Positions 1-64,000 of a stretch of DNA of 64,000 bases are shown in pieces. The stretch is from Rhynchosporium graminicola (taxonomy: Eukaryota; Ascomycota; Leotiomycetes; Helotiales; Ploettnerulaceae). Under the pieces are notes generated by a model. It worked only from the letters and a program-made list of their open reading frames with translations, was not told where the DNA came from and did not search any database. The DNA is taken from positions 248,001 to 312,000 of the forward strand of contig FJUW01000033.1 in the NCBI GenBank assembly GCA_900074885.1, written 5' to 3'. The position numbers and the translations under genes are program-made. The stretch's first letter is position 1; the number at the start of each line of letters is the position of its first letter.

Positions 1-114
1 AAAAGCGGTGATAGTTCTTCATTCGCCTTGTCGGCTGGGTACGTTGATGAGAATACTGGGGTGGGGCTGTTTGATGTGGAGGACATTCTGAAGGTATTAT
101 GTTTGAGGATGTAA
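1..114 (+). CDS. 3' end of a gene entering from the left edge (tentative)
   Basis: Frame 1 is open from the first base to a TAA at 112-114. It reads as protein-like sequence with a stretch GYVDENTGVGLFDVEDILK. The segment GAG-GAC-ATT-CTG-AAG is followed by GTATTATG, so the exon could instead end near base 93 and splice onward. There are too few residues to name a family. The call rests only on an open frame and protein-like composition, and it could be a chance frame. Confidence 0.35.
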   Translation, partial: KSGDSSSFALSAGYVDENTGVGLFDVEDILKVLCLRM

Positions 115-1203
115 TGATGGGGAGATGAGAGGTTTATCTTTGGCCTTGAATGGAGTGTTTTTGAGCAGATAGATAGAGGAGCGCGCATGGTTGAGTGTAG
201 TAAAGGGAGGGCGGACAGGTAAATGATTGATTGATGAGACGGGATCGTTGGATGAGGTTGAGATGGGCCAATGAGAGGGCGCCTCGTGATTGAGGTGTGA
301 TTGGATTGGGCATTTTCATTCAGTATGGTAGCCGGGTTTTGCGATCACCTGTTTTGTTGCAGGCCGTGAATTTTCAATGTCACGAAATTGTTTGATGGCT
401 TTACTACCGTGACAATAGTTTCCTAGGAGATCTGGCGAGCAACTCTGTCCAATTTCCCTTTGTTGCAGGATATTGGCTGATCCTCCAATGAAATGCTCTT
501 CTGGTTCTTTATGCTCGATTTCAGTTGACATGGCGTTCTTTTGGAAGTTCGTCTTAAGCGCAGAGTTGAGCTTAATCTTTGGATAAGCGTGCTACTGGAC
601 GTTGCTACTTCAATGTCACGACCCTCCAATTCCTTGACTTGCCATCGATTTGGATCTCGGTGCTAATACTGTCCTGGTAAAATGGCACGATCCCATCGTC
701 AGTACGGTCGGTGATTGATGTTATCCTCGTCTTTGTTTCATTGATTTTCACTCCATCCGCACGTTTAGCGATCTTGGAAATATCATGATTCATAAAGGTC
801 GTCGCGCATACTTGCCTTGGTAATCAGAGATTTGGTCACTGCGTTTGGAGGATAGAATTCTGTGATCACCGAATTGTCCTATGAGCTTATGAGCAGCTAG
901 TTTCTTAGCTGATACTAGCATGCAGCTAATTCCCGGCATGTAAAGTGACCTATCCTATAGGTACCCAGGTACATGTCTTTAATTCTCGAGCTTTACTTCC
1001 ATTGTTCCCTTGCTTGTTTTCCATTCTGATCCTGTCTCTCCCACTGATACTCCTCCGAAAACTAAGATCTTGGTATTCTTAAATGACTTTCATAGCAACT
1101 GGCTAAAATTTGTAGGGCGCATTGAGCGTTCGAGCTCGTCGGTAGCCCTACCGCGTTTTATCACTTTGTCTCCTGCAGCTGATCGCGGTATCGAAGAAGC
1201 AAA
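115..1203. other. Gene-free stretch, no supported gene
   Basis: Only short overlapping open frames occur, with no recognisable domains and no consistent splice signals. It contains the 3' flank of the minus-strand NLR gene, which ends at 1204. Confidence 0.5.
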
Positions 1204-4200
1204 TCAGCCCATAGACGTCCCCAATGCCAGAAGCGTGTTAGCTTCTCGCGTTTCTACTCTTATAACCTCTGAAGATAAGGTTCCCCAGTGTTCACAATTG
1301 TAGCCTGGGGAGAAACGCGTGGCAGAATATACGACAAATGCCATATTGCCGCCCCTCAAGTTCGCATGTGATCGAACGTTTCCAATACCAAATTGGATCA
1401 TACATGCTGGGCAGAAGATAGCGCATCTTCCCTCCCGAAAATCGTACCTGACAGCAGCTGTTTCGAATGTGTCAATCCCCTCCATACGAGTCGCCGCCAA
1501 GCAGAGGTTGGAAAACGATCGCACGTTCGTCAGCGCGAGAGATAGCGCTGTCCGGCCACTCCTTGTCGCATCCGTCAATTGATAGCCTCGAGATAGCAGA
1601 CACTTGATGATCCGTACCACATGGTCCACATCACCTGACTCGTTGCGATGTGCTACCCAGTGGAGTGGAGTCGACCGTCCCTTTGACAAGAATCGACTGA
1701 TACTGCCGTTCCCCGAAGCTTGAACTATAGCCATAGAGCTACTCTCGTGATTATCAGCCTCTAATTGACTTGACCTTTCAGTTTCGGACAAGAGGTATTC
1801 GAATGCTTCAAATTTAAGTCTTGCGGCCGCGAAATGGAGAGGAAGTTCCCCCAAGTCGTTTTTGATAGTCGGGTCTGCGTCGTCGTCGATCATCTTTCGT
1901 AGCAGGTCAACTGTCCCCAGAGTACGATTCCAGCTCAAATGGTGTAGGACCGTGCTGCCTAATTTGTCCCTTGCGTTGATGTCGAGTCCATGGTCTTCTA
2001 GCAACTTCCAAATCTCGATAAACATTGTTTCGTCTTCAATCCTGCTTCCCGAGGCAATGGAATGCAGAAGATTATGTCCAAGTATATCTGTGACTTCGGG
2101 AGACCAATACGAGTCATCTAGCAGTAACTTTGCGGTTTCCATATTGCCTTGTCTCACTGCCTCTATCAAGGCATTCTCAAGCTCGCGGATGTCGGTCTTC
2201 CGTTTCTCTTGTATGAATTGGACCATTTCTTGCTGGCCAGACTCAACAGCCACTTTTAGAATCCTACACAGAAGCGGGCTCTCTAGGTCTAGTACTTCAT
2301 AACTTTCCATGATCCCTTTGAGCAAGTCTAGGTCTCCACTACGTACTGCAAAAGTCAAGACAGTGCCAATTGTGTAGTGGACATCCTTACTCGAAAGAAC
2401 GAGAGATTGCTGCTTCTGGTTTCTTCTACGAAAGTCTGCAAACAATTGAGCGTTACCAAAGTGGGCGTAAAAAAGTAAGGGGTCAATGGAACCACGGATT
2501 CTGAGCTCTGCGGTGTTTCTGTCGGCTCTTAAGGCCATAAGGTTCGAGCTGAGACCTATAGTGTCTCTGTTAACCGACAAAAAGAAACGGAAGAAGAAGT
2601 GGAGTTTCGCTGAACCGTCCGCGAAACGCTTCGTCTCCGTCAGGAATATCTGTGAAAGGCGAAAGAATTCTCTGGATATACTCGAAAAATCAAAGTTGTT
2701 GATCTTGGAACCGTAGTAGTACGCCTGCTTGACATGTATCGCCCAAAAACGCTGCGCATAAGAAAGAAAAATGTGGCGACTCAGAAATGCAAATTCTTTT
2801 GCATGCCTGTTGTTATCCCACGGAAGAGGTCCATTCGATTGAATTGAACGACGTGCCTTGTAGATGGTTTGAAGACATGCTATTGCCAGTTCGTGGTGGC
2901 AACTGGGCCGAGCTGGGATGGAGCTTTGCCACGTTGCTAAAGTGGACTGGGAGGATGACGATTCAACAATGAATGTCTTGGCCGACGAGTGGAAGAACTG
3001 AACAGTATCGTCAACGGTCCTGACGCGCAAGATTGGACCTAGAAGTCGTAGATCCGCTCGCAAGGCTTTGTATGTCACCGTTTCTTGGGCACTCGACTCT
3101 GCTGGATACTCTTTTGCACAGAGATATGCCAGCTCTTCAACTCGGAGAGGCTGATATGAATGGAGAAGGTACATCAACATCGTGGACGCTTTTGAGAGAA
3201 CCTGACTGGGAATTCGAGATAGCAGGGTTTGGTACACTTCTGTCAACGCATCTAGGCGATCTATAGTCTCGTCAAGTATGGGTTCCAGTTGACTACTAAG
3301 GGAAGCCGAGAGCTGCTTGAAAACAAGTGCCACCGGGAGAAAGAGGCTCGACGCTCTCTTCTTCAGACGAGAGATAGCGAGATCCCTCCGCGCATCTGTG
3401 TATCCTCTCGCCTGCGCAATTCTGTACAGTTCAGTATCGATGAACTGAGCGATGGCAAGATTGATGTCTGAATCCTTGTCATGTAGATCCACGACTTTGA
3501 GAATACCCTGAGTCACTAATTTTGACATGGAGGCCCCAAAAATTAGGTGTTCGAGTGGACGACTAATTAGTAGAACTCTCAAGTTGGGCTCCCCTTGTGC
3601 TAGTAACGCTGAAAGCTTCTCTTGGTTCTTTGGGTCGCATTCATCGAGACCATCCAGAATGAGATATACCGTCTTCAAGTTCGAAAGCTGGACAAGCTTA
3701 CGAAAGTAGTCCCAGAGAAATTCGGGACGGGCAGACCGTTGGCGCTCTTCAATTGCAACACCAGCAGTTGGAGTGATGTATAAACCACATTTCTTTGCGA
3801 TCTTCATCAGATCCGTCTGTTCGTGGCCATGAATTCGTTGCAAGAGTTGGTGAATGGCAATACAAATGACTGTGCTGGCAGTATCATTTTGTTGAGGAAC
3901 GCAGAAGCTGTAAATCGCGGCGTGGCTATTTTCTTTCCCGGATCTGCGTAAGATAGTATCGTAACTGTTGATGAAAGTCACAGCCAAGCTGGTCTTGCCT
4001 AACCCAGGACTTCCTGTCAACCACAGAATGCTGTACATTTGCTCAGACATCCAGCTCTGAATCTCTTCCCAATCGAGGAACCAGTCACATAGACCGATCG
4101 TAATTCCTTCGGCTCTGTCGTGGAATTCCTGCTGATACTTAAAAGTTTTGAATCCCTCGAGAAATCCAGCGAACCAGTCGAGTTGCTTTTCCGGATCAAA

Positions 4201-4406
4201 AGGATCGTTGGATCCAGCTAGCATGTTGAGAAATGCCTGTAAATCTGAACGTGGATTGTTGCGAACATAAAAGACAATGTTCTCAGCGGCTACTTATTAG
4301 CGGAATTCTTCATCGTCTGTACTAAGGGTATGGTACTGATTGTATTTCCAATCCGTACTTGAGCATTGCCGGACGCATCTACCCTCGATGCGGAGTTGGT
4401 TGTCAT
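1204..4406 (-). CDS. NLR: N-terminal HET-s amyloid motif, NACHT ATPase, ankyrin repeats
   Basis: Predicted cytosolic STAND immune receptor of 1038 aa. Exon 1 (4406-4323) encodes 28 residues. Residues 4-21, NSASRVDASGNAQVRIGN, match the HET-s amyloid motif found twice in the neighbouring HET-S protein. An 86-nt phase-0 intron (4322-4237, GTACAG...TTTACAG) joins exon 2 (4236-1204). The NACHT domain shows Walker A GSPGLGKTS (about residues 103-111) and Walker B YLILDGLDEC (about 219-228), then helical segments. The last third contains ankyrin-type repeats, for example GSTVLHHLSWN, GELPLHFAAA and STPLHWVAH. The C-terminus has Cys pairs (FCPAC, NCEHW). It is divergent to het-S, as nwd2 is next to het-S in Podospora, but with ankyrin instead of WD40 repeats. 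Exon 2 is certain. The first exon and its splice are inferred from motif and phase: the motif frame and the NACHT frame differ by one, so without splicing the gene would be frameshifted. Confidence 0.88.
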
Positions 4407-4693
4407 GTTGAATTCAAGTTGGGATACGCAGCCCTGGTAACAAAAAAGGATGTCATGCCCGAGTGTTATATGAGAGACGGGTCCAGGGCTGTGGCATTTC
4501 AGGAGCATCGGGGTGCCGCCGGGTAGACATAGTCCTCGTGGTGGGCGCTACTCGCCATGTATTTGATTCGTGGTGTTTTAGCCATAGCCACTGCCCGACG
4601 CCTCGCAGTAGCCGCCTTAAGGATGCACTTTCTGCCTCGAGTAACATCAGACGCTCACTACACTGTAAATACCCCTTCTCCGAATTTTTCTTA

Positions 4694-4726
<33 letters not shown>

Positions 4727-4945
4727 TTCTTCTTCTTCTTCTTCTTCTTCTTCTTCTTCTTTAAACTCGGCTTCGACTTCGACACCCAACCTTTCATTAC
4801 CAACACACATCACTGGGTCGCTTCTTAAAACCAGACCCATTCTGGCAAAAGATTGTGATATCACACATCGGAATTCGACACACTTTTGAAGTTTAAGTCA
4901 TCAAGATATTACTGCTCCGTACAGAGCATAGGCAGCTTTTCTGCC
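4407..4945. promoter_or_regulatory. Shared divergent promoter region of the NLR and het-S
   Basis: About 540 bp separates the two predicted start codons, which face away from each other, so both 5' leaders and promoters must lie here. A long TTC/CTT microsatellite occupies its middle. The arrangement would allow co-regulation of sensor and executor. No specific factor-binding site was recognised. Confidence 0.6.
4694..4762 (+). repeat. (TTC)n microsatellite in the divergent promoter
   Basis: Nearly uninterrupted CTT/TTC repeat of about 65-70 bp, pyrimidine on the plus strand. It creates spurious poly-Phe, poly-Ser and poly-Lys frames that should not be annotated as genes. Confidence 0.95.
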
Positions 4946-5800
4946 ATGGCCGAAATATTCGGCGTTGCTGCTGGCGCTTTGAGCGTTGCATCATTGTTCA
5001 ACAATTGCGTCGACTGTTTCGATTACATTCAACTCGGCCGCCATTTCGGTACCGACTTCGAAAGATGTCAGTTGAAACTTGACATCCTCAAGACTCGTCT
5101 GGGTCGATGGGGCCAGGCAACTGTCCTCAATGACAACCCTAGTTTCGCTACCAATCTGCCCAATGAGAAAGCCGCTCAACAGGTCCAAGCAATCCTGGAG
5201 GAAATTGCGTTGCTTTTTAGGTCGACCCAACAGTCATGCAAGCGGTATAAGATTAGTGCAAAGCCAGAAGATTTGGTTTGTCTCGAACAGAAGGACATGC
5301 CGCTGGTGCTTCATGGCCTGCATGGCAAGCTGGGGGATGTGGCTCGCCGAAGGCAAGGACGGACAAGTCTACTCAAGAAGATGAGTTGGGCACTTTACGA
5401 TGCGAAGAATTTCGACAAGTTGATCAAAGAGATGGTGAATTTGGTGGAAGACTTGGAGCAGCTGTACCCAAGCGATAAGACACAATGTAAGCTGGTCGAG
5501 ATGGACATTGAAGGAATCGAAGATGAGCCAAGCTTGTTGGCACTGACGGGAGCCGCTGATGGCACCGATGCTGTTCTGATGGATTTGGCTATGAGGAAGG
5601 TCGAAAAAATCGTCGTAAGGAATCGCGCAAAGGACATCAAGAGTGAAGGGTTGGCGGAAATACTTGTTGGAAACGAGTGGGCTCAGCGTGTCATGACAGA
5701 TGGTATGAGCATTGCTGAACAAACGGAGAACTCCACAGACAATATCGAGGCGGGAGGTTCTTCCAAGGTCCAAGTTGGCAATCGCTATGGAGTGAAATAG
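4946..5800 (+). CDS. het-S: HET-S/HET-s homologue: HeLo domain plus prion-forming domain
   Basis: Single-exon protein of 284 aa. The start at 4946 (MAEIFGVAAGAL) was chosen over an in-frame ATG 60 nt upstream because it matches the HET-S family N-terminus and length (289 aa in Podospora anserina). Residues 1 to about 220 are the HeLo domain, the membrane-targeting cell-death domain of the family. Residues 226-243 (NRAKDIKSEGLAEILVGN) and 262-279 (NSTDNIEAGGSSKVQVGN) are the two beta-solenoid pseudo-repeats. Asparagines 226/262 and 243/279 fall at the same positions as the Podospora Asn ladders. Position 33 is His, the residue that marks the Podospora HET-s (prion, non-killing) allotype; HET-S has Pro. 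The protein stops at residue 284, so the last five family residues, including an aromatic pair, are missing. Expected role: execution of NLR-triggered or incompatibility cell death, or prion behaviour. Its allotype is unknown. Confidence 0.95.
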   Translation: MAEIFGVAAGALSVASLFNNCVDCFDYIQLGRHFGTDFERCQLKLDILKTRLGRWGQATVLNDNPSFATNLPNEKAAQQVQAILEEIALLFRSTQQSCKRYKISAKPEDLVCLEQKDMPLVLHGLHGKLGDVARRRQGRTSLLKKMSWALYDAKNFDKLIKEMVNLVEDLEQLYPSDKTQCKLVEMDIEGIEDEPSLLALTGAADGTDAVLMDLAMRKVEKIVVRNRAKDIKSEGLAEILVGNEWAQRVMTDGMSIAEQTENSTDNIEAGGSSKVQVGNRYGVK

Positions 5801-8131
5801 AAAACGTTGTCGGTTGAGATCATGAAGATTTGGGTTCTGGGATTGTCAGTCTCACCGAAAATTCCTTGATATAGTAAGTAGCTCGACACTGATTCAATCT
5901 TACGTTGGCGAATGAATACATTTCTTTTAAAAATGTGTTCGTTTTCAATGTCCAAACCAGTCGACTTGAGATTCACTCAAATCTGAAATCCAAGCCGTAC
6001 GTGGCGTAGCTTATACATGCAAGTAGCGTAGCAGATGAAAGTCTCAGAGGTTAGCTTTCAAGACCTTCATCTACACGACTCCACTAGTTGTGAGTGAATT
6101 TTCGAATGCCAACTGCAAAATTCGGAACTGGAAGAGCAGAGACGCAACTCGTTGAAGCGGCGCTGCGAGGCAAAGCCACGACACCTTATTGGTATCGTAC
6201 ATGCTGCAAGTATGCCGACCGAGCATGCGTGTTCTGTAGCTGGGCGTTTCCTGCGGTGGCCATGGTCGGGCTAGTGTGGTTTCGTGTGGGTGTGGTAGCA
6301 CAACTGTCAGTACGGCACGCGCAACAGGTAGATACATATATATTTCTACCTGCCTTTAATATACGTTCCAAAAGGTGACTCTCCAAAAGGATGCGAGCGT
6401 CAGAGGCGTTCCGGTCCGGGCCAGCTTTCCAAGCTTCGCATTTGGCCAACCTCGCAAACGCCCGTATCCAACGAGGCAGTATTCCGTTTCGTGGCTTGGG
6501 CGCGTCTTCTACTGCAGACATTGCCATTGGTGGAGATGCGGTCAACTTGCATCCGTGGGCTGTGATGTCGATGGTATCCTTGACCGAGCAAATGCTTTGA
6601 GCGAAATTGCTGGACTACAGTAGGCACTATCTAGCTCTTATTGTACCATCACGGGACTAGTGAGAGAGGGGCCACCTCGTGAAAACTACCTTTACCTCCC
6701 CATATTATCAGTTAACTTGATTTACTTACTTGACACGGTAGTACATACCTACATATCTAGATACCGCGACTTAAGGAGTTTGCAATTTCGAAAGGGTTAA
6801 GTGCTATGTATGGTCAAGTGTTAAATGTCTTCAAGTGGTACCATCGTCGGTTACTTATAAGCAGAACCTGTGGGAGATGACAGACGATAGGTGTCGTCAA
6901 CGAAGATAACAAGGCAGTGAGTGCTAAGGTTAAGGGTACCTATCGATGACGAAAGGACACGATGCTTCGGTAAATGTGACATGTAGCTAAGTACACTTAC
7001 TTTCGCAAAAGTAAACCTTCACCCAAACATCGGATTAAAAATAAAAGAATACGGATACATTTGGTCTGTCTCGCAAAATGAAAGGGGTTCAAGACTCACA
7101 TGGTTCACGATGTTTTGTTTTGAAGATCGAGTGTCGCGCTGCAGTCAGCGCCGTATCGACATTGCCAGCCTTGAGCCGCTACTCGTGCTACCTCTTAGAG
7201 CTTACTGCTTTCCGAAAAGTGGATCCATGATACGACGATGTACGATTTTCGATTCTCAATGCACTATTAGAGATGTATCGTCAACTTGGTAGTGAAAACC
7301 GACTTTTCGATACCATTTCGCCTGTCATTGACTTTGGAACACCTTTGCTAGTGGAGTCCAAAAACCCACCCTATTCTGTGGTCTTTGGTAATGCAACTCC
7401 GACGATACTCAATCATGCGTTTAATAGCCGAGCACTTATGATTGAGCATAAGAAAACATGTGTAGCTCACAGACATAAGACCTCAGTCGCTCCTCACTGT
7501 ACAGTCACAGAGAATCTTTGATCATGGTTACACCACGTGCGATGTGGAAGGAACTGCTTTACCGGAAATGACTTATTTTGAAGAGCCTCCGGCCATGAAT
7601 GAAAAAGAGTGAAATTCAAAAAGGAGTGTCTCTCTTACCTTCCTTGGGAAGGGAAAGGAAAAGAGAAATAAAAAGGGAGAAGAGAAGTGTCCATATCGCA
7701 AATTTTCGTTGGGAAGATTCTCGCGTCTTCTGCGTATGGTAAGCGAATCTTGCTGTCAATTAATGGTCTATCATCGGTTTCATCCATCCTGAACAGCGCT
7801 TCCGATACACTGTATCTCAATCTTCGCACATATGGGATAACACAGTCCAACATCACAACTACCAGAAATGACATGTACACAAAACGATTTATGCCATCTA
7901 CCCGGGAAACGCTAAAGCAAATGACGACCTAGCACATAGGACTGGATACCAGGAGCGGTGGGCTCTTCTTGGATCCGCTTGTTGCCCAGAACCATGTCTG
8001 TGAGTAGCTTTCCGACTACACGAGTCACTTCGATAGATCTCAAAGCCGATCCTTGACCAAACCTCAAGCTCTCTATAGTACCATGGAAGTTTCAAGATTC
8101 CAAGAAGAACTGTTTCCTATCCATCATCCCA
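5801..8131. other. Gene-free stretch between het-S and the RING gene
   Basis: About 2.3 kb with open frames up to about 120 codons on both strands, mutually overlapping and without recognisable domains or consistent splice sites. I see no supported gene. Confidence 0.45.
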
Positions 8132-9607
8132 TCAAGGCTGCTCGGTCCAAGGAGCTCGACTACCACACACAAGTCAGCACAATAACTAGTCTCACCTCTT
8201 CCAACATCTTGAATAAAAATGGAAAACCTACCAAAGCGCACATGTCCTAATCGCAAAGTCATTCAACCTATTCCACTTCTCAAAACACTCCCGATGGATG
8301 TTCTGTCCGCATTGCTTCTCACACCAAATAATGTCTTCTCCTTCTTCGAAGACTTCGTAGCAGGCAAAACATTCCTCGATTGCTTTTCGTTGGGGAATGT
8401 ATGGCTGAGGTTGAGCTGGGACTGGTATTGGGACTCGGACCCTGAATAATGGATGTGGTGCTGGAGGTGCGGGAATAGGCTGGATGTTGAAGAGTCCTGG
8501 TCGGAAAGCAGCGGATTCTGACTGTCGTACTGGGTATCGATGAAAGTGTATGGGAGCGGCTGGAGCTTCGGGTATTGGGATTGGTTGATCTTGTTCGACT
8601 GGACCCCGCTGAACCTCGAGCTGTCGGACACGTTCTTGAAGTGCACGTATCTGAGCCTCGTACTCAGCTTGCATGCGTCTAGCAGCCACTAAGTCTGGAA
8701 TTTGTCCCTCAGCTGGTAGGACGACCAAATTCGGATGGGCTCCAAATCGACTGCGGAGCACTGGCTCGAATATGAGATCGGCTGCTGGATCTAGATTTTG
8801 CGCTGGATGTTGAGGAAGAGCCTGGTTTCTGGGAGCAGAAGGCTGCCCGTTAGGTTCCCGTCGGACTTCAGGTTGAGCAGCTGGAGTTTGAACTCGATAT
8901 TGACGAGGACCAAGCATGTTACCAACGCGTCTGGCTTCGACTTGTTGTCGTTCATGTCTTACTTCAGCCGCTGCTGCTGCGAGAATGGCATCTACTCTGG
9001 GGTCATGAGATTTTGCATCTCGTACAACTGGTTGAGAGCTATCTTGCTGCTGCTGTCCACTCGGATAACGAATTTGATCTACATCTCGTGCTGGCTTGAT
9101 ATCTGGTCAGCAAGTAGGATGAAATAGCATGAAGAGCAAGATGCTTACCTCCTGTCTTCCTCTTCTCGCATCACTATCACCATGAACTCTCAACGCAGGA
9201 CCCGAGAGCAATTCAGCCATCCTCCGCTCGTTCCTCAGCTCACGCTTCCGACCCACAACCCATGCTTCAACCTCACCTACCCACACAGCACCCACCTCTC
9301 TAGCCTTCGATTTCCCTGGCTTATTATGCGAATGTGGACACGCCGTAAGCTCCGCAATTCCCACAAGCGCTTGCTTCACGCCATCACCCACACCATCAGT
9401 CACGACATCCATCTGTGCAATAACGCCGAGAGCGCGGTCGGCTTGCGATTTGCAATCGTGCGAGATCATGCTCTGTTGACATCTACGTCTTGGTTCCTGG
9501 GGCTGACCTCTCTTCCTTTTTGGGAGGATGGGAGTCGTGCATGTGAAGCCTGGTGAGTAGACGTGGAGATCTAGGAGAGTGCGGGGATCCCAGAACGTGG
9601 GTGGCAT
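8132..9607 (-). CDS. RING-type zinc-finger protein, probable E3 ubiquitin ligase
   Basis: Reconstructed as three exons: 9607-9149, 9094-8232 and 8159-8132 (449 aa). Introns of 54 nt (GTAAGC...TATCAAG) and 72 nt (GTAGGT...GGTAG) keep the frame. The second intron splits the RING: exon 2 carries CFACYEVF, then WCEKQCGQNIHRECF, and exon 3 restores TCALCRAPW, completing C-x2-C, C/C, H-x2-C and C-x2-C ligands before the stop. The middle is Pro/Gln/Arg-rich with a short coiled coil (about RRMQAEYEAQIRALQERV). The N-terminal exon is less typical and has no domain I recognise. A C-terminal RING suggests ubiquitin-ligase activity; substrate and compartment are unknown. The splice model is inferred, but the completed zinc-ligand pattern supports it strongly. 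Confidence 0.8.
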
Positions 9608-11497
9608 TGCGGATGTGGCTATGTGGTTATGGTATGGTATGTTGCGGAGTTGGATGATATTAAGGGGAGAGATGCTGGGAAGAGGCTCAGTGTGTGGGTA
9701 ATGGCAACCACAAACGCTGGTTGGAGCCTGCGACTTGTCCTCGTTCGTTTCAGGTGGTTCCGTACAAGGACTTGGTAGTGCTCAAGATGGTTTGTTTTTG
9801 TTTCACGAGCAGGCGCCAGAATCCACACGAAAAGAATTCACAAGATAGACCAGAGTCTAGACTTGTAGTATGAGCAGGCTACACCGTTCGCAGGAAGTGA
9901 ATCATATGCATGCTTACGAGTGAGGTTAAGATAGCTATATTTATCTCGAAAGCAACCTAGCAAGCTGCAGCTTTCTTTCACGGAATCTGGTGACAAGAAG
10001 AAATAAAGGCCCTGGATATTGCGAAACATCAAGAAGAGTGTCTCGCCTTCTGTATCCTTCCCAGAGAGACGAGAGACAGGGGAGATTTACATGGTCGCGC
10101 TAAATCTCGCTTAATTTGAGCATGGAAAACAAAGGCGTCAAAATGTCTAAGAATCTGTTGGCGCGAGTGACTTCCCGTTGCTGTGGCGTATCATTGTATA
10201 TTCGTACAAAAAGTATGACACAGCTCCACTTTTGCCTTGAATAAAGAAACCGTTTGACAGCAAGATCATACTCTACTGGTAAATATGAGGCGGAACATGG
10301 TGGGTGCTGTTTGTTCTTGAAGAATTTAAAGACAAGGCAAGACTCGCATACAATTTAGGTCAGCATCTTTTCAGAATGGCCGAAAGACTAAGCTGGAACA
10401 TCTAAGATCGGCTGTGCATTAGAGCAAACTCCAAAAGCTACTTCATTACAGGAGGAATACTAACTTTTGGAGCGCATGTAGCATCTCAGCTTCCAACAGT
10501 CTGCAATCGGGGCTGGGTACAAGGCTTAGAGATTAAATGGCAAGAAGCCACATCCCTAAGAATCAATCCTCAATCCTGCAGATATTCGATTGCTATGTCG
10601 GATTGCTTCCTGGAGTATTGGAGAAGAGGATAACATGCTCCAACGTTGCCGATTGCATGAAATACCACGAGAAGTTATAATTCATATATCGCGACAACAA
10701 ACAACTGATCCAAACTTCTGCCGCCACAAATCGCTCGAGTCTACGAGCCATATAAGATGTACATTTCCTCAAACAAATCGCGACCGTGCATTTCCAAAAA
10801 TCTAAATAAGTGTTTAGCTTGATACCCTAAGAGTTGAGAATAGAACGCCACATAATATGACGAATAAAAGGGTCAAAAAAGCGTGTAGCATAGCGCGACT
10901 AGTTTCTGAAACTACCCTAGAGTAGAGGGTGTTCAGTTCGCATAATTCTCTCATGACTTTTCCCTAGTTGCATCGCGACTCTTCTGCCCGATATCATTCT
11001 TCTTGCCACCTTCTGCTCAATTATCCTGATTGTAAAATCATACGTGACCTTGCATGTAAAGAAAGTGCGTTGCTCATTCCACTCTTGAAAGTTTAGTACC
11101 GACCGTCAGCGGTTAAATACACGTTTAGAACAAGTTCCTTGAAGACACACACAACAATACTTTTTGATCAACAGAAACACTTCCAGGAGACATCGCAAGA
11201 ATGTGCCATCAAGTTCCACGAAATTCAAAAAAGGTAGCTTGTATTTTGTATACGAAGATTTATAGAAATTATTTGGAATACAAAGGACGTATTGTGCGGA
11301 ATACCCCTACAAAACTTTACATATCATTCCGCACCTTAAAATTGATATGCTCTACACTTATCAGAGTGGGATATTACGCGCGACAGATTCGTCATCACTC
11401 AATCTCTATCGGGTTTTGTAACTCGGATTCGTTGAGACTCTATTCATGTGCCCACGAGAGAGCAATCCGTTTTGTCGAGATTCTGATATGATTTGAC
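9608..11497. other. Gene-free stretch between the RING gene and HGH1
   Basis: About 1.9 kb with only scattered frames under 100 codons on either strand. No domain, tRNA or repeat could be supported. Confidence 0.5.
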
Positions 11498-12872
11498 TTA
11501 TACTTCGACTATTTTATCATCATCATCGTCGTCGTCATCTTCTACATCTTGTTTCGCCCAACTACCCGCCCCAGCTGCTATCTGCGGATGACTCGGTTTT
11601 CCTGTCTTAGGTATCCGCTCCAGTGCTTTCATACCTTCACCAACCTCTTCTCCTTCCTCATCTCTCATCAAAACCTGCACAAGTCGCTCACATGCATCTC
11701 TGACCTCGTCATGCTCAACGTGCAGATGTGTTTCACGGACAACAGGATATACTTTGGTTTCGCGCATAAGATCCCTGCCCTGGCGCGTTGTTGTAAGGAG
11801 CATCAGGGTCTCAATATGTGTTTGGATGATGCTCGGGTCAGAATCTCTTTTCTTGTCTGGTGGGAGAAGTTGCAGATCTGGTAGCATGCCAGTGCTGTCC
11901 TCTTCTGTGAACTCCTCATTACCTGTTATAGGCAGTAGCAGATAAGGTAGGATATTGATCTCATCTTCATCCAGGAAAGCCGGGTGAGCTTCAATCTCGA
12001 ACGCGACGTTTTTGATCGTTGACGCTACGCCTTTCCTTCTTATATCCGATTTATGTTCTGTAAATACGACGAGTTTTGTGAGCGGCACTACGTCGTCATA
12101 TTCCTGTTTCGTAAGGAAGTATTGACGTCCTTCTTTATGTTTTGCTAGATCCGCAAAGAGGTAGGAAAGATAGTCGAAGTCGGCTGCTTTGTTATATGTG
12201 CCATCCGCGCCTTTCACGAATAAATCTAACAACTGATCTATTGCCTTGTTGTTTGACGCAAGCTCTTTCGGTGCCGGCGCTTCAACAGTCAATATGTCCT
12301 TCAGCTCGTCATATTTTGCCAAGTTGGCAAGCAGCATCGATATCAGATTCGCATTTGGCTCCGCGGGATTCTTGGAAAGCGATCAGTCAGTGGACTTGAC
12401 ATAACAGATCGTGGAGACTGACATACTGTCACACGGGCAAGTAGTATCTTCACAAATTCTTTATCTGAAGCTAGGTACTCGAGTACTTCCCGGTCTGCGG
12501 TCAGATTTATGAGGATAGTTGTCGCATCATGAGCGATTTTCTGGGAGGTGTCAGCTCAAGTCCTCAGAGGCGATTCCTGGAGGTCCTACTTCGTAGTCTC
12601 GTACTAGTAGCTTCAGGTCCTTCACAGGAAGAAGGTCATTTGTTTTAAATATTGCAGCATCTGATAGAGAGTATGGGACGAGGTTTTCGACCGCTACAGA
12701 GTGATCAGTCTCTTTCTGCCAATGGATGGTTGAATCATGGGCTTGCGACGCCTACCAAGTTGTCGGACTGGTGTATTGCCATGTGAGATAAAGTCGACAA
12801 GCTGGTATTATCTTAGTATGTTACCTCAGACAGCTAGAACTTAGTACATACCTGTTCCAAGTCTGTAGGCAT
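11498..12872 (-). CDS. HGH1: HGH1 family eEF2-folding chaperone
   Basis: Five exons give 385 aa: 12872-12852, 12801-12756, 12693-12590, 12540-12427 and 12370-11498, joined by four short GT-AG introns that all preserve frame. The start codon opens a seven-codon exon (MPTDLEQ), a common fungal pattern. The protein is helical and armadillo-like, with typical family blocks such as SMLLANLAKYDEL and the C-terminal GKPSHPQIAAGAGSWAKQD, followed by an acidic Asp-rich tail. In yeast Hgh1 assists folding of translation elongation factor eEF2 with the TRiC chaperonin, so a cytosolic chaperone-adaptor role is expected. Length is close to the yeast protein. No defects seen. Confidence 0.93.
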
Positions 12873-13547
12873 GTTTTGCGGAAGTGTCGATTTACTCTTT
12901 CGTTTCCAATCTTAGTTATCTTCCAGCACTCACACTTCCCATCTTGCCCCTCAAATAAATTTTTGGAGGGGTAGTTCTGCCGTTGTAATGCAACCAAGCA
13001 CATTCACCGCCCACATGGTGAACCTTGGCACTCAGGTTCCGATTCCTTATCCACCTAGCTGTCCGAGAACCCTGCTTGGCACTGACAACATCTCATCGAG
13101 GCCCCAATACATCATTTTGGACTTCGAATCGAATTACAATTGAGCTGATTTGCTGACATTTAACGCCCTGATATGCTCAAGAAGAAGTATTGCGCTGATT
13201 CTCACTGGGCCACTTCGAGTGACCAGGACGCTGTCTAGCCCGGATGCGCTGGTGACATGCCTGAAGGTGACCTACCTGGCCGAACTTGAGGTGAGATTGT
13301 ACGCGCAGTGGAGCAGAGGCTGACCACGGCTTCGTATCGAAAAAACGAAGGCCGTAGAGATGCCAACAAGACCCTGTGAGCAACGCATGTTTGTAATACT
13401 CGAAACTGCGATTCTTGTGTAGCTATGCCGGGCTGGGCTAGCTAGGCATGCGACTATGTATAAGTTGATATCCTTCCATCACCTGAGAACTATCTGGACT
13501 TCTTCTATTCATCTTCCTTTCATCGGTGTCTTCTGCGCTGCTTCAAA
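12873..13547. other. Gene-free stretch upstream of HGH1
   Basis: Contains the HGH1 promoter on the minus strand. No other gene supported. Confidence 0.5.
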
Positions 13548-13802
13548 ATGGCGGACATTGTACGGGCTTGTTATGTTCTTGCGGCACTTTCTCTTGGTGT
13601 TTGGGTTGCCCATCACGTCAAAAATTTCTTGTACACTACCTTAATCTACATTCCATTTCATCTAGTATGGGCTTTATTTCTATACCGGGTGGGTTTTATT
13701 CCTCTTCTTTGCTTACCACAGACTCCACTAGGTTTGGTTGTCTATTATGCAGTGCGTCTAGCTGAACAGACGCATGGGGAAGGCGGCAAGTCTTTCTTTT
13801 AG
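13548..13802 (+). CDS. Small hydrophobic protein, possibly Pmp3-like
   Basis: An 84-codon frame starting with ATG. It encodes two predicted membrane segments (about residues 5-22 and 28-48) and a short hydrophobic third stretch. The second segment, TTLIYIPFHLVWALFLY, resembles the second helix of the Pmp3/UPF0057 small stress-induced membrane proteins (pattern LT..GYIPG..HA), but the usual Pro-Pro and Gly signatures are absent. If real, it would sit in the plasma membrane. GTGGGT follows codon 47, so a splice to a different C-terminus is possible. It may equally be a chance frame or a decayed copy. Confidence 0.35.
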   Translation: MADIVRACYVLAALSLGVWVAHHVKNFLYTTLIYIPFHLVWALFLYRVGFIPLLCLPQTPLGLVVYYAVRLAEQTHGEGGKSFF

Positions 13803-16800
13803 ACTAGGGATTCAAAGCAGGTCCTAAGATGGATGGAAACGATTCTAAACGAAGGTCTTATTCGCTATTTGAACTTTTGCAACATGAAAGTTGTGCTTGT
13901 GACGATTCCTAGGGGAGCTGCCGAGTTCCTTAATATCAAGGCGGATCAGTACGTTAAGAATCCGAAAAGAAAAAAATTCAGAACGTCCTTGAGAAAGGCC
14001 TCTTATAGTCTGAAGGGGTGGACCACAAGGTAAGTCAATTCCCTTCTGCATGTATTGTGACCTCCTTCGTAACATTTTCACCTGAAGTACTAACGCAAGC
14101 ATCTTTTACCAGCATTCAATGTCAAAATCATCAAGAATCTCTACCCATAATTCTGGAACAAAGCATCCGAGACAGTTACCCTCATCGAGCAAGAGGTAGA
14201 AAGAGGGCCAAATTCTACTGGGAAGTCATCTGCCTCAGTCAGTATCGACGACTGGGCTGGTCGGTCTCTTTAGATATAATTGGCGAAGCTGGCTCTGGCA
14301 GCGAGTTCGATTCCTCTCATCCACACAAGTCGCTCAATACATCCTATCGAGCGACACTTGTGCCGAAAGAGAACTCGAAATTTGTTTCGTTCTCTCTTTT
14401 TTGACAACACCGAGATTGGTGAATTATTTCCCCGGCAATGGAATTCCTCTCTTCGATGAGGGAAGAGCGCCATTGACTCAGTGATACGAAACATTATTGA
14501 TAATAAAAAGGTAGATATGTGCAAGAATATCGACTACCCAAGCTAGGCAGAGAAAAATTGGCCCGGAAGACATCATTGCGGCCGCCATGAAAATAAATGA
14601 TTTTACCGCAGAGACTTACTGCATCGGTCGAAAACGCTCTTGCGGGCCGGCCATGAAAATTATGTCCAATCTCGTATGTATTCAACTTAAGTTCTGACAT
14701 TTGTAGATCTGCACAGCGGTAATCCGGGAAATATACCTATTCTCTAATCCCCGCTATACTACATGGAAGAATAACTGCGCGAGGAGATTCGTGCCAGCCT
14801 GCCTAGTCCATCATCAGGTAAGCAGGCAATGGCCGATGTGCTCGACAAGCTGCCTTTGAAGCATAGGATTTGCGATCGGCGAGAACAAGGTTATCTTACC
14901 GACTTCAGTCGGCAGTTTTGACTTCAAACCTGTTCCTGGAACCAATCCAGACGATATAAACACTCTTTTAGGGTTCACCGCTCGGATATTGGGGGGTCTG
15001 ATGTGCAGACTACATTTTTGACGGCTGGTAACCACTCAGTGTTGGAAGTGATATTGAACATCTAGACTGGTCAGGAAGGACGATACATATATTCGGTATA
15101 GATGCCAAAGTCATAGATTGGGGCTGGTGCCAAGGCGTACTTAGACTTAGCTCGAAAAGAAAAGGTACACACATAACAAAGGAAGTAAAGCTTACAATTC
15201 AGTTTACCGTTCCTGTGACGTGAATTATAGAGAGCTTCATACACAGTATGCCAAGTATTCAAGTGGGGTATTTTATAATAACAGACAGAGGCAGGAGAGC
15301 AACAACAGATCGCTGTTCATAAGATCAGTGAACTAAATCGAAGGAGCTCGGATGTGATAGAGTGATGAGGTCGTTCGATTGGTTGCCAATGGTTGATTAA
15401 GAATTAGGGAGCCGTGCTCCGTCCACGGGGATAAAGTAGCACTTAGAACTGGGGGCAAAGCAGCAGAGCATCGCCAGGTTTTTACTTAGCGCAACGATAC
15501 ACGTGGAGAATGATGTGCCTACTTTAGAATATGGGCTTGTCTATTGGACTCTGATCACTGTTGAGCCAGATCTTGATACGGTTTACTATGGTCCAGGTCC
15601 AGTGGAAGTGTTGCCAAGGAAAGTATCGAGTACTCTGGCGACGAGAAGGCTGCATACACAATGAAATGTTATGATATAAATAGTAACTTGTGTAATGGAG
15701 TCTCCCGAACATACTCAAGCTGTGAACTTTGAGGGTGACCCATGTAGTTGAGGAAGTGAGAGCGGTCTCCTTTGGCTTTAATGCGCATGGCTCAGCTTAA
15801 GAAGGGTACCCTTACACAACAGATTTCATTGAAATGCTCCTTCAGATATGCTCCACATAATATAATATAGTCTACTTGTCATGTATTGCCCAGCTTGTAC
15901 GACGCACTGATCTTCGAGGGGAAAGCGTTCAGAACATCTCGTCTTAAACCTCCAAAACATGGATCGTGCTTGACGAGATTCGGCCTTGGATGTCATGAAA
16001 TCTAATGTCACTGGAATAGATAGTCTCTGGTGTGAAATAACAGATTTTTAAATGGGGTCTGGATGAAGAACGCCGTTAAGGTGACGGAAAGTGTCTGTAG
16101 GGCTATCAGAAAGCTTTCGGCCCATCATATCGCCATCATTTCCGAAGTTTCTCTCTCTGCGTCTCAGGTGCTGGAGTCATCGAAGTGCAAATCCAACATT
16201 CCAAAAAGAATAATAAAGCCATCTGCGGGCCCCAGTGAATCACCTAGCAAAAGCGCGACCCACCAGCCTAAGGTGAATCTAGTGGTAAGTCCAAAACCCA
16301 TCCACCCGTAAACTTCGGCTTCGGTTACAAAACTTTTACCACCAGAGATAACCTAATAAGCAGATCTCTGACGCCAACCGGCAGGAAAAGCGACAAAAAA
16401 TACCCCTGGAAAATCGAAAGTCGAGTGAGACTGCGAGAAGGACGTGCCAAGATAATAAATAATAGACACTTGATAGCAAAACCAAGGAAACTAAAAAAGC
16501 ATAACCTATTACGAAGGGTTTGTCCTCTAACCATCCGGTGAGAGTTTGTTTTCGCATTTTGAGCATTTTCAGATTTTTCTATTTTTTAGTATTTTGATTT
16601 TCTCGCTTTAATTATTTCTCACTTTTTTAATTTAATTTTGAGGGTTTGAAATGCCAATAGATCCATTTTCTCGCCTAAATCACAAGCGCGAAAGTAAACA
16701 GTGCCTTCAGACGCGCTCTCTGCACTTGCAATAGTCATCTCTGCTATTTGTATTTGAATGAACGATCTCTTTTTGATTATCTTAGGCGTTATAATTCGGT

Positions 16801-18123
16801 TTCAACTTCGATATTATCGATAGGTAATACTATAAAATATGATTATACTTGGGTTGGCCATCGAGTTGCGTGAGCCTACAGATCTAGGACAAGGATCAAA
16901 TGTGCAGCTCTTCGTCAAGCTTGAGTATAACATTTTCTGAAGGGTCTGTGGCTCAAAGTATTTATCTGAGAATGAGCAGAAGAACAGCATGCGGTGCGAA
17001 TGGCCTCGAGCAGACTATTAAATACATCAGACAGATCACAGCATATCCCATTGACTGTGGGCTTTGACGGCTCGTTTTCTGTGTAAGTGAAAGGTAAATA
17101 GTGCATGTCCGGTGCCAAATACATAACACAAAGTAGTGAAGGTTCTTCGGTTTTATAAGCAGCCATCAATTCGAGGACAAAATCTGCTGTTACTACTTGA
17201 AGGAATCATCTTCGATTGTGCATTCGGAAATTAATAAGAAATTTTTTTACAGATACGAGGTTGAGGAAATTCGTCTTCAGCGGAGCGATTTTGCAAGCTC
17301 GTTATCAATTCTTCATTTAAGAAAAGAACCTGCAGTAAAGTCGTCAAAAGCTTGTTTGACTTCGAATGATTACTTGTGTAATGTCGTGAGATGTATTTAT
17401 GACTCTAAAATCGAGTTGCGATAGTCAAATATACTTCACTGTGCCGATTAGCAGGTTTGTACTTCGCCGAAGACGAGTTTCCCTCGCCTTGAAACCTTCT
17501 CCGATTGTATAACCCCTATGGCAAAAGTGTACGATATCTAGCGAAGTGGACCCACTCGATGTTCGGTCTTCAAATACGAGAGGCCTCATTGGGCAGCGCA
17601 AAAATTAGTGCAAAGTCTTGGCTTCTTACCCCAGATCTCCCCGCATTTGCGACTCCAGCGATGACAAGGATTTCAAGGCTCTCTATTCGCGAATTCAATA
17701 TGGTAGATCGCAAACCCAATAGTACCCTAAGGTACGTACCTGCTACGATCATACCCGCTCAGTGCGGAGTCGGATCGGGAACGGGACGGAGATGCATCGG
17801 GAAGTATGTCTCGTTGAAACTCGAAAGACAATTGCATTCGTACATGGAGTCCGGGAGCCTTTCGCCATCCTCTCTCCGATTTGCCGAGGGACGCTTTTTG
17901 GATGGAGCCGTCATAAAGTGATCAACCGCGTCCATCCCCGCGACTAAATATAATCTCACATCAAGTCACATAGCAGTAGCTGGGGGCACCAATAGTATTG
18001 ATCGCCATTGTCTAGATCTCCTTGTCGCCTCCTCCCTCTCATATCTTGTTTATTTTCTTGTCAATTTCGAGTTCTGGTTATCTCTCCTTCTATACATCAC
18101 ATCTCCGCTCAATCATCGCAGAC
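13803..18123. other. 4.3-kb gene-poor stretch
   Basis: Many short frames occur on both strands (the longest, about 138 codons, at 17505-17921), without recognisable domains. A block at 16330-16640 is locally AT-rich. The 17.5-17.95 kb interval is open in several frames on both strands, which can mean a degraded gene, but none can be named. Nothing in this stretch is supported as a gene. Confidence 0.45.
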
Positions 18124-19852
18124 ATGCCTCTCACTGGCGCAGAAATCGCAAAGCACAACTCGAAAGAGTCATGCTGGGTCATTGTACATGTAGGATCGCC
18201 GGAAGCCTGATATTGATAGTCGCTGACTTCTACTCAGGGCAGAGCATACGATGTAACAGAGTTTATGCCTGGTATATCCCACTTACTGAGATATTCCTAA
18301 GAGCTGGGCTGACGCCAAATACAGAACATCCAGGAGGACCTAAGATCATTCTTAAATATGCTGTAAGCGCAGAAACAATTTCAGCAAGGCCTATACTAAT
18401 AAAGCGAAGGGCAAAGATGCAACCGAAGAGTACGAGCCAATCCACCCTCCCGACACACTCGACAAGTACCTGGATAAATCGAAGCATCTGGGAGAGGTGG
18501 ATATGGGCACAGTCGAGAAGGAGGAGAAAGAGGATGATCCCGATGAAATCGAGAGACAGGACAGAATCGCTCGCATGCCAATTCTGGAACAATGTTATAA
18601 TTTGATGGACTTTGAGGCCGTGGCACGAGAGGTTATGAAAAAATCTGCTTGGGCGTACTACTCTAGTGGTGCTGATGATGAAATTGTAGGCATATCTTCG
18701 TGCGCCATGAAGGGGAATTGTGCTGATTATTTAGACTATGCGAGAGAACCATTCGGCATTTCACAAGATCTGGTTTCGACCACGTATTCTGGTCGACGTC
18801 GAGAAGATCGATTTCTCTACCACTATGCTTGGCACAAAATGCGATCTCCCAGTCTACGTTACAGCCACTGCTCTTGGGAAGCTAGGAAACCCAGAAGGAG
18901 AGGTCGTTTTGACTCGAGCGGCAAAGAAGCACAATGTGATACAGATGATCCCCACGCTTGCGTCTTGCTCGTTCGATGAGATTATGGACGCGGCCGAGGG
19001 AGACCAGGTCCAGTGGATGCAACTCTACGTCAATAAGGATCGGGCAATTACGAAGAAGATTGTGGAGCACGCCGAGTCTCGTGGGTGTAAAGGTCTCTTC
19101 ATCACGGTCGATGCTCCTCAACTTGGCCGCCGAGAGAAGGATATGCGATCGAAGTTTACAGATACTGGGTCAAATGTTCAGTCTGGTGATAAGACGGACA
19201 AATCCCAGGGAGCTGCAAGAGCGATCTCTAGTTTCATCGACCCTGCTTTGAGTTGGAAGGACATTCCTTGGTTCCAGTCAATCACCAAGATGCCTATTCT
19301 TCTCAAGGGTGTCCAGCGTGTTGAGGATGTTATTCGAGCTATCGAGTGCGGTGTACAAGGTGTAGTGCTTTCCAATCACGGAGGGCGTCAACTCGATTTC
19401 GCACGCTCAGGAATCGAAGTCCTTGCTGAAGTGATGCCGGTACTTCGCGAGCGTGGCTGGGAGAATCGTATCGAGATCTACATTGATGGAGGTGTCAGAA
19501 GAGCCACAGACGTCATCAAGGCTCTATGCCTTGGTGCTAAGGGTGTCGGCATTGGAAGACCCTTCCTCTATGCCATGAGTGCTTACGGACAGCCTGGTGT
19601 TGACCGTGCTTTGCAGCTGTTGAAGGACGAGATGGAGATGAACATGAGATTGATTGGATGTTCGAGTGTGGATCAACTGAATCCTACGTTGGTCGATACC
19701 AGAGGGTTGAGCATGCACACGACAGTTGTCCCATCGGATACTTTGGTAAGCCAATTTTATGATTCCTATCCGAAATGCATTCTAATCAGATATACCAGGG
19801 ACTTTCCACTTACGACCAGTTGGTTAGCCCGAAGGCAAAGGCTAAGTTGTAG
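18124..19852 (+). CDS. Flavocytochrome b2-type FMN-dependent 2-hydroxy-acid dehydrogenase
   Basis: Six exons give 492 aa: 18124-18189, 18238-18271, 18325-18362, 18410-18685, 18735-19745 and 19799-19852. Residues 1-75 form a cytochrome b5 domain with heme-ligand histidines in EHPGGP (His35) and IHPP (His58). Residues about 105-470 form the FMN-binding (S)-2-hydroxy-acid dehydrogenase barrel, with ITVDAP, the FMN-contact lysine in LLKG, and the catalytic His/Arg in SNHGGRQLD (His353, Arg356). The family oxidises L-lactate or similar 2-hydroxy acids and passes electrons through FMN to heme. Unlike yeast Cyb2 there is no N-terminal mitochondrial presequence, and the last three residues are AKL, a type 1 peroxisomal targeting signal. 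Peroxisomal or cytosolic location and a substrate other than lactate are therefore possible. Confidence 0.92.
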
Positions 19853-20872
19853 ATGCTTTTAAGAACATATCTTGTTCATTTTAGCACTATAGTTGTACAT
19901 AGTTGAAGCCATTTATAAAAACATATGTATATTGAAGTTACGCCACGTTTGGGACCTTCCTTTCCGCTTGATCCTCCCAAGTCCATGCCAGATCCTCGGG
20001 ATTTTTGCCCCACCTGGATCACCTCAAGGCTGATCATATCATCCCAGCACTGATAAACGTTCCCTACCTCAAACCAGCTTTAAAATCTGACTCGTGCAAC
20101 CATCACCAGACACCTTCCCTCTGTCTTCCACCACTTAAGGCCTCCTATCAACCTCACCGCAAGATGCTAGCCATCATTCTTCCCCTCCACGTGATAGGTA
20201 TTTTACAGCCTCGCCCTGATCCCAGCCATGTTCAGCCGAGTTATGCGGTCATACCAAGGACAGTGCCATCCCGGCGATCTTGGATCTTTAATCTCGCTTT
20301 AAGCTCGTACCTCCATATCCCACCAAACCCCATGATATTGTTACAGGTCTTCATGTGAAGTGTTTGATCTTTGCTCACTTCTTCTCCATTCTGCACGACT
20401 CGAGTATCATATTTCTACACATCACGGAAGACATTCCTTACTCCAGATAATCTCGGTCATTGCAAGCAGGATTACCGGGTATCGAATCGAAAGACTGGAA
20501 TAGGAAGGCTGCGTAGTATTCGCATAACATGCACCCGATATGAGACATTTCCAAAGCAGGCATTTCGCGTTCGCTGTAAGATCGAGTCGGAAGTGAGTGA
20601 GGCAAAAAGTGAGGCAAATATCATATCGCCAAAGGAAATTCCTTCCGAATTCTAGCGTACTGCGCCCGTTTGTCTCTTCCTCGCAAAGCGTCACGATTGT
20701 CTTCCTTATCCTGCGAGCCTTTCTTCCCCAGGTATTTCGCGGATCCTCTGAAGTATCTGTCGCAAGGACAGGGAAGCGAGAAAAGGGTCCGCCGAGGTTG
20801 GAGTGATTACTGTACACGAGGATCAGAGACATCCAATCCAATCCATCCGCTCCCACTCGACTACTGGAAAGC
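19853..20872. other. Gene-free stretch between dehydrogenase and GTPase genes
   Basis: About 1 kb holding the dehydrogenase 3' end and the GTPase promoter/5' leader. Frames at 20005-20358 and 20422-20874 show no recognisable domain. Confidence 0.5.
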
Positions 20873-22041
20873 ATGTCACAATCCCTCGAGGCGAAAATTG
20901 TGGTTTTGGGTTCACAAGGAGTTGGAAAGACTTCTTTAGTACACAGGTCAGTAAATTTATCCTACTTTTTTCTATTGGTAAGAGGCAGGAAGGGAGCTGA
21001 TTATTTTGTTTTGGGACTCGAATAGATATGTGAAGAATAAATTCGCCCCTGCGAGCACGACGTCGACTGTTGGTGCGAGTTTCCTTACGAAGCGCGTTGT
21101 TGATGATGAGAGCGATACGGTTGTAAGGCTACAGATCTGGGATACGGCCGGTCAGGAACGATTCAGGTGCGTTGCATCCCTTGGGGTCAATATGTTTGGG
21201 AAGATACAAACAGCTCGAACCCGAAATACACTCCCCTCCACAACAATACACGAAAAGCTCCTGGCACATAGCTAACCACCAACCTCTCTACAGATCCATC
21301 TCCCGGCTCTACTATCGCGGCGCAAACGCCTGCATCCTATGCTACTCCATCACCGACCCCGCCTCCTTCGAAGAAATGGGCGTGTGGCTCACCGAACTTC
21401 GACGCAACCTTCCCCCAGACATAATCCTCCACGTCGTCGGCACAAAAGCCGACATCGTCGCTCGCGAGCCTTTACAAAGACTCGTCCCATTTGAGCGCTG
21501 TATAGCCTACGTAGCAGAGAACCTCGCGCCGGGAATGAGCAGCACGCCTCCCGCGACTGCTACACGGAGTGGAATCCTCGATCAAGCCGGGAGCGGGAGT
21601 GCTTATCGAGGGTTTATGGGTGGCGGAGGAGGAGGAGGGATGATCTTTGGAGTGGATGGTGCGAGAAGCCCGAGCAGTAAACGCAGTAGTGGGTTCTGGG
21701 GCCAGGAAGTAGGCTGGGATTGCTGTCATGAGGTCAGTGCTGAGAGTGGAGAGGGCGTGGATGAAGTGTTTAGGGTCATTACGAGGAAGTTGGTCGAGCA
21801 AAATAGGAAGATACAGGAGAGTTTGATGAGTGCTGTGAATACGCCTGGTATGACGCCTGGCATTGAGGGGATGGGCCACGAGGGAGGTTATTTCGATCAA
21901 ATGAGACCTGGTGGGAGTTTTCGCGTGGGCAGAGATCGGAGGAGTTGGTTTGGGGTGCCGATTGAAAACTACATTGAGGAGGGGAATACTACTGCTGGGG
22001 AGACACAGGGCCAGGTACAGACGAGGAGGAAGTGCTGTTAG
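20873..22041 (+). CDS. Rab-family small GTPase with insertion and long C-terminal extension
   Basis: Three exons (20873-20946, 21026-21166, 21294-22041) encode 320 aa. G1 is GSQGVGKT (residues 13-20), G2 Thr39, G3 WDTAGQE (63-69), and G5 VSAESG near residue 219-223. The C-terminus is RRKCC, a double-cysteine geranylgeranylation site typical of Rab proteins. Two things are unusual. G4 reads TKAD (122-125) instead of NKxD, and about 60 residues including a run of seven glycines are inserted between G4 and G5. A further roughly 80-residue tail precedes the lipidation site. The protein is well over 100 residues longer than a standard Rab of about 200-210. Expected role is membrane traffic; the exact Rab subfamily is not clear to me. 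Confidence 0.88.
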
Positions 22042-22558
22042 CACCGAGAAAGTATGTTGGATCGATTGGGCTTTTTTGGTTGCTGGATACCCTGGATTTT
22101 ATTGTCTTTATAGGAGCGAGCGAGCACTTGGCTGTGCGGTATTTGATGGGTTAATTGCATGGCGTGCATATGAGCGAGCATAATGGATGATGGGAGTTGC
22201 TAGCATTTTGCATGGCATAGCCTTGGAATGCATTAGCATCTGGAGTTTAAGGATAGATATTGCAATAAACCTCATGGTACCAGATACACTGGCTTTACTC
22301 TGGTTCGTCCTGACTCGCGAATTACTATCTTTTGCAGCTTAACTTATTGCGAATTTACATCTACGACTTTTCCCATTACCTGCGTGTATTTGACCCAAAG
22401 TTCTAGTGCCTTCCGCAAAGTGAAATATCACGGAGCTGTTATTGAACTAGAAGAAACCCATGTACAATCTGAACGCAACTACGAAGAACTGCTATGCTGA
22501 TCCAGCCCATCAAAAGTATCAGAACGCCACCCAAAATCCTTATCCTTCCGAAAACAAT
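22042..22558. other. Intergenic, convergent 3' ends of GTPase and YKT6
   Basis: About 0.5 kb between two genes that point at each other. No additional gene seen. Confidence 0.6.
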
Positions 22559-23439
22559 CTACATGATCATGCAACAAGAGTTCTGCTTCTTCGCTTGTGC
22601 TACACGAAAGTCGTCGTTAGCCATCTCCTTGGAGCACGATATCTACTTTGGAGCCAGACCAAGTGTAGATGGAGGGAAGCAAAGAAAAGTAAAGGCCACT
22701 CACTGTAAAACATCTTACTCTGCGCACTCAACCCATCACTCTTAGCCACCAAATCATCAATCTTCTCGCCCCTTTGCAACACACTCTCAATCGTCTTATG
22801 CAGCACGATCTTCGTCTCATCCAGCTCCTTCTGGATCTTCATGATGCTATCCGCCTGCGCCGGATCCTGATACTTGACAATATAATCCTTCAGTTCTGGG
22901 AAAGCGAGTGCTTGATTGGAGGTGGAATTGGCCCAGGAGGAGCGTGGATGCTTCGCAAGGAACTCGTCGACGACTTTGGAGAGGAGTTGATGTGCGACGA
23001 GCGCGGGGTAGCTGTGGTCCGAGATGATGATGCCGGCGATGCCTTCGGTGCGGCCATAGGCGTGGAAAGTGTAATCTGCGATATTGCCGTTAACGTACTT
23101 TCCTTGTTCAAATGCATATTGAGGTCGTACCTTGTTCTTCCACATCCTGCCGTTGTCCAGGTCGTGTGCGCTCTGCAACAGTCTTGCTGAACAACGTCAT
23201 GAATTCTCCATAACTATGCCCAAATATCAGCTCCGCTTCAGTATCTTTGGCCCAATATCCGATCTGCCTGGAGATAATCACTTGTTCTTGGTGAATCGCG
23301 AATATGCGCTCAAATCCTTCTCAGCGCACAGCTCGACCGAAGGCTTGATCTCGTTCTTGATTATCTGTACAAGGCGGTCAGTAGAACCACTTCGTAGGGG
23401 TGGGATATGGAATCTTACGCCGATGTAGTGGAGCTTCAT
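22559..23439 (-). CDS. YKT6: YKT6 R-SNARE
   Basis: Five exons (23439-23419, 23364-23282, 23213-23131, 23075-22704, 22599-22559) give 199 aa, the normal YKT6 length. The N-terminal longin domain starts MKLHYIG and contains YTFHAYGRTEGIAG and SDHSYPALVAHQLL. The C-terminal SNARE helix runs from about IMKIQKELDETKIVLHKTI to KMFY, with the zero-layer Arg in VLQRGEKIDDL. The last exon ends in CCMIM, a CAAX box with a preceding cysteine, so farnesylation and palmitoylation are expected instead of a transmembrane anchor. The protein acts in ER-Golgi, intra-Golgi, vacuolar and autophagosome fusion. The first exon has only seven codons. No anomalies seen. Confidence 0.96.
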
Positions 23440-24495
23440 GTTTGCAGGTTGTGATTTGGAGTTGCGTAGGTTGTGGAGTTCTGTGAGGTTGTAAGGGGAG
23501 GAAGGTTGCCTTTGTGGCTTTGAAACAGCTATCGGATTGCCTTCGTCACTGGCGGGCTCACATGGCAGACGCACGCTCGGCCTCGGGAAAACGTGCTTCC
23601 GTTTGCCGACTCGCTTCGGATCGTCGGAATGTCAACAGTGACTCAGCGAGAACGAGGAAGCAGGGGAAGGTCAAAGTTTCTTTTTGAAAAGCTTTACCTC
23701 GGGCAACTCTGCGCCAGTAGGGGCTTACTAAGCTACCCTTCTTGAATTCTGATGAAATATCCTCGGGAGTTGGACATCAAGTGTACTGGGCACTAGATGA
23801 ACTATCCCTAACGTCTCGACTGGAGACGACGCCTAATCAGGTATCCTATCGTCATATCTTCCGTACTTCAGGCCCGCAGGTTCTCTCTCGTAGTGTACCT
23901 TAGCTATTATCACTTGCGCGAGAAACTCGTCTAATGTTGAGGAAAAGCTCTATTGAGCGCCTCTAATACAGCAGACGACTAAGAAACTACTTGACGTCAT
24001 CTTCGTCAGAAACCCTAAAGTCAGTAAGTACAATAATTAGTATAACCTTAGCTCTCTCAAATCATGTTTTGCGATTTCTTATATCGATTGCCCCACTTTT
24101 CTCCTAGCTAAGCTTACTAGATAATCACGAAGTATATTTCTAGAGAGCTATAGCCGTTACGCTCCTGACAGAGCAACTTTAAAAAGAAGCATTCCTTAGA
24201 AGGGCGACCAGCGATAAGATTGTTCCTCGGTTGTAATGTATTTTCCAATGGCCCTATCCATCGACCTGGCTGCCTAGCTAGGTAGGATCTAGGCTTCACT
24301 AGCGGCATTTAGCTCGTGCATGAACATTAGCCGGCCACTCAAAAATTGTATATATAGGTAGGTATCTACCTATGTTTGCATATTGCTCAAGATATTACAT
24401 TAATTTGGAAATTGAAAAAACTCCGGAATCTCACTAGGTATGTAACGTTACATATCAAGAAGGGAATGATACTAACAGAAGATCCTAATAGTACT
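23440..24495. other. Gene-free stretch upstream of YKT6
   Basis: Holds the YKT6 promoter. From about 23.9 to 24.3 kb the sequence turns more AT-rich and contains an open minus frame at 24117-24308 without a recognised domain; an old mobile-element scrap is possible but not demonstrated. A short perfect hairpin (TAGGTAG-GTAT-CTACCTA) lies near 24356-24373. Confidence 0.4.
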
Positions 24496-24950
24496 ATGGG
24501 TTCAGATCTCGAGTCCATTGCAAGCTTTTGCAATTATTCAGATAATCCACTACCTCTCACTCTACCAATCAAGTACTGCAAGCATAGTTCGGTATGTGAA
24601 GAAGTGCTTATCAAGGTAAGTAGGAGGATGTACTTGTAGTATGAAGATCACGCTAACATATACTGTAGCCCTATTTTATTGCAACAACCTCGATCCTTGG
24701 ACTTTTTATGTTGATTTTCATGTTATGGGCGATGCATTATTGGACTATGGAAACCGTTGCAGATAAACTTGTCCATAGGGATGGAAAGAAAAGTTTTGAA
24801 TGGTTTCGTGCACTTGCTCACGACCATGGAAGGGGGGCAGACTTCGAGCGACAACTTGAGCGAGGTCGAGGTCAGACGGTTGTTCTTACTGGCATTGAAG
24901 TAAGCCAGGTCTCCAAGACTACTATTCCGGTAGGGCATCCACCTTCTTGA
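24496..24950 (+). CDS. Small single-pass membrane protein, unknown function
   Basis: Two exons (24496-24615 and 24669-24950) joined by a 53-nt GTAAGT...CTGTAG intron in phase 0 give 133 aa. One strongly hydrophobic helix lies at about residues 44-63 (TSILGLFMLIFMLW), preceded by a Cys-containing N-terminal segment and followed by a charged tail. No family recognised. The canonical 5' splice site, matching phase and good transmembrane helix are the evidence. It lies 171 bp upstream of another small membrane-protein gene on the same strand. Confidence 0.55.
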
Positions 24951-25121
24951 TTTCTTGTCAAGCTGCACGGAATGATTTCAGGAGTTCCTTCCTCTCAAGA
25001 TCCAAAGTATTGCAATAGAGGATAGGTGGTTGGCTCAGAATAGGTTCATCTTATACACCGAGTCACCCATTCAACACTCGTTTAAAAACGATTGAACACG
25101 CAGCTGAATCTGTGAAACGAA

Positions 25122-25752
25122 ATGCGCGTCTCGAATAATTTGAAAAGGTTCCTCGTATTTTTCGTTTTCCTGGGATATGCCTTTTCCTTCGCGCTTACCA
25201 CGGGATTAGCGCTCGAGACGAAAGAGTTCGGCGGATCGTTCTGGTGTGGCGTGATTGGTGTATGTGATCAATCCAGTTTTCTCTTATTATAGTTAATTAA
25301 CGATACGCCCATAGTTCTTGGCTTACTTTGCGCTTGGTCTACTTTGGATACTCTGTTTCGAGAACGCCGAAACCCGGCCCCCCTACGTATTCCCAAATAG
25401 AATCAGAATCGTCCGCTTTTGTTGCACAGCCGTATTAGTTTTTTATACGATAGGAGAATTGTGTGGCTATCAGATCGTGCCTTTGCATAAAGCGAAAAGG
25501 AAAGACTGGAAATCGGTTCTTTCGATCGTGATCACGATCTGCGTTCTACCAATTGAAATTTTCCTGGGAACTCTTGATATCAGAGACATTGTAGTGCACT
25601 GGCATGACACAGCAGTAGAAGAAGGACCAGAGGCCAATCCCCTACAGCAATTCTTGGCCGCCGATCTGGAAGCTTATGCTGAACACGATGGCCAGCGTTA
25701 TAGCATCCGATGGACAGAAGACGGCTGGGAGTCCACGCCACTACCGGCTTGA
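25122..25752 (+). CDS. Predicted four-helix membrane protein, unknown function
   Basis: Two exons (25122-25259, 25315-25752) with a 55-nt GTATGT...CCATAG intron in phase 0 give 191 aa. Hydrophobic segments lie at about residues 9-28, 43-60, 78-96 and 111-128, followed by a hydrophilic acidic C-terminal tail ending in TPLPA. Short charged loops such as HKAKRKDWK lie between helices. No family recognised. Neighbouring gene 24496-24950 is similar only in being a short, same-strand membrane protein; I see no sequence similarity between them. Confidence 0.6.
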
Positions 25753-25869
25753 TTTATGTTCCTCTACTAACCGAAGAAAATCACAAATCGCCTTCCAATT
25801 TCCGACCTCATTGCGTACCAGATTTACCATCCCTTTTGGTATGTTATCCCAGGCTCAGTCAGAATATCA

Positions 25870-26989
25870 TCACTCCTCATCACTCTCCATTTGCGTTACA
25901 GCCTCCCGTCGACTCCTTCTCCTCCTACTTGCTGCAGCACTTGTCTCTAGTTTCTCCTCCTCCTCCTCCCCCTGTTCTTCCTCCTGCTGTTCTTCCTCCT
26001 CCTCCGGCTCCGGTTCCACGGCTCTGCTCTTCTTAGCTATCCCACTTCTCCTCTTTCCCTTCAGGTACTCCTCCGTCGTTGTAACGGCTTTCTGTCCAAC
26101 GTAATGCTTTCCATCCCAAGGCTTTTTGCATTTCGGACACTTCTTCACGCCACTTCTAGATGCCCAAAACGAATTCTCACAGATATTGTGTAAACGCACA
26201 TTGCAATTCAGCTCAACACACCTCTGTCCAATCGTCAGGATCTCGGAGCACGCTATGCAACGCTTGATCGGCTGCCACTCCTCGTCATTTTCTGGAGATA
26301 TGTCGTTGTAAGTTTCCACCAGCCAACTCTTAAGCTCCATGAGTGCCCGGGGTGTAAGTGAGAAATATCCCTCCTGACTTCTTGCAATCCAGCCCTCCAT
26401 CGCGAGACTCCTCAAGAGATCTTCGACCTGATCTGCTGAGAGTCCTTTATCCACAGCCTGTTCCTGGCTACCCTCCTCGTTGAAAGTTTCTCTACTAGCT
26501 TTTTTAAGATCCAGTGCCTGGAAACTGTTCATAGACATGACCTCCCTCCGCCTCGTATTAAAAGTTACAAACATGGCATCCAGGAACCGCTTGATATAAA
26601 AAGTCTCTTCTGTCGTTCGAATAGTGGCTATCTGGGAGAGAGGATCGCTGACACTGTTTACGAAAGCCCATACTCGCTCTTTCGTGACTTGGTGCTGTGT
26701 GGTTCGGATTTCGTAGTCGAAAGGGGAGATTGCTTCTGCAGCCGCAGAGATGTATGAGTTTAGATCTGCTTCCGTGACGTCGTCTGCCTCGACCAGACTA
26801 TCTGCCAGTATGTTAGTGGTGTCTGAGGATATCTTTCAGGGAAGTGAACGCACCTGAATCAAGTGAGAAAATGGCTGCCAGCAAGGGCTTGGCTTCTCTC
26901 AAAGTCAAGGTTCCACGAGCCATCATAGATTGCAAAAATGCACGGTTGCCGTCATTGTAGTGAGGCGCAGCATGATCTGAGGCGTCCAT
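25870..26989 (-). CDS. NSE1: NSE1, RING-like subunit of the SMC5/6 complex
   Basis: Two exons (26989-26854, 26801-25870) with a 52-nt intron give 355 aa. The N-terminal half is the Nse1 winged-helix region (block FLQSMMARGTLTLREAK near the start, later GWIARSQEGYFSLTPRALME). A variant RING follows, with CIACSEILTIGQRC, VRLHNIC and CPKCKKPW, as in Nse1 proteins that pair with the MAGE-like subunit Nse3. The C-terminus is a low-complexity Glu-rich then Arg-rich tail. Function: DNA repair and genome stability as part of the nuclear SMC5/6 complex, with ubiquitin-ligase activity in partnership with Nse3. The length and domain order are normal for fungi. Confidence 0.9.
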
Positions 26990-27514
26990 CTTAGTTGTTG
27001 TTTGATTGTTGTATATGGCGCAACTGGAACATGTACTTGAAATTGCGGGCTGATGGCCTTCACTGGGAGACGCGCTCGATGTGGGGAAAGTTCGCGTCTT
27101 CCGTAGCGCGTACCTGTGTGATCTTGCTCCCTCATTAGAATCTCCCACTTCCACTACAGCTTTGTGCTCTTCCTTTGTCCTGAGAAAATGTACCACTTTA
27201 TAGATCGGCCTTGTTTACTACTCTTAGGTTTGGAGAAACTGTCCGTTTTTTAACTTTATCTGACGAGGTCGAAGGTACGTTGCTCCTGAAGGCGTAGCGT
27301 TTGATATAATAGCACGCAGAATTTATCTAAGAAGGACTCGTTGGGGTAGAATTTCATTGGGCTATAAGAGCAATATTTGAATCGTAATTCATTGATTGCC
27401 AAGGTCGGCACTACCTGTATTCCTACCCGTCGTGGAGTCGTGCCAAACTGAACGCTCTTCTCAACGCACCCATGGTCATGTTGTAATTCTCACAAGACCG
27501 GGATATCGAGTCAT
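26990..27514. other. Intergenic between NSE1 and the DUF427 gene
   Basis: About 0.5 kb; contains the NSE1 promoter. No other gene supported. Confidence 0.55.
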
Positions 27515-28113
27515 CTATACAGTTGTAATAGTGACGAGGTTCTTATCTAAAGCAAAATCGTTAACAGAGTCTTCCATTTCACACATCACATATCACGGAG
27601 AGAGAAAGTGCACGGCGTTCAAGCCTCCTAACATCAAATAATCTCTCAAGGAGCAACACTTACAGAAAGCAACATAGTTCTTGATGTTCTCTGCCTTCTC
27701 CTTTGGCTCAGGATAATACCAGGCTGCATTCTTCAACTCGGTTTCTACTAATTGTCAGCAGAAGTCCTCCAAATCTCAACGGCGTCAGCTCCCAACTGAA
27801 GATGTACGTACTATCGAGATTGATGTTGTAGTACGCGGCATCTCCCTTCCATGGACAATGAGTGGTGTGGTCAGTCTTGCTTAGGAGCGATGTATCGACG
27901 GAGCTTGATATCGATATCTATTAGCTTGCCCTTTGCTGAAGATGAGATTATGACTAGGCACGCACGAAGGCGGGAACTATAATCTTGTCAGTGAAAAGAA
28001 TCAAGGGTTGGAGATGGGAACCATACGTAGACGTTTCCCTCAACAACTTCCCATTCCTCAGCTTCTGCGATCTTACGACCTTCAACAGTTGCGGTGGCTT
28101 TTCCTGTAGGCAT
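27515..28113 (-). CDS. DUF427 domain protein
   Basis: Five exons give 101 aa: 28113-28027, 27976-27966, 27903-27812, 27747-27664 and 27546-27515. The protein consists almost entirely of the DUF427 fold, with VYFPPSSV, LLSKTDHTTHCPWKGDAAYY, NAAWYYPEP and the ending VAFYKNLVTITTV. Exon 2 has only 11 nt, but it is needed to produce FPPS. The acceptor of exon 4 is ambiguous between two AGs three bases apart (27747 or 27744). The domain occurs in bacteria and fungi and has no well-established function. Cytosolic, no signal peptide. Confidence 0.8.
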
Positions 28114-28790
28114 TGTGGATTGTCCAAATTCTTTAGGCGGATTTGTGTTTGGACGTCTCTTTTGGGCGCTTTGAATTTAGAAGGGTTAGAAGTCGAAAGG
28201 AAGTGAGAAGTGATTGCTTAATAAGTAGTGGTGTGATCTTGATGGGAACGAGCGATGATCATGTAATCGATGATGAGGGGTTATGAATCACGTGGCATGC
28301 GGTACTACTACGAGTTGATCTATTTCATGCAGCCACAAGTTCCGGTGTATCGCGAGTCTTTGTAATGTGTTTGCTTTACGTATGTCCGGACTCTCACTGG
28401 CTGCTTTTCCGTTTCGAGGACGGCTTGCTTCAAAAAGATGAAGTCAGCGTTTGAGTGCTCGATTTATATTGACCAGAACCGATACCTACCATTGAAGTAA
28501 TTTACAATCACTTAACCGAAACCTAGATTCTTATATTTCACGCCTCGGCTACCTTTGAGTGGCGATCATGAATTTTGGACGTTTTCTATTCCAGTTCCTT
28601 ACGGGAACTCCATGCAACCGCAAACTTTCAAAATCTTAAGTAGAAGACCTCTGATTGAAGGAGACTTTATAAGCCATGATAATCTAACATTTTCATTCAC
28701 GCCACCTCAGTACCAATCAAAACTGCGCCTTTATAAACCTTCGAGCCCACGCCCAGGAAGTACGTCTACTACCCAGCATGCCCAGCCTTT
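28114..28790. other. Intergenic, gene-free
   Basis: Holds the DUF427 gene promoter and the 3' flank of the nucleotidyltransferase gene. A plus-strand frame at 28555-29016 overlaps the latter and is not supported. Confidence 0.5.
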
Positions 28791-31700
28791 TCAAGTCCGC
28801 CGATTTAACATAGATTTAGGAATAGGGCCATGGATCGAATTCATCAACGACTGCAAGCCGCTCTTCTCATCAGTCGCATCGGAAATCGGATCCAGCAGCT
28901 GTCCATCATTACCTTCCCATGGCTTCCCAACGCCCTTGATGATCTTCCACGCACGTCTAAACTCGTCTCTGATACTAACAATCCCGTTGTGTGTCACCGT
29001 TCTAGCGACATTGTGATCTAGCTCGAATGGATCTTCGATGGCGAAGAGATATCGATGTCTGATTTCCTTGGTCTCCTCAACAGTCTTGGCATGTAGCTTA
29101 GGAGTTTTGGGGGCATCAAATCCGTCAGACATTTCGGGATGATCGGTGACTTCTGGAGTGATCACTGCTGATGGTGTTGGTGGAGCGGCAATCGTGGTCG
29201 TTTGGTAGACGGTCTTTGCGCCGACCCAGCCTTTCTCTTGCTTCGAAATAATGCCATGTTGAGATCTCAGGCTCAAAACTTCTCTGCCCCAATCAAAGCC
29301 TCTGCCATTACCAGTCGACATCTGACCTCCCTGAGCGTAGTATTCAAAGAAACCTCTGAGCAGCGATCCGATCGAGTCGTGATTGTGATTCAGCATTTTT
29401 CGGTCAGCCAGATTCTTGATTTCGCCTTCATTTCGCCAAAATCTGACGTCTCGACCTTGGCAGGATGTCAGGGCCTCAACTTCAGCTGGCGGTAGATACG
29501 GAGGTAGCTCCTTATGAATAGACTGTAAGTTCTGGCAGACAAAAGGCTGCGCGATGTTGACGAGGTAGTGAAGGACCATAAGAACGTAACCGTAGCTGCT
29601 CAGCGTTCCTCGATATGGTGTATTGATTCCGCGAACTTTGGCCCAGTGCTTGATAAACAATACCATGGGTTTCACTCGTGGGTCGCTTTGAGAGTAACAT
29701 CGAAGGAGCTGTGTATTATGAATTGCAAGTTGGGCAGAGAAGTTGATATCACACTGGATTCCGATATCGGTCTTCGGAAACTCGAGGTGGTCCTTGTAAC
29801 GATCTCGAGGTTTATTGAGGGATGTGATGGTGGGATCAGGTAATTTGCGTACTTTTGCGATCAAGCTGGCGTCAGCTTCGGTCTGTGGAGTTGCTTCAAG
29901 CTTTCGAGATCGAAGCATACAGACGTACTGCTCCACAAGTGGTTTCTCTGAGTCTGTGTAGAGACCAGCCTCGAGTGCATGCTCGAAGTCGAGTGCCAAT
30001 TGCAACGCTCGGTGATGCAGTCCAATTTGAAGTAGAGTTGAATCGCAATGGTCGGTGGCCTCAAGGATATCACGAATTTGTTCGTTACCAATGCCACTGA
30101 TATAGTGAGCGACAACAATCGGAGTGATAGTGGTCCCCAGAAATGATTGGCCTGACCCAAGAAGTTCTTTCATTATTTTCTGAGCTCTAGCTTGGTAATA
30201 GACCGGATCTTCGTGTTGAATCTGCTCCAGTATCATCAATTGAATAGAGTTAATCTTTTTCAACTTCTCAGAGGCCAGGAATAGCTGTCTGTTGTATAGT
30301 GTAGGCTCCATCACAGATCCAGTGCTATCTTGCAGCTTGCGCCATGCTTCAATGAGGTTCAGAGCCTCAAACTCGAGCTTGTCATCTGGCTCGGTGATAG
30401 GGCGCGAGTCCCATGCCAGAGCCAGTCGCTCACCTTCGATCTGAGTCCAGACTCCGTGAATTGAGCGCTGCACGAAAGGGAGAGATGAATCAAATAGCGG
30501 TAGAATCGATTGATACTGCCCGAGTCTGGTAGACAATTTCTCAGACGAAAGACCGGCTATGAAGGCTCTGCATACTTCGTTGAGGATTTTGGACTCTTTT
30601 TCGTTGAGGTCTGGTGAATTCAACGTGACATCTCGACCACCAAGTTTTCTGAGTAAGCGCTTCGCCGAGTTGAAATAGTCTCCTAGTGACTGATGGTCCC
30701 TTTGTCTCAACGATCCCAGCTTCTCCTCATAACTGTCAGAGTCGGGTTTTTGGTGGCCCTCTATAGCAGGGGATGATATGGATCCGTCTCTTTGCTTAGA
30801 AGATATCTCAATGATTGAGGAAAATGCAATGGGCTCATGGTGTTCTTCTTCATCCTCGCGATCAGATGTAAAACCACTTTCCCACTTTTGACGTTCTTGC
30901 AAAAGATCTGTCATCAATTTCTCTGTGGGCTTCTGACAAAGCTTAATGATAGGAACCCTCGTTCTTGTCAGAAGGCGAGCCCCGAATCCAAGCCCCAGTA
31001 GCTTCTTCTCTAATAATCGAGGTATAACAGACTCTGGAGAATCTGCTGCTGGGTGAGACCTCGGAGTGAGCAGTGCAAGATCCATGTCTGAAGCTTTTGT
31101 GGCAAAGCCCGACCTCATACTTCCAAAACACTGCAACTGTACGGTTGATCGATCAAAATTCTCGTTTCCTAGTTCCAGTAGCTCGTGTTCACCGATGGCC
31201 TCGCGACATGCTAGCTCGACTACGGCCCTGAAAGCTTCCTTTTCGGCTTCCTCCTGAGAATCGACACCGACGCCGGGAACGTAGCGCTCGACAAGCCACT
31301 CAAGATGGGAGCTTTGAGCTGTCAATTCCTGGATATTCTGGCCATATGGTCTACCACTCTGTGCACCTTGAGAACTTGGTTGGTAAAGCTGGCGGTTCTG
31401 TGGTAGTGGCCGGTTGTAACCGCTCTGGGTTTGAGGTTGGTGCTGCGGTGAAAAATGATTCGGACCTTGTCTGGGCTGGGATTGAGGGGGTGGTCCTTGC
31501 TGCTGGTGATACATTGGCGATTGTGGTACATGTTGCTGGTAATTAGTTTGTGGAGAATATGGAGAGGCAGGGCCATTATTTTGAAAATGGGGAGAATACT
31601 GCTGGTGAGTGTGATGGTTGTAACGTTGACCTTGGTGCTGAGGCCGATTTGCAATGTTTTGATTTCCATACTGAGGATTTGATAGACCATAAAAGCCGTT

Positions 31701-32237
31701 GCCACGTCCAGCTTGGACTCCCGGAGTAGGGCGTGTATCAATTGGGATGGATAACTGAGCATTCCTCTGTCGACGCTGGGCTTGATTGGGTCTCTTCCTC
31801 CCAGGTGGAGACGATAGCCCAGGAGCAAGAAAATTTGAAGCAGACTCAAGAGGAGGAGAGGGAGCGTGAGCGATATTATTATGCTGACCGTGAAAATTAG
31901 TTTGCAGCGTTTGAGGTGGTATAAACGAAGGCTGCAATCCGGGCGGAGGAGCAGGTCCAGATCGTCCACCATTTGGAATCATCATTGGATCTGAATTGCT
32001 AAGTATGAGTCCACGAAGGCGATCTTCCAGATTGCCAGCATCCTGTCCGGCCGCGTTGCCATTATGCGGAAACATTTTGAGTACTGCTTGCTGTTGGGGC
32101 AGCTCCAATACGTGCACAGTACAGCGATAGGGCTGATACTGACCATCAACGAACGTGGAATAGCCACAGCCTTGTCTAAAACGTAACTCGTCAAGTCGTA
32201 AGGAGATGTTTGTCTTATGAGAATCAGAACTGATCAT
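28791..32237 (-). CDS. Cid1-like nucleotidyltransferase (non-canonical poly(A)/terminal uridylyl transferase) with split catalytic domain
   Basis: A 1148-codon frame counted from the ATG at 32237. Residues about 85-300 are Gln/Pro/Asn-rich and disordered. The nucleotidyltransferase signature CFGSMRSGFATKASDMDLAL (about residues 370-389) supplies Gly-Ser and two catalytic Asp. The expected third Asp is in IGIQCDINF about 444 residues later, after a long, mostly helical insertion. A PAP/25A-associated region follows (KPMVLFIKHWAKVRGIN, SSYGYVLMVLHYL, ending near EDPFELDHNVAR). The family adds A or U tails to RNA. The 5' end is unresolved: a phase-compatible GT-AG intron (32295-32230) links this frame to an upstream open segment (32359-32296, reading ITFHRRNPAPQHF), whose own start I could not place, so the gene probably begins further upstream. 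Confidence 0.82.
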   Translation of the reverse strand: MISSDSHKTNISLRLDELRFRQGCGYSTFVDGQYQPYRCTVHVLELPQQQAVLKMFPHNGNAAGQDAGNLEDRLRGLILSNSDPMMIPNGGRSGPAPPPGLQPSFIPPQTLQTNFHGQHNNIAHAPSPPLESASNFLAPGLSSPPGRKRPNQAQRRQRNAQLSIPIDTRPTPGVQAGRGNGFYGLSNPQYGNQNIANRPQHQGQRYNHHTHQQYSPHFQNNGPASPYSPQTNYQQHVPQSPMYHQQQGPPPQSQPRQGPNHFSPQHQPQTQSGYNRPLPQNRQLYQPSSQGAQSGRPYGQNIQELTAQSSHLEWLVERYVPGVGVDSQEEAEKEAFRAVVELACREAIGEHELLELGNENFDRSTVQLQCFGSMRSGFATKASDMDLALLTPRSHPAADSPESVIPRLLEKKLLGLGFGARLLTRTRVPIIKLCQKPTEKLMTDLLQERQKWESGFTSDREDEEEHHEPIAFSSIIEISSKQRDGSISSPAIEGHQKPDSDSYEEKLGSLRQRDHQSLGDYFNSAKRLLRKLGGRDVTLNSPDLNEKESKILNEVCRAFIAGLSSEKLSTRLGQYQSILPLFDSSLPFVQRSIHGVWTQIEGERLALAWDSRPITEPDDKLEFEALNLIEAWRKLQDSTGSVMEPTLYNRQLFLASEKLKKINSIQLMILEQIQHEDPVYYQARAQKIMKELLGSGQSFLGTTITPIVVAHYISGIGNEQIRDILEATDHCDSTLLQIGLHHRALQLALDFEHALEAGLYTDSEKPLVEQYVCMLRSRKLEATPQTEADASLIAKVRKLPDPTITSLNKPRDRYKDHLEFPKTDIGIQCDINFSAQLAIHNTQLLRCYSQSDPRVKPMVLFIKHWAKVRGINTPYRGTLSSYGYVLMVLHYLVNIAQPFVCQNLQSIHKELPPYLPPAEVEALTSCQGRDVRFWRNEGEIKNLADRKMLNHNHDSIGSLLRGFFEYYAQGGQMSTGNGRGFDWGREVLSLRSQHGIISKQEKGWVGAKTVYQTTTIAAPPTPSAVITPEVTDHPEMSDGFDAPKTPKLHAKTVEETKEIRHRYLFAIEDPFELDHNVARTVTHNGIVSIRDEFRRAWKIIKGVGKPWEGNDGQLLDPISDATDEKSGLQSLMNSIHGPIPKSMLNRRT

Positions 32238-32240
32238 CAA

Positions 32241-33164
32241 AGCAGGTCATAATAGACCACTCCGAGGAGGCATCGGCCGAGTGTATTGGTGGTACGTACC
32301 GAAATGTTGAGGAGCAGGATTACGTCGATGAAATGTGATTTGCTTGGCCACAATGGTACCTAGTGATGCAGGATTCAAGTTGTGTGGACTGTTGTGTAGG
32401 TGTAAACTTGGGTGAAGAAGTTCACTTCTGCCACGCTTGAAATTTACCTATGTAGGTATGCGGTGGGTGCTGTTAGGTTGGTTTGTTGACGTACAGAAGG
32501 AAGGTTTGCGCTTCATTATTTCTCAACTGGAGGAAATGATCAGGATAATACACAAGTCGAAGGAAGAACGTGGAGGAGGCTCCTCTGCTGGTCCAAGTAT
32601 ATCCGTTTGTAAGGTACCTGATGGTCAACAGATGATGGGTTTCGTTTGTCAGGCAGTAATTGTTTTCGCTTGTCTTCATGCCCTTGCTGGTAGGTGAACG
32701 GAGGCTTGCACGTGAGCAGTCTTTTCTTACCCAACTCAGCCTAGCCCAAACAGGGGATCAGCCGTCACTAGGTACTCCAGCTCGTCGCGGCTCTCATTCG
32801 GTTCAGTTCTATCTGCCTCAAAGGCACGCATTCCGCACTCCTCATTCCCCATTCTTCTTTCCAACCCGACAAAGGAAAGTTCTCCACGAAAGATTACAAC
32901 GACAGTCACGAGATTCTCATCGACTTGGTGCGCGATCTTTACGAGCTTGCTCCCTGATTACTCCGTCCTACAATCTTCGTGCAAGCTTCGATCGCATCGA
33001 GTGCCTGGTACTAGGCGGCAACAGCGCCGAGATATTTCTCACATATGCGTACAATATAAGCAAGCAACATCGCGGGCGCTGGTGACATCCAGCAAAACAC
33101 ACACTTCCTTTTCTGCGATCCAAATCCTCATTAGGCCCTCCGGTTTCCGCTACAGATCTCCAGC
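32241..33164. promoter_or_regulatory. Divergent promoter region, nucleotidyltransferase and TFIIF-alpha genes
   Basis: The two flanking genes point away from each other. The left part probably contains one or more 5' exons of the nucleotidyltransferase gene; the right part is the TFIIF-alpha promoter and leader. No specific sites recognised. Confidence 0.55.
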
Positions 33165-35561
33165 ATGAGCGCCTCACCTTCTGGCCAGTCAAATGGACCG
33201 ACTCCCAATGGAGGGCCCCCTCGTCAGTTTGTGCGTAAGGCCAAGGCTGCGGATCCTCTTGTAGCACGCAAGAAGCCTATCCGTCGAACAAATCTTCTGC
33301 CGAATGCTTCCGGGCCAAAGCGAAATGGGATGGTACCTGGCTCTGGTCGACCTTTACCTCAATATCCCGTGAATGGAGTCATACCCCCGCGAGGAGCTGG
33401 CCCTAGCACAATGGCACATCCTAATGGTGCAGGCGCAGAGACTGGAAATGGGGGCTGGACACATGTACCATCCGGGCATTTCGTAGACTTTCCCTTGGTC
33501 ACTTCGAAGAGAGCTCTACGAGAGGGAATGAGATATCACATTGCTCGTTTCGCCTCAAAGAAAGGCGTCGACCCCCAGGATCAGAATGAGTTCACAAGAC
33601 CAGTACTTTTGCATAGAAGAGATCCAAAGCAGCCTCCACCAGGTAAAGGCATTAAGGATGAGGATCAAGTTATGGCAGACGATCCAATAGATTCCAAGGA
33701 GCGCGAAAAGCAGGAGATTGCGAAGGCGGAGAAGGAGAAACAAAAGGCGGCAGATCTAGCACAGATTGCGCCCACTGGAAACAACCCCTCTGCACTTGCT
33801 GCAAAAAAGAACCAGTCTTTCAGGAACGAGAAGACTACTCAAGTACACCGACTCGACAAAACTGAAGAGCAGAAGAAGATGTCAGACTTAAAGTATGAAG
33901 AGGCGCTGCCATGGCACTTGGAGGACGCAGACAACAAAAACACATGGGTCGGCAACTATGAAGCTGCTCTTTCGGATACAAACGTTGTCTTAGTAGTTGA
34001 AGGGAGCACGTTCAAGATGATTCCTGTTGAAAAGTGGTACAAATTTACCGCCAAGGGCCAGTTCAAGACTTTTACAATCGAAGAAGCCGAAGCAAAATTA
34101 GCCAAAAAGACCAAAGAGCCAAGATGGGTGATGCAGAGCAATCAGGATAAGGAAAGCGCCAAAATGGCTCAAGATACGCGGAAAGCGATGCATGGATTGT
34201 ACATGGTCAAGTCCGAAAGTAATACGTTCAAAAATGCAGGAAAGAGTGAAACACAGGATATGGATGAGCTGGATTTCGAAGAAGGCGATTTATTCCAGGA
34301 CGATGATGAGCAAGTGACAATCGAACCTGATAACGACGAGGACACCAAAGACGCAAAGGATCGAGTCAAAAGAGACCGTCAAGCTGCAAATATCTTCGAT
34401 CAGACCAACGAGGCCGATGTCGATGAAGAGGAAGAGGAAGATAAGAAGGAGCAGGAGCAAAGAAAGAAGCTTGGAAAAGAGGTCACCAAGGCACTTAGGA
34501 AGCGAGAAAGAAATTTCGTGTACAACAGTGACTCTGACCATCCATACTCCGAAACGGTGGGTCACCTTTTCTTTGACTAATTCGATTGTACTAATCATTG
34601 ACAGAGTGATGATGACACCTCCGATGAGGAGAAACAAAAAGAGATCGACCGGAAAAAAGATGAGGAAGCGAAAAATAAGATCAAACTAGAATCAGCTGCC
34701 AAGCTACCTTCCGGAACCTCGTCCCAGGGAACGAACACGCCTTCTGGTCGACCTAAGCACTCAGATCCATTGAAGAAGGTAAAGAATCTTAAGAGACCTG
34801 GTTCTCCAAATCTCTCTGAATCTAGTGGCAACGAGTCCTCCAGAAAGAAGCTTAAGAAGAAGCATCATTCTTCGCATGCTAGCGGCTCCTCCACTCCCAT
34901 CCCAGGCTCTCGTCCAATGTCTCCAGACTCCTCCCATCCCGCAGCGAGTCAAAGTCCTCGCAAGTCCTCCATCGTCAAACTCAGCGTCAACTCGAACAAG
35001 ATTAATAGCATTCAATCTGCTGGACCAAATCCAAGCCCGATCCGAAGCGGTGCCGCAAGTGACGGAGAGGCCACTGGTGGAGAAATGTCGGATGGTGGAA
35101 AAAGGAAGAAAAAAATCAAGCTTGTCTTGAACAGTACACCAAATGGTTCCAGGGCTGGTAGTCCTAATCCCGGTGCAGCTGGAAGTCGCTCGGGTAGCCC
35201 AGCTGCTGCAATAGGTATGCATAATTTCTTTCATTTGTCTTGTGCCTTCTGGCAGCGCCTTTGGACGACCGCTTCAGCAGTACAGCTCAAGAGCAATGCA
35301 TATCTGACAGCCTTACCTGAGAACGTCGTTCACCATATGCTAACGAATATTTTTTTAGGCTCACCAGGTCGTGTCCAACCGCCAAGCCCGAATGGCGTTT
35401 CAGTTCAAGAACTCATCGCAGCTGTTCCTGCTTCAGGCATTACGATAGGGGAATTACTGGAGAAATTCAAAGGTCGCATCCAGGACAAGAAGGTCTTCAT
35501 TACTACAGTGAAACAGAATTGTATGTTTGGCCCTGACAAGCTTCTCCGCGTGAAGCCATAG
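33165..35561 (+). CDS. TFG1: Transcription initiation factor TFIIF subunit alpha (RAP74/Tfg1)
   Basis: Three exons (33165-34556, 34605-35214, 35359-35561) give 734 aa. The N-terminal dimerisation region contains GHFVDFPLVTSKRALREGMRYH, LPWHLEDADNKNTWVG and the segment WYKFTAKGQFKTFTIEEAE, as in TFIIF-alpha. A long acidic/basic charged middle follows, then a Ser/Pro-rich linker. The C-terminal winged helix reads VSVQELIAAVPASGITIGEL and ends in LLRVKP. The protein binds RNA polymerase II with TFIIF-beta during initiation; nuclear. The second intron (144 nt) is a multiple of three and has no in-frame stop, so unspliced RNA would still encode a continuous protein with 48 extra residues. Confidence 0.93.
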
Positions 35562-36341
35562 GTAAATGGCGGGTGGACTGGAGGTCTATTCATCTGAGCA
35601 TTCTTGGGTGCACCATGCCCATGTATTATGAGTCGATTTTCGGTGACGTCCTTGACGAGCTGAGGTTGCGATTTGCTGGTTTGCAATTTGCCTCAGATGA
35701 CCTTCTTCATAGCATAGACGCAAAATAAGAATTGCATTGAACCTTGCACGGATTCCACGACTTTCCGCCAATTATTCTCAGAGGCCGACCGAGATTATCT
35801 TCGTCGTCTTGGTTCTTATATCTCGTGACAGGAACAACCAGGGGGTTCGGATTCAAGAGAAAGCAAGTCTATAAGTTCGCAGGATTGGCGCGTTATCACA
35901 GCAGCGACAGAAGGCCAGCTGCAAGTATAATAGCTAAAAGCGCCCCGATCATTACGTTTGGGAGTAGCAGGAAGAATACAGGTAGAGCCGACTACTCGTC
36001 GTGGAGAGCTTCCAGCGGTTCGTGCCATCATGAGGTACCGGTCTCTGAGCTTAAACTTCTCTCTATGTAGTAGACTGAAGGATCGCTAAGGCGTCGGAAA
36101 AAGTGGAAAGGCGGAGATGAGAAGGGTTGAAGTAACAAGTATGATCTGATAGGGTAAAGTCATGTATTGGAGTGACTGACTCGAAGCTGGGATAGATTTT
36201 ACTTTGACGAGAACATTCAATCCTCTGACATCTTTACTATGTCGATCTGGAGATCCTATAAGATACTCGGACACTACGATCTTCAGTCTATAAAATCGTG
36301 TCTTGCTTGATTGTTAAATCGTTAATAACTCGTTTATGCAG
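35562..36341. other. Intergenic, convergent 3' ends of TFIIF-alpha and BUD13
   Basis: About 780 bp. A hydrophobic frame on the minus strand near 35.9 kb is interrupted from any in-frame ATG by a stop, so I do not call it. No gene supported. Confidence 0.5.
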
Positions 36342-37361
36342 CTACGTATCTTCCTGCCAGGCGTAATCTAATTCCTTATTCCGAGCTGTGCGATTCTGAG
36401 CTTTGAATCTCTCACCCTCCCATCCATTGCCTCTGTCGACTCCATCCCATTTATATCCAGGCCGTATGCCATACCTATTCGGCGCTGCTGCCCCAGTGTA
36501 GACCTGTTTCCTCCATTTCCCACTCTTCCCTACGCCGCCAGGTTTCTTACTCAGAAACTGCGCAGCAGGATCATTCCACCGCTCCATCTCCTTCAAACCC
36601 TCATTCATCTCTATATCATCCACGCCCCTCGCAACAGTCATAAACCTTGCCTCATCCAAATCTTCTTTCATCTTCTCCTTAGCAGCCCTCTGTACATCTC
36701 CCTTTTGTGCCTCTAGCTCCTCCCTCTCCTTCGCAGCTTTCGCATCCGCTTCCCTTCTCGCCTCCTGTCTCCGCATCGAGATATCGATCCTCCTTCCCGT
36801 GGCATCACGGTACACAGTCTCCTCTTCTTTTCTCTTTCCCCCTTTCCCAGCACCTAATCCCAGAGCAGCTTGTTCCCGTTCCCACGCTTTCGCTTCCTCT
36901 CTCTTTCGCTTCTCAAACTGCGCAGCAACAGCTTTTGCGCTCTGTAGACCCGCATGCGTACCATCTCCCATCTTAATCACCCCATCATCCTCCCCTCCAT
37001 TTTCAATAACAGGCCCCTCGTCATCGTGCATAGCAGCACTATTCTCCTTCGCTGCCTCGGCTACAATCCTGTCCGCAGCCTCGCTGTCCGCATCTCGCGG
37101 CTGTAACGCAGGTACGCCGACCGTCTTCCACGCATTCTTTTTTGCTTTGCGGAATTCGGCTGACCCGCTGGAGATCGCAAGTGGTGTGTCGTCTTCGCCG
37201 TTTGTGGTTGCTGAAGCTGTCCAGCCTAGGGCGTCGTCGTCCGCGATTATAAGGCCATTATTTTCTTTTGGGGTTTTGCGCTTGCGCTTTTTGCCGGAGG
37301 AGGTGGTGGATGAGGTATCTGCTGTGAGGTACTTTGAGGCGAGGTAGCTGGAGAGTGACAT
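36342..37361 (-). CDS. BUD13: Pre-mRNA splicing factor BUD13/CWC26
   Basis: Single-exon gene, 339 aa. It begins MSLSSYLASKYL, with a short Lys/Arg-rich segment (KKRKRKTPKEN) and a long charged, partly coiled-coil middle containing VYRDATGRRIDI. The C-terminus carries the BUD13 signature, including PNRYGIRPGYKWDGVDRGNG, followed by the conserved basic end. BUD13 is a subunit of the RES (retention and splicing) complex with Pml1 and Snu17 and acts in the nucleus in spliceosome activation and retention of unspliced RNA. Length is normal for fungi. No anomalies. Confidence 0.95.
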   Translation of the reverse strand: MSLSSYLASKYLTADTSSTTSSGKKRKRKTPKENNGLIIADDDALGWTASATTNGEDDTPLAISSGSAEFRKAKKNAWKTVGVPALQPRDADSEAADRIVAEAAKENSAAMHDDEGPVIENGGEDDGVIKMGDGTHAGLQSAKAVAAQFEKRKREEAKAWEREQAALGLGAGKGGKRKEEETVYRDATGRRIDISMRRQEARREADAKAAKEREELEAQKGDVQRAAKEKMKEDLDEARFMTVARGVDDIEMNEGLKEMERWNDPAAQFLSKKPGGVGKSGKWRKQVYTGAAAPNRYGIRPGYKWDGVDRGNGWEGERFKAQNRTARNKELDYAWQEDT

Positions 37362-38708
37362 TATAGCGGCGGTTGGAGTTGGGGGGTTTTGTGATATTGA
37401 TGTGATTATACCAGAGAAGGCTGAACTTGGATCTAGGTGGAGCTGGCTTTATTTTAGCGTTAACTGACAGACCAATGAAAGTTTTGGAGCTAAAGCTCGC
37501 TTCGAAGCCTTTTTGACTTCGACATAAACATCGGTAAGAGTGACTTGAATCTAAGTTGAAGATAATGGTAAGCTGCAAAAAGATATGAACTTCGCTCCTT
37601 ATAGTCACCCTGCTGAATCCAAGCATATTTAACGCTCGATTCGATGTCGAATCTTTCAATTAAACAGCGCACTTTATCTCCATCCTTGTCAGCCGTTTTG
37701 TGTACCCTTCCTTCTGTCCATCCAGATATCAGCTCTCGTGCCCATCTTTCGATCTCAAAGTATGGCTCTCCTTATGTCCGCAAGGGTAACTAAACGCCTG
37801 TCCAGGTCACCATCCATCAAATCAGCCTGTCTTGCAATTCTGCTTTTCGTCTATCAGTGGCAGATCCCTTGAAGTTGACGTTGCATCGAAATACATCATC
37901 AGAAATAGGCCTTGAATTTTGACCAAATGTAACTAACTCTTCGTTTCCAAGTACATCACCCGGAATGAAAGGGTCTGGAACGTGAGATTTTGGAGGATGT
38001 GCCGCTTGCGTGCCAATTTTGGTTGCCCTGGAGATTTAGTAGCTACGCTATTAAACATGTATGTTCCAAGGTCTCAGCAACCTCCAGGCAGCAGCACGTT
38101 TCTTCCCCCCGCAAAGGAATGCTCGATCCCGCTACTTCCTCATGAACTACTGACCCTAATCACCACTACGCTGAATCTCACTCTCAAACTCACTCCCAGC
38201 AAGGCAGCTAAACAGAATACGGCACTTATACCTACGGAGATTCAGGGTATGACGATGATCAGGAACTTAGCTCAGAGTGGTCGAATCCGTCCACGAAAGT
38301 TTCCAGGGCTTCACTAATTGTCAAAGAGAATGAGTCAAATTATCTGCACGTGCAGCTGGTCTGAGAAATCGAAATACACTGACGGATTCGTGCCAGTAAT
38401 TCACGCAAAAGGTTTTCGAAGCGCAGCCACCACAGTACGCGTCTTGACACTTCCCCGGCCCACGTTTCTGATATCCTATAATCATATCCCGGAATCAAAC
38501 CCTCTCTGTTCTCAAGAATTCCTTCCTCTTTCTTGGCGACAAATGTATCTGATAGGATCAAGTAATTTCCTTGATCGGAACGGGCAAATAAAGAAGATAC
38601 TGATGATGCTGTGATGCAAGGAAAACTTGACAATCGAGGTAGCTAGAGCCTGGGTATGTAAAGCCCTCATATTAGGAACTGTTGCTTTATCTCTCGAGGG
38701 AACTCTGC
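37362..38708. other. Gene-free stretch between BUD13 and the P450 remnant
   Basis: Contains the BUD13 promoter. Plus-strand frames at 37982-38317 and 38318-38614 have no recognisable domains and look like chance frames. Confidence 0.5.
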
Positions 38709-40231
38709 CTAGACACTGGCTTTCTCCCAAATCAACTCAATCTTCTCCCCCTTGACAGTCGAATTGAACTACTCATAAATCTCAATCTTATCCTGAACGG
38801 CCTTTGCACCCCTCGACGCATCCTTCTCGACCATCTTCTCCGTCACCATATACAACTCCACAGTCGCCAAATTCCTCGCAATACACGCTCGCGAGCCGGC
38901 TCCGAAGGCAAAAGACGAATTACTGGCTTTGGTTGTGGCATTTTCTGTCAGCCATCTCTCGGGCTGAAAGCTGGGGATTGGGAAAGACTTCAGGATTGAA
39001 ATGAAGTTCTATTGTCGAACAACCGACGTAGGCACCGGCGGGGAAGTGAGTGCCTTTGAATGTCCAACCACCTTGAGGAACGATGTGAAGGAGTCTTGTA
39101 AGGTTTGCCATGCTAAGTCAGAGAGCTTCTTTGACCACGTCGGTGAGATATGGTAAAAATTGAATATCTTGCATTTTCTCGCCGTTATTTTGTTGGCTAA
39201 GACTTCTTTACAAAGAATTTCGTATTTATAATCTTTGTCAGAACTGCCCGGACATGTAGAGAAGAGAAGCGTACTTTTGAGGGTGCAATGCTGGACTTCG
39301 GCAAATCGTAGCAATATTCATTCCAGTAGAGTCTGTTCCAGCAAACATGAGTTCCTCCCACTGAGCCATAATCTCTGTCCTCGAAATAGCTGCCGGAATC
39401 AAACGACCTGGACAGTTTTGAGCCCCAAGAGGCGTAGATTCAACTAGTTGCTCTACAAAATTATCCACAACTCGCATCGAAGTAGCCGTACGCTCATTCG
39501 GTAAGTATTTCTCAATTGCCCATCCCAGCCATACAAAGACAGTATTAGGGAGGTAAAAAAATTTATCTGACGGCAACAAAAGCATCCACAGAGGCCGAAA
39601 CAGATAAAGTCTTCACCTTTTCAGAAGTACCATCGCAATTCTCCTGGAAAAGATAGGTTGAGACAGCATCGACTGCCAGACTCCTCGAAATAGTCAAGAT
39701 ATTGACTGGACGTCCCGTCTTAGCTTCTTCCTGCATTCTCTCCGCCATTCGGTCTACGCATCCATATAGCGCTACTTCGTTGTCTCTAATGTTCTTGGTT
39801 GAGAACATAGGGACAACACCTTTGGCCCTCAAGGCCCGATAGCCTGGGTCAAGTGTAGAGAAAATGGTTGAATGTCCATCAATATCAAAGTTCGCATAAT
39901 ATGGGGCTTCGAGGAAGCCGCCTTTTGACACATAGATTGGATTTACAGCATCTACATCGCTGATATCGACCTCATAGGGTGATACTCGAACTGGTGGTCC
40001 GTATCGAGCACGTGCAGCAGCATGAATGACGGTTGTCTCGTCACCGATATGCGAGTGATAATATGGCCATATCGTCGAGATTTTCCAAATCAATGGTCCG
40101 GGAATGTGCGCGAGTGGGTGCAGAGTTATTCTGTAAACACAGCGAGAGAGGCAGAGGAAAGTCGATAAGCAGAGGACTGAAAGCAATGAATAGTTGACCA
40201 AAGTATCCAGCAGTACCTCGACGAAACCCAT
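38709..40231 (-). pseudogene. Decayed cytochrome P450 monooxygenase
   Basis: The N-terminal part is intact for 222 codons, with a membrane anchor and the fungal P450 block CVYRITLHPLAHIPGP, and later GFLEAPYYANFDIDGHSTIF. From there the reading frame breaks repeatedly. There is a one-base shift in a poly-T tract near 39560, a break between the I-helix segment (MFAGTDST) and YKYEILCKEVLANK near 39230, another near 39110-39180, and one near 38970 between FPNP and SFQPERW. An in-frame TAG lies at 38769-38771 in the final block. The heme-cysteine motif FAFGAGSRACIA survives in a displaced frame. I found no splicing scheme that repairs these. The ancestral enzyme would have been a microsomal monooxygenase, possibly of a secondary or detoxification pathway. 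Confidence 0.85.
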
Positions 40232-41675
40232 AATCTCTCAATTTTGTGATAATTATTTGGGCCGGCCTGAGGATCAGACGAATGATGGCTTTCTATAGCG
40301 GGTGAGAAGCAGTTTGGATGGTCGAAGGTGGGGGTCATACCCGATGATTAGTGGTAATGAACCGGCATTGGTGTACTCCGACCAGCTCATTTCATCACCA
40401 ATGATCCATTCTGAGCGAGCTGCACATTTTCATCGCGTCGGCTTTCTTGCATAGAGCAATGTTAGACCATGAGGTTATACGATAAGGCCCGGTTCGTGTT
40501 ATAATTGTAATGCTTGTCACAAGGAGGTCGCGATGTTGCACGCCAAGAGGTGGGAGACTAGAGATGCGTGCAGATTTCAGCTTCCGATCACCAACGCTTC
40601 CATCACACTGATAGATTCACGTAATGAGCGGCATTTACCGGCAAACCCTACCAGCATGACCGGGCTGTTCTCAATCAAGTGACGAAAGATAGGTACTCAA
40701 GAAATATTCCGACGCCGTGTTGAGCTCGCTCTCGGAGCTGAAAGAGCTCCATTACCATTTGTTTGTTTTCATTTCCTATAAGTCAATCATCCCAAAAGCC
40801 CCGAATATATACCTTCCCGCTTCTCGAAGAGGCGTGCTTGTGAGATGTTTAGATCTGAAATTGGGAGAGCAGGCTCTTCAATTCTGCCATGAATGCAGCT
40901 TACCAACGTGCTGCACTTCCTTTGTTACTGTCTGTCCGCTAGAACACTTCCTATCCCGGACTATCAGTATCGAAAACAGGCTGACAGTCGCCTCTATATT
41001 TACCCTATGCCGGCGTTTTCCCGGTCCTTGGCAATATCAAGCGAGTGTCATTAAGCGAAATTGGACTAGGTACTTACATACTGTCAGACACAAAGGAAGC
41101 GCAGGACGGCAAAAAGAACAACCACAATGCAAAGCGAACCCATCACCCGATCGCTGCTTCAGATTCCTTTGCCATAGACGGGTTCATCCCAGCAGATACA
41201 GCGAGTCTACGTTTCGAAATCAAGACTAATTCTAAGAATTCGGAAACACGTTTGTTTCACCATCGGCCCAAGCCCACCTCAGTTCGCAGTCAAAGCTCTT
41301 TGGCGATCTACACACAGATGCTTTCTCTACGGAGATCTTTCCAATTGGGTAACCAATCTTCCGCAGTATGTCAGCGGGTGAAAGAGGTTTCCAAAACGGA
41401 TACCATTGCCGGTGATAGCAAACATCAGATGGATTTGTATGGATCTTGGGCTGTCGCCATATTTGTTTTGCTTCATCTGATGATCAAGCCTGTATGGAAA
41501 CGCTCCTATACCTACTAGTGATGCAAGAACCAGTTAGGAAAGTTATATGACATCCATCTTCCCATTTTTCTCTCTCGTCAAGTCTTCTACTTCTCCTTCG
41601 AACTCAAACCTGTGAATTCAAATACTGTCTTGATCCGCCTAATATCCCGGTCACTTGTTGCATCTCAACTTCACA
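40232..41675. other. Intergenic; weak open frames
   Basis: Plus-strand frames at 40717-41229 and 41045-41518 overlap. The second (157 codons) ends in a hydrophobic helix (WAVAIFVLLHLMI) plus a basic tail. I recognise nothing in either, so they remain uncalled. The cutinase promoter lies at the right end. Confidence 0.4.
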
Positions 41676-42634
41676 ATGCGGCCATCGACCTTCCTCGCCA
41701 TCAGCCTAGCAAGCCTCACAACCGCTTTACCCACTCTCGACACTCGCGAATCATCAAATACAACATCTTCAAATTCAGCACCCTGCGCAACAGGCGTCCA
41801 CATCATCGTGGCTCGCGCCAGTACAGAGGTGCCAGGCGAAGGCATCATAGGCGCCGTAGCCGATCAGGTGGTAAAAGCTGTACCTGGATCTGACTCGGAA
41901 GCCGTTGGTTATCCAGCTACGCTACTGGACTATCTGACGTCTGAGGGGACGGGAGTGAAGGTTATGACGAACATGATTGAAACTTATACGATGAGATGTC
42001 CGCAGAGCAAGCTAGTGCTTATGGGCTACTCGCAGGTATGTTTCTGCAATCGCAGCAAATAAAGAGTACGTGGGAGAAGAAGTAGCTGACCATTGTTGTC
42101 CAGGGAGCTCAAGTCGTTGGCGATGTAATGTGCGGAACCAGCACACCGGCCTTCAACTCCACACCACCTATCCCGATAGCCATGACCAAAAATAGTTCGT
42201 CCTCTCTTTTTTCCTGGACCTCGGTCCCCCTCTCACAATCTACTGACATCCCCCTAGTAGTAGCGATAATCCAAATGGGCGACCCCTCACACATCCCCAA
42301 CCTCCCTCAAGACGTCGGCGACTCCTCCAAAGCCGGCATCTTCAAGCGTCCCAACACCAACTCCACCTCCTGCATGGCCATGGAACCCATCACCAAGAAT
42401 TTCTGTAGTGCAGATGATAGGTTCTGTGATAGCGGCACTAGTACCGCGGTGCATCTGAGCTACGTGAGGGAGTTTGGAGTGCAGGCGAGAGAGTTTGTGA
42501 TCCAGAAGGCGAAGGCGGCTATTATGGAAAGTTCGAATACGGGGACGCCGAAGCCGAACGGTGCGAGGGAGGCAAGAGATGGACCTGCTGTGTGGATGGC
42601 TTGTGCTTTTTCGGTTTTGATGATGGTGATTTAA
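41676..42634 (+). CDS. Cutinase-family serine esterase, secreted, possibly GPI-anchored
   Basis: Three exons (41676-42035, 42104-42194, 42258-42634) give 275 aa. The start at 41676 puts a signal peptide first (MRPSTFLAISLASLTTA); an in-frame upstream start candidate at 41655 is less suitable. The catalytic serine is in GYSQG (Ser119, split by the first intron). The Asp and His of the triad are expected in DDRFCDSG and AVHLSY in exon 3. Paired cysteines match the disulfides of cutinases and acetylxylan esterases. The C-terminus has a Ser/Thr/Asn/Pro-rich linker and a hydrophobic tail (AVWMACAFSVLMMVI), resembling a GPI-anchor signal. Substrate: cutin, acetylated xylan or other esters. The second intron uses a GTTCGT donor, less usual. 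Confidence 0.92.
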
Positions 42635-45193
42635 GATGGAGGGAAAAGCGGCTTGGGGGCGTGTATTGGTCTCTCGAAAATAGTGGTTCTTGGGATGGTG
42701 GGAAGGGGATTTTCGTGATGTTTTAAGCGAATTAAAAAATATAGGGGAGCAGAGAATGTTTCCCCAAATTGTAGTTAATAATCATTATTTAAGTAATAGT
42801 ATCGATATATAGAGAATGAGTAAAAGAACATCTGCGCTGACGCTGACTGCATTGAAAGTAGGTAGGCAAGCTAAGAGAGGGACGGGATAGGAGTGGATCA
42901 GTGGATGAACATCTAGACACATAACTTATCAATCTGCATGTATTAGATCCACAGTCATACAGGACCACACTTGATCTGAAGTTCTGCATGTTTTTTCAAG
43001 TTTCAATTTCTTAGAAATTAGGATAAGGAAGGATTCACAAAGCTAGTTTGATCCTGATCCGAGATCACTGAGATCCGAAGAACGGAAAGTAACGTACTGT
43101 CAGTTCCCGTTGAAGGTCTCGAGTTTGATATACACGACTGATGTTTCGATATTCTTAGCTATATCTAGCTGGTACTGGGTAGGATGGTGGAGGGAGGTGT
43201 TTTGATCGGTATGTCTCGCCTGAGGGACTTACCTCGTATTTCGTCTTTTGAGCAGATTTAGGTCGACGTATTGTAAGAAGACAAGTGAGTCTATGAGCAT
43301 GCTTAGAAGACAGAGCTGGTGTACCATGATCAGAGAACGCATATTGATGCCTTGTATCCCGTGAGGAAGGTGTTCGGCTACAATGATCTTTCCGCATCTG
43401 GGATAGAACGTCGAGATTTCAGCGCTGTTCTCGACAGTATTCAAGATTCCTGGTAAGAGAAATATGATAGAACTCTCATACACGACAGGTAGATATTGAA
43501 GAAGTAAGGCAATTGTTGCCTAGACAAGCCGAATCTCTGGCTGAAATATCAAATTCAGTGCTAGACACACGGCAAAACTGGCCATTTCGACGAGCATGTA
43601 TCCTAAGCTCTGGTTGTTAGTCTATGTAATTGATATCAACACTGCTGTCAAGTACTTATCCAGCTCCACTTTCCCCTCTTATCCTCCTGCGCTGGTTTCG
43701 TATGCTTCTATGTACCAATTCTTAACGAGCAAGCCCGTGAACCAAAACACACAAAGTACAGCGGTGCGATGACAGATTAAAGGTGCTTTCGACACTCTAT
43801 AAAGCTCCACGCACGTACAGCTAAATTCAGGCGGGTTTCAAAATTGGATATGAGAAGAACAGAAGATAGCTGGTATTGAAATGCTTGATTTGTGTTTTGG
43901 TGGTAGCCGAGATCATTGTTTCCGTCCCGACGGTTGAATCGCTTTGGTGCTCGGGATTGACATAATAGGCGTAGCTTATGTTCGCTCATTGGATACTCAT
44001 GGGAGGGTCTCCTCGGGCTTGGGTGCCTAAAACCACAAATAAAGACGTTATTTTTTGCTTCAATTGCTTGGAATACGATTTTGATGGCTGCACGAGGCCG
44101 ACCATTAATATCTCCTAAAATCCGGACTGTAGACCAGGTATACCAAGTGATATGTCACGTGATAAAGTCTTCCTTCTCATATGGGATTCTTGGAATATCA
44201 TACTTTTGAGCGTTGTTATTGCGTGATGTCGCCAAGATTTTCCACGATATACTTAGAAGTGGCATATATTGACCCAAAAAGACGTCGGAATTGGCCGACC
44301 AGCAGTTGGCCACTCTCACACGAACGAGCCATGTCTTCCCAAAGCGTCATCATGCATCCGTTTCAGTGAAAGCAAGCTATACTGTTCGCATCTTGACAGT
44401 AGATTCGTCATGTGGTACAGCTCCTGAAGATATGGAGGCACTAAGATGACAAAGAGCAAAGGTAGAAGGGAGGTGGAAGTGTGCCTGCTGACTCGGGATC
44501 GTGGTGGGGNGGGGGGGGTTTGCGTTAGGTTGGGAATGCAGTACGTGAGTTATTGCTGGAAGCTAGAGACAGAATTGCAGAATGTTTTGTTGGAAGAAGG
44601 ATCTTGACAATGTAACCAGAAGTAGATGGGGCAGCTTGATATGCGATAAATACCATGTAGATAAGAGCTGATAGAAGAAAGAACTGAAGCTTGTTGACGA
44701 TCCGGTTTGCTGTCCCGAGCCGAGGTACTGACTGTACTTGAAGCTAGCTGAAGCGAGTCCAAACCAGCCAGATGTCCGAGCGCGACCGACATCTGACGCG
44801 ATAAGGTCAAACAAGTTCAGCCAGCGCAAGTGATACTAAAATCAACAGAAATAGACTGACGACCTGTTATGATTATGAAGTCTCCTCAAACGCTCCCTCT
44901 ACAGTCGGCTCTAGGCTAACAGTAATAGTTAGTGCCTCCGCCACTCGGAGAAAAGGAAGAACGGTAATGGGTAGGTATACTTAGTAGGAAACTTGTTGAA
45001 CAACTGTATGGCGAATAGGCTCATCGTAATGACTATGAAGTCATAAGTTCATAACACCCTCATCTGCGATGGATACTGGGAGCTCTTATCGCCGTGCATG
45101 GATGGATGATGGATGGCATTATTGAAGGTGGTGGGTGCATCTGCATAGGTACTGAGTAAGTAAAGAAAGGCAAGCGGGGAAGTGGATCACAGC
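42635..45193. other. 2.5-kb gene-free stretch
   Basis: Only short frames, none with a recognised domain. One ambiguous base (N) lies at 44510 inside a poly-G run, an assembly uncertainty. No gene supported. Confidence 0.5.
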
Positions 45194-45221
45194 ATCGTTA
45201 TCGTTATCGTTATCGTTATCG
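45194..45221 (+). repeat. (TCGTTA)n tandem repeat
   Basis: About 4.5 copies of the hexamer ATCGTT. Confidence 0.9.
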
Positions 45222-45417
45222 CGGAGACTTCAAGTCAAAACGGCCGACCTCACCTCACCTCGTCCTTGTTCTCGCCCTCATCCATCCTCATCACCTCAGC
45301 AGCTGAGCTTCACCCAGCAGCGGCTAGCGGGCCCGATTGGTCTCCCTCCCATTCTAACATTCGGAAACGGACGGGAAGCTTCGCATCGCATAGTCCCTCC
45401 AAGTTCTTCTTATCGCT

Positions 45418-45444
45418 CAGCCAGCCAGCCAGCCAGCCAGCCAG
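45418..45444 (+). repeat. (CCAG)n tandem repeat
   Basis: Six to seven copies of the tetramer. Confidence 0.9.
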
Positions 45445-45499
45445 TCTGCCTGCCTTAGTCCGGTGACACCAGGATCATGATCATAAGTCTTGCCATCCT

Positions 45500-45543
45500 G
45501 GGCAAGGCAAGGCAGGGCAAAGCAGGGCAGGGCAGGGCAGGGG
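45500..45543 (+). repeat. GGCAR/GGGCA tandem repeat with G-quadruplex potential
   Basis: Imperfect GGCAG/GGCAA repeats containing five runs of three or more G separated by 2-6 bases on the plus strand. This fits the usual four-run G-quadruplex pattern. It lies about 950 bp upstream of the ATG at 46488. Confidence 0.8.
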
Positions 45544-45607
45544 AGCGCCAGAGATGACGGCGACTGGATAGACATCGTGCCCTTGATGGACCGCTGACGA
45601 CTGCGGA

Positions 45608-45639
45608 TGAGGCGTGAGGCGTGAGGCGTGAGGCGTGAG
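45608..45639 (+). repeat. (GAGGCGT)n tandem repeat
   Basis: Four copies of the heptamer. Confidence 0.9.
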
Positions 45640-46487
45640 TTGTTAGATCTGAGATGATTGCTGAGACTAGGTAATCATGCCATGCTAGCTACTAGGTAGG
45701 CACGGAAATAGGTTAAGCCATCCAGGTGATGAGACCGGGAGCCCGAGGTCCAGAGGTAAATAAGAAGACGCGTCCCTCTCTCTCTCTCTCTTCCGACCTC
45801 TTCCTTCCCTCCCCCATCATATCAAACACTGAATAACAACCCCGATTACCTATCACGTTTCTATTTGAAGTATCGTTTTTGTCCTCAAATTAGTTGTCCG
45901 GATCATATCATTCTTCTGATACCTTATCCAGTCAGCTCTCAGCTCAGCTTAGCTTCTCCTTATCGCTCATCTATCAGCCTTGCCTTGCCTCGCCTTGCCT
46001 CGCCTCAACTCGTTGACTCATTGCCCGAGCTGATCTCATACGGCCGCCTGCACCTCATCTCATCTCTTTGTTCATTACCTATTTAACTACCACTTAACTG
46101 TGTGTGGTTAGTGCCTTCCCTGTTTATCATTATACACCTTCGTCCATAATACGCGCCTCCCCAATATCCCACCTGTGACTCGAACACAGTCGAGAGTCAT
46201 CCGGCGACTTCCTCCTTTTCAAGACCCAACACACTTATCAACAACACTTCGCTCTTCCTGGTCACTCTCCTCAACGAAATCACTCTCATAACATCGCTAC
46301 TTGCTACATTTGGAATTTGAAAGCTCTTTATTGGTTATTCTAGAGCCTCGAGAAGAACAAAGGATCTCCGCATTGGAACATTCCTTGATTCACTTCCCTC
46401 AAGGCTTACCCATCACAACCAAGCTCTCCATCTTTCTTCAGACCATTCCGACAACACCAAGCCCTAAACTCGATAACCTCTACCGAA
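45640..46487 (+). promoter_or_regulatory. Promoter/5' leader of the 241-aa gene
   Basis: Low-complexity pyrimidine-rich stretches, (CT)n near 45776-45790 and CCTTGCCTCG repeats near 45977-46005, precede the ATG at 46488. Such CT-rich tracts are common upstream of fungal housekeeping genes. No long protein-coding frame is seen. Confidence 0.5.
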
Positions 46488-47268
46488 ATGTCCGCTACTT
46501 CGATTAGAAACCCCATCGAGCCACTTGAGCGAAAGGATATTCGGTCTGCTGGGCTCGGCTTCAAGCACGATAAGGACAAGAGAGAGAAGTGGGGCAATGG
46601 TATTAGACCAGCTTCGGGCGTCAGAGTTGACTGGAACGATGAGCTGCTGAGTGCTAGCAACGAGGCACAGGCGATCAAGATCCGACCTCAGAAGCAATGG
46701 AGTCAAATGTACGCCTTGCTCGATACCTTCCAGCCTCAAGGATGCCTACTAACAAGTAAACAGGGCAACTGATCACAAGTCACACGCCAATAAGACTCCT
46801 AAGCCAAGCGGTGGCTCTTACGACAGTCGCACTCGTATGCACCACAAGGCTGCAGCCGTTGTGGAAGCCAACGATCATACCAATTCTACCCTTTCCAAAT
46901 CCCTTTTCGACCTCCTACCACAACACTTCAACAACACCGAATCACCCATCCAGGTTGCTCTTCGGGAATCTGCTGCCTTGGCCGATGGCGACATCCTCTA
47001 CAGCTTCGACAACAAAGGACCAAGTCCGGGTGACAAGGGTCGCAGGGTTGATCTAGGTGGCTTGGTCGATTTGGCAGAGCAGAAATGGATCAATAAGAAG
47101 ACCGAGGATATTATCAAGGGCGAATATGAAGTCCTAGACACCTCGGGCGAGACTGTCTTGCTTAAGAGCAAGGGAAAGAAGAGTCCCAAGCAGAAGGCTG
47201 CTAAGGCCGAACGTGTCACTCCTCAGGCTGGACTTGACGACGACTTTGAGATCATTGATGCTCCATGA
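46488..47268 (+). CDS. Conserved-looking hypothetical protein, 241 aa
   Basis: Two exons (46488-46708, 46764-47268) separated by a 55-nt intron with a perfect TACTAAC-like branch point (CTACTAAC) and a CAG acceptor. The N-terminus contains RSAGLGFKHDKDKREKWG. The middle, DLLPQHFNNTESPIQVALRE then ILYSFDNKGPSPGDKGR, looks structured. The end is Lys-rich (KSKGKKSPKQKAAKAE), then acidic (DDDFEIIDAP). No signal peptide or membrane helix. I do not recognise the family and propose no function. Codon use and the textbook intron argue that it is real. Confidence 0.75.
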
Positions 47269-48374
47269 TTGTGTGTTGAGCGGACGGGTTTGCCTTGATG
47301 GCAATATTTCTTTGATACTGGCGCTCGGATTCATGGTTTAGCTAACCCATACGGGAAGATAGCTTGCCCTTTGTATTTTTGTTACGATAATGGCTTGCTT
47401 TGGAGCGTGCAGCGTGTAGTGTACAGCCTACCCCGTATAGACTTGGGAAGGATGGCTAGGCGCTCGGGTGCTTGGTTCTTTGCTTTGTCCTATTATGCTT
47501 CTTTTCTTCCTTGCCTGGAATTTGAATCGGACTGGAAATGGTGCATGGCATAGCTTACCTCTGCTAAGATAGCATGGGAAGGACGGCTTGGTGCTCTGGA
47601 AGTTTGCATTAAATATCTCTTTTAGTCGCTGGCTACTTGATTGCCTGGCTTGCTTGTTTGCTTGCTTTCTTGCGCTGTGACGACTTTTAAATGAACTCAA
47701 TTGGAGCTCGTATAGTTCCTGAATGATCAGAGAGACAAGGAAATAAGTGAACCCCTTCATTACAGGATAGCTTTATGTTACAAACCGACATCTTGCGTTT
47801 GAGAACCCATTTCTCCTCGCCTTTGATACAATCTTGATTCAAAACCATCGCTCAGATCTGATAGCTTGCCATTCCCCCAGTACATAAATCTCTCTACATT
47901 GGCATTACGATTACGAATCAGTGCACACGAAGGAAGTTAAGCAGGGCGGGTTCGTCCCTCCCTTTTCGGAAGCTCGACAAAGGCTCTCTCAGCCTACGAA
48001 GGTACGTTGCAAATTCAATACTGAGTTAGTGTCATAGTGAGCCATACCTAGAAGAAGGAAAAAAATATCGCAGGACTGCTACGGTTGGCGTAAATAATTT
48101 TTTCAAGGCACATGAAAGAAGAAGAAGAAAGAATTCATCGGAGGACGGACGGATGGGTTATTGATATTGATATTTAAGGTTCTCGAGGTAGGAGTTTCCT
48201 TTCACTTGTACGTGATTTCGTAGTTGGGTCGATGAGGGAGAAATAACTTATTATAACTTTAAGACTTGGGGAGATATCGATCCTAAGATAGGGAGGTAGC
48301 TTTGGAAATAGTCACGTGAGTAACGTAAGCAGTGACATTACTGGTATGAGACACAGAAAGTAGGTGGGTAGGTA
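47269..48374. other. Gene-free flank before the transposon block
   Basis: Base composition is still host-like. No gene seen. The AT-rich block begins exactly at the hAT terminus. Confidence 0.55.
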
Positions 48375-48382
48375 GTCGAAGG
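48375..48382 (+). repeat. Left 8-bp target-site duplication of the hAT element
   Basis: GTCGAAGG, identical to the 8 bp at 52020-52027. An 8-bp duplication is the hAT hallmark. Confidence 0.88.
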
Positions 48383-48418
48383 CAGTATGAGAAAAAATAA
48401 TCAACCTAATCAATTATA

Positions 48419-48459
48419 ATCGATTATAATCGATTATAATTAGATTAGATTTAATTAGG
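48419..48459. repeat. Left subterminal palindromic repeats of the hAT element
   Basis: Two overlapping copies of ATTATAATCGATTATAAT, a perfect palindrome, just inside the left end. Related copies occur at 51893-51930 inside the right end, followed on both sides by TAGATTTAATTAGGTT and CCTTTGATTAGAT in the same orientation. They probably mark transposase-binding sites (inference). Confidence 0.7.
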
Positions 48460-48689
48460 TTAATTAGACCTTTGATTAGATTAGATTAGATTATAATCAA
48501 TGATTAGGATTAGATTAGGCTTGATTATACTTATATATTTAGCTATATAAGCTATATAAAGATAAATAAAATAAAGTATATCTTACTAATTAAAGGTATT
48601 TATATAATTAATAAAGAAATAAGGTATATTTTATAATTCTCTTTTAATCTAACTTATAAGAAAGAAATCTTCTCTATTATTAGCCTGCT

Positions 48690-51367
48690 CTATCTCCTCC
48701 TCCTCTTCTTTTAAGTCGAATATAAAACCCCAGCTTTTTAATAAGCTAATCTCCTCGAAAGTATCTTTAGATAGTCTATTTCTTAGCTTATTAATAATTA
48801 AAGCTCCAAGACTAAAGAATCTTTCCGAGGGCGCTGAAGTAGCCGGAATTTGTAAATATCTCCGTACTAATAAAGATAATATCGGATATCTATCTCTATT
48901 AATAGCCCAATAGTCTAAAGGCTTAACCTATAGCTTATATTAATATCTTATATATATATATATATATATTAAAGATTATAAAAAAGGTTATATACTTACT
49001 TTAATATTCGATCTTCTTTCTTCTAAATAAGACTCTAATTCGTCGATTTCTTCTTCTTCTTCGTATATATATATATCGTCTTCGTCTTCGATAGGTATTA
49101 TCTCCCTATTAGGCATAGGGAGATCTATATTAGCATGAACCTTTAGACTATAAAAATTAGTATTTATTTTAGTATATATAATATAAAGAAGACTTATAAA
49201 TTATATTCCTCTTAAAATTTTCGCTTAATATCGCTTATAAGTCCGTTACTAAGTCCTACTAGACTTAATCTGTCTATTTTAATTCGAGGATCGAGAATTA
49301 AGCTTATATATAAAGCTTTATTATTCTCAGTAATACTAGTCTTTAGATAATACTTTCGGAGCTTAGCGATTCCTTTATTAATAGCTGAAGTAAAAGGTTC
49401 CTATAAATATTAATATATTATATTATAGAGATTAAAGATAAAGAAGTACTTACTGAGTTTAGACTATCTCTTATAGTCTCTAGTTTAATATATATCTTAT
49501 AGATCTCCGGAACTAGATAATATATAATCGGATATTTCTTAGCTTATAATTTTATTATAGTTTTAACAAATATATCGAAGATTCGTAGGTACTTTTATAT
49601 ATACTCTAACTCTCTTTCGCTAAGAATTAATATATTTCTATATTTCTTAAATAACTTACTTTCGGAAGTAGATATAACTACTAATATAGCAGGCTATAGA
49701 TTAAGGAAGTTTTTAAGCATATTAGCTATAGAAGACTACCTTGTTTTTTAATCTATATTAATAATTATATTAGTAAGTATATTATTATATAAATATTAGA
49801 TAAAAAGATTAATAACTTACCTAATTGCGGAAAGCGAGGATTTTTAATCTCTAGAGCCTCTATATGCCTTTTTAAAGCTCTATTATTCTCTCCCGAATAT
49901 TTAAAGCCTAATATAATAGTCCTTATCTTTTTCTATAGAGAAGTATCTATTAAAATTTATATATATATTAATAATAGAAGAATATAACTTACTATTATTT
50001 AAATCCTCCTCTCTATTATTCTCGATATTTAATATATCTTCTCTATCGTTTAGTTCGCTATAAGCGTCTTTAATAATATTCTTCAATATATCTTAAATAA
50101 TAAGATTAAGTATATGAGCTATATACGCTTATCTCCTTGAAACTTTATTCCTTTTATATTATAGTCTTTGATAAAGGCTTCTATAAGAGTATCGTTTGAG
50201 CTAGCGTTATCTCGAGTAATACTATATATAGTTAGTTATTTATATTTAATATAAAAGAAAGGATTATTATAATACCTTATAATTCTATCTTAAATATTCT
50301 ACTCTTCTAAAGCTTTAGATAAAACCTTAAAGAGATATCTTCCGGAGTGAGGCTAGTTTAAATAAGCTATACTAATAGGGTATGACTTAAGCTTAAAGCT
50401 ACTATCGATATAGTGTCTATATATATAGTTAGTATTATATATATCTTACTAGTAAGTAATAAATTAATTAAAGGGAAACTTATATAGTAATACCTAGATA
50501 AGAGTCTTGATTTATAGTAGTCTATACGTCTAAAGTTAAAGAGAAATATCCGTTCTCTTTAATATTAAGATTAAAATCTTCTTGAATTTTCTCTTTTCTT
50601 TCTTTATATATACTACTTAGATAATCGTGAAGTATTTTATTATAAAGAAGAGGAGATTACTTATTATATAAAATTAATAAAAGATATATAATAATATAAT
50701 AAGAAAACTTACTCGTTTAAATAAAGAGTTAACTCTCTAAAAGAAGTACTTAAAATACTTCTAAACGAAAGATTATTTTCAATAATAAATCGAATTAAAA
50801 GCGACTTATATTTCTTTAAATTAAAGGGCTCTTTTATAGGCGAAGCAGGCCGCTTAAGACCTCTAAAGGCTTGAGCTATAGTAGTTTAACTACTATTACT
50901 TCCTTAACTAAAGGCTTCTTCGATATCAGAAGTATCTAATAATAGTTAGTTAATTTAATAAAGAAATATAATATATATATAGTACTTACTTGATTCCGAG
51001 TCTAAATATATTAAGACTCTTTGAATATTATAGGCCTTATGATTAGCCTTATAGTAAGTAATATAATTACTTGTAGAGTAATTAACTCTTTGATTTCTGA
51101 AGACTTTTCTATTAAGATTATTATATTAGTATAAATTATAATAATTAAGTAATAATAAAGAAGGTAATATACTTACGAGCAGCCTTTATAAAGACATTTA
51201 ACTGTTATTAATCTAGGCCCTGTAGGGTCGGGATTAATAGGTTCTAAGGTCTTAGAGAATAGACCTTTCTTAAAGATAAGAGGTAAATCGTTAGTATTAA
51301 TCGTATAATCGGGCTCGTTTTGAGCTCGATTAATACTAATAGCAGTTTGATACCCGGTAGAAGACAT
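48690..51367 (-). pseudogene. hAT transposase remnant
   Basis: The N-terminal 64 codons are open (51367-51173). The best-preserved part is the C-terminal dimerisation domain at about 48915-48690, reading RYPILSLLVRRYLQIPATSA followed by PSERFFSLGALIINKLRNRL. The P-x-S..A..L.IPA.SAPSER.FS pattern is diagnostic for hAT transposases. An acidic tail follows. Between these lie many stop codons, as expected after RIP. Zinc-finger (BED) residues could not be confirmed. Confidence 0.85.
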
Positions 51368-51892
51368 AATATATATATATATATATATTATAAAGTAAAA
51401 TAGGTTTAGAAATAATAAGATAAGTATAAGAGTAATACTAGTAGATATCGATAAATCTAAGGAAGATATTTCGGATTCTATAAGAGAGTAAAAGCCCTTA
51501 TATATATAATATATAGTTTCTAGAAGACTCTATTTAGCTATTAATTTCTAAGCTTATTACTAATAGATTCTTTAATTAATAAGGATTAGAAACCGATAGA
51601 ATAAAATAGAATCTTCTAGAAAATCTTTAAGAGTTCTATAGTTATTAATTATATTCTAGTAATTTCTTTTATTTTCTAGATTTTAATTATTAATTTATTA
51701 CTAATAAGCTAATATTACTAATAGAACCTTAGTTAATTCTAGTAAATTCTAGTTATTTCTATATTTAGATTACCTACTGCTAGAATCTCGCTTTGAAGCG
51801 AATCTAGGCTAAGAAGCGAGGCGGGAGCCTAAGCTTAGAAAGGGAACCTAAGCGAGTATCTAAGCTCCTTTGAGCCTAGCCCTAGATCACGT

Positions 51893-51975
51893 GCTATAAT
51901 CAATTATAATTAATTATAATCGATTATAATTTGATTAGATTTAATTAGGTTCAAATTACCTTTGATTAGATTTGA
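51893..51975. repeat. Right subterminal repeats of the hAT element
   Basis: Copy of the left subterminal array in direct orientation, containing ATTATAATCGATTATAAT and TAGATTTAATTAGGTT, followed by the GATTAGATT motif in both orientations up to the terminus. Confidence 0.7.
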
Positions 51976-52019
51976 TTAGGAGGTCATAATCTAATCTAAT
52001 CTAATCATTTCGCACACTG

Positions 52020-52027
52020 GTCGAAGG
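52020..52027 (+). repeat. Right 8-bp target-site duplication of the hAT element
   Basis: GTCGAAGG, matching 48375-48382. Confidence 0.88.
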
Positions 52028-52029
52028 GG

Positions 52030-52034
52030 GTTAC
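52030..52034 (+). repeat. Left 5-bp target-site duplication of the LTR retrotransposon
   Basis: GTTAC, matching 60735-60739. It lies only 2 bp from the hAT duplication. Confidence 0.8.
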
Positions 52035-52167
52035 AGAAAAGGTATGGGAACAGAACCTCTTGAGAAGCGTAGTTGTATTTCTTACAAGGTTTAGAAACCT
52101 TGAGAGTAATCTATAGAAGAGAGAGGTCTATGCGCTACTAGCTAGGTGCAAATCTAGTAATATCACA
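52035..52167 (-). repeat. 3' LTR of the Ty3/gypsy-type element
   Basis: About 133 bp, aligned end to end with the 5' LTR at 60602-60734. On the element's strand it begins TGTGATATTACTAG. The pair differ at about eleven sites, all transitions. The LTRs are short for this class. The outer end is ambiguous by one base. Confidence 0.85.
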
Positions 52168-52899
52168 AGTCTACTACTACCAAGTCTCGCCCCGAGACCT
52201 CTCTTTCGTGAGTTCTAATACGCTATAAAACACCTGTAAATATACATCTCGAAAGCTATATACTCCTAAAACTCTCTTCAGATAACTCCCCTTCGAGACA
52301 GAGAATATCTCTATCTTATATCAGGACCTTATACCTATATATCTTAACTCTATAGTTAATAACTTCTGAACTTCTATATATATTATCAAACTCCCTACTC
52401 TTACTACTATACCCCTAGTATAGAATCTCTAGCTATAACCTCTATTTTTCGATCTGTTCTAAGCTCTACTAGCAGAGAATATTTGCCCTTCTTAGCTCTA
52501 AGGTTTTAATATAATAGTAGTCTTTCCTCCTATCTATTTATAAGGTATGAGTTTCGCAGATAAAAGAGCTTTATTTGATCGATATAGAAGTATCATAGTA
52601 TAGGTGTTCCGTTAATTTGCTATAAGGTATAAGATTTACTATATTCGCTACTTATACCGGAGACTACGAAAAGACCTCTCTAGCTTAGACGCAGTTTTTG
52701 CCTAGCTATAGTATAATCGTAAAGCATAACTATAGAGCTAATTCCTAGATACTGCTTTCCAGATATCCTTAGATCATATATCTCCTTCCGTCTTATTCTT
52801 TCTAGGTATAAAGCTATATCCACTTATTCTAATTTAGTAGCTTATATCCTAATATACTCTAATACCTTATCTCCCTTTTCTTTACTCTTTTTACTATCG

Positions 52900-55700
52900 G
52901 CTTCCTAAAGCACTTCAGGGAATCCCTATAAGTCTAATTCTTAATAAATCGCTCTAATATAATAGGTAGGAAAGGCAAGGTCTACTTCTGACCTTAGCTA
53001 ATACCTACGGTATATATAAAAGGGTAAGTACTTAAGGAACCTAATCTCTCTTAAATTCATTTTAAATACTACTTTTTAGAGCTTAATAGTATAGTCAGGA
53101 CCGGTCTTAGTTATAGCTTACTAGACTAAATCAATAGCCTTCTCTGCTATACCCGTGGACTTCTTAGAGGCTAAGGGTAAGTTAAGCTATAAAACACTTT
53201 TCTTACTAACGTAGTTTCTGATTTCTTCCCTAAAGTGACTTCTAGGATCTATATAAAAGCTAATAGGTATATTATCTGTCTTAAATAGTATATCCAGCGA
53301 TACCTTAATATATTCCGAGTTAGCTACTGTATAAGGAAAGGCCTAAACTAGCCGGGAGAAGTAGTCTATAACGATAAGAAAGTATCTATAACTCTTAGGC
53401 AGTTATATGAAAAGTCTATAAAAGTCTACTCTAAGTAATTCTATTAGTATAGAGACTATAATCTAGGAGAGTAGTACTAACTTCTGAGCCGGTCCGTGTT
53501 TCGCGTATTATAGATACTTAGTAATATATAAAGTAATATCCTTAGTGAGTATAAGCTAATAGATACCTCTGAGTTTTCTAGTAGTAATAGTCGATACAAA
53601 ATGTCCTCCCTTATTATGCGCTTTTACTAAAGCTTCTATAACTTATCTTAGTATAAGATAATATTTATATACTCCTCTCTATTTATACTATAATACCTTA
53701 TACTCCTACTTATATTTCTTATATCAGAGCTCTAAGGATCTCTTTCTTATACGATCTGCACTATCTAGGTAGATACTATAGAGAAGGAACCTAATAATAT
53801 CCTTATACTAGTATATCTTCTTATAAGCTTCTAAAGGGGATATTAGCTCGACTATTACTAGCTTCGATAACTAGTAAGTCTCCGCAGATAGAGCTTTAAA
53901 TATTTTATAAAGAGGTATATCTTCTAAAACTTATAGTCTAGTAAAAGGTGAACTTAACTATAAAGTTATATCCTAGAATCTCTCTCCTATTATATATAGG
54001 GCAGCTATAAACTCTAGATCTTCCTTCTTACCTCCTGCTTATTTCTCGATATTATCTACCTTAAATATCTCTCTAATAACTTCTAATTTCTTACTATTAG
54101 TCTTCTTAGTACTAAGCTCTAACTCTTTTAGCAGATCTTCATATCTACTAATTCCGTCCTTCTATCTCTAGATAGGTCTAGTAGCAGTCTACTGCTCTTC
54201 TCTAAACCTTATTATATCTAGTCTATCGTAATTATCTCTAGGAAAAATAGTACGTGATAAAGTATCCGTAGTCTTATTTCGGCTACTAGGAATATAGTAA
54301 ATCCGTATATTTAATAACCTTAGCTCTAAAGCCTACTTAGTATAAATTCCCTCTTAAAGAGCTAAAGAATCCAGAAAGTAAGTTAATAGCTAATAATCTA
54401 TATAGATAATTCCTAGCTTATCTTCCTGTAATATATAATAATATTTGCGACTAAACTCTATAATTAATAGGAGCTCTCTTTTATACGTTCTATAATTCCT
54501 TTAGGTTTTAGAGAAGATAAAGCTATCGAAAAGGATTAGTACTATCTTCTTCTCTCCTTCCTTAGATTATATAATATAATATCCTCCTGTATATCTACTA
54601 GTATCTGTATATATTTATACTAGGAGAGTTAGATCGTGGCTGTTTCTCTCTATTACTCTTAAGTATACTTCGTTTAGTAGCTCAAATAATATCGCCTTAT
54701 TCTCTTTCTATCTCTATTCTATATCTCTAGTAAGTCGATTTAATAGTCGAGTAATCTCCGTATAATTCTTTACCTAGGGCCGCGTAATTTAGATCGCTCC
54801 TAGGAATCTTCTGACCTCTATAGTATTCTTAGGAACTAGCTATACTTAGATTCTTAAGGCCCTTTCTAGTTTAATCGTTAATTTACCTCTAGCTTTATAT
54901 AAGGTTCCTAAAACTAATACCTCTATTATAAATAGTAAATACTTCTTAAATAAAAGTTTCAGACTAGACTATAGGAGTCTAAGTAAGAGATAGTCTTTCA
55001 GAAATATAAATGCCTCCTTAAATATCTTAAAGGCTATAAAGATATTATCTATATAGAAGAGTAAAGACTAAAGAACTACTCTACCCTCAGAAACAATTAG
55101 AGAGAATAGCGAGAGCTCAGAGTTATCGAAACCTTTCTCTATTACCTTAGCAGATCTTAGTATATCTCTAAATACTAGCTTTATAAGTTCTATTATTAGA
55201 AAAGCTAAGCTTTTATACCCTTAAGGCATACGTATTAGTTGTAGTTAGCTGTAGCCTAATATAGAGAAGGTATAGATATAGTAGTCGTCTAAGTATAAGT
55301 TTACTAACTAGTAGGCGTGTTTCAGATCTATCTAGATAAATAAGCGATACTTAGGATTACTAAGAAATATAAAGTATTCCGCTATAGAAATCATTAAGTA
55401 GCTAGGAGTTTTCTCTTTGATCTTAGAGTAATTACATATTACTTTATACTCTCTAGTTTATACCTTAGAGTCTGATCCTTTATCTACTATATATAGGTAG
55501 CTATTCTAATCTGATAGCTCTCTATTAGCTAGGAGAGTACTTTCAAATATACTATACTTAATTCCCTCCTTAATCGTCTTATTCAGCTAGGCTAGCTTAG
55601 CTAGGGTATATCTTCTAGACGCGTTCTCCTAGATTAGCTTAGAATACTCTAGTATCCTAGCTCTATAATAATAGAGATCCGTGAAGAGTATATCTTTCAG
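52900..55700 (-). pseudogene. Retrotransposon pol remnant (reverse transcriptase, RNase H, integrase)
   Basis: Minus-strand readings include KYRLFIQIDLKHAY (about 55356-55317), FYIDNIFIAF, a changed YxDD box (about 55066-55032), RNKTTDTLSR of RNase H (about 54285-54256), and the integrase segments KGGHFVSTITTRKLRGIYW and LLRVDFIDLFI (about 53610-53400). Frames are broken by many stops, many of them TAG/TAA at positions where CAG/CAA/TGG would be expected. Confidence 0.85.
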
Positions 55701-56389
55701 GTCTATAGAGTTAATATAGCGATATATATATAGAAGCTTATAAACTTGCTTAATTTATTCTAAGGGTATAGCGTTACTAAAAGTCAGGTCGCTCTTAGCT
55801 ATCTAAGTATTCAGAATCTCTTTAGTTACTTCTTCTATAGGTAACCTGACTATCCTCCTCTATATAAGAAAGGCTATAATATATAATATCTTTTTACTAG
55901 TTTCTGTAGTAATATTCTGGGTTTTAGTATAGTTACTATATGTTCTAAGCTAGCTAATAGATATAGGTCGATATTGGAATTTCGAGGAGGGCTTAATAGC
56001 TAGATAATAAGACTAAAAGTAGTTACTGCGGATTCTCGAGGGTTTTAGCTTCGCTATATTATTTAAGGACAGAAGAAGCTGTAATAATAACCTGGACTAA
56101 GTAGTAGCCCTTCTAGTCTCTAGTATATATATAGAGGTAATATCAGCTTAAGTAAATAAGGCTAGGAATAAGCCTACTAATACAGAGGGGTGCTGATTTG
56201 CAATAGGCCTTCCTTCTACGGAGGATATATAGTCTTTGAAATTTGAAGCTTTAGGAGGCCCTTTTAATATATAGGAAACTTCTGAGATATCTGCTAAATA
56301 TCTAAGGTTTCGGGTAGTTCTAAATACCTCTAGATAGCTATAGCAGGCTAGTAATAAGTTTAACGTCGTCTTAGGATAGCTTAGTAAGT

Positions 56390-59250
56390 CTAGTTTTTTA
56401 AAGAGTTAGAATCGCTAGAAGAAGAAGCGTCTTCAGAATCCGATTCGGAAGAAGAAGAATTAAAAGCGAACTTATTATTAGTAGTAGAGATATCCGAGCT
56501 CTTTGTAAATTTGATAATTAAATTAGATATATCTTTATTAGACTTTACTTTTAGGTATAGAATAAGATTTAAAGAGGAGGATTCCATAAAGAGAGGGCTC
56601 TAGATAGTAGTCGTTATTTCTTTACTTCTATTGCCTCTAAGGGTAAGGAGACTTTTATAAATGTCGATCTTCGCATCTATAGAATAAAGCTATAAAAGCC
56701 CGAGTAGTAAGCTCAGCTTCTTATTATTAGGACTCTTCGTATCTCTTATAAACGCGTAGACTCTGCGCTATATATCTTTAACTCTAAAATCAAAGACGAT
56801 AAACTTAGTAAGCTAATATTATATACTATCTGCTATACTATAGCTAACCCCGGTATACCTATAAGAAGCTAGTAGAATCGTTTTTAACCTCAGATATTAC
56901 TATAAGGCAGGAGATATAATAACTAGGTTAGAACCTTTATCTATAGAATATATTCTAACTTTTAATTCTATAATAGTAGTCTTGCCCTTTTTAACTATCT
57001 TTATCTTCCTAGGAACCCTCTAGGCCTTATTAGCCGAGTAGACTCGTAGCGTAACCTATATAAGCTTAAGATTTCTAGTTATAGCTGCAGATAAAGCTTA
57101 TGCAGATCTAGTGCTAGGTATCGTAGTAGGGTTATTTTTATAAGTTAAAGACTTTAGACTTATCTTCTTCTAGTTACGATATATTAATAGTTTGCGAAAT
57201 TGCTTTAATATCTTTAGTAATATCTGAAATAATTCTAGAAGATTTATAGTAATATTAATTCTAGTAGCTAGGTCCTTAAAATTAACTAGCCCTAGTCCTT
57301 TACGCCTAACTATCTCTCTTAATTATTTCCTTTTCTTCTTATCTTCTTTTATCGTAAGATCTTAATCCAGATCCTTAAGTAACTACTTCTAGTTCCTTAG
57401 CTATATCTTACTCCTTAGGAATATTAATCCTTATACGCTTCTTATACCGGGTCTTATATATTACTCTAGTATAAATACCTTTATCTTCCTTCTCTCCTTC
57501 TGCTTTATTTCCTAATATCTCTATAGACTCCGCTTAGTACTATAAGTTATCTAGAAGTATAATTATAGCTTTCGCTTTTCCCGCCTTATTACTTAACTTA
57601 GTAGATCTAGCTTAGATAAATTAATTAAATAAGGTTATTTCTACTAAGCTTAGTATACTAGCTCTATCTGAGCTAGAAGATAATATTATAGATATTATCG
57701 ATAATAATTTAGAGGTACTAAAAGGAACCTTATTATCTATAGCTCTAGGTCCTTCGATACTATAAAAGTCTCCCTATAGTTGAGTATATAATACTTAGGT
57801 AGTAGTTTCTAAGAATATAATTTATTTCAGGTGCGTACGCTTCTAAAAGGGTAATATAACATTTAGATAAGCTAACTTAAGGTAGCTATAATATCTATAG
57901 CTAATATAGAGGATACTATCCCTCTTGGAGTTATATACTAGGGTTCTATTAATATATAAGTTCAGGCTTTCTCGCGCCGGTTATAATAGAGGAATATTAG
58001 TAGAAGTATTAATATTAGTTTATATTCCGTTTCTGGGATATAACTACTATCTGTCGCTTATATTAAAGTTATTTCGATAGTAAGGTAGCTAGTATTACTA
58101 AGGTTAGTACCTAGCTCTACTCCCGGTTATCTGCGGAGCTTGAATATTTAAGGTTAAAGAGGTAGTAAGCTATAGTACCGGCTATAATTAGGGTAGATAA
58201 GTAGATAGGGCACTTAAAGAATTCTGCCGGGATTAATAGGAGCTCGAAGGATTCTGAGGTAAGCCCGAAGAATTATTCTGCTGACTCGAAGCACTAGTAT
58301 TAGTCTGTACTCTATAGGTAAGCGTGTTCTAGGTATAAGCAGCTAATATAATATATATAGGTATTCTTATAGCTTACGCGATATACTCTTCTAGTCTATT
58401 AAAGTACTTTCTCTTCTCTACCTCTTCTTCTACTTTCTTCTGCGCTTTAATTAACTATTACGATAGATATAGTACCTTATACGTTCTCTATAAGTATAGA
58501 ATACGTAGAATATTATTATTTAAAGTATGAACTCTTAGCTTATTATCTTTAATTCCTCGGATAAAAGCTTAAGTAAGAGAGGTAAGGATATACTTATTAG
58601 AGGTCTTCTTAGGTAGTAAAGGTTCTCCTAGACCCTTCTTAATATTAGTAACTCCTATACGCTTAAGAAGAGTTATAGTATAGTAGTAGTAAGAGGTAAG
58701 GTTCTCGTGTTTACTTTAAATAAAGTTTAATACTTTAGCTATAATATCTACCTTATCTAAGGGTAGTTTATCGTCTAAGTATTAAGTCTTAAGCTACTTA
58801 ATAACTTCTTACTTCTTCTTCTTACTCGTATATACTCTATTTTATATAATCTCCTTTATTCTTATATCTGATCTGAAATATTAAGAAGTATCGCTACTTA
58901 GTAAAATCATAATAGCTCTTAAGTATATAAGTATAAGTAGTATTAGACCTTCTACTTTAAAGTCATAGTTAAGGCGATCTAGCTATTATACTACAGGTAT
59001 ATCTCTATCCCTACTAAAGTCCTTAGCTCTCTTAAACCGAGGTATCTTTAATCTAGATATCTTATCTCTTCTAACCTCCTTCACTTTCTCTCGAGTAGCC
59101 TTTATATCTATTCTAGAGTTTAATTTCTACTGAATTCTTTCTTTCAGCTACTCTATTATTTCTCTAAGCTAAGTTTAATTATATATTATATAGCTTTAAT
59201 CGAAGATAGAAACCTTAAAGGCTTATAGAGGGATTAGTATTTTAGCTACC
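56390..59250 (-). pseudogene. Retrotransposon gag and spacer remnant
   Basis: A gag-like stretch reads at about 59100-58200 on the minus strand (for example IDIKATREKVKEVRRDKISR and DRLNYDF). A short open frame at 56587-56390 begins MESSSLNLILYLKVKSNKDI and has a Ser/Asp/Glu-rich end. Assignment to gag rests on position upstream of pol and general similarity to fungal gag, so it is less certain than the pol call. Confidence 0.55.
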
Positions 59251-60601
59251 TCTAGTGTTTCTTCTCCCTCCTTTATAATCGTGTTATCTTAATACAGTAG
59301 CTATATTAGCTTCGTTATCTATACTAATTATTAGAGATTTTAGGTTTAGGTTATATTTAGTAGCTTCTTTAGCGTTAATAGAACAGATAATTCTTAAGAA
59401 GTTATATCTTCCTAGATGTTTTTCAGCTCATAATAATAAGTATCAGATATAGAGCTTATTCCTATTGAATATTTAACTAATACGAAAGTTTAGAAACTTA
59501 ATATAGATTCTGGAGACTCTAGTGTATATAACTATATAATTAGTAATTCCCCTGATATATCGTAGCTATTATATCTTAAAGGTTATAAATATAATATCTT
59601 CTAGCTAGAAAGCTAATATATGGAGTTTATCTTAGCTGCTAATATAGTACTAGATTAACTCAGGGGAGGCTATACAGAAGTTGCGGGGAAAGGTAGGGTT
59701 AGCTTCGAGACTGCTCGAGCCAAGATAGGGTAGGTAAGCTCCTCGATATTCGGGTTCTCGAAAATTCGAAATTTAGAGAACTTTCGAGTTAATCCCTTTA
59801 GTTCTTTATAGAGATTTATATATAAGGGCTATGAAATAGTATAAGAAAGTGCTAAATCTATCGCGTCAGATTCTGAGGTTTAGTAGTCAGGGTATATCCT
59901 AGGCGACTATATAAGTATATTATTTATTAACTCTTAGAAAGAAGAATTAAGATTATTAGATTCTTTACTACTAGAGTACTAAGTATCGTTAATATATTAT
60001 AGTAATTATAGCTAGTTATAGTAGTATTATTCAGCTTTCAGCGTTAATATTATCTGTAGTTAGCTCGAAGCCAGGTTAGCGGTAATATTCTTGTTTCGAG
60101 GTGGGCTCGAAAGGGAGATAGCGGGGCCGGTTTAGGTCACTCGAGGCTCTCGAAAGGAAGAGCGAGGATATAGGGTTTCGAGATAACTTTTACCTAAGAT
60201 ATGACTTCCGTGATCGGATATAAGGTTATTATCCTTAGAGAAGCTATAGGTAATAGATCTAGATACTTCCTTCTACTGTTTCTAAGGCCTAGAAGAATCC
60301 TGAAATATATAGAGGTACTTAGTGCAAATAGCTACGTATAGCTAGGAGGGTATATATCCTTGTAATTTAAGGCCTTCTGATATTATAGGATTCTTTATAG
60401 ATATTCCGTCGATATCTGGAGTTTACTAAGGGCTTATAACTGAAATTTTGAGGCGATCTGGATATCTTAGGCGCTATAGTGATATTAGGTACCGCTAGTA
60501 CTATTGCTATACTCGGTAGTTTCTTCTAGAGAAGAAATTGAAGTACGAAAGAATTGCTAGTAGATAGAGATATAGCTTAATCTCTCCCTGCGGTAGTTAC
60601 T

Positions 60602-60734
60602 AGAAAAGGTATAGGAATAGAACCTCTTAAGAAGCGTAGTTATATTTCTTATAAGGTTTAGAAACCTTAAGAGTAATCTATAGAAGAGAGAGGTCTGTGC
60701 GCTACTAACTAGGTGCAAATCCAGTGACATCACA
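60602..60734 (-). repeat. 5' LTR of the Ty3/gypsy-type element
   Basis: Begins TGTGATGTCACTGG on the element's strand and aligns to 52035-52167 along its full length. Confidence 0.85.
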
Positions 60735-60739
60735 GTTAC
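60735..60739 (+). repeat. Right 5-bp target-site duplication of the LTR retrotransposon
   Basis: GTTAC, matching 52030-52034. Confidence 0.8.
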
Positions 60740-60755
60740 GTAGATAGGCGGTCCT

Positions 60756-61012
60756 CCACGGGTCGGCGGGAAACTGCCGATTTGTGAAATTGTGGCAAGC
60801 GAGAATACCTAGATGAGAATATCTAAAGATCTAATTCTAGAACTACATAATTCGAAATTTGTCGAGTAAGTTTATAAAATGGTTAGAATATTCTAATTTC
60901 ATATCTGTAGATTTTTTATGATACTTAATTTATTAAAATATTACATCATACTAAGAGGCTGGGAGAATCGCGAGCCTGCCTCAAAAATCGGCAGCTTCCC
61001 GCCTACACGTAG
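60756..61012. mobile_element. MITE-like element with inverted terminal repeats, about 257 bp
   Basis: Left arm 60756-60787 contains GGCGGGAAACTGCCGATTT. The right arm 60981-61012, reverse complemented, contains GGCGGGAAGCTGCCGATTT. Similarity extends outward over roughly 8 bases with mismatches. The interior is AT-rich and non-coding. No clear target-site duplication was found, so the superfamily is not assigned. Confidence 0.6.
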
Positions 61013-62430
61013 AGCCCGGTGCTCCTGAATATTAAGCGAGTCTGGAGCTAAATAGGAAGAGAACTCGCCAGCTATCAAGGAGAAGAATTCTAGAACCCTT
61101 ACTCGAGATTCACTCTACTTGCAATCTACTCTCTTATCTTCTCACGTCTTCTCTACACACCTACCTCTGAATATGCGAATAACCTTAAAGTTCTATCAGT
61201 ATCAGCTATGTTCTTCGTATCCTTTACGTTTACACTGCGCGATGTAAAGCAGCGATAGCATGTTATAGATAAGGCATGCAAAATGGAATGTCACAAGAGT
61301 AGAGGTATTAGAATCATTCGGCCTAGATTAGCAGATACTGCTTACGCAAGACGTGCGATATTAAAAAGACTAATAGAATTTGCTTCATAGGTATTATCTT
61401 TTATTCCTTGTATACCGTGTTGTCTAATCCTTATCCCTGCTTACTATATCCTATAGCAGTGATACGCGACTAGTAGAATGAACTTCGACTAAGTAATTTA
61501 GCGGGAGTTCAAAATATAAGCAAGATGATAATATATAATCGAAAATATTAAGAATACCTGAAGTACTCTTATACTCTCAGATCCTCCTGTATGGCAATAA
61601 CCGGAGGCTCAAAGGCTAATCAGGCTCTTTTAGAGTAATACGTGAGGCTACTTAATCAAATAAATCTATCTAATCACTTCCACCGACTACTGGTACGGGG
61701 GGTTAGTGAGTTAGTGAATCTGGGGGGAGGCGACTCCAACTTGTGAGCATAATAAATAAAATTACATGGATATATCAACTCTGATGTGAAAGTTTCGATT
61801 CATGTTAGTAAACTCTAAAATCTCAGATTTTTACTTTAGGTAAACCTTGATAGTATATATCATACTTTCCCCCTTAATAACTTGAAATTGAAATTACTTC
61901 CATGGTAATCTACGAAAACACTACAGTAATTCGCCAGTGAGAATTTCATGACGAATCACCTCTTTGAACTCCTCTCAGGTACCTTCGCACTAAAATTGAA
62001 CCGCTTTAGACCTGTGCTATAAGGCATGCCAGGGCATAGAACCACTCGGAGCCTTGAATTCATGAATTTGACCTACTATTATAGATATTTAGAGGGGAGA
62101 CAATCTAATAAAGCCTAAGTCACCTACTTGCTTTCTCCGTGGATCTGAACCTGACAGGGCTTCTATCAAGGGTTATGTAATAGGTCTGTGCGCCTAGTGC
62201 CTCCCACTCCTGTATTTCAGAATTAGAGAGGAAGGAAGAACCTTCTCTCCTTAGTAATTAGTTTCTATATTAACTAGGTTATTAATAGCGAACCTCTAGC
62301 GACTATTCTACTATTCTATTATACTTATTTACTCTAGCGTACTAAGTAATTATTATATTCTAATTACTTTTACTTAATATTAGCCTAAATAGTTATAATA
62401 GCTTAAAGCGGAGAATCCTCTATTATATTA
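61013..62430. other. Host-like or mixed spacer in the transposon block
   Basis: Less AT-rich than its surroundings and without a supported gene. From about 62.2 kb composition shifts to the mutated AT-rich type; an LTR of the next element may lie near here but could not be delimited. Confidence 0.4.
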
Positions 62431-64000
62431 AAATGACTTATACTCTAAGATAACTCTATTAGAGCTTAGATAATACTTAGCGATATACTAGTAGATAACC
62501 TTTTAGTTCTATAAGAGAAACTCCGATTACTAAAGAAACGGAATAATATCTTAGATAACTTCGATAGTTAAGTACTAACGAATATTTAGTAAAGACTTTA
62601 CTTAATACTCTCTAGAAACTATTATAAGAGTATAACTCTATTAAGCTTATATATCCGAAGACCTTACTCTAAGTATAGAGAGAGATACTAGTCGATTAAT
62701 AGCTCCTAAAGAATTACTAGTTCCTCGCTAAGATAAAAGTAAATATATAATTCTACTAGAATATAAGAGTAAAAGCTAAAGAGAGCTTACTAAGTACTTA
62801 TAAGCTTATAACCGAGTCTTCGACTATAATACTAAAAGGTACTTAACTAATTTTTTTAAGATTAAATAAGTAATAATACTACTTTATAAGAAACTAGTAA
62901 ATACTTAAGAAAAGTTTAAGAAGTATACTTTAGATACTCTTTATATAATAACTTAAGAAAGTTATAAAGAATTCCTAGTAAATCTCTAGCTACTTTTTAT
63001 TTCGCGAAAAGTAGCTAACTTATAAGCTTACGAGAACGCTTACTAAAGGCTAAGTTAACTAATTAAGAAGTTTATAAATTACTTTAAAGAAAAAGAGAAA
63101 TAACTTAAACTCTTTACTAAATATTAATTATAAGATATCTTATTTCATAAGATCCGATCGGAGATTCGCTAGAAAATCGTCGAGAATAGCTAAGCTAATA
63201 GACTTTAGACTTAAGACTAAGTTATTTCTATTATTACTCTTTAAGAGATATATACTTTATTTAGAGATACTAATAGTAATAAAAGATAAAAGGAACTTAA
63301 AGAGTAGAAATATAAGAAATTAAATACGAAGAGGAATAACTCCCTATATAAATACCTATAAAGAACTAGCGACTCATAAGATAAAAGCTAATAAGGATAA
63401 GAAAAGAGAAGAGATCTAAATAATATACTTATTAGAGATTAGCTAATAAGATAAGATATCTCTAAGGTTTAGTACTACTTTTATAATAAATATAAATATA
63501 TCTCTCTAAACTATCTAAAATCAAATACTAGCGATATTAAAGATAAGTGCTAAGGAAAGCTATAACTCGTAGTATCTTCTATATACGAGCCGGGTTTACT
63601 AGTTAATAAGATAGAAATCTAAATAAAGATCTTATCTTATAATAAGTAGAAATTAATAACTATTCTTATTAATAATAAAGTAGAAGTGACTTTATATTAA
63701 AACTAATTACTAAAGAATATAAGCTTAAACTTACTAGCGAAAGACTAAGAAATTTCTAGATACTTTCATAGAATAAAAGCGTTATCTATAGTACTATAAT
63801 TACTTAAGTAGAGATAGCCGATTCGATTAGATAAACTAGACTTAAAACTCTTTAGCTAAGAGTGATCGATATACTAGATATAGACCTAATATTAGAGTAG
63901 CTATAGTTAGAGGATATAGATCCTTAGATAAGCTTTAAGAATCAGTAATAGAAGTTTCCTTATAAATTAAAAGATTCAGATAACTTTAATATTATAGTAC
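62430..64000 (+). mobile_element. Second degraded retroelement, gag/protease part, cut by the window end
   Basis: Plus-strand frames, interrupted by stops, read like a retrotransposon gag (for example KRYLTNFFKIK near 62.83 kb). A degenerate zinc-knuckle-like stretch lies near 63475-63530 and a protease-like block INNKVEVTL near 63671-63697. The strand is opposite to the Ty3 element at 52-60.7 kb. Family assignment is tentative. Confidence 0.5.

Follow-up and report, generated by a model that had tools for sequence, protein, structure and literature searches.

A probable HET-S/NLR amyloid-signalling pair with an ankyrin-type sensor in Rhynchosporium graminicola

Does a head-to-head gene pair of Rhynchosporium graminicola encode a cell-death switch of the kind formed by HET-S and the NLR NWD2 in Podospora anserina, in which a short amyloid motif on the NLR matches the repeats of the executor? 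A preliminary description had claimed this from the letters of the 64 000-nt stretch analysed here (the window), and we put the probability of a HET-S/NWD2-type amyloid-signalling pair at this locus at about 0.85. The gene anatomy is as follows (NLR domain residues are numbered on the main open frame).
4946–5800, plus strand: complete single-exon gene for a HET-S-type executor of cell death, 284 aa (open frame)
4961–5542, plus strand: HeLo domain, residues 6–199 (PF14479, E = 7.7e-51)
5597–5791, plus strand: HET-s prion-forming domain, residues 218–282, predicted two-rung beta-solenoid (PF11558, E = 8.4e-21)
5621–5674, plus strand: amyloid repeat R1, HET-S residues 226–243 (28.3 bits, repeat matrix without HET-S itself)
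5729–5782, plus strand: amyloid repeat R2, HET-S residues 262–279 (34.6 bits, same matrix)
4407–4945, no strand: shared intergenic region between the two start codons, 539 nt
4695–4761: TCT tract, 22 copies, within the shared region
4337–4406, minus strand: predicted NLR exon 1 with the motif, ATG at 4406 (PF11558 and in-frame splice solutions)
4344–4397, minus strand: R0 amyloid motif, NLR residues 4–21 (31.9 bits)
4290–4336, minus strand: likeliest intron, predicted from a splice-site scan, 47 nt, GTACCA...AAGTAG, branch CTAAT
1204–4289, minus strand: NLR main exon with linker, NACHT-type NTPase, ankyrin repeats and C-terminal tail (open frame and Pfam)
3559–4095, minus strand: NACHT-type NTPase domain, residues 67–245 (PF24883, E = 1.8e-24)
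1534–2367, minus strand: ankyrin-repeat sensor, about residues 643–920 (Pfam Ank families)

The two genes lie head to head with their start codons 539 nt apart, and the open frames together with the ATG at 4406 bear out the adjacency and positions given in the preliminary description. The executor, 100% identical over 100% of its length to R. graminicola WAI453_007733 (P0021), is a complete HET-S, as had been proposed, on the evidence of Pfam profiles, PDB sequence matches and the predicted fold alike. Its HeLo domain scores 173.3 bits (cut-off 23.2) and its prion domain, with two repeats, 74.2 bits against HET-s_218-289 (PF11558, cut-off 32.2), while NCBIfam gave no match to the protein. In Foldseek searches the AF2 model matches the HeLo crystal structure 2wvo (50% identity; TM 0.97 when scaled to the length of the target) and the HET-s amyloid 2rnm (probability 1.00, E = 0.015, TM 0.63 by target), its strands at 225–233, 238–241, 261–269 and 274–277 forming the solenoid, and the prion domain also has a PDB sequence match in 2kj3 (E = 2.6e-10). 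The protein retains G242/G278, N226/N262, N243/N279 and Y281, and carries H33, the residue of the HET-S killer type rather than the prion type, which is found in 96 of 121 aligned rows with the window protein and P0021 counted in.

The NLR open frame (1204–4293, minus strand, 1029 aa) scores 87.2 bits against PF24883 (Nephrocystin 3 N-terminal, cut-off 24.8), and 26.5 bits against NACHT PF05729, 0.2 under the cut-off of 26.7. Its sensor is of the ankyrin type instead of WD40, as the preliminary description had it: Ank_2 reaches 88.7 bits (cut-off 27.3), ankyrin and designed-ankyrin chains are among the best 60 of 256 matches to PDB sequences, and Foldseek ranks 1–13 are ankyrin or DARPin structures, a result that concerns the ankyrin part and not the NTPase. 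NCBIfam returned ankyrin-protein matches only, all far below their cut-offs. Because ankyrin repeats replace WD40, the protein is NWD2-like in place and motif and is no NWD protein.

Upstream of the main exon, in a frame-compatible position, an open stretch encodes NSASRVDASGNAQVRIGN, and the ungapped alignment that had been described between NLR residues 4–21 (R0) and HET-S 226–243 and 262–279 was reproduced, all three 18-mers aligning to each other gap-free. By BLOSUM62, R0 scores 35 with R1 (6 identities), a value equalled by 1 of 100 000 shuffles, and 48 with R2 (7 identities), equalled by none of 100 000. A repeat matrix was also built from 119 HET-S homologs, which supplied 117 R1 and 114 R2 repeats once two R1 and five R2 rows with gaps had been dropped; these homologs are the 120 listed among 167 matches minus the identical P0021, and the window protein was left out. 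Against it R0 scores 31.9 bits, compared with 13.0 for the best non-motif 18-mer among the 53 879 stop-free 18-mers of the window, and none of 200 000 shuffles reaches that score (best 27.2), so that the similarity exceeds that of shuffled sequences as had been expected. The profile search that had been suggested succeeded for HET-S, far above cut-offs, whereas the R0 stretch was matched below them: PF11558, a model of 65 positions and two repeats, gives the 38-residue exon-1 translation E = 9.8e-5 and 22.7 bits (cut-off 32.2). In a search of the 55.3-Mb genome two sequences match PF11558 at E ≤ 10, namely HET-S (4.3e-20) and R0 (0.0365, 20 bits, under the cut-off, at G000:C42:252332-252403); in the 1 kb on each side of het-S the expected number of chance matches as good as R0 is about 1.3e-6. 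Published r0 motifs are more similar to r2 than to r1 and contain few D/E/K residues (PMC4518210; PMC4344463); here R0 is likewise closer to R2, and it has one such residue, R1 five and R2 three. In these two traits it resembles subfamily HRAM1 of the HET-s-related amyloid motifs (PMC4518210). Other observations speak against the pairing: when 235 homolog repeats are ranked by similarity to R0, the protein's own R2 comes only 10th and its own R1 153rd, and R0 departs from the published consensus, with Ala in place of hydrophobic residues at positions 3 and 8 and Gln in place of a positive charge at 13.

The pair resembles HET-S/NWD2 of P. anserina (PMC3321046; PMC4344463) in the HeLo domain with a two-repeat prion domain and H33, in the adjacent divergent NACHT NLR (PMC3321046) and, if the predicted join holds, in a single N-terminal NLR motif at nearly the same position (residues 3–23 in NWD2, 4–21 here). 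It differs in its ankyrin sensor, in a motif stretch set apart by a predicted intron, in lacking the F286/W287 loop and in the facing charge pairs, one of three being retained (K229–D265), with E238–K274 in addition. At the level of homology, then, the HET-S protein, the NLR domains, the motif and the divergent adjacency support the Podospora-type switch that had been suggested, and the pair would function as an amyloid switch. The type, ankyrin versions included, is already known from Podospora and from many of its relatives, and R. graminicola very probably adds one more case: adjacent HET-S/STAND pairs are reported for 46 of the 55 genomes that contain a HET-S homolog and, in certain cases, NWD2 homologs have ankyrin C-termini, the architecture found here (PMC4344463). 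Relatives of both proteins are also present in Phialocephala subalpina, among the matches listed in protein searches. The het-eN/sesA/sesB cluster of Nectria haematococca (PMC3321046) likewise sets a NACHT-ankyrin NLR beside motif-bearing effectors, differing in its sigma motif and in the effectors themselves.

Whether the motif is joined to the NLR depends on the predicted intron. Nine in-frame GT-AG joins exist, and only 4336–4290 has a YAG acceptor no more than 25 nt after a branch-site match, although its donor agrees with the consensus at four of six bases against five of six for the best, GTACGG at 4358. It is conceivable that the pair is ancestral and that in R. graminicola the motif has lost its connection to the NLR or is removed by splicing from some transcripts, leaving HET-S an orphan or switched by splicing. 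Joins from donor 4358 would sever the motif after residue 16; the deposited NLR (P0001) begins at an internal Met in the main exon, without the motif; and loss of NLR function and of HET-S killing is correlated in P. anserina het-s strains (PMC3321046). We consider this reading unlikely. Of the four motif-cutting joins, two of them from GTACGG, each relies either on a GAG acceptor or on a CAG acceptor that lies 64 nt from the branch-site match. Neither long frame is disrupted, and H33 is retained. Upstream of the deposited Met the main frame stays open but contains no further Met, and this part shows a weak alignment with P. subalpina, so that, if it is coding, the start must come from a 5′ exon. 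A 5′ intron that concealed the motif was, moreover, overlooked in the annotation of het-eN (PMC3321046). Splice statistics came from 18 exon pairs of Ras-family genes, eight of which were accepted on visual inspection, since across the join their residues looked like conserved small-GTPase sequence; all eight introns (lengths 46–228) have a YAG acceptor and four lack G at donor position 5, figures that are partly circular because the scoring favoured consensus sites. A protein search with the fused N-terminus (residues 1–110) returned P0001 alone at E ≤ 10 among 47 candidates, and no independent NLR with both an R0-type motif and the same NTPase. The annotated P. subalpina NLR gave a suggestive N-terminal alignment (E = 0.27, single comparison), which is not counted as proof of the join because its motif scores only 3.5 bits, with likeness to only the second half of the motif and no PF11558 match; an A. 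niger NLR likewise had no match in a PF11558 search.

Two further explanations are much less probable. HET-S might be a stand-alone prion or incompatibility factor, the NLR having another partner, as the prion of P. anserina het-s strains exists with nwd2 inactivated by a transposon (PMC3321046). This is very improbable, as the absent aromatic loop speaks against self-propagation and the genome-wide PF11558 search found, apart from HET-S, a single match, which directly precedes the NLR. Least probable of all is that the likeness is a coincidence in an untranslated stretch: the motif is short, under the Pfam cut-off and missing from the deposited model, but the shuffles, the gap to the next 18-mer of the window and the lone second genomic match, beside het-S, argue strongly against chance.

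If the locus is a signalling pair with the motif joined to the NLR, we infer, besides the splice itself, the following course. R0 would be held unfolded until the ankyrin domain meets a cue; NTPase-driven oligomerisation would then gather several R0 copies, which could stack as beta-solenoid rungs and template R1–R2 of HET-S; and the folding of R1–R2 would free the HeLo domain for membrane insertion, leading to death of the fungus's own cell in incompatibility or defence.

A feature that may bear on this course is the C-terminus of HET-S, where the frame ends NRYGVK without the aromatic loop (F286/W287 in P. anserina) that is required for prion activity of Podospora HET-s. The loop does not strictly define HET-S, being absent from a fraction of published homologs; a crude pattern test found no aromatic tail in 19 of the 119 homologs listed, some entries being incomplete. 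In a survey of 2014 that covered 51 homologs and aligned 22, species with a loop-less HET-S also had loop-bearing paralogs; no second HET-S, loop-bearing or otherwise, was found in the 55.3-Mb genome analysed here. One hidden 3′ intron would restore a tail with F, and is unlikely because it has no branch-site match. As the loop is missing, templating by the NLR may be the only way in which HET-S becomes active. A one-way switch, in which a sole HET-S makes no prion of its own and fires only on R0, is a tentative and rather doubtful extension.

These results make an NLR/HET-S module for amyloid-controlled cell death probable in a barley-scald lineage of the Leotiomycetes and suggest that the deposited NLR gene model lacks its signalling motif. 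A naturally loop-less HET-S also offers a means to ask whether prion self-propagation is separable from NLR-templated killing.

We scored the 18-residue motif R0 (4344-4397, minus strand; predicted exon 1 of the NLR) against the two amyloid repeats, R1 and R2, of the adjacent putative executor HET-S (residues 226-243 and 262-279). The two genes are:

4946-5800, plus strand: HET-S, HeLo domain and HET-s prion domain (Pfam)
1204-4293, minus strand: NLR, main frame; 5' exon predicted

The former is identical in protein comparison to R. graminicola WAI453_007733, and the NLR frame, with 98% of the query aligned, is 100% identical (rounded) to the deposited WAI453_007735, a few residue differences being seen by eye. 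The preliminary description took the first protein for a HET-S executor, and the profile search agrees, both Pfam domains being matched. HET-S is 50% identical to the solved HET-S HeLo structure, and in an AlphaFold2 model (window protein plus 53 of the 120 listed homologs; mean pLDDT 83.7) its C-terminal tail forms two solenoid rungs matching the HET-s amyloid 2rnm (Foldseek, probability 1.00, E 0.015).

The resemblance of the NLR motif to the HET-S repeats, also claimed in the preliminary description, is borne out. A matrix trained on repeats taken from 119 HET-S homologs (from the 120 best of 167 matches) gives R0 a score of 31.9 bits, between those of R1 (28.3) and R2 (34.6) in the adjacent HET-S, the best non-motif 18-mer in the window reaching 13.0 bits (n = 53,879), and the shuffle check went the same way (0/200,000 shuffles of R0 reached its score). 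Across the whole genome (55.3 Mb, 121 contigs; window at G000:C42:248001-312000) the Pfam prion-domain family PF11558 gave two matches at E ≤ 10, HET-S and R0, although this search scored just two first-look candidates and weaker motifs elsewhere could escape it. As the genome-wide E for R0 is 0.0365, about 1.3e-6 chance matches as good would be expected in the 1 kb flanking het-S on each side. On these sequence comparisons the predicted amyloid motif is genuine. The shared region between the het-S and NLR genes contains a TCT tract of 22 copies (4695-4761).

In published r0 motifs, as described in PMC4344463 and PMC4518210, positions 1 and 18 are N and positions 10 and 17 are G; positions 3, 6, 8, 14 and 16 are hydrophobic, and position 13 is positively charged. 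Such motifs are r2-like and carry little charge. R0 here shares N1, V6, G10, V14, I16, G17 and N18 but has A3, A8 and Q13 instead of the usual residues. D, E, K and R together make up 3/18 residues in R0, 6/18 in R1 and 3/18 in R2 (D, E and K: 1, 5 and 3), and R0 resembles R2 more than R1. Nine repeats from other listed homologs exceed its own R2 in BLOSUM closeness to R0, which counts against cognate co-evolution.

The motif had been placed at the NLR N-terminus; R0 is indeed encoded upstream, but its join to the main exon is predicted only and the first residue of the deposited NLR is an internal Met. On the 5' side of this Met the main frame stays open as far as 4293, with no further Met, so that if this stretch, which aligns weakly to the Phialocephala subalpina NLR, is coding, a 5' exon must give the start. 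Starting from ATG 4406, the sequence allows nine in-frame GT-AG joins of 28-200 nt, of which five keep the motif and four cut it. We prefer a predicted 47-nt intron (4336-4290, minus strand), whose TAG acceptor lies 11 nt past the first base of a CTAAT branch match. The GTACCA donor of this intron agrees with the consensus at 4/6 positions, versus 5/6 for the GTACGG used by two motif-cutting joins. In Ras-family genes of the same genome a 46-nt intron and the donors GTACTG, GTACTT, GTACTT and GTACAT were read, these readings being partly circular as the scoring favoured consensus sites. The het-eN motif was likewise concealed by an overlooked 5' intron, according to PMC3321046.

The NLR carries a NACHT-type NTPase (PF24883, 87.2 bits, above the cut-off of 24.8; PF05729 NACHT, 26.5 bits, cut-off 26.7) alongside ankyrin repeats (Pfam, PDB sequence matches and Foldseek), as expected of the ankyrin-type sensor first suggested. 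Its model (window protein plus 19 homologs; mean pLDDT 73.9) is weaker than that of HET-S, with residues 1-34 below 50. Past the ankyrin repeats, the tail at 1258-1446 (ORF residues ~950-1012) has CxxC and Cys-x-His, in common with the P. subalpina NLR; it has no Pfam match and low model confidence, and is possibly a small metal-binding add-on of the sensor. The genome's top-scoring NLR relative (G000:C62:951243-952349) is 26% identical in the NTPase region and is not among the PF11558 matches listed for the genome.

Beyond the pair, ordinary genes follow, and no frame of at least 230 aa was listed past 37,448:

8231-37448: RING protein, DUF383/384, FMN dehydrogenase, Ras-family GTPase, Nse1, Cid1-type poly(A) polymerase, TFIIF-alpha, Bud13

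An AT-rich block at 48000-64000 (GC 0.26-0.38 in 2-kb steps, versus 0.43-0.51 in the remainder) looks like a decayed repeat region adjoining gene space. R. graminicola (Helotiales, Leotiomycetes) is the causal fungus of barley scald (PMC12160430). The literature search, with most subscription papers outside its scope, found nothing naming both Rhynchosporium and HET-S and, among the titles listed, none on this locus. As a kind, the HET-S/NLR amyloid pair is already well described: adjacency is reported in 46/55 genomes and ankyrin variants of the NLR partner are known (PMC4344463), and a motif-bearing NLR adjoins 98/155 HeLo-related genes (PMC4518210).

HET-S ends at residue 284 (NRYGVK) and the aromatic loop is missing, as it is from P0022, the closest HET-S homolog among the matches listed; the P. 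subalpina homolog P0023 has FF at the loop position. In Podospora anserina, F286A and W287A act as null alleles for [Het-s], their fibrils are still infectious and the mutants enter existing aggregates, and loop-less sequences are known from species also having loop-bearing paralogs (PMC4055769). HET-S is the one effector that PF11558 finds in this genome; the two other HeLo genes found there have no PF11558 match:

G000:C68:1214409-1215020: HeLo-domain gene, then a frame with weak kinase/DUF7580 matches
G000:C45:270009-270356: HeLo-domain gene, HeLo alone in Pfam; frame kinase-like further on by eye

Because the loop is missing, the P. anserina loop mutants are [Het-s]-null and no loop-bearing paralog was found, there is some modest chance that this HET-S fires only when templated by the NLR R0. 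Facing R1-R2 charges are favourable at positions 4 (K/D) and 13 (E/K) and neutral at 9 and 11; of 113 listed homologs in which neither repeat has gaps, 7 show a favourable pair at position 13, 31 a repulsive one and 75 a neutral one.

By homology with P. anserina, where NWD2 chimeras template in a ligand-dependent manner and NWD2(1-30) relocates HET-S to the membrane (PMC4344463), the pair most likely works like NWD2/HET-S: a cue would bind the ankyrin domain, the NTPase would then oligomerise, and the stacked R0 copies would template R1-R2, setting the HeLo domain free to act at membranes.
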